Virus record (IMG/VR): IMGVR_UViG_3300042260_000231
Coordinates: 1 to 22,114 of that record
Length of the DNA stretch: 22,114 bases
Origin: a virus
Strand: one strand, 5' to 3'
Shown here: positions 1 through 22,114 of the stretch, in pieces
Layout of the letters: each line of letters begins with the position of its first letter
Numbering within the stretch: the first letter of the stretch is position 1
Position numbers and translations under genes: made by a program
The notes under the pieces: generated by a model
The model's database searches: none
The model's input: the letters and a program-made list of their open reading frames with translations, nothing else
What the model was told of the DNA's origin: nothing

Positions 1-114
1 GTAAGACACGGCCTGACATATTTGCAAGCCATACTCATAAGATTCTTTTTCTTTATCTGAAGCAAACTGATTTGGAAAATCAGTAGCAGGTATATTTATT
101 TTTACGTCTTTCAT
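1..114 (-). CDS. Probable portal protein, N-terminal part (runs off the window)
   Basis: Only the first 38 residues are in the window; the reading frame is open to the left edge. The start codon (112-114) lies directly beside the terminase stop codon (115-117), so the two genes are adjacent and probably translationally coupled. The visible part contains FPNQFASDKEKESYEYGLQI, which resembles the start of portal proteins that follow the large terminase in crAss-like and related Bacteroidota phages. The portal is the dodecameric ring through which DNA enters the head. The call rests on this resemblance and on gene order (terminase then portal). Too little is visible to confirm the fold. Confidence 0.5.
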   Translation of the reverse strand, partial: MKDVKINIPATDFPNQFASDKEKESYEYGLQICQAVSY

Positions 115-2361
115 TTATCTAATAAGTTCACTTCTAGTTCCTGAGTTATTATACTTTGCAAAATTAATACTTATTTTCGACTCTTTCTTTGCCGCTAAGT
201 ATATGTTCTTTTGATTAGCCATAATAGCTAGTCCTGAACTAATTGCCGCATCAAATTTAGTTCTATTATTTATATCAAATTTAGCCCACTCCTCTATCGT
301 TCTAGTGAAATACATATCTCCCATTTCATCTGAATCTCTGTATGTACCTTCTGTGTCTAATCCTACATACTTTTCTATATAAGACTGAATAGCGGCAGCA
401 TGAGATTGTTTAACATCCTCAGAAGAGTTAGGTATTCCTCCAAGTTCTCTTTCAGTCTTAGATAAATTTGTGAAGTGCTTGTCAGGTCTATTCATTGAAA
501 ATCCTCTATAGCCACGATTCTTAAAGTGATATAGTAATCTTGGCTTATTGTTCTCAACAAGAATAGGCATTCCATAAAAAACACAGGCCATTAATACTTC
601 TTCAAAAAATATTTCAGCTGTTTGTGGCCTAGCTATATACTCAAGAAAAAAATGATTGCTAGGAGCATTATCCATGTTAAACTTTGTAAGTCCATGCAAG
701 GAACCATTCGACCCTCCTCCTCCGACCGTACCGGATATGTCGTAAGGGTCACAGCCAAAAGCACCAATATGCTCATTACCAGGATACTTGTTTCCATTCT
801 TATAAATTACTTGATTCTGCATTGATGTATTTGGAATCCATGACACTAAGAACCTGCCTCTTGGATCTGGAGTCCATACCACATGAGTATCCTTTTCTCC
901 GTTCTTCCAGTGAAATGATCCTCTAGTTAGTATCTGATCTCTAATTAAAGAGTCGTTATAGTCTATCTGTTGATAGATCTTTGTAAGGTTGAATAATGAA
1001 GCCTTACTCTCGTCTCTAAACGCGTGCGACTCTGTTCTTGAGAACTGTCTATAAAATTCATTAAGAGCGTCAGCGTCATTTTTTAACGAAGCAACCTCAT
1101 TCTCCCAGTAGTCTATGGCACCATTGTTAATTGGTCTACCATCTATTCCAATTATAGGTGTTTCAGGCTTTCTAAATACAGGCATTCCGTATCTGTCAAT
1201 ATATCCTTCAAAGTTCCACTCCATTGGAATGTATAAAGAATACATGCCAGATTTAGTTTGTCCGTTCTCATTACGAGTTTTTATATTAGAATCCTCATAA
1301 AGCTTTTTAAAATTAGCTCCTCCTTTTGCAAGTGCATTAGGAGTAGACCCCATCATACACTTACCAATGATTCTACTACCCAAACGAAGACATGTTTTCC
1401 TAACTCGCCATCCGTTCAATATATTGTTAGGAGCCTCTAACTTACCCGATTCGTCCTCAACTAAATACACTAACTTTTCACCGTCATAACTGTTGTCTGC
1501 TGTGTTTTTCCAGTCAATAGATGTATCAAGACCTTCTAACTCAGATTCTGAGTTATTGTACATATTCTTTTTTGTAATCTTAGATGCAGGCACCCTAAAC
1601 GCTAGTTCTGTTTTAGGTTTATCCATACCGTCCATGATTGGTTTAAAAAAGAAAGGTAAATTGCTGGATATAGGAACCACCTTGTTTGTAAACATTGTCT
1701 TAGCGTCTCCCCCGGTCTTCGACTGAATACCTATTCTAGCGTCCTTAGCAAGAGTTCCAATATTTACAGCCTCAGACGAAGCCATAAACGAAAAACCTGA
1801 ACGCCTGATCTTTAGATATACCATTCCAAAACATCTAGGATCTGCCTTACACGCCTCCCAGTAAATAAAAAATATTCTATTAGCCTCTCTAAAATCAGGA
1901 AGTCCGACGTCAATCTTAGTCCATTGACAGTACATATAATGAGATCCGGTCATGTACGTTTCTACTCCATTGTTCATGAAGAAGAATCCTTTTTCACGTC
2001 TATCAAACTCTTCCTCTATGTAGTCTACCCACTTAGATTTAAATTCATTAGGCATGTCATGCCACTGAAATATTGATTTAATTTTATCGAGTTCTTTAGG
2101 GTATTCAAATGGCTCCCAGTATTGATTTTCTTTTTTCTTATCTCTAGAATATACGTTATCAGGAGTTGAAGGAAGGGCAATAAATAATCCGTTAACATTA
2201 TAAATATCTCCTACAGTACCATCCTTTGATATAACGACCATATCGTACTTCTCGTCATACCCATACTCCCAACTACCTTTCTTGTTTTTGTTAGCAAGAA
2301 CAGTTGCTGGAACATGATTACGTACTATGGAGTATAAGTTATTTTGACCTTCTTTCTGCAA
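115..2361 (-). CDS. terL: Terminase large subunit (packaging ATPase and nuclease)
   Basis: This 748-residue protein should be the packaging motor that pumps and cuts genome DNA at the portal. The ATPase half shows a deviant Walker A motif KIRRSGFSFM (residues 184-193), a Walker B-like hydrophobic strand ending in acidic residues (KLVYLVEDESGK, 296-307), and a coupling-motif candidate MGST (337-340). The C-terminal nuclease half has candidate metal ligands D538 (GCDPYD), E603 (ILVEN) and D649 (SSEDV). The block GSHYMYCQW...REANRIFFIYWEAC and the RRSG loop are typical of large terminases of crAss-like and related Bacteroidota phages. Its start overlaps the preceding gene by 23 bp, and the probable portal gene follows. 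The length is slightly above the usual 450-700 residues, with an N-terminal extension of about 100 residues. Confidence 0.92.
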   Translation of the reverse strand: MQKEGQNNLYSIVRNHVPATVLANKNKKGSWEYGYDEKYDMVVISKDGTVGDIYNVNGLFIALPSTPDNVYSRDKKKENQYWEPFEYPKELDKIKSIFQWHDMPNEFKSKWVDYIEEEFDRREKGFFFMNNGVETYMTGSHYMYCQWTKIDVGLPDFREANRIFFIYWEACKADPRCFGMVYLKIRRSGFSFMASSEAVNIGTLAKDARIGIQSKTGGDAKTMFTNKVVPISSNLPFFFKPIMDGMDKPKTELAFRVPASKITKKNMYNNSESELEGLDTSIDWKNTADNSYDGEKLVYLVEDESGKLEAPNNILNGWRVRKTCLRLGSRIIGKCMMGSTPNALAKGGANFKKLYEDSNIKTRNENGQTKSGMYSLYIPMEWNFEGYIDRYGMPVFRKPETPIIGIDGRPINNGAIDYWENEVASLKNDADALNEFYRQFSRTESHAFRDESKASLFNLTKIYQQIDYNDSLIRDQILTRGSFHWKNGEKDTHVVWTPDPRGRFLVSWIPNTSMQNQVIYKNGNKYPGNEHIGAFGCDPYDISGTVGGGGSNGSLHGLTKFNMDNAPSNHFFLEYIARPQTAEIFFEEVLMACVFYGMPILVENNKPRLLYHFKNRGYRGFSMNRPDKHFTNLSKTERELGGIPNSSEDVKQSHAAAIQSYIEKYVGLDTEGTYRDSDEMGDMYFTRTIEEWAKFDINNRTKFDAAISSGLAIMANQKNIYLAAKKESKISINFAKYNNSGTRSELIR

Positions 2362-2611
2362 ATCCCTGTAGTTTTTGTTCTGGCTTTTTCACCTCGTCTT
2401 GAGATTCATTTAGTTTTTCTTTTTCTAGCTCTATCCTGCTAAGTATACTAAACGCATCCTCAACAGCAAGTCGCTTAGTAGCTGCTGCATTCTTTAATTT
2501 ATCAGCGGATAGATCATCATCTCCACCTCTGATAATAGTATCCTCGGCTACCTTTATAAGCTCTTCAACAGCCTTGTATCCGGCATCAATTATTCTTTGC
2601 TTTAGTTCCAT
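2339..2611 (-). CDS. Terminase-adjacent small helical protein, possible small terminase subunit
   Basis: A 90-residue protein, predicted almost wholly helical. The central block (DKLKNAAATKRLAVEDAFSI, about residues 37-56) is followed by a charged helix and a Lys/Gln-rich tail. A similar small protein with the core AAxxKxLAxxDAFxIL sits directly upstream of the large terminase in many Bacteroidota phages as I remember them. Position and size suit a small terminase subunit, which recognises DNA and regulates the ATPase, but no helix-turn-helix is obvious. It overlaps the terminase start by 23 bp and the preceding gene by 10 bp, so all three are probably translated together. The gene is real; the function is inferred from position. 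Confidence 0.6.
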   Translation of the reverse strand: MELKQRIIDAGYKAVEELIKVAEDTIIRGGDDDLSADKLKNAAATKRLAVEDAFSILSRIELEKEKLNESQDEVKKPEQKLQGFAERRSK

Positions 2612-3168
2612 TTAAGTGTGATGTTATTAGTAAACATTCTGTACAGTTTTTGATCTTCTATAGTAAAAGGATATTCACTGTCTGGTTCAAATGCAATCTC
2701 ATCTCCAACGTTAAGTCCAAGAGATAATAGCTCATCGTTTATATATTCTATCGTACCTACTAATGGTTCTTCTTTGCAGTTTTTTTTAATTATAGAATCC
2801 TTTGATTCTACAGGCTTAATAAAACAATACTTAGAATGTGACTTCCAGTTATCGTTATGTTTATAAAGAAAAAATTGTTCGTAATCCACAAAGAACAAGT
2901 CATCTTTAAAATAACTAGCTCCGCTCTTCTCTCTACCACGCATGTCATAGTATAACTTAAATACGTTGTGATGTACAAGCAGCACATCTCCCTTAGATAT
3001 TTCTCCTGAATAATTGATAGGTGTTTCGACTACCTCAGCATACCTGTTTGACGACTCGTGGTCCTCCTGAGATACACTTGTAATTAAATCTATTCCTCCT
3101 ATATTTTTAATGTTATCATATCGCCTACCGTTTAACGGCCTCACGATGAACATGTTTGGGGATTTCAT
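2602..3168 (-). CDS. Protein with two GroES-like halves, terminase-adjacent
   Basis: A 188-residue protein that reads like two co-chaperonin (GroES) folds in tandem. In the N-terminal half, FIVRPLNGRR is followed by a GGIDLITS segment placed like the GroES mobile loop, then NRYAEVVETP and KGDVLLVHHNVF. These parallel the order in the phage's own GroES at 12812-13069 (GLLLSGS, RYKKGQVVRPG, DGDMIYYDKNAG). In the C-terminal half (about 136-188), VGTIEYI, LNVGDEIAF, YPFTIEDQKLYRM and NITLKW match the second half of a GroES subunit. Related proteins of unknown role occur near the terminase of other Bacteroidota phages. It could be a head-assembly factor, a co-chaperonin variant, or a virion protein that reuses the barrel fold. 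The gene overlaps its downstream neighbour and abuts its upstream neighbour. Confidence 0.6.
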   Translation of the reverse strand: MKSPNMFIVRPLNGRRYDNIKNIGGIDLITSVSQEDHESSNRYAEVVETPINYSGEISKGDVLLVHHNVFKLYYDMRGREKSGASYFKDDLFFVDYEQFFLYKHNDNWKSHSKYCFIKPVESKDSIIKKNCKEEPLVGTIEYINDELLSLGLNVGDEIAFEPDSEYPFTIEDQKLYRMFTNNITLKWN

Positions 3169-3395
3169 TAGAAGTTGATGTTGTACTCTATAGATATAGG
3201 CATGTTAGCATTAAATTCCTTCCAGAGAAATATTTCGTTTTCCTTCTCTATCCAAATCTTTATACCGCCTGTATTCTCGTCAAGTCGTATGAGATGAATT
3301 ATATAAGACTTATCTAATATGGGCTGACCTACAATGTAATGCATACCATTACTTTTGTAGTCAGCTCCTATTGTTATTTTTCTAATGTCGAACAT
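3168..3395 (-). CDS. Conserved phage protein of unknown function (75 aa)
   Basis: A short beta-rich protein with alternating hydrophobic strands (HYIVGQPI, YIIHLIRL, GIKIWI, EIFLWKEF) and ending in MPISIEYNINF. I recognise this general pattern from small proteins encoded before the terminase in Bacteroidota phages, but no function is known to me. There are no membrane segments, cysteines or catalytic motifs. Its start overlaps the stop of the preceding gene by one base, and its stop overlaps the start of the following gene, as expected inside a polycistronic late operon. It may be a small virion or head-completion protein; that is inference from location only. Confidence 0.6.
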   Translation of the reverse strand: MFDIRKITIGADYKSNGMHYIVGQPILDKSYIIHLIRLDENTGGIKIWIEKENEIFLWKEFNANMPISIEYNINF

Positions 3396-3643
3396 TACGC
3401 TTTTTGTTCTACTTCAGAGATGTCTCCTGTATTAATGTCGATAGAAATATTCTCTCCGTAAATTTCTGACAATTCTTTTTTAAGTTCGTCTTGCTTGATA
3501 AACTTTTCGTTTACCTGTCTTAAAATATCAGACTTTTTGAACTCATACTCTGTCGTTAATTGACCTAACGCTTCGTTTGCTCCTTTAAAGAATTGCTCAA
3601 TTTCTTGTAACTTCTTTAATTCTTTTTCTTCGATTTTTTTCAT
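3395..3643 (-). CDS. Coiled-coil protein of unknown function (82 aa)
   Basis: A highly charged protein predicted to be one long coiled coil (about residues 1-62: EEKELKKLQEIEQFF, EYEFKKSDILRQVNEKF, QDELKKELSEIYG), followed by a short acidic end with INTGDIS. Similar small coiled-coil proteins with a closing 'IDxxTGxI' element are common in Bacteroidota phages. It is the first gene downstream of a -7 promoter box at 3663-3670, so it probably opens the transcript that continues through the GroES-like gene and terminase to the portal gene. No function can be assigned. Confidence 0.6.
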   Translation of the reverse strand: MKKIEEKELKKLQEIEQFFKGANEALGQLTTEYEFKKSDILRQVNEKFIKQDELKKELSEIYGENISIDINTGDISEVEQKA

Positions 3644-3662
3644 TTTGATTTAAATTTATTGG

Positions 3663-3670
3663 CAAATATA
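3663..3670 (-). promoter_or_regulatory. Bacteroidota -7 promoter element
   Basis: Read leftward this is TATATTTG, matching the TAnnTTTG -7 consensus, 19 nt before the start codon at 3643. The same octamer precedes the GroEL gene. A clear -33 element is not visible in the AT-rich stretch behind it. Confidence 0.5.
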
Positions 3671-3683
3671 CAAAATTATTTTT

Positions 3684-3947
3684 TTAATGTACGATTTTTA
3701 GAACATCTGCTGTTCTATATACCTTGCCTACTGCTAATCCGGCTGTAACTGCCGCTGCATTATCTGCATACTCAGGTACGCCAGTAAGTGACGGTGTGTT
3801 TAGTATTAGTAAATTCTGTTGTAGAAAACTAATTACATCTGCGAATGTAAAATTTCTAGTTTCTAAACTATTCTCTGCGTCTGTTCCAACTAACTTGTCA
3901 TCTACAGTAATTTCGCTGTCGTCTGGGTATTGGCTTATTTTAGTCAT
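3684..3947 (-). CDS. Small virion/fibre-associated protein sharing an N-terminal anchor with the tail fibre
   Basis: An 87-residue protein. Its first about 35 residues (MTKISQYP..DDKLVGTDAE....TRNFTF) closely parallel the start of the 1398-residue fibre encoded just upstream (MTKISTYVVDEKVTSLDKWI, then GSDA...TKNFTP). The C-terminal part (EYADNAAAVTAGLAVGKVYR, then TADVLKIVH) is a motif I know from ends of many phage structural proteins. It therefore looks like a minimal protein joining a virion attachment domain to a small C-terminal module, perhaps competing with or completing the fibre base. Its start overlaps the end of the preceding gene by 8 bp. Function is inferred from homology to its neighbour. 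Confidence 0.6.
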   Translation of the reverse strand: MTKISQYPDDSEITVDDKLVGTDAENSLETRNFTFADVISFLQQNLLILNTPSLTGVPEYADNAAAVTAGLAVGKVYRTADVLKIVH

Positions 3948-4260
3948 TTGTTGGTAGGTTTAATTGTACTATTACAGGGTTATTAATCAAATAAATAGCA
4001 TCAGCAATTTGTTGTTCCATTGCAGGAACATCTAATACTGAACTTAACCAACCAATTACTATTGTGTCTGTTAATTGGTCAAAAGGTATAAAATCTGATG
4101 ACGATGGCGGAGGAAAACTTTGCGCTCCATATATGTCACTTGAAACCCCATTATCATCTGTTCCTGTCAATCTCCAATGTACTGTTTGAATAACATCTGT
4201 CATTCCATCCTCACTAATTACACAGTCGCAAGGATCTGTAATCCATTTGTAAATTATCAT
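3940..4260 (-). CDS. Phage tail-associated protein of unknown function (106 aa)
   Basis: A small protein beginning MIIYKWITDPCDCVISEDGM, with a central VIQTVHWRLTGTDDNGVSSD strand pair and a C-terminal AMEQQIADAIYLI helix. The pattern 'Y.W....C......G..D.V..V.WRLTGTD..G' is familiar from small proteins encoded beside tail-fibre genes in marine and freshwater phages. It is probably a tail or fibre accessory protein. It lies between two fibre-associated genes, 27 bp after one and overlapping the next by 8 bp. Confidence 0.55.
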   Translation of the reverse strand: MIIYKWITDPCDCVISEDGMTDVIQTVHWRLTGTDDNGVSSDIYGAQSFPPPSSSDFIPFDQLTDTIVIGWLSSVLDVPAMEQQIADAIYLINNPVIVQLNLPTND

Positions 4261-4287
4261 ATTTATTGTTTTTTATTGTTTATAATT

Positions 4288-4752
4288 TTAACAAAAAGTT
4301 TCGTTTGTTATGTATCCATCTGATTGTATTTGAAAAGCAGTAGGTGTTCCATTATTATCCACATAATAGTATAAGTTTGAACCATTAAACGTTGTTGTTA
4401 AGCCTATATCTGTATAAACATAACTTCCTACCACAAGAGAAGAAGAATCAGAATAAAATAAACTATCAGGGTATCCAACCGCACAAGCAGTTGTGCCACT
4501 AACATTACCTACTGAATCAAATGTAAAAGCGTTTCCTATAACTCCACTAACCCAAGTACTTTTAGGAACTAATTGATTAGAAGCATAACCACTCATATAA
4601 GAACTATCTAAAACATATTTAGTCAAAGCATCATTTTTAGTCATACATTGATTAGATGTAACAGGAGATTGACCACTTTGTAAAGTGAATCCACCTCCCT
4701 GAGCATCTGTATAACTTACCATTTGATTACTCGCTAAATCACTCCAAGCCAT
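4288..4752 (-). CDS. Fibre-associated structural protein (154 aa)
   Basis: A Ser/Thr/Gly/Tyr-rich protein starting MAWSDLASNQMVSYTDAQGG and containing SNQCMTKNDALTKYVLD (about residues 34-50). I recognise this N-terminal block from secreted or virion beta-proteins of Flavobacteriia and their phages. The rest is low in charge and beta-rich, with a repeated Asn/Gly/Tyr pattern (GSNLYYYVDNNGTPTAFQIQ) typical of surface or fibre domains. The start overlaps the end of the long tail-fibre gene by 14 bp, so it is probably coupled to fibre production, possibly as a fibre tip or adhesin subunit. Confidence 0.55.
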   Translation of the reverse strand: MAWSDLASNQMVSYTDAQGGGFTLQSGQSPVTSNQCMTKNDALTKYVLDSSYMSGYASNQLVPKSTWVSGVIGNAFTFDSVGNVSGTTACAVGYPDSLFYSDSSSLVVGSYVYTDIGLTTTFNGSNLYYYVDNNGTPTAFQIQSDGYITNETFC

Positions 4753-7700
4753 TTTCTAATTGTTTAATTCTATTTTCTAACATTTCAATCTTAGCAACGA
4801 GAACTTCTACATAGTTTACAGATAACATTCCATCTGCTCCTTCATTAACCGCATCAGGCATTACTTCTCTAATTGCTTGCGCTACATATCCAATATGAAT
4901 TTTATCATCTCTTTTATCTTTCCACTTATATTTAATTACGTCGCCATCTCTTGAAATAATATCCTTTAAACGTAAATCCGAACTTTGAAAGAATCCCGTT
5001 GCTAAAACATTCCCAGCTACTTGAAGTTTTTCAGCAGGACTTGTTGTCCCTATACCTACATTGCCTGAAGCATCAACTCTAACTCTTTCAGTAGTACCAC
5101 CTGTTTTAATTGTAAGAACACCACCCGTTGCTATTTCTGCTCCACTTACATTATTTTCAGGTGTCATATAAGCAGTAGATGAATATTGTAATTTATATCC
5201 TGCTCCTAAAGATATGTTACCACCTATAACAGAAAGTTTTTCACTTGGACTCGTTGTCCCTATACCTACGTTGCCACCTGAAGTGATTCGCATACGTTCT
5301 GTGGAACTTGTATTCCATATATGGTCTACACCATCGTATAATAATGTATTATAAACTGATGAACCCCTATTGTATGATAAAATTCTATTTGTAGTTGAAT
5401 TAAAGTTTGGTGTGATTTCTAATCCTTGAGAACCACCGTTAGAAACTACAAATTTTTCAACAGGACTACTTGTCCCTATACCTACGTTGCCTGAAGTGTT
5501 TATAGTTAATCCCGTACTATTAAAGCTATCCCCATAATTTATCCCGAAATCACCTGTTCCACTTCTATATCCTGCAGTCCAAAAAACAGTATTTGAACTA
5601 TTTGAAAAAGTTAATTTTGCGTGATTTCCTGCTGCACCTGATTGTACTCTTAAATTTGTATCATTAGATGCTCCTGCGTTTAAATGTAATAATGTTGAAG
5701 GACTCGTTGTCCCTATACCTACGTTTGTACCATTGTCATAAATTAAACTATTGCCTAAAGCAGTTGAACCTGTAAATTTAGGTAAGTAATTTGTTGTTCC
5801 TGTTCCTGTAATTGGATTGGTTAATAATGGTTGATATGATGTAGAATCTATAGAACCATCAGCTTTTAAAAATTGACTTGATGTACCACCTGATTTAATT
5901 ATAGATGAAGCAGTAACTGAACCTAAAAATGCGGCATTTCCGCTATCGTTAATAGTTAATGAATTATTTGAAGCGCTATTTTTAAAAATATATCCCCCTG
6001 AATTTATGGCGTTAAATTGGAAAAAAGATGAATTGACGTAAATAGATCCTTTCCTAACATTACTAATATAAAAATCTAAAAGATTATTTGACGAATTATC
6101 CCACGTAGTATTACCGCTTATAAAAGTTTTAATACCGTCTATGCTTTGATTCCCTGTTAAGTGAACAACATTATTATCATTAGCCTTATTATTAAAAGTC
6201 GTCCAATCAGTAGATGATAAATACCCATTAGTACTCCCCGATGCCTGAGTAATACTTATGGCGCCTGTTGTGTTGCTATATTGTATAGGAGCTGATGCGC
6301 TTAAAGAACCTAATGTAATATATCCCGCTCCGTTTGTGATCTGATTGTTATTGGTAGGTATTGTTATAACACCTGTTGTGCTATTATAAGCACCACTTCC
6401 TGCTGTAAATGATAATGCAACTCTAGCTCTACTGTTTAAAAAGTATTGATTAGTAGCTCCTTCAGATATATTATCAGTGGTTAAACTAACAGCTCCTGTA
6501 AAACCGTTTACTGAACTAACAGCATCTGTATTGTCCACTTTCTGCCAAGTACCACCGTGAAATATAGCCCAATCTCCAACCTTCCAATCAGTTATTCCGT
6601 TTAAGTCAGTGCTTCCAGCAACATTAACTATATAGTAATTTCCGTCTACTCCTACACTACTTGTTAAGGTTGGTGTGTTGGTGTTAGCATTCCATACTCC
6701 TTGATATATTGACCCTCCAATCAAACTGTTTATTTGATTCTGTAACTTACCAAATGCAGTAAGCATCGTGTCTGTGTCAACAATAGTACCTCCTGTAATG
6801 TTTACTCCACTAAGTATTTTAGCTGTTACAGAAGCGTTGTTTAAAGTAGCAGATGCAGCACCTGGACCTGAAGCAGTAACCTCCCCTGTAAGTGATGTAA
6901 TGTAATTTCCTGCTGCTTGTTTATTATTAAAAGTGATCCAATCTGAACTACTTAAAGCCCCGTTGGTTGATGAACTAGCAAGACCTAAAGATAACTGCTG
7001 ACCACTTAAACTAAGACCATTAGCGGTACCTATTGTAACAGAGTCGTGAGTAGGTATTGTCCAGGTTCTATTTGCTGTTAAATCGTAAGTAGTTCCATTG
7101 ATTGTTAATGTTCTCGTGTCTGTTACTGGAGTATACCCTAATGCAGAAGGAATTGTACTGTTTTCATATCTTGAATTAGAGTTATTCCAAAAAAGACCCT
7201 GACCATTAGTTGGCGAAGGTGCATATACGTCTTGCAAGTCCTTTATTTTAGGCATAACATGAGGCCTTACCATAAGGATTCCTTGATTGGCATGAGATTT
7301 TAGTACGGCCGCAACAGTTATTTTTGCATTTGGAGCATCTGGTCTTATAGTGGTTAACTCACCAGAAGCGGATATGTTAGATGCATAATATAGTATACTT
7401 CCTAAAGGATAAGAAGCTGTATCAAGAGTTCTAACCATTCCAAATACAGTAGTATATCCAAATTGATTTACAGTAAAGTCTTGAGTAGCGATACCAATAA
7501 AATATTCTGGATTTGCATTTATAGCTGTTGGTTCAGCTTTAGCAATAAGTATATGATCTCCTTGAACTCCAGCAAACATAATGGCGTCTCCGTTAGCAAT
7601 TGCTTCAGATGCTTTTCCATATATATGCATTTCTTGACCTGCCTGAAGAGTAACTCCTGCAATAAGGCCCATGTCGAAAGTACCGTCTTGCTGATTCCAA

Positions 7701-8935
7701 ACAATTTCTCCAACATCAACACTTTCTGTACTTGTTGTTGATATTTTTAAATGATCAGCACTTAAATAATGAGAACCTAGTATTAAGTCATTTGTTGCTC
7801 CAGTATAAGGAACGTATCCAGAACTAACATTTCCACTTAATTTCTCTATAGCTGTTAGTATACTGTCAGACGGTGTTATAGCCCCTGATGATGGAGTGTA
7901 CCCTGTAAGTAAAGATTCTATTACTCTAGAGTTTGTAAGGTATAAATTAGCACCTTCTGGTACAGCGGAGGTATTTAATGTTTGAAATGTTTTATCACCT
8001 CTATAATATTGAGCTGTAGTTCCAGCCGTTATGCTAGGCTCTTTACTATTCAATTGTGTCTGAATAGAACTAGTGGCGTCATTAAAAAGAGCTTGATTAT
8101 CTGTTTGATATTTTTTATCAGCAACCTCAGTGACTTGATCGGTAGTATAATCACCAACCTGAGCTACAACATCTCCATCTCTTCCAAAAACAGAAGTAAC
8201 AGAATCTGTATTATCGTCGGTCCATGAGGCCTCTATAGTGCTTCCATCTTGCTTATTAAGTGTAAGTGTTTTTGTTGTAGTACCTGTTACTTCGGCACTA
8301 TTTATTTTTCCTTCGTACGCAGCGTCCCATTCAGCTCTATTAATATCTTCCTCCGAAATGAAAGGATGAACACCGTCTTCTCCATCATTAATAAGTTCAG
8401 ATGTTTTTGTCGGAATAGCCCCTCCAGGTAAACTAACAAGTGACAACATATAATCATTATCCTCCTGCATAAATCCATTACCTGTCTCATAATCAACTGT
8501 AACAACAAAAAAGTTTGGATCTGCTTCATACGGTTCTATACTAGATATTCTATAAAATCCAAATGAGTTAATATCACTAGACTTAAACAATAAAACCTTA
8601 GATCCGTCTAAGAAGTTAAGGAAGTCCGACACTATATTTTGTTTTGTAGTGTACTTACTTAATAAAAAAGTAGTTATACTAGAAAAGTTCACTGTAGGTC
8701 CAATCTCAGTTTCAAACGTTATCGTGCCATTTGGCCTAGACTCTAAAGGATCAAGCGTGTAGTACTTATACTGTAACGGCGTGCCTATATTAATTACTTG
8801 GTCATCGTTAAAGTATGCCGCTAATTTCTTAGGAGTGAAGTTTTTAGTTTTGTTCTGCATATTAGCATCTGAACCAATCCACTTATCAAGTGAAGTAACC
8901 TTTTCATCTACAACGTATGTGCTTATTTTTGTCAT
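4739..8935 (-). CDS. Tail fibre with C-terminal S74 self-cleaving chaperone
   Basis: A 1398-residue fibre, the largest gene in the window. The N-terminus (MTKISTYVVDEK...) is a probable virion anchor shared with the gene at 3684-3947. The shaft contains repeated blocks seen in many phage fibres: EGANLYLTNSRV and EGATNQYFLNSRAR, and SSSTNGALSSSDWITFNNK and SGSTNGYLSSTDWTTFNNK. Near the C-terminus four NVGIGT(T/S)SP units recur. The end is an S74 intramolecular chaperone: SDLRLKDI has the Ser-Lys dyad expected at S1319 and K1324, followed by HIGYVAQAI...MPDAV and a trimeric coiled coil (VAKIEMLENRIKQLENGLE). By analogy with endosialidases, the last 80 residues would help trimerise the fibre and then be cut off before S1319. 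Its likely role is host receptor binding. Confidence 0.9.
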   Translation of the reverse strand: MTKISTYVVDEKVTSLDKWIGSDANMQNKTKNFTPKKLAAYFNDDQVINIGTPLQYKYYTLDPLESRPNGTITFETEIGPTVNFSSITTFLLSKYTTKQNIVSDFLNFLDGSKVLLFKSSDINSFGFYRISSIEPYEADPNFFVVTVDYETGNGFMQEDNDYMLSLVSLPGGAIPTKTSELINDGEDGVHPFISEEDINRAEWDAAYEGKINSAEVTGTTTKTLTLNKQDGSTIEASWTDDNTDSVTSVFGRDGDVVAQVGDYTTDQVTEVADKKYQTDNQALFNDATSSIQTQLNSKEPSITAGTTAQYYRGDKTFQTLNTSAVPEGANLYLTNSRVIESLLTGYTPSSGAITPSDSILTAIEKLSGNVSSGYVPYTGATNDLILGSHYLSADHLKISTTSTESVDVGEIVWNQQDGTFDMGLIAGVTLQAGQEMHIYGKASEAIANGDAIMFAGVQGDHILIAKAEPTAINANPEYFIGIATQDFTVNQFGYTTVFGMVRTLDTASYPLGSILYYASNISASGELTTIRPDAPNAKITVAAVLKSHANQGILMVRPHVMPKIKDLQDVYAPSPTNGQGLFWNNSNSRYENSTIPSALGYTPVTDTRTLTINGTTYDLTANRTWTIPTHDSVTIGTANGLSLSGQQLSLGLASSSTNGALSSSDWITFNNKQAAGNYITSLTGEVTASGPGAASATLNNASVTAKILSGVNITGGTIVDTDTMLTAFGKLQNQINSLIGGSIYQGVWNANTNTPTLTSSVGVDGNYYIVNVAGSTDLNGITDWKVGDWAIFHGGTWQKVDNTDAVSSVNGFTGAVSLTTDNISEGATNQYFLNSRARVALSFTAGSGAYNSTTGVITIPTNNNQITNGAGYITLGSLSASAPIQYSNTTGAISITQASGSTNGYLSSTDWTTFNNKANDNNVVHLTGNQSIDGIKTFISGNTTWDNSSNNLLDFYISNVRKGSIYVNSSFFQFNAINSGGYIFKNSASNNSLTINDSGNAAFLGSVTASSIIKSGGTSSQFLKADGSIDSTSYQPLLTNPITGTGTTNYLPKFTGSTALGNSLIYDNGTNVGIGTTSPSTLLHLNAGASNDTNLRVQSGAAGNHAKLTFSNSSNTVFWTAGYRSGTGDFGINYGDSFNSTGLTINTSGNVGIGTSSPVEKFVVSNGGSQGLEITPNFNSTTNRILSYNRGSSVYNTLLYDGVDHIWNTSSTERMRITSGGNVGIGTTSPSEKLSVIGGNISLGAGYKLQYSSTAYMTPENNVSGAEIATGGVLTIKTGGTTERVRVDASGNVGIGTTSPAEKLQVAGNVLATGFFQSSDLRLKDIISRDGDVIKYKWKDKRDDKIHIGYVAQAIREVMPDAVNEGADGMLSVNYVEVLVAKIEMLENRIKQLENGLE
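5038..5727 (-). repeat. Four dispersed DNA repeats encoding NVGIGTTSP units in the fibre
   Basis: A sequence containing TTGTCCCTATACCTAC recurs at about 5044, 5253, 5470 and 5708, each about 210-240 bp apart. Each codes for one NVGIGT(T/S)SP unit. Such near-identical DNA copies inside a receptor-binding gene can serve as recombination sites that change the number or identity of the intervening domains. Confidence 0.75.
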
Positions 8936-8936
8936 A

Positions 8937-9071
8937 TTATTTTCCTTGACCTACGCTTTTCTTAACGTAATTTTTACTTGACTTTAGTTTAGAAGTTTTG
9001 GCTTTTGAGTGGACGCCAGGTCTGCTAATCTTCTTTAATTCCTTTCTTTTTGTTTCTGATTGCTTAGCCAT
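8937..9071 (-). CDS. Small basic phage protein (44 aa)
   Basis: Translation begins MAKQSETKRKELKKISRPGV and continues HSKAKTSKLKSSKNYVKKSV, ending GQGK. About one third of residues are Lys or Arg. The block 'RPGxHSKxKxSxLKxSKNYxKKxxGQG' is a very common tiny phage protein next to lysis or tail genes; no function is known to me. The start codon overlaps the last base of the spanin-candidate gene, and its stop lies just before the tail-fibre start (8935), so it fills an otherwise unexplained gap in the operon. A role in nucleic-acid or virion binding is possible given the charge. Confidence 0.7.
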   Translation of the reverse strand: MAKQSETKRKELKKISRPGVHSKAKTSKLKSSKNYVKKSVGQGK

Positions 9072-9535
9072 TATAAAAATATTTTTCTTTTAATCTGTCT
9101 ATAGATATACATTCCGATAGGTATTAGTAATAACCATAAATAAATAAAATAATTAGCTTCCTTCTTAACGTGCTTATCTAAAGCAATTCTCTTATCTTCC
9201 TTTTTTATTTGAATGATTTTAGACGTGTTTTTAAGAACGTTTATTTTTGAAGTATCTACTATTACTTTATTTTGTTTTTTATGCCTTACAATGGCATTTT
9301 TATATGTTATTCCATTGATCACCATTGGAATTGAATCTACTACCGGTATAACTTCAATTTCATCTAAATTTTCAGTGGTGATTATGTTATTATTTATTGT
9401 AGATACACTATCTGTTTTTACAACAGCGGAACTATCTATTGTAGATTTAGTGTTATTTTTTACAATATCTACTTTTCTTGATGCGCAAGACGTAATCAAT
9501 ACTAGTATAATTCCTAATATAATATCTTTTTTCAT
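9071..9535 (-). CDS. Candidate unimolecular spanin (outer-membrane disruption)
   Basis: A 154-residue protein with an N-terminal lipoprotein signal (MKKDIILGIILVLITSC, lipobox ending at C17). A hydrophilic, Ile/Val/Thr/Lys-rich periplasmic stretch follows. The C-terminal transmembrane segment is about residues 129-145 (YFIYLWLLLIPIGMYIY), followed by a basic tail. A lipid-anchored N-terminus plus a C-terminal membrane helix is the hallmark of unimolecular spanins such as T1 gp11, which link and fuse inner and outer membranes at the last step of lysis. The gene follows the endolysin with a 4-bp overlap, fitting a holin-endolysin-spanin cassette. The call rests on topology and position, not on sequence similarity. 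Confidence 0.65.
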   Translation of the reverse strand: MKKDIILGIILVLITSCASRKVDIVKNNTKSTIDSSAVVKTDSVSTINNNIITTENLDEIEVIPVVDSIPMVINGITYKNAIVRHKKQNKVIVDTSKINVLKNTSKIIQIKKEDKRIALDKHVKKEANYFIYLWLLLIPIGMYIYRQIKRKIFL

Positions 9536-9981
9536 TTTGTAAAGTATAAAGCCGATTCTGCAATGCGTCGTTTTGTTAGTCCGTTTAAAACTTTTCCGCT
9601 AGATTTGTTCCATTTCAAAAATTCCTTTGAAATATTAGCATCGTTTGGATTGTTATTTACTAACTTAAGTAATGTACTGCTTTTAAGATTTCCAACCCCT
9701 ATATTATAAGCAAATGAAGTCAATGCATTTAGTTTGTTAACTGTAATATTTGATTTTACAAGTTTTAAAACCTCAACAGCAAATTTATCAGCTACAAATT
9801 GCAACATTTCTTCAGCGTATTCTCTGGTAATTTGTTTGTCGGTTAATTTAACTTTTATACCATTTGGATAGTAAGTGTTTCCGTAGCCGATTGTAGGTAT
9901 TCCAGCAGGACATAAATAAGGTCTATCTGAATATCCTTCAAATTGTTTTATTAAATCGTATCCCTTACTACTTAATTTCAT
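9532..9981 (-). CDS. Endolysin, GH24 lysozyme
   Basis: A 149-residue phage lysozyme that cleaves the beta-1,4 bond between N-acetylmuramic acid and N-acetylglucosamine in peptidoglycan. The catalytic pattern Glu-8-Asp/Cys-5-Thr is present as E15, C24 and T30 (FEGYSDRPYLCPAGIPTIGYGNT). The conserved helical region (LNALTSFAYNIGVGNLKSST) and closing GLTKRRIAE follow. A Cys in place of the Asp of T4 lysozyme is usual in the lambdoid branch. There is no signal peptide or signal-anchor at the start, so export would depend on a holin. It lies between an XhlA-like membrane protein and the spanin candidate, abutting or overlapping both. Confidence 0.93.
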   Translation of the reverse strand: MKLSSKGYDLIKQFEGYSDRPYLCPAGIPTIGYGNTYYPNGIKVKLTDKQITREYAEEMLQFVADKFAVEVLKLVKSNITVNKLNALTSFAYNIGVGNLKSSTLLKLVNNNPNDANISKEFLKWNKSSGKVLNGLTKRRIAESALYFTK

Positions 9982-10274
9982 TATTTTGAAAATATTTTTA
10001 CAAGTATTGTTCCAAGCGATCCTAAAATTATAAGCATCACAACTTTAAATTGCTTAACGTAAACAGATACTTCATTTTTAAAGACTTCAAGATCCTCTAC
10101 CCTGTCCTCTATCTCATTTATCTTGTACAGCATTCCGTGATTGTTATTAAGCTCATTACCAACGATAGCGTTCTTAATATCACGAATATTTTCACCAACA
10201 ACCGCTAGGTCCTCAGCAAACTCTTGCTGCTTCTTTTCGAGTCTGTCCAATCTCTCAATCTCTAAATTACTCAT
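9981..10274 (-). CDS. XhlA-like coiled-coil membrane protein of the lysis cassette
   Basis: The start at 10274 gives 97 residues beginning MSNLEIERLDRLEKKQQEF. An upstream in-frame ATG at 10343 would add 23 residues coded inside the preceding holin-candidate gene and is less likely. A long amphipathic coiled coil (about 1-70) leads to a single C-terminal transmembrane helix (VVMLIILGSLGTILVKIF). This matches the haemolysin XhlA type of lysis protein, which sits in the inner membrane and works with a holin and endolysin. Its start overlaps the end of the holin candidate by 8 bp, and its stop overlaps the endolysin start. Confidence 0.6.
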   Translation of the reverse strand: MSNLEIERLDRLEKKQQEFAEDLAVVGENIRDIKNAIVGNELNNNHGMLYKINEIEDRVEDLEVFKNEVSVYVKQFKVVMLIILGSLGTILVKIFSK

Positions 10275-10458
10275 TTTTCTTAATGGATAATTTTTCGACA
10301 ATATCTGTAACCCCTTGAATGCTAATATAAGCAGTAGCAACAATAACCCAGTCGGACGATGTTAGGTTCCCTGAGAAAAGACCAGCACATCCTATTAGAA
10401 AAACAAATAACTTTCTACTTATCCACCTGTTTATTATTGTATCAAGGTTCTTACGCAT
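10267..10458 (-). CDS. Holin candidate (63 aa, two membrane segments)
   Basis: A 63-residue protein with two predicted membrane helices, about residues 16-33 (LFVFLIGCAGLFSG) and 37-53 (WVIVATAYISIQGVT), basic residues before the first and a charged C-terminal tail (EKLSIKKNE). Small size, two helices and the position directly before an XhlA-like protein and a GH24 endolysin all fit a class II holin, which forms the inner-membrane holes that free the endolysin. No family is recognisable by sequence alone. Confidence 0.6.
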   Translation of the reverse strand: MRKNLDTIINRWISRKLFVFLIGCAGLFSGNLTSSDWVIVATAYISIQGVTDIVEKLSIKKNE

Positions 10459-10459
10459 A

Positions 10460-10720
10460 CTACCAAAGAGCTACTATTCCTGTAGCTGTTGTTGTTGTTG
10501 AAAATACGCGAACTACTTGAATTGGAAGCACAACTCCTGCTGGAACGGCATTTAATGTAATGTCGTCTCCCCCTGCTGTTAGTACCCTGATGATTCCCCC
10601 TGTTCCGGTGTATAAAACACAAGGATCTGCCTTTGCTGCTCCGTTAACTGAAGGAATGTTTACTGTATCTGATTTTACTACAGCTAAACCTCTTTCGGTT
10701 TGTAATTTTTGATATGCCAT
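10460..10720 (-). CDS. Small conserved virion protein (86 aa)
   Basis: The protein begins MAYQKLQTERGLAVVKSDTV and ends VLPIQVVRVFSTTTTATGIV plus ALW. The pattern 'VLYTGTGGxIRVLTAGGDDITLxxVPxGxxLPIQVVRV' is familiar from small structural proteins of many marine and freshwater tailed phages, probably head-decoration or spike proteins. It is beta-rich with no membrane segment. It sits between a run of small basic proteins and the lysis genes in the same operon. The family resemblance is strong; the exact virion role is inferred. Confidence 0.7.
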   Translation of the reverse strand: MAYQKLQTERGLAVVKSDTVNIPSVNGAAKADPCVLYTGTGGIIRVLTAGGDDITLNAVPAGVVLPIQVVRVFSTTTTATGIVALW

Positions 10721-10721
10721 C

Positions 10722-10880
10722 TTATTTTAATATTTTGTTTATTAGTAAATTAGGATTGTTTAGTTTTGCTTTTCTAGCAGCACAACCGCAGTCCTTTCCT
10801 GTTTTTTTTGATACCTTATCTACTACCTTCTTTATTCCTGTCTTTGTAGTAACTAATTCTATTGCGTTTCCTAGTAACAT
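10722..10880 (-). CDS. Small conserved phage protein with CGC motif (52 aa)
   Basis: The sequence starts MLLGNAIELVTTKTGIKKVV and continues with DKVSKKTGKDCGCAARKAKL and a NNPNLLINKILK tail. The block 'GIKKVVDxVxxxTGKDCGCxxRKxxLN' is a common tiny phage protein. The paired Cys31/Cys33 could bind metal, but two ligands alone are not enough. It lies 1 bp from the downstream gene and 4 bp from the upstream one. Function unknown. Confidence 0.7.
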   Translation of the reverse strand: MLLGNAIELVTTKTGIKKVVDKVSKKTGKDCGCAARKAKLNNPNLLINKILK

Positions 10881-10884
10881 ATTG

Positions 10885-11175
10885 TTAGTATTTTCCTTTA
10901 CGGTTGCTTGGATTACTTGTTGTTGATCCTCCAGGTCCTGCCCAAAGGTTCTTACATGCCCAGTAACGAGCTGTTAGTTTATCTGTTGCTGTACTGCAAC
11001 TATGTCTAGCCTTAAAGCTTTTTCTTGCTGCAGCTGAATAATTGTTGCCGTATCCGTCAGCGCCAAAATGTATTAACTTTTCCTTTCCATTGGAACAGGC
11101 CTTTACCATCTTCTTTTTACCCGCCCTATCTGAAGGGACCGGTCTGTTGCATTTCATCTTACTCTTATCGGCCAT
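10885..11175 (-). CDS. FRARH/ARYWACK-motif protein of unknown function (96 aa)
   Basis: A basic, Cys-containing protein with an unmistakable block: KACSNGKEKLIHFGADGYGN near residues 25-44, then RKSFKARHSCSTATDKLTAR and YWACKNLW. The same 'G..K.I.FG...Y......RK.F.ARH.C....DK.TARYWACK.LW' signature occurs in proteins of unknown function from marine phages and giant viruses. The conserved Cys and His residues suggest metal or nucleic-acid binding, but this is unproven. The C-terminus (GPGGSTTSNPSNRKGKY) is flexible. The gene is 2 bp from its upstream neighbour. Confidence 0.75.
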   Translation of the reverse strand: MADKSKMKCNRPVPSDRAGKKKMVKACSNGKEKLIHFGADGYGNNYSAAARKSFKARHSCSTATDKLTARYWACKNLWAGPGGSTTSNPSNRKGKY

Positions 11176-11177
11176 GA

Positions 11178-11450
11178 CTATTTCTTTTTACCTCTTGCCT
11201 TTTTGTCTCCAGGCATGTCGTTATTATCACCTCTATTATCTGAAGCCTTCTTCATTACAAATCCTCTCTTAGTATGTGACAAATCCATTCCGTTCTTGTC
11301 ACCATACGTACCTCTCTTTCGGTTCTCACGATTTAACTCTACTCGTTTAGCTACTTGCTTATCGGATTTATTATACTCCTTCTGATATTCGTTACGCTTT
11401 TTACGAGCCTCTGGATTTTCTTTGTAATATTTAGCTGTTTTTCCTAGCAT
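11178..11450 (-). CDS. Small basic conserved phage protein (90 aa)
   Basis: A Lys/Arg-rich protein (MLGKTAKYYKENPEARKKRN...) with a predicted N-terminal helix, a RVELNRENRKRGTYGDKNG core and a disordered end MPGDKKARGKKK. This architecture, including 'RGTYGxxDGxDxSHTKxGxVMKxxSxNRGxxxDMPGDxxARG', is familiar from many phages as a protein of unknown function. The high positive charge suggests contact with DNA or a packaged structure. It overlaps the upstream gene by 7 bp. Confidence 0.7.
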   Translation of the reverse strand: MLGKTAKYYKENPEARKKRNEYQKEYNKSDKQVAKRVELNRENRKRGTYGDKNGMDLSHTKRGFVMKKASDNRGDNNDMPGDKKARGKKK

Positions 11451-11947
11451 GTTCTACAGGCTCCGCTTTTTTGTTTATCATTACTAAAGAATCCGCCCTC
11501 GTCCTTTACAGATCTGTTACTTTTTCTAATAGCAGAGTCTTTATTTTTTTGGTCTCTTCTTTTTATATCTTCAAGCTTCATTCCTGGATTGTTTATTAAA
11601 AGAGCCTTGTCATCCATTTCTGCTTTTACCTTAATCTTTTCTCTTCTAATTGACTCAGGCGCTCTTTCTTTAACATCAGCTTTTGCTTTTAATTCCATAC
11701 CTGTAGTACCAGCTGCAGTAGGAGATTTAAACGCTACTGCCATTCTTTGTCCTGCACTTTCACTTCTAGAAGCAACTACTTTAGATGCTGGACTAGAAAC
11801 TTGTCTAGCAGCAACGGTTCTTTGTGTGGTTTTAGGTGTGATAGGTCCTCTTGATATGTTACTTTTACTTCCTGACCAAGACGCTCTGAATGTCGTCTCT
11901 CCTGTGGCAGGATCGTAACTAGTTGTTTTTTTAATTGGATCTGGCAT
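11444..11947 (-). CDS. Basic, low-complexity protein of unknown function (167 aa)
   Basis: The N-terminal third is Ser/Thr/Pro/Ala/Arg-rich and probably disordered (YDPATGETTFRASWSGSKSN...), and the C-terminal half is a charged helical region (ADVKERAPESIRREKIKVKA, EDIKRRDQKNKDSAIRKSNR). It ends GACRTC, with two cysteines. It has no recognisable domain. It is part of the run of small basic proteins between the chaperonin operon and the lysis cassette, and overlaps the next gene by 7 bp. A minor virion or assembly role is possible. Confidence 0.6.
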   Translation of the reverse strand: MPDPIKKTTSYDPATGETTFRASWSGSKSNISRGPITPKTTQRTVAARQVSSPASKVVASRSESAGQRMAVAFKSPTAAGTTGMELKAKADVKERAPESIRREKIKVKAEMDDKALLINNPGMKLEDIKRRDQKNKDSAIRKSNRSVKDEGGFFSNDKQKSGACRTC

Positions 11948-11949
11948 GA

Positions 11950-12081
11950 TTATTTCTTTTTAGATTTACCTGCTTTAGATAATGCTATAGCAATACTTTG
12001 AGCTTGACTTTTTCCGCTTTTTATTTCTTTTCTGATATTCTCGCTTATGATTTTCGAACTTTTACCTGACTTTAATGGCAT
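11950..12081 (-). CDS. Small conserved phage protein (43 aa)
   Basis: The translation is [20 protein letters not shown], then [20 protein letters not shown] and KKK. The pattern '[42 protein letters not shown]' is one of the commonest tiny proteins in phages and is easy to recognise. Its function is unknown. It lies 2 bp before the next gene in the operon and 3 bp after the preceding one. Confidence 0.78.
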
Positions 12082-12084
12082 ATT

Positions 12085-12201
12085 TTATTTCTTTACGTTA
12101 CCTTTTAAGTAATTCATTTTTCCGTTAAGTGACTTTTTTGACTCGTATTGAGCTGCTTTTTTCTTGCTAGCAGACATACTTGGCGCACATTTTTTCTTCA
12201 T
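12085..12201 (-). CDS. Tiny basic protein (38 aa)
   Basis: The translation begins MKKKCAPSMSASKKKAAQYE and ends SKKSLNGKMNYLKGNVKK. It is very Lys-rich. It is the first gene downstream of the leftward -7 box inside the palindrome at 12216-12231 and is followed at 3 bp by the next small gene. No function is known; similar short Lys-rich proteins occur in this position in other phages. Confidence 0.6.
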   Translation of the reverse strand: MKKKCAPSMSASKKKAAQYESKKSLNGKMNYLKGNVKK

Positions 12202-12215
12202 AGCTGCAAATTAAT

Positions 12216-12231
12216 TATCTTTGCAAAGATA
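12216..12231. promoter_or_regulatory. 16-bp perfect palindrome formed by two facing -7 boxes
   Basis: The sequence TATCTTTGCAAAGATA is perfectly self-complementary. Its left half reads TATCTTTG on the plus strand (-7 box for the gene at 12247) and its right half reads TATCTTTG on the minus strand (-7 box for the leftward gene at 12201). No clear -33 element is placed correctly for either side. The element may be both a divergent promoter and an operator. Confidence 0.6.
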
Positions 12232-12246
12232 TTAAATATTATTCAA

Positions 12247-12846
12247 ATGGAATTCAAGAAAATAATCAAGAAAACTTATACCAGGGTAGAACCAAAGTCA
12301 GATTATCTTAAGTACTGGAGAATTGTTCGTATATGGGCACGTGAAAAGCACGGTCTTAGCTACTCAGACTTAGAAATGCTACTGTTCCTGCACAGCGAGC
12401 GACTTTTTAATAAGTCAAAGTTCGTTGAATTCAATAAAATTATGTCGTGGGATAATGTTAGGTGGCACAGACTGTACCGTGACGGGTGGATCAGTAAGTG
12501 GAGGGAAAGAATGAATGGTGAAGCATCGCTATATGAGGTGTCTTTAAAGGGTAGAAACCTTATCAAAGCTATCTACAAGAAGCTAGAAGGGGAACAGACT
12601 ATATCTGAAAGTCCAAGCGCTAACCCAATGTTTCAAAAACGGAACAGTGGTTACGCTATGGAGCGCGACAAGAAGTTAATTCGTAAGATGAATCGTACAA
12701 GAAAAGAAAAAAAGAGGCTGGCTGACCTTGAAGAACAAGCGTATCAGCAACAGCCTCATGTTATTAAGCGTAGAAAAGAGATTACTCCTTACTTAGAGTA
12801 CAAGAAAATGCTTAAAGAACAACAACAACATCCCTCTCAAGAATAA
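12247..12846 (+). CDS. Winged-helix-like DNA-binding protein, lone rightward gene
   Basis: The start at 12247 follows the -7 box TATCTTTG (12216-12223) by 23 nt and gives 199 residues. An in-frame ATG at 12148 lies upstream of that box inside a minus-strand gene and is rejected. Residues about 20-115 look like a winged helix: YWRIVRIWAREKHGLSYSDL leads a helical pair, MSWDNVRWHRLYRDGWISKW fits a recognition helix, and ASLYEVSLKGRNLIKAIYKK fits wing and final helix. The rest (about 130-199) is a Lys/Arg/Gln-rich helical tail. It is the only gene on the plus strand within a 16-kb leftward block, and its end overlaps the groES end by 35 bp on the opposite strand. It is probably a transcription regulator that could bind its own palindromic promoter. 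Confidence 0.6.
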   Translation: MEFKKIIKKTYTRVEPKSDYLKYWRIVRIWAREKHGLSYSDLEMLLFLHSERLFNKSKFVEFNKIMSWDNVRWHRLYRDGWISKWRERMNGEASLYEVSLKGRNLIKAIYKKLEGEQTISESPSANPMFQKRNSGYAMERDKKLIRKMNRTRKEKKRLADLEEQAYQQQPHVIKRRKEITPYLEYKKMLKEQQQHPSQE

Positions 12847-13069
12847 TCGTGTAGGGAATATCGTTAATTATCATGGTATACCCAGCATTTTTGTCGTAGT
12901 ATATCATATCCCCGTCTTTTACGCAGTCTACATTAGTGCCAGGTCGAACGACCTGGCCTTTTTTGTAGCGAAACTTTTCGTTATCACTTCCTGATAGTAG
13001 TAGTCCAGAGTCTGTCTGGATCTGCTCGTCTATCGAATTTATTAGAATGTACTTATTGATTGGTTGCAT
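12812..13069 (-). CDS. groS: Co-chaperonin GroES
   Basis: An 85-residue GroES (E. coli has 97). It carries the mobile-loop tripeptide that docks onto GroEL as GLLL (residues 22-25, SGLLLSGS), then KKGQVVRPG, CVKDGDMIYYDKNAGY and a closing ERDVVVVL strand. Seven such subunits would cap the GroEL ring and enclose the substrate; phage T4 gp31 plays this part with host GroEL. Here the phage also encodes GroEL, two genes upstream in the same operon. The start overlaps the stop of the intervening gene by one base (TAATG), and the last 35 bp overlap the opposing gene at 12247-12846. Confidence 0.88.
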   Translation of the reverse strand: MQPINKYILINSIDEQIQTDSGLLLSGSDNEKFRYKKGQVVRPGTNVDCVKDGDMIYYDKNAGYTMIINDIPYTIILERDVVVVL

Positions 13070-13428
13070 TAGTAGAAGCTTACTGTTAATATTTCTCTAA
13101 TAACCTCTGTATCTGGGTTGATTGCATATCCATTAGCGTGTGATGCTGCTACATCGAACGATACTCCTGGTTTTTGCTTTACCCAGAACTCCTTTACAAA
13201 CTCAGAGTCAATAATTTCGTTTGTTTTTGGATCTCTTGTCACTGTGAATAGTGCTGCCTTTACTTGTTTCATTTTACTTGATGTTACTGTGAATTTAAAT
13301 GATGGGTTTCGGTCACCCATTCCGATGTTTGATGATGGATTATATGTTAGTCCTGTAGCGTAAATTGATGAGTTACTGCTACCTGAAAACGTAAGTGTTC
13401 CTGATGAATTCATTCTTGCTTGTTCCAT
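13069..13428 (-). CDS. Unknown beta-rich protein between groEL and groES (119 aa)
   Basis: It begins MEQARMNSSGTLTFSGSSNS and consists mainly of short beta strands (FKFTVTSSKM, AALFTVTRDP, FVKEFWVKQK, VIREILTVSF) with no membrane segment or catalytic motif. It overlaps the groEL stop and the groES start by one base each (TAATG junctions), so the three proteins are made from one coupled transcript. That position makes it a good candidate for the favoured chaperonin substrate or for a chaperonin-associated virion protein. No family is recognised. Confidence 0.65.
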   Translation of the reverse strand: MEQARMNSSGTLTFSGSSNSSIYATGLTYNPSSNIGMGDRNPSFKFTVTSSKMKQVKAALFTVTRDPKTNEIIDSEFVKEFWVKQKPGVSFDVAASHANGYAINPDTEVIREILTVSFY

Positions 13429-15020
13429 TATGCTCTTGCCATTGTTATAATTGCGTTAGTACTCAAAATTGTTGTTGATACGGACACCGCGTTCTTAAGT
13501 GCGTTCTTTGTTACCTTTAGTGGGTCAATTACTCCCATCTTGTACATGTCACCGGACTGCATTCTCTTAATATCGAATCCATTAGTATAGCCTTGTATAC
13601 CATCCATAAGTTCATAACCGTCTAGGCCTGCGTTCTCAAATATCTGTAGCAACGGTGCTTGGATCGATCTTGCCACAACATGCATCGCAGCGTACTGCTC
13701 AGCGCTGATGTCCTCGATCATGTCGTCAGCGTCTGCAATGATCGCGTACGACTCATTAAATAACGCCACTCCGCCACCTGGCAAGATACCTTCCTCTAGT
13801 GCTGAACGTACCGCGCACACCGCGTCGTCGACTCTATCTTTTCTTTCCTTTTGTTCGATGTCTGAGTTTCCTCCAACGTGTATTACAGCTATTCCTCCAG
13901 TTAAACTAGCAATTCTTTCCTTGATAAAGTCTTGATCGTTCTTTTTATTACTCAAGTCGTGAGCCTGCCACAACTGAGCAACCCTTTCGTTTACCGCTTC
14001 GTTAGTTTCCTCTGACTTTACAATAGAAGCCGATTCCCTTCCAACGATTACTCTTTTGGCTTTGCCTAAGGATTCAACCGTCATTAAACTTAAATCGTCT
14101 CCAGTTTGCTCTGAGAAGTATTTTGCCCCTACCGCTAAGGCAATGTCACTCATCAATTCATTGCGCTTGTAGCCAAACTCTGGCGGCGTAATGTTACAGA
14201 ACTTAAGTCCTTTCTGTACAACGTTGATTGCCAGCGTGTTAATCACATTTTGACTACAAGGCCCAATGATAAGTAATTTTTTATTGGTTTGAATAACGTC
14301 TCTAAGTACGTTTTCAATTGATAGGATGTTATTAATCTCCTGATCAGTAACTAGAATATGCACGTCGTCTAATATACACTCGTCCTTTCTGTGGTCGTTC
14401 ACAAATAGCGGAGACGTGTATCCCCTGTTTATTTTGATACCGTCCGTAAATTCACAGTACGTATCTGCTGTCTGAGAGTTCTCTACTGTAACAATACCAT
14501 TATCTCCGACCTTATTGTACGCATCCGATATTAAGTCTCCAATCTCAGAGTCGTTGTTAGCAGATATTGACGCTACGTTGTTTAACGTCTTACCTGTTAC
14601 TTTTTTTGAACGCTTCTCTAGTCTCTTAATAAGATTGTTTGTTGTCGTGTTGATGTGACGGATCACCTCTGTGGTGTTCAGGCTGTCTTTGATTAGGTCT
14701 ATTCCGTTGTTTACGAATGCTTCTGTAAGTACTACTGAGGTTGTGGTTCCGTCACCAGCTGTATTTGCTGTATTAGATGAAGCTTCCTTTACCATTCTTA
14801 CAGCTAAATTTTCAATAGGATCTGCTAGGTCAATACTCTTACTTACAGTGTATCCATCCTTGGTTACTGTAATTCCTCTTGTAAAGTCGCTAGATTCGAT
14901 TAAAACTGTTTTACCTCTTGGTCCTAACGTGCTTTTTACAGCTTTTGATATCTTAGTTATTCCGCTAACTAACTTATCCCTCGCTTCTTTATCAAAGCTT
15001 AATTCTTTTATTGTTGTCAT
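13428..15020 (-). CDS. groL: Chaperonin GroEL (phage-encoded)
   Basis: A 530-residue group I chaperonin. ATP-site motifs are intact: LGPRGKT (32-38), KDGYTV (54-59), GDGTTT (89-94, with D90), and the catalytic aspartate D399 in RVDDA, followed by EEGILPGGGVAL and VIDPLKVT (497-504). The apical region keeps part of the substrate/GroES-binding hydrophobic surface (GYTSPLF, 200-206). It ends at MARA without the Gly-Gly-Met tail that lines the bottom of the bacterial cavity. It would form a 14-mer folding chamber, presumably for phage capsid or fibre proteins. The promoter is visible 18 nt spaced at 15043-15072. The gene heads an operon with an unknown protein and groES. Confidence 0.95.
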   Translation of the reverse strand: MTTIKELSFDKEARDKLVSGITKISKAVKSTLGPRGKTVLIESSDFTRGITVTKDGYTVSKSIDLADPIENLAVRMVKEASSNTANTAGDGTTTSVVLTEAFVNNGIDLIKDSLNTTEVIRHINTTTNNLIKRLEKRSKKVTGKTLNNVASISANNDSEIGDLISDAYNKVGDNGIVTVENSQTADTYCEFTDGIKINRGYTSPLFVNDHRKDECILDDVHILVTDQEINNILSIENVLRDVIQTNKKLLIIGPCSQNVINTLAINVVQKGLKFCNITPPEFGYKRNELMSDIALAVGAKYFSEQTGDDLSLMTVESLGKAKRVIVGRESASIVKSEETNEAVNERVAQLWQAHDLSNKKNDQDFIKERIASLTGGIAVIHVGGNSDIEQKERKDRVDDAVCAVRSALEEGILPGGGVALFNESYAIIADADDMIEDISAEQYAAMHVVARSIQAPLLQIFENAGLDGYELMDGIQGYTNGFDIKRMQSGDMYKMGVIDPLKVTKNALKNAVSVSTTILSTNAIITMARA

Positions 15021-15042
15021 TTTAATTAGATTTAATTATGGG

Positions 15043-15072
15043 CAAATATACACATTATTTATTAAAAACAAA
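15043..15072 (-). promoter_or_regulatory. Promoter of the groEL operon
   Basis: Read leftward, TTTG (15069-15072) is followed after 18 nt by TATATTTG (15043-15050), an excellent fit to the Bacteroidota -33/-7 consensus. The start codon is 22 nt downstream of the -7 box. The -33 element lies in the T-tract of the upstream terminator. Confidence 0.8.
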
Positions 15073-15093
15073 AAGCACCTTAACAGGTGCTTT
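15061..15093 (-). terminator. Intrinsic terminator upstream of groEL
   Basis: Read leftward, a perfect 9-bp stem AAAGCACCT / AGGTGCTTT (15085-15093 with 15072-15080) with a 4-nt loop is followed by a T-rich tract (TTTTTGTTTTTAAT). It should end transcripts from the methionine-rich gene and its upstream partner and so insulate the groEL operon. Confidence 0.85.
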
Positions 15094-15125
15094 AGTCAGT
15101 AGAAATTTAATCTTTGCACGGATAA

Positions 15126-15302
15126 TTACTTCTTTTTTCCTTTCATAAAGGACATCGGTTTAATGCCAGCAGCCATTTTCATAGCCATTGCCATTTCCAT
15201 AGCATCTTCCATTAAATCCTTTGATTCTTTCATTGCTTTCTTGGCCTTAGCCATCTTGTACAACCCGATCTCTTGAGTTGGCATTGGTTTGTTTATTCCC
15301 AT
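15126..15302 (-). CDS. Methionine-rich small protein (58 aa)
   Basis: The translation starts MGINKPMPTQEIGLYKMAKA and ends in MSFMKGKKK. Twelve of 58 residues are Met, most concentrated between residues 31 and 43 (MEDAMEMAMAMKM) in a predicted amphipathic helix with Lys-rich flanks. It overlaps the preceding gene by 10 bp and ends before the terminator at 15061-15093. Alternating Met could bind soft metals or hydrophobic partners (as in signal-recognition M domains), but this is speculative. No family is recognised, though the 'MPxKxxGxKK'-type end recalls other tiny phage virion proteins. Confidence 0.6.
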   Translation of the reverse strand: MGINKPMPTQEIGLYKMAKAKKAMKESKDLMEDAMEMAMAMKMAAGIKPMSFMKGKKK

Positions 15303-15433
15303 CGTATGTGTAGACTTATAAATGTTAGATATATTATTAGCTCTGCGTAATCGAACTCTTCATCCTTTGCGTAGTATCCCCATCCAATTGCTGGTCCGAT
15401 ATTGTGTCGTAATTGAAGTTCTATTTCTGTCAT
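15293..15433 (-). CDS. Small unknown protein (46 aa)
   Basis: The translation begins MTEIELQLRHNIGPAIGWGY and includes YAKDEEFDYAELIIYLTFIS. Acidic and aromatic. The -7 box TACCTTTG (15438-15445 read leftward) ends only 4 nt before the ATG, so the mRNA may be leaderless. It overlaps the methionine-rich gene by 10 bp, which suggests coupling. No function can be given. Confidence 0.5.
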   Translation of the reverse strand: MTEIELQLRHNIGPAIGWGYYAKDEEFDYAELIIYLTFISLHIRWE

Positions 15434-15437
15434 GGTA

Positions 15438-15445
15438 CAAAGGTA
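15438..15445 (-). promoter_or_regulatory. -7 promoter box immediately before a start codon
   Basis: Read leftward this is TACCTTTG, matching TAnnTTTG, 4 nt before the ATG at 15433. No -33 element is visible at the usual distance; operator-like repeats lie upstream at 15476-15516. Confidence 0.5.
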
Positions 15446-15475
15446 GTAAAATTTATTTGATTGTTATTACACACA

Positions 15476-15516
15476 AAATGTCTAGAAATGTCTAGAATCT
15501 CGCACATTTAGACATT
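15476..15516. promoter_or_regulatory. Operator-like repeats: two direct, one inverted
   Basis: AAATGTCTAGA occurs at 15476-15486 and again at 15486-15496, exactly one helical turn apart, and an inverted copy (ATTTAGACATT) lies at 15506-15516. They sit just behind the -7 box of the gene at 15433, where a repressor or activator would bind. Confidence 0.5.
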
Positions 15517-15540
15517 CATATAATAACGGCAATTATCGCC

Positions 15541-15603
15541 GGTATTTGCCAACATATTATACACTATACGGCATTTTTGTTGGTATTAACCAACATATTA
15601 TAC
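15541..15603. repeat. Two 22-bp direct repeats in a regulatory gap
   Basis: A 22-bp unit beginning GGTATT and ending CCAACATATTATAC, differing only at two central bases, occurs at 15541-15562 and 15582-15603. The second copy is preceded by TT, making TTGGTATTAACCAA an inverted repeat. Each copy is followed by a loosely conserved GCATTTTT. They look like protein-binding iterons or promoter modules of unknown kind. Confidence 0.6.
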
Positions 15604-15637
15604 GTTCTTGCGTATAAAAGTGTAGTATGTCGCATTT

Positions 15638-15874
15638 TTATATGTACTTACGTATAACTTTAAATGTTTTTTTAATATCTGTTATCTCCATCTTCTTTCC
15701 TAATGTTGTAGGTAAGAATGCAATAGTAAATCCGTGGTTACCATAAAAGAAGTCTTCCTCTTGTATTCTATTACCATTCACTGTTTCAAGGTAAATCCAA
15801 GGATAGTTACCTGCGAGTTCTATCTCTATGCCTATTCTTTTTAGTCTTTTGATTAATCTTTCTAATACGTCCAT
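15638..15874 (-). CDS. Unknown small protein (78 aa)
   Basis: The protein starts MDVLERLIKRLKRIGIEIEL and continues AGNYPWIYLETVNGNRIQEE with a second FTIAFLPTTL strand and a helical end (DIKKTFKVIRKYI). This alpha-beta pattern with 'GNYPWIYLxxVNGxxVxExFxxxHGFTIAF' is familiar from small phage proteins of unknown role. It begins 19 bp after the terminator-like hairpin of the tRNA cluster and ends in the repeat-rich gap. Confidence 0.65.
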   Translation of the reverse strand: MDVLERLIKRLKRIGIEIELAGNYPWIYLETVNGNRIQEEDFFYGNHGFTIAFLPTTLGKKMEITDIKKTFKVIRKYI

Positions 15875-15892
15875 ATCTTTATTGATTATTAA

Positions 15893-15936
15893 AAAACATC
15901 GGCGCCCGGGACATCCCGAGCCTAAACCGATGTTTT
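15893..15936 (-). terminator. Hairpin terminator after the tRNA cluster
   Basis: Read leftward, AAAACATCGG (15927-15936) pairs perfectly with CCGATGTTTT (15893-15902). The 24-nt interior can fold into a second stem (GGG/CCC). The 3' arm runs into TTTTTTAATAA. It should stop transcripts from the tRNA genes before the next coding gene. Confidence 0.65.
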
Positions 15937-15944
15937 AGTAAACG

Positions 15945-15985
15945 ACCTACCCTGGGACGCTGTTCTTATGCATCGCGTGGTAGGT
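15945..15985 (-). ncRNA. Small structured element between tRNA and terminator
   Basis: Read leftward, ACCTACC (15979-15985) pairs with GGTAGGT (15945-15951), and inside this ACGC pairs with GCGT. It is not a tRNA (no T-loop). It may be a processing or trailer structure of the tRNA transcript or a small RNA. Confidence 0.35.
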
Positions 15986-15993
15986 ACTGTTTG

Positions 15994-16067
15994 TGGTCCC
16001 GCATGGGCTCGAACCATGGACCTACTGATTATGAGTCAGACGCTCTAACCAACTGAGCTACAGGACC
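15994..16067 (-). tRNA. tRNA with CAU anticodon (Met, or Ile2)
   Basis: A complete cloverleaf of 74 nt including the discriminator A. The acceptor stem is GGTCCTG/CGGGACC, the D-arm contains AGCTCAGTTGGTTAGAGC, the anticodon loop is CTCATAA (anticodon CAU), and the T-arm is CATGG TTCGAGC CCATG. CCA is not encoded. Without tools I cannot separate elongator Met from the Ile tRNA whose C34 is modified to lysidine. It is the downstream member of a two-gene leftward cluster. Confidence 0.93.
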
Positions 16068-16190
16068 GGTTTGCTTTTTTAGACGACGTCGAGAAAGCTA
16101 ACTCTATCTCCTATACGATGAGAACAGTTACTTTGAGCATTGTCAAGAGGCTTACTGTGTATTACGATCCCCTCGCGAGCGGGGCTGCTG

Positions 16191-16270
16191 CAATTGAGGT
16201 GAGATTCGAACTCACGTGTCGCCAGTATGTTTTTCAATACTGGCTGCCTATGCCACTCAGCCACTCAATC
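16191..16270 (-). tRNA. tRNA-like gene with abnormal anticodon arm (Ser UGA or Phe GAA)
   Basis: Acceptor stem GATTGAG/CTCAATT (top pair G-U), a D-arm of the serine/leucine kind (GGCTGAGTGGC...AGGC), a perfect T-arm (GTGAG TTCGAAT CTCAC) and discriminator G are all present. The anticodon arm is odd: an 8-bp stem (GCCAGTAT/ATACTGGC) with an 8-nt loop TGAAAAAC, about six nucleotides more than normal. The Ser reading (ATTGAAA, UGA) would need a 5-nt insertion; the Phe reading (TTGAAAA, GAA) a 3-nt insertion. The variable loop is only 5 nt, so the long arm of a true tRNA-Ser is missing. It may be decayed, specialised, or a frameshift-type tRNA. Confidence 0.7.
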
Positions 16271-16297
16271 TCCATGCTGTATTATCCGGCTACAGCA

Positions 16298-16519
16298 TCA
16301 GCCCACTACTTTTATTACGTTACCATTCCTTCCGATCACGACCGTAAGGTCGAACTGCTTGTCCAGGTAGTTCATTATCTCGTGAATATCCCCGTTCATG
16401 AATATCATGTGGAAGTGAGTGAAGTGAATGTTCTTTCCTAACTTTTCCATGAAGTATTTATGAAACCAACTCACTGGCATGTCATTCTGGGTTCGTAGTT
16501 TAATGTACTCTTCTTTCAT
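16298..16519 (-). CDS. Unknown small protein (73 aa)
   Basis: The protein begins MKEEYIKLRTQNDMPVSWFH and contains HFTHFHMIFMNGDIHEIMNY followed by LDKQFDLTVVIGRNGNVIKV. A mixed alpha-beta small domain; the three spaced His residues (about 32-37) have no known role. The -7 box TATATTTG (16524-16531 read leftward) ends 4 nt before the ATG, suggesting a leaderless message that could continue into the tRNA cluster. No family is recognised. Confidence 0.55.
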   Translation of the reverse strand: MKEEYIKLRTQNDMPVSWFHKYFMEKLGKNIHFTHFHMIFMNGDIHEIMNYLDKQFDLTVVIGRNGNVIKVVG

Positions 16520-16523
16520 TGGA

Positions 16524-16531
16524 CAAATATA
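16524..16531 (-). promoter_or_regulatory. -7 promoter box 4 nt before a start codon
   Basis: Read leftward TATATTTG, a match to TAnnTTTG. Because transcription normally starts a few bases downstream of this box, the message would begin at or next to the ATG at 16519. Confidence 0.5.
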
Positions 16532-16535
16532 TAAA

Positions 16536-16739
16536 TTATTTTCTAGTGTCGCAAGGCCTTGTTGAAAAAAATCTGTAGTCGCTGTAGTCGTAGTCGTTGA
16601 CTATCTCCTTCTCAAGTGGTAACAAGTCTTTATTCTGTCGGACTGCGTTGTTTATTACCCTACGTGTCGTTCTCCAGTAAAGGGCCCTGCGCCCTTTTGG
16701 GTTGTCCTTCATTATCGGTTTCTTTGTGGATCTGCTCAT
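16536..16739 (-). CDS. Small basic protein with NDYDYSDYRFF motif (67 aa)
   Basis: It starts MSRSTKKPIMKDNPKGRRAL and includes YWRTTRRVINNAVRQNKDLL followed by KEIVNDYDYSDYRFF. The pattern of a basic helical part then 'xxVNDYDYxDYRF' is one I know from many small phage proteins of unknown function. Strongly basic N-terminus and acidic/aromatic C-terminus. It is the rightmost gene of the leftward structural block before the intergenic hub. Confidence 0.65.
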   Translation of the reverse strand: MSRSTKKPIMKDNPKGRRALYWRTTRRVINNAVRQNKDLLPLEKEIVNDYDYSDYRFFSTRPCDTRK

Positions 16740-16972
16740 AATAAAAATTGTTAGATATGTGTGGTGTTTATGTTATATATAGATATACGAGATGGGGTAC
16801 CAAAACGAAAACGACTTAAATTTCAAGGGTGGGGGTGCAATTTCACTGACTTTTCTGAAATTTTTTGGCTTTTTTGGGCTTACCCACTAGCTTCCACACT
16901 AGCTTCCCCATTACGCGCGCGTATGCGCTGGTACGTACGTGTACGCGTAGGGCTGTTACGTTCGTTTATTTT
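16740..16972. other. Intergenic region with tandem repeat and alternating purine-pyrimidine tracts
   Basis: No convincing gene. It holds a G-rich run near 16826-16838, a tandem 11-bp repeat CACTAGCTTCC (16885-16895 and 16897-16907), and two alternating pyrimidine-purine tracts (16912-16928 and 16932-16949), including the 10-bp palindrome ACGCGCGCGT. Such tracts can form Z-DNA and are striking in AT-rich phage DNA. Confidence 0.5.
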
Positions 16973-17470
16973 CTAATCAATACCTAATCGCATTCCATCT
17001 CTATAAAAGTAATCGTCCGCTTGGTTCTTAAAGTCTTTAGATACTTCTCTTTTCTTTTGTTTGTATTCTATTTGCCATTGTTTAATCGCTTCCTTATTCT
17101 TTATATAGTATTCTTTTCGTCTCTGTCTAACGTGGTCTATATTGTTTCTTATATAGTTGTTATTACTTTCTCTTACTTTGTCTTTATTCTTTATCTTATA
17201 TTCTTTATCATAGATTCTCTTGGCTTCTTTATTCTTATCTCTCTTTGCTTTTAATTTATCTTTATTAGCTTCATTGTATTCTATTCTCTTATTCTTGTTA
17301 TTTAAATAATATTCCTTTTGTTTTTGTTTAATTTCATATTCTGTCAATTTAGGTTTTGTTCTTACGCTTCTGCATTGTTTACAATCTGGCCGAATACCAT
17401 CCTTTTTTGTCTTATCTATACCAAAATGGATTTCGTCTTTTTCAATTTTACATTTTGTACAAGTTCTCAT
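16973..17470 (-). CDS. Zinc-ribbon, lysine-rich repeat protein related to HNH endonucleases but without the HNH domain
   Basis: A 165-residue protein with an N-terminal zinc ribbon (C4-x2-C7 and C30-x2-C33; RTCTKCKIEKDEIHFGIDKT...DCKQC), then Lys/Asn/Tyr-rich repeats of the form YYLNNKNKRIEYNEANKDK and YYIKNKEAIKQWQIEYKQKK. This front end is typical of phage HNH endonucleases, where it precedes the catalytic domain. Here no His-Asn-His core follows and the protein stops at FYRDGMRLGID. It may be a degenerate mobile endonuclease or a DNA-binding remnant. A -7 box (17493-17500) lies upstream. It is flanked by intergenic DNA on both sides, as expected for a mobile insertion. Confidence 0.65.
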   Translation of the reverse strand: MRTCTKCKIEKDEIHFGIDKTKKDGIRPDCKQCRSVRTKPKLTEYEIKQKQKEYYLNNKNKRIEYNEANKDKLKAKRDKNKEAKRIYDKEYKIKNKDKVRESNNNYIRNNIDHVRQRRKEYYIKNKEAIKQWQIEYKQKKREVSKDFKNQADDYFYRDGMRLGID

Positions 17471-17492
17471 TTTATATTTTTTTTAGTTTATG

Positions 17493-17500
17493 CAAAGATA
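17493..17500 (-). promoter_or_regulatory. -7 promoter box for the zinc-ribbon gene
   Basis: Read leftward TATCTTTG, the same octamer as in the palindrome at 12216-12231, 22 nt before the ATG at 17470. No -33 element at the normal distance. Confidence 0.45.
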
Positions 17501-18108
17501 AAAAGTAATAAATTATGAATGATAAGCATACAAACGTACATATTTATGTCAATCCCTGACAACTTTGAAACAGAACGTCATAGCGCTAGCCCGCACCAAT
17601 AAAGACTTCGTCTTAATTTATGCCGAAATGCCACGTGAATCCCTATATAGCGCTATATATATTTATATATATTTTATATTTTTAAAAAATTCTATTTAGG
17701 ATAGTAAAATTTGACATATCGGCATTTATCAATATAAATAACTAATAATCAAGCAGTTAGTCCATGACAATTTTTTTTTGTCACGTCATGGGTCAGCATA
17801 ATTCCAGTGTTTACGGGACTTCCCGCGTCATTTGAGTATTTGCGTGACTTGGTTTATAATATAATATACACGCGCATATACACGCAGGTTCTAAATAGCC
17901 ACAGTCCAATCCCATCACTCCCAGATCCACAACTAAGCAAATACGATACGTAAATGACTGAAAATGAACAACATATCCAAACTTCGTTGAGATTCTGTAC
18001 ATTATCAGCAGTATTGTGTACTTTCTATTGTCAATTTCACATCAAAATTCGCAATTCACTGAGAATGTCATAAAAATGCATACAAAAGTGAATTTTTTTT
18101 AATTTTTA
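17501..18108. other. Non-coding divergent hub, possible replication origin
   Basis: About 600 bp with no convincing gene. It contains a perfect 16-bp palindrome TATATAGCGCTATATA (17644-17659) next to a very AT-rich stretch, bounded by a 7-bp inverted repeat ATGCCGA/TCGGCAT (17620-17626 and 17719-17725). Other elements are nested inverted repeats around a T9 run (CCATGAC 17762-17768 with GTCATGG 17785-17791; TGACAA with TTGTCA inside) and a small AAGAC/GTCTT hairpin near 17602-17614. The switch from leftward to rightward genes occurs here. An origin is plausible but unproven. Confidence 0.45.
18053..18100 (+). terminator. Terminator-like inverted repeat before the early promoter
   Basis: AATTCACT (18053-18060) pairs with AGTGAATT (18087-18094), and the 3' arm is followed by a run of T. 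The 26-nt loop is long, so efficiency is uncertain. It may insulate the rightward promoter that follows. Confidence 0.35.
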
Positions 18109-18140
18109 TTTGGTGGATTGAAATACCCGCCGTATGTTTG
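18109..18140 (+). promoter_or_regulatory. Rightward early promoter
   Basis: TTTG (18109-18112) and TATGTTTG (18133-18140) separated by 20 nt match the Bacteroidota -33/-7 elements. A CCGC...GCGG inverted repeat brackets the -7 box and could be an operator. Transcription would start near 18146, giving an untranslated leader of about 210 nt that contains the hammerhead ribozyme. Confidence 0.72.
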
Positions 18141-18159
18141 CGGTGTTCAAATGAATTGA

Positions 18160-18288
18160 ATGGCTGTGAGTAGCAGTCTCCCGAGAGGGCAACTACTCCA
18201 CGAAAGCAAATAGTTAGTAGTGTGTGCAAGGGAGTTTAAAAACTTTACCGAGCGAGTTTCAGTGCGCGAGTATTGGCTTAGGAAAACA
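18160..18288 (+). ncRNA. Structured leader upstream of the hammerhead ribozyme
   Basis: GAGTAG pairs with CTACTC (near 18169-18200), enclosing a CCC-GAGA-GGG hairpin with a GNRA-type loop. Further on, AAACT/AGTTT (near 18239-18259) encloses another loop. The base composition (more G and C) differs from the AT-rich flanks. There is no open reading frame of note. I recognise no known riboswitch class, but the folding potential suggests a functional RNA domain that is released by the downstream ribozyme. Confidence 0.4.
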
Positions 18289-18345
18289 AAACGTATATGG
18301 CTAACAACTCGCCATACTGATGAGTCGCAGAACGACGAAACGTTT
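18289..18345 (+). ncRNA. Type III hammerhead self-cleaving ribozyme
   Basis: All elements are present in order. Stem III 5' strand AAACGT (18289-18294); cleavage triplet GTA (18293-18295), cut expected after A18295; stem I TATGGC/GCCATA (18296-18301 with 18311-18316) closing a 9-nt loop; core CTGATGA (18317-18323); stem II GTCG/CGAC (18324-18327 with 18333-18336) closing CAGAA; core GAAA (18337-18340), whose last A pairs with T18294; stem III 3' strand CGTTT (18341-18345). Every invariant core base is intact, as are the G10.1-C11.1 and C15.2-G16.2 pairs. The open stem III makes it type III. It lies 13 nt before the first start codon of the rightward operon. Confidence 0.95.
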
Positions 18346-18358
18346 AAATTTAATTATT

Positions 18359-18574
18359 ATGAAAATCTTATCAATTAATGAGTACGCAAAAAAAGTAAAA
18401 TGTATTTTAAGCAATCCTACACTAGAAGAAATTCAAGATTTTGTGGAAGAAAATTATGATATATCAATCTGGGACTATCCTATTGATGAGCTAGAATACG
18501 TGTTAAACGAAGTAAACACAAACGTCTGTTTTGTTAAAGTAGATGACGAGATAAGAATATGCGAACTTAATTAA
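18359..18574 (+). CDS. First gene of the rightward early operon, unknown (71 aa)
   Basis: The start at 18359 is chosen because the in-frame ATG at 18320 lies inside the ribozyme core (the ATG of CTGATGA). The 71-residue product starts MKILSINEYAKKVKCILSNP and is acidic, with a helix (LEEIQDFVEENYDISIW), a second helix (IDELEYVLNEVNTNV) and a final strand pair (CFVKVDDEIRIC). No family is recognised. Its message should be produced with a 5'-hydroxyl end after ribozyme cleavage 64 nt upstream of the ATG, which may alter stability or translation. Confidence 0.65.
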   Translation: MKILSINEYAKKVKCILSNPTLEEIQDFVEENYDISIWDYPIDELEYVLNEVNTNVCFVKVDDEIRICELN

Positions 18575-18581
18575 CAAAACA

Positions 18582-18677
18582 ATGACAAAATCACAAAAAC
18601 AAGGTAAGCTATACCTACAGATTACAATTGTAGTAACAATCATTTTATTTAACTTACTAGCTTATGCAGTTCAATAA
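18582..18677 (+). CDS. Tiny single-span membrane protein (31 aa)
   Basis: The translation begins MTKSQKQGKLYLQITIVVTI and ends ILFNLLAYAVQ. A basic start followed by one transmembrane helix (about 10-30) suggests insertion in the inner membrane. It begins 7 nt after the preceding stop and overlaps the next gene by 14 bp. Function is unknown; tiny membrane proteins in early phage regions often act on host membrane enzymes or exclude other phages. Confidence 0.45.
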   Translation: MTKSQKQGKLYLQITIVVTIILFNLLAYAVQ

Positions 18678-18828
18678 CGATTACATCTTACGTCTATACA
18701 TAGACTACGTGAATAACTGGCTTTCATCTACAAGGTGGATGGAACATCACGGGCTAAACAAATGGGAACAGAATTTTATATTAAAAAAAGGCAAATCACT
18801 ATGGCGACAATCATCTACGATAAAATAA
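18664..18828 (+). CDS. Small Trp-rich unknown protein (54 aa)
   Basis: The translation begins MQFNNDYILRLYIDYVNNWL and ends KKGKSLWRQSSTIK. It has four Trp residues and a basic end. It overlaps the genes on both sides, which supports coupled translation. No family is recognised. Confidence 0.45.
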   Translation: MQFNNDYILRLYIDYVNNWLSSTRWMEHHGLNKWEQNFILKKGKSLWRQSSTIK

Positions 18829-18878
18829 GCTACTGGCTATTCGGAAACAATAAAAACGTGACATATCGTCACTGGTAG
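18801..18878 (+). CDS. Tiny unknown protein (25 aa)
   Basis: The translation is MATIIYDKISYWLFGNNKNV followed by TYRHW. It overlaps the preceding gene by 28 bp in another frame. The pattern 'MxxIxYDKIxYWLFG(N/S)KNVTYR' resembles tiny peptides I have seen in other phages, which supports it being real, but support is weak at this length. Confidence 0.4.
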   Translation: MATIIYDKISYWLFGNNKNVTYRHW

Positions 18879-18905
18879 AAATAAAACAATCTAAATTAAT
18901 TAATC

Positions 18906-19229
18906 ATGAAAGCAATTTTAAACATCGGACTAAACAACAACCCATTAAGCCAAGAGGCAATTATCAACAAGTTAAGAGAAGACTACGCGCTGGATACATA
19001 CAAGTTCGCCATCGGAAGATACGAAGACGAGAACGAACCGACACTGGTAGTACACATCGAAAGTCCGTACGCAAGGACGAGTCACTTCATCAAGAAGATT
19101 GAAGAGCTGGCCACGATACTAACACAGAACTGCATCGCGGTAAGCACAGACCAGTTCGACCTGCTAGTGTACGCACAGAACTACACGGGACAACAATACA
19201 AATTCGACAACCAATACTTCATACGATAA
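18906..19229 (+). CDS. Conserved small early phage protein, unknown (107 aa)
   Basis: It begins MKAILNIGLNNNPLSQEAII and contains ARTSHFIKKIEELATILTQN and CIAVSTDQFDLLVYAQNYTG. The 'MKAxLNIGLxxxPxxxExI...YKFAIGRYEDExEPTLVVxIE' kind of sequence recurs in Bacteroidota phages as a small alpha-beta protein of unknown role. The codons here favour G/C-ending triplets (ACG, GCG, TAC) more than the first early genes do. The start of the next gene overlaps its last base. Confidence 0.65.
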   Translation: MKAILNIGLNNNPLSQEAIINKLREDYALDTYKFAIGRYEDENEPTLVVHIESPYARTSHFIKKIEELATILTQNCIAVSTDQFDLLVYAQNYTGQQYKFDNQYFIR

Positions 19230-19456
19230 TGACACTACAACTATACCGAAGACAACTATCTAACAAGGCGCTGACTATCGACAACGGTGGTCAGCCGTTC
19301 TTCATACCAAAATCATTCGAGCATACGATAGTGAACGACTACCTAGTAATTGTAGACGTACCGAAGTGGTTCGAGGACAAGCACGAGGACACACTGAACA
19401 GAATTAAAACAAGCACAAACCTAACAATAGAGAGATTAAGTGACCATACATCATAG
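19229..19456 (+). CDS. Unknown small protein (75 aa)
   Basis: It begins MTLQLYRRQLSNKALTIDNG and continues GQPFFIPKSFEHTIVNDYLV. Beta-rich in the middle (YLVIVDVPKWF) with a helical Glu/Lys end. It shares one base with the preceding stop codon (TAATG). No family recognised. The tRNA-Leu-like gene follows about 125 bp downstream. Confidence 0.6.
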   Translation: MTLQLYRRQLSNKALTIDNGGQPFFIPKSFEHTIVNDYLVIVDVPKWFEDKHEDTLNRIKTSTNLTIERLSDHTS

Positions 19457-19561
19457 CTCCTTTCCAACTTTGAAATGTAGGCCGTGTTGTTGATTGTATC
19501 GCTACGTTTAGTATGGTTCATTGGATTGTTTAACACAAACGTAAAACAACACATAAGTGAC

Positions 19562-19579
19562 TGCTAGGAAAGACTAGCA
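19562..19579 (+). other. Hairpin just before the tRNA-Leu-like gene
   Basis: TGCTAG and CTAGCA form a 6-bp stem with a 6-nt loop, ending 3 nt before the tRNA acceptor stem. It may be a leader-processing signal for the tRNA transcript. Confidence 0.4.
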
Positions 19580-19582
19580 CGC

Positions 19583-19724
19583 GAAGAGGTGGCGAAAAAG
19601 GAAGACGCTAAATACTTAATATGATTTAACTTATGGAGTTAAGTATAAAAAATCCAGTCATTGTAAATATGTTTTTTAAGATTTGATAAAAATCATAGTG
19701 CAGGTTCGAGTCCTGCCCTCTTCA
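19583..19724 (+). tRNA. Interrupted tRNA-Leu(UAA)-like gene
   Basis: Acceptor stem GAAGAGG (19583-19589) pairs with CCTCTTC (19717-19723), discriminator A. The D-arm is of the leucine type (TGGCGAAAAAGGAAGACGC), the T-arm is perfect (GCAGG TTCGAGT CCTGC, 19700-19716) and a long variable arm exists (GATTT/AAATC, 19680-19694). The 5' half of the anticodon arm, AAATA CTTAA (19610-19619), gives anticodon UAA, but the matching 3' strand TGTTT is at 19670-19674. About 48 nt lie between, bounded by direct repeats AATATG (19618-19623, 19666-19671). Removing one repeat unit restores a perfect loop and a 94-nt tRNA-Leu. CCA is not encoded. Confidence 0.7.
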
Positions 19725-19747
19725 CTAACTTTAAATTAATTAATACA

Positions 19748-20020
19748 ATGAAAGTAATTATCACACGAGGCGACTACGGGTTTAGCCACAACTGGACACT
19801 AGAGTACAACAAGAAACTGTTCTTTCTAGGACAAGACGTAAAGTTCTGTCAGAGAGTGCTGGGATTTAGCCCAGCATCTATAGTCAAAAGAATCGGGACC
19901 GCTGAAATAGACAACGATACGATAGGCAACAAGAAACTAGCCAAGTTTATTGTAAGTCATCTGGGGTTAACGAAATCAAACACTAAGGACTTAAACACAT
20001 GGGAACTATGCGCACAATAG
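19748..20020 (+). CDS. Unknown small early protein (90 aa)
   Basis: It starts MKVIITRGDYGFSHNWTLEY and includes NKKLFFLGQDVKFCQRVLGF. An N-terminal strand-rich part is followed by a helical region and an Asn/Thr-rich end. Related sequences with 'LGQDVKFxxRxLG' are familiar in Bacteroidota phages, role unknown. It overlaps the next gene by 22 bp. It follows the tRNA-Leu-like gene by 23 bp. Confidence 0.6.
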   Translation: MKVIITRGDYGFSHNWTLEYNKKLFFLGQDVKFCQRVLGFSPASIVKRIGTAEIDNDTIGNKKLAKFIVSHLGLTKSNTKDLNTWELCAQ

Positions 20021-20358
20021 AAGACAACAAACTAATAGCCGAGTTTATCGGATACGATACAAAACAACTCAACAAAGGAGTAGCTAGTTTAGAAGGGAAC
20101 AAATTTGTCTGGGGACAGAAACACTACCACATAAACAATCAGTGGTATGGAGAAGACGATCTACAATATCACGAGGATTGGAACTGGCTGATCCCAGCAG
20201 TAATTAAATGCAAGGAACGTCAATTCTTTGGTAGCAATAGTCTAATCACTAGACTAAACAACGCACTAGTACAAGCAGATATTGAACTAGTTTACGAACA
20301 AGTAATCGAATTTATTAATTATTATAATAAGCAAAATGAAAACAACAATAGAAATTAA
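19999..20358 (+). CDS. Conserved early phage protein with W/H-rich core (119 aa)
   Basis: It begins MGTMRTIEDNKLIAEFIGYD (an internal ATG at 20008 is an equally possible start). The middle DDLQYHEDWNWLIPAVIKCK is a conserved block ('LxYHxDWxWLxPVxxKI') that I know from many small proteins in Bacteroidota phages and prophages. The C-terminal half is helical and ends in an Asn-rich tail. It overlaps the pentapeptide-repeat gene by 23 bp. Function unknown. Confidence 0.68.
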   Translation: MGTMRTIEDNKLIAEFIGYDTKQLNKGVASLEGNKFVWGQKHYHINNQWYGEDDLQYHEDWNWLIPAVIKCKERQFFGSNSLITRLNNALVQADIELVYEQVIEFINYYNKQNENNNRN

Positions 20359-20980
20359 ATCAATCTTTGGAGAAGTATTATTTACTTACACAAATGAAAA
20401 TGCAACTATTAAAGATGCAGTTGAACAAGCAGTAAAAGAAAAAGCTAATTTATACGGAGCTAGTTTATACGGAGCTAATTTATACGGAGCTAGTTTAGTC
20501 GGTGCAAGGTTAGACGGAGCTAATTTAGACAGAGCTAATTTAGACAGAGCTAGTTTAGACAGAGCTAGTTTATACGGAGCTAATTTATACGGAGCTAGTT
20601 TAGTCGGTGCAAGGTTAGACGGAGCTAATTTATACGGAGCTAATTTAGACAGAGCTAATTTAGACAGAGCTAGTTTAGACAGAGCTAGTTTAGACAGAGC
20701 TAGTTTATACGGAGCTAATTTAGACAGAGCTAGTTTAGACAGAGCTAGTTTATACGGAGCTATTAAGTTACCTATATACTGCAAATGGTCACACGGAATT
20801 ACAGATAACAATCTAATCCACATTGGATGCGAAAAAAGAACCATACAAGACTGGGATGACTTTTTTAATAGCGACAAAGAAATAGAAACAAAACGAGGAA
20901 CGAAAGAATTCAAGCAAATCCAAGCCGTATACGAATCGTACAAGGCTTACTTAAACTTTTTAAACAATGAAAGCATTTAA
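20336..20980 (+). CDS. Pentapeptide-repeat protein (214 aa)
   Basis: After an N-terminal strand pair and helix (about 1-36) there are 21 consecutive five-residue units of type A(N/S/R)L(Y/D/V)(G/R), about residues 37-141, which should form a right-handed quadrilateral beta-helix. A C-terminal domain follows (KWSHGITDNNLIHIGCEKRT, then IQDWDDFFNSDKEI and a helical FKQIQAVYESYKAY end). This C-terminal region is shared with many phage pentapeptide proteins as I remember them. Some pentapeptide proteins (for example MfpA and Qnr) mimic DNA and act on gyrase; whether this one does is unknown. It overlaps both neighbours. Confidence 0.88.
   Translation: MKTTIEIKSIFGEVLFTYTNENATIKDAVEQAVKEKANLYGASLYGANLYGASLVGARLDGANLDRANLDRASLDRASLYGANLYGASLVGARLDGANLYGANLDRANLDRASLDRASLDRASLYGANLDRASLDRASLYGAIKLPIYCKWSHGITDNNLIHIGCEKRTIQDWDDFFNSDKEIETKRGTKEFKQIQAVYESYKAYLNFLNNESI
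20443..20763 (+). repeat. 15-bp tandem repeat array coding the pentapeptides
   Basis: About 21 units of 15 bp, alternately ending ...TTATACGGAGC or ...TTAGACAGAGC. A larger duplication is visible: the units coding ASLVG-ARLDG-AN occur twice, seven repeats (105 bp) apart. The near-identity of the units points to recent expansion by slippage or unequal recombination. The period is a multiple of three, which keeps the antisense strand open. Confidence 0.85.
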
Positions 20981-21200
20981 CCCAACGGCATTCCCGTTAA
21001 AGCACGCAGACGACAAGTTCAACCCAGGTATGACACTCCGCGACTACTTCGCGGGTCAGGCAATAGTAGGTATATTAAACACACCGTCAATCCTAGAAGA
21101 TTTAGGAATTAACCTTAACCAAGCATCAACGCTAGCTTACGAAATAGCTGATGACTTACTAATAGAACGACAAAAATATGAGTCTCAAAATAACAGATAA
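20967..21200 (+). CDS. Conserved early phage protein (GMTLRDYFA family, 77 aa)
   Basis: It starts MKAFNPTAFPLKHADDKFNP and carries the motif GMTLRDYFAGQAIVGIL followed by ASTLAYEIADDLLIERQ. 'GMTLRDYFAxxAxxxxI...AYxxADAMLxxR' is a very common small protein in phages and prophages of many Gram-negative hosts, with no firmly known role. It overlaps the pentapeptide gene by 14 bp and the ferredoxin gene by 23 bp, so the ferredoxin is part of the same translated unit. Confidence 0.78.
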   Translation: MKAFNPTAFPLKHADDKFNPGMTLRDYFAGQAIVGILNTPSILEDLGINLNQASTLAYEIADDLLIERQKYESQNNR

Positions 21201-21420
21201 CTGCATCAACTGTGGCTTATGTGAATGGGAATGTCCCAACAACGCCATATACGAGCCGAGCGTAGAATGGACGTACAAGAACGAAACAACAAAACACGCA
21301 CCACTATCGGAAGAGGTGTACTACATCGTGGCTGACAAGTGTACAGAATGTGTCGGCTTCCACGCAACACCACAATGCGCACTAGTATGCCCTTCCAATT
21401 GTTGCGTGCCTAACGACTAA
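21178..21420 (+). CDS. 2[4Fe-4S] ferredoxin (YfhL/Alvin-type)
   Basis: An 80-residue ferredoxin. Cluster motif one is C9-x2-C12-x2-C15-x3-C19-P (CINCGLCEWECP). Motif two is C55-x2-C58-x8-C67-x3-C71-P (CTECVGFHATPQCALVCP). The enlarged x8 spacing and C-terminal extension with C75/C76 are features of Alvin- or YfhL-type ferredoxins with two low-potential clusters. The order 'SLKITDNCINCGLCEWECPN' and 'YYIVADKCTECVGFH' closely resembles chromosomal ferredoxins of Bacteroidota, but the region between the clusters is shorter. It was probably taken from a host. It would carry electrons in the cytoplasm to an unknown partner. It starts inside the preceding gene. Confidence 0.9.
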   Translation: MSLKITDNCINCGLCEWECPNNAIYEPSVEWTYKNETTKHAPLSEEVYYIVADKCTECVGFHATPQCALVCPSNCCVPND

Positions 21421-21424
21421 TCAA

Positions 21425-21502
21425 ATGAAAAAACAAATCGCATACGTACTACTGCTATGGGCAGTATTCTTTACTATGATGATAGTAGTAGTAAACAATT
21501 AA
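21425..21502 (+). CDS. Tiny single-span membrane protein (25 aa)
   Basis: The translation is MKKQIAYVLLLWAVFFTMMI followed by VVVNN. A basic start and one hydrophobic helix. It lies in the 92-bp gap between the ferredoxin and the next gene and starts 4 nt after the ferredoxin stop. Coding reality is supported by packing and composition only. Confidence 0.4.
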   Translation: MKKQIAYVLLLWAVFFTMMIVVVNN

Positions 21503-21512
21503 ATAAAATATT

Positions 21513-21710
21513 ATGGAAAAAATAACACAAGACGGATTCGTCTGGAAGATAGTAGAACGTCATCAAGCAATTGACATGCTTAGTCAAGGAAAGGAATTAT
21601 ACGCACTATACGATGATGAGAGTGAAGCATTGATAGAAACTCTTGTTGATTTATACAACGCATTAAACAACGAAAACATACAGATAGGATATGAAAAACG
21701 CAATGAATAA
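21513..21710 (+). CDS. Conserved small early phage protein (65 aa)
   Basis: It begins MEKITQDGFVWKIVERHQAI and includes LYALYDDESEALIETLVDLY. The block 'ELYxLYDDxSEALIExxxDLxxAL' is typical of a widespread family of small phage proteins of unknown role. It overlaps the next gene by 20 bp. Confidence 0.68.
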   Translation: MEKITQDGFVWKIVERHQAIDMLSQGKELYALYDDESEALIETLVDLYNALNNENIQIGYEKRNE

Positions 21711-21987
21711 CAACGAGGTTAGGTTATACCCTAACAGCGTAACGCATCTATACAGATTCAATGTAGTAGCCTGCAATGACTGGTTCAGTCAGGAATTTGT
21801 GTACAGAATACACGATGATAGGGTTGTTTTTAAGCGACCAACACTAGACTCAAAGACCAACCCGACCCGAGCAAGGAGGTCAGGTAAGTCTTGGGTGTTC
21901 TATTTGTCGCTTCCAGACCAAGAGAACAAACGACTAGAGATACACGACGAGGATATTAACGAAGACCAAGCAATACTATACAGATGA
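21691..21987 (+). CDS. Unknown small protein (98 aa)
   Basis: It begins MKNAMNNNEVRLYPNSVTHL; the fifth residue is an alternative Met (21703). It is beta-rich (YRFNVVACNDWF, FVYRIHDDRVVFKRP, WVFYLSLPD) with an acidic end (EIHDEDINEDQAI). No family is recognised. Its stop overlaps the next start (ATGA). Confidence 0.6.
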   Translation: MKNAMNNNEVRLYPNSVTHLYRFNVVACNDWFSQEFVYRIHDDRVVFKRPTLDSKTNPTRARRSGKSWVFYLSLPDQENKRLEIHDEDINEDQAILYR

Positions 21988-22114
21988 ATGTAATATATGT
22001 AATTAAAAACTTTGCAACTGGTAAATACTTATCGGTTGAAAATGAATGGGATACGCCATTAATGTGTACTGAATTTGATACTGAACAACAAGCAATTCAG
22101 ATAGCGCAAATTGT
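21984..22114 (+). CDS. Unknown protein, N-terminal part (runs off the window)
   Basis: The first 43 residues are visible, starting MNVIYVIKNFATGKYLSVEN and containing FDTEQQAIQIAQI. The start overlaps the preceding stop codon (ATGA), and the frame is open to the right edge. The 'YVIKNxxTGKYLSVENEWxxxLxxxxxFDTEQQAIxxA' pattern is familiar from small phage and prophage proteins without known function. Confidence 0.65.
   Translation, partial: MNVIYVIKNFATGKYLSVENEWDTPLMCTEFDTEQQAIQIAQI

Follow-up and report, generated by a model that had tools for sequence, protein, structure and literature searches.

The window, a 22,114-base virus record analysed at its full length, represents a tailed phage with affinity to Elemovirus and a more remote one to Pachyviridae, with a terminase 73% identical to that of MW202828 and 46% identical to those of Flavobacterium elemo phages. 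Left of ~17.5 kb, its genes run mostly leftward (terminase, tail, lysis, and groEL), and right of 18.3 kb, they run rightward. No DNA-level match to the region was found in phage records. The original prediction that the rightward block is an early or replication operon agrees with the relatives: primase/helicase, helicase, exonuclease, and other DNA-metabolism genes lie downstream on the same strand in one of them, as do exonuclease, Erf, primase/helicase, and replication initiator genes in Elemovirus, and this gene content suggests early expression. The leftward block includes a phage-encoded GroEL (Cpn60; 13428-15020, minus strand) that is conserved in relatives, and the early block includes a ferredoxin-like small 4Fe-4S protein (21178-21420, plus strand) and a pentapeptide-repeat protein (20336-20980, plus strand). 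Beside a tRNA-Met(CAU) gene (15993-16067), ARAGORN identified a tRNA-like gene with a four-base 'aaaa' anticodon (16190-16270, minus strand), and relative L002 likewise has a second tRNA there. Next to the tRNAs, 16123-16158 (minus strand) weakly resembles the abiF small RNA family (25.2 bits, cut-off 37, E = 1.3), probably by chance.

Upstream of the rightward block is a Bacteroidota-type promoter (18109-18140, plus strand; consensus in PMC7366714), comprising a -33 TTTG (18109-18112), a 20-nt spacer, and a -7 TATGTTTG (18133-18140), from which transcription would start at ~18146. TTTG-N20-TATGTTTG alone has a chance expectation of about one per window, and support for the promoter comes from TAnnTTTG, which occurs ≤350 nt upstream in 21/27 relatives versus 33/291 type I hammerheads among the matches listed. 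These results uphold the proposed location of a ribozyme between such a promoter and the gene that opens the rightward (early) block. That gene (18359-18574, plus strand) encodes 71 amino acids with no family match; it varies between relatives, and a search for relatives of the gene itself found none. It is separated from the ribozyme by an AT-rich spacer of 13 nt (18346-18358, plus strand), which is mostly 8-16 nt long in relatives.

The ribozyme is a complete type III hammerhead (18289-18345, plus strand), with predicted cleavage after GUA, between A18295 and U18296. Its sequence provides stem III (18289-18294/18340-18345), stem I (18296-18301/18311-18316), the core CTGATGA (18317-18323), stem II (18324-18327/18333-18336), and GAAA (18337-18340), so that the originally predicted element with a GTA site proved exact in its coordinates, core, and three stems. 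The likeness to the Rfam type III family (RF00008, Hammerhead_3) extends to the core nucleotides (C-U-G-A-N-G-A ... G-A-A, together with the U16.1-A15.1 pair), to three stems backed by compensatory changes, of which stem III is open-ended, and to the NUH site. In contrast to that family, the site reads GUA here and in every close relative (GUC in L059), the element is located in a phage early leader, and loop II is a CAGAA nearly invariant across the relatives compared (CGGAA in L222). Loop I occurs in three forms and may form a tertiary contact with loop II. An ATG inside the core, in frame with the first gene (ORF 18320-18574), was considered as a start codon and rejected; relatives whose core reads CTGACGA, or whose spacing differs, do not preserve it.

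An Rfam search, on which the original prediction had expected a Hammerhead_3 hit, did return a match (18288-18346, plus strand; 43.9 bits, E = 9.5e-7), but this falls under the gathering score of 48.5 bits, a database threshold rather than a biochemical feature. None of the 34 records searched scored above this cut-off; curated database cut-offs thus overlook the whole group. The low score would fit a chance or decayed hammerhead-like sequence, an explanation that is scarcely credible in view of the compensatory changes, the syntenic conservation, and the absence of any match to the ribozyme motif finder in 1.44 Mb of shuffled DNA. When folded computationally in isolation, the 63-nt element is predicted to form the hammerhead (MFE = centroid, z = -2.3).

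A ribozyme is present at the same position in 32 related viral sequences, including those of cultivated Flavobacterium phages (Elemovirus). Relatives collected via GroEL yielded 10 loci with a type III hammerhead in the corresponding position, and a direct scan of viral contigs with the ribozyme pattern gave further carriers. Six Elemovirus species carry a type III hammerhead (74 bits) that heads the replication gene block. Among 32 distinct sequences, aligned by fitting to a covariance model, 96.5% of pair cells were standard and 12/16 pairs showed double changes; 81 double-change cells were observed versus 20.4 in shuffles (0/500), and slid controls collapsed. When the first 11 sequences were aligned with MAFFT, without fitting to a model, 8/16 pairs showed double changes, and a covariance model built from these 11, the window among them, scored the window at 80 bits. 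Stem II, for example, occurs as GUCG/CGAC, GAGG/CCUC, GCUA/UAGC, GCCA/UGGC, and GUCA/UGAC. The stems therefore passed the comparative covariation test that had been set for them, and the hammerhead is confirmed as real. Some relatives do not share this arrangement, which speaks against the explanation favoured below. More distant relatives (L012 8068-8157 and L013 8149-8198, both minus strand) have a type I rather than a type III hammerhead near the same place. The ribozyme pattern gave five unrelated matches across one genome per prokaryote species, none from Bacteroidota by title, and hence no prophage carriers were seen. No hammerhead was found in MW202828; in that genome (L145, MW202828.1 43750-44830), repeated GTGTCGTTAACGACAC palindromes precede the early genes in an operator-like arrangement.

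The ~150 nt between promoter and ribozyme are also conserved and covarying, and this region ends just before the ribozyme. The leader is apparently pseudoknotted. In the window (all plus strand), an invariant helix S1 (GGCUG/CAGUC, 18162-18166/18174-18178) and a covarying helix S2 (GAGUAG/CUACUC, 18168-18173/18193-18198) would make up a pseudoknot spanning 18162-18198. It is followed by a small hairpin with an AAAUAG loop (18204-18215), which has a form common to the other leader class and is the weakest helix of the window, with one G-G mismatch, by hairpin H4 with an A-rich loop (18226-18253), and by the covarying hairpin H5 (CAGUGC-GCGA-GUAUUG, 18260-18275). In Elemovirus elemoE 6-9C (NC_055854.1), where the ribozyme is at 18154-18090 on the minus strand, gp58 (18229-18369) is annotated on the strand opposite the leader RNA region and is possibly not a true gene.

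Promoter-to-ribozyme sequences divide into classes. For class A, to which the window belongs, six sequences aligned simply with MAFFT gave 10 pairs with double changes and a score of 0.457 versus 0.206 when shuffled, for a structure that was picked by inspecting the very alignment on which it was then scored. A class B model built from five sequences detects the leader in most carriers; class B/C shows double changes in 21/24 pairs (score of 0.510 versus 0.143 shuffled and ≤0.121 slid), counts that lean towards the model to which the class B alignment was fitted. The class B helices stop a few nucleotides 5' of the ribozyme. Each class has a short invariant helix (GGGU/ACUC or GGCUG/CAGUC) within which lies the 5' strand of a second, strongly covarying helix. 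We read this layout as that of an H-type pseudoknot, after which comes a hairpin whose loop is of the AAAUAG type; the plan would be common to both classes, which are likened on this basis and may or may not be homologous. The leader matched none of 4,227 Rfam families, even at E values of up to 5-10, and single-sequence folding did not make it visibly structured (z = 0.2). The predicted structured RNA upstream of the ribozyme is hence supported by covariation and not by single-sequence folding.

A scan of viral contigs with the leader motif only recovered six known contigs and three new ones, nine in all. All three new contigs have a hammerhead directly 3' of the leader that the ribozyme search had missed, and two of them show a previously unseen compensated stem III (AGUGU/ACACU). 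The scan motif represents class B, and this test of leader-ribozyme pairing applies to that class. A separate R2 match in MW202828 (L145 43891-43990, E = 0.05) falls within a coding sequence, has no ribozyme, and was taken as chance. Leader and ribozyme are both conserved by compensatory change, and they occur together. From its placement exactly at the junction of leader RNA and first messenger, the ribozyme probably severs one from the other, with cleavage of this element expected from the known chemistry of the hammerhead class. We assign a probability of roughly 78% to the explanation as a whole, namely that the hammerhead cuts a conserved leader RNA off the early message. The early transcript of this Flavobacteriia phage would start near 18146, and its first product would be a folded, pseudoknot-containing leader RNA of ~150 nt, followed by the type III hammerhead. 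Self-cleavage after A18295, which presumably takes place in infected cells as the RNA is made or shortly afterwards, would free a leader RNA whose 3' end is a 2',3'-cyclic phosphate and leave an early mRNA with a 5'-hydroxyl end, on which the hairpins of stems I and II would remain 13 nt ahead of the first start codon. The purpose may be to part the leader, as either a regulatory RNA or a cis element that only the polymerase needs, from the message. More tentatively, and at less than even odds, the leader could be a new family of phage-made regulatory RNA and the first product of infection, with the hammerhead as its dedicated 3'-end maturation device; sequence classes would be swapped while the pseudoknot plan and ribozyme persist.

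The cis-acting version of this proposal has a parallel in HK022 put RNA and other early-leader antiterminators, which are structured RNAs at the very start of early transcripts. The analogy with put is one of position and of being structured, and put-type leaders are not known to be cut off by a ribozyme. Were the leader an antiterminator acting on polymerase in the manner of put, the ribozyme would serve to free the message from it. The promoter-proximal location, right where a long early transcript begins, and a structure kept while the sequence changes are consistent with such a role; nonetheless, the case is mostly inference, and we consider it unlikely.

The leader might instead gate the ribozyme, with an alternative fold blocking cleavage and making it regulated. 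When the window's copy was folded with its full leader, an alternative pairing of H5 with the ribozyme core was predicted to abolish the hammerhead (stem probabilities of 0.0 versus ~0.95 alone). This prediction also counts against the main explanation above. In full-leader folds of relatives, stem I was retained in most, although stem III was weakened in many as well, and a complete competing structure was predicted for the window's copy only. These programs are blind to pseudoknots, tertiary contacts, and co-transcriptional order. With a complete block predicted for one copy, and conserved leader helices that speak against the alternative fold, gating appears improbable, more so than antitermination.

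An early-leader hammerhead is not without precedent, given the published HF1/HF2 haloviruses. Their hammerhead precedes the first gene of an early polycistronic message by 13 nt, the distance also seen in the window, and the RNA 5' end maps to the cut (PMC3088659). The HF1/HF2 element differs in its archaeal host and in an atypical core with insertions, and the available text describes no structured leader RNA for it (PMC3088659). The same source reports prophage hammerheads near integrases and clusters flanking single genes (PMC3088659), which, with the early HF1/HF2 case, does not support the original assertion that lysis genes and late regions are where most phage hammerheads were reported. 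Early-leader hammerheads and hammerhead arrays are thus already known kinds, and the novelty is that this ribozyme is paired with a leader RNA from a new family. We found no literature on hammerheads of Bacteroidota phages or on this leader RNA, in a search that covered few subscription journals.

In about two thirds of carriers, the spaces between the first early genes also hold one or two same-strand type I hammerheads, whereas the window and Elemovirus have none downstream. These type I copies extend over the stop codon of the preceding gene, with 3' ends that mostly fall 13-20 nt short of the following ATG, and in many relatives, they may cut the message further between the first early genes. 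Among the matches listed, which come from pattern scans so that fractions describe those sets only, 94/241 hammerhead clusters hold two or more, indicating that hammerheads commonly punctuate phage operons. Type III comes first in 27/31 mixed clusters among these matches, which are not independent, as many are from one clade. Leader copies directly follow an upstream stop codon in 0/27 cases, compared with 35/43 for other type III and 259/291 for type I hammerheads among the matches listed; the leader-terminal class is unlike other surveyed phage hammerheads, which are mostly intercistronic.

This arrangement bears on whether the ribozyme serves the mRNA, with a 5'-hydroxyl message whose decay is slowed by 5' hairpins (and by 3' hairpins if a type I copy follows) and a leader that is a by-product. 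A type III body stays on the downstream message and a type I body on the upstream one, which would leave gene 1 flanked by hairpins on both sides; the type III-first order, although many of the phages are related, and the placement of type I copies between stop and start codons fit as well. We regard a role in the mRNA as possible, about as much so as the regulatory RNA family and likewise short of an even chance, but it leaves the structural conservation of the leader and its continued attachment to the ribozyme unexplained. One ribozyme is fixed at one clade-wide site beside a conserved RNA, in phages cultivated on a laboratory Flavobacterium, making it testable whether the cut serves the leader RNA, the message, or both.

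Clustered hammerheads have been described previously. Perreault et al. (2011) reported active hammerhead clusters in prophage operons and suggested processing to single-gene messages (PMC3088659). In the Clostridium scindens, Azorhizobium, and Agrobacterium prophages covered there, several hammerheads active in vitro flank single operon genes, whereas here the first ribozyme terminates a conserved promoter-adjacent leader RNA (PMC3088659). Several phages with two or three hammerheads flanking a gene could also be taken to suggest that ribozyme ends are re-joined into circular or spliced phage RNA. This is very unlikely: no RtcB ligase was found in 17 records (a host may supply one), and Perreault et al. 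sought such products in other clusters without finding any (PMC3088659). Separately, a group of intergenic type I hammerheads (L184-L215, L230, L231, L128, and others) has a near-constant stem I (GGUUAA/UUAACC); these copies usually overlap the upstream stop codon and number up to eight hammerheads per locus (L128).
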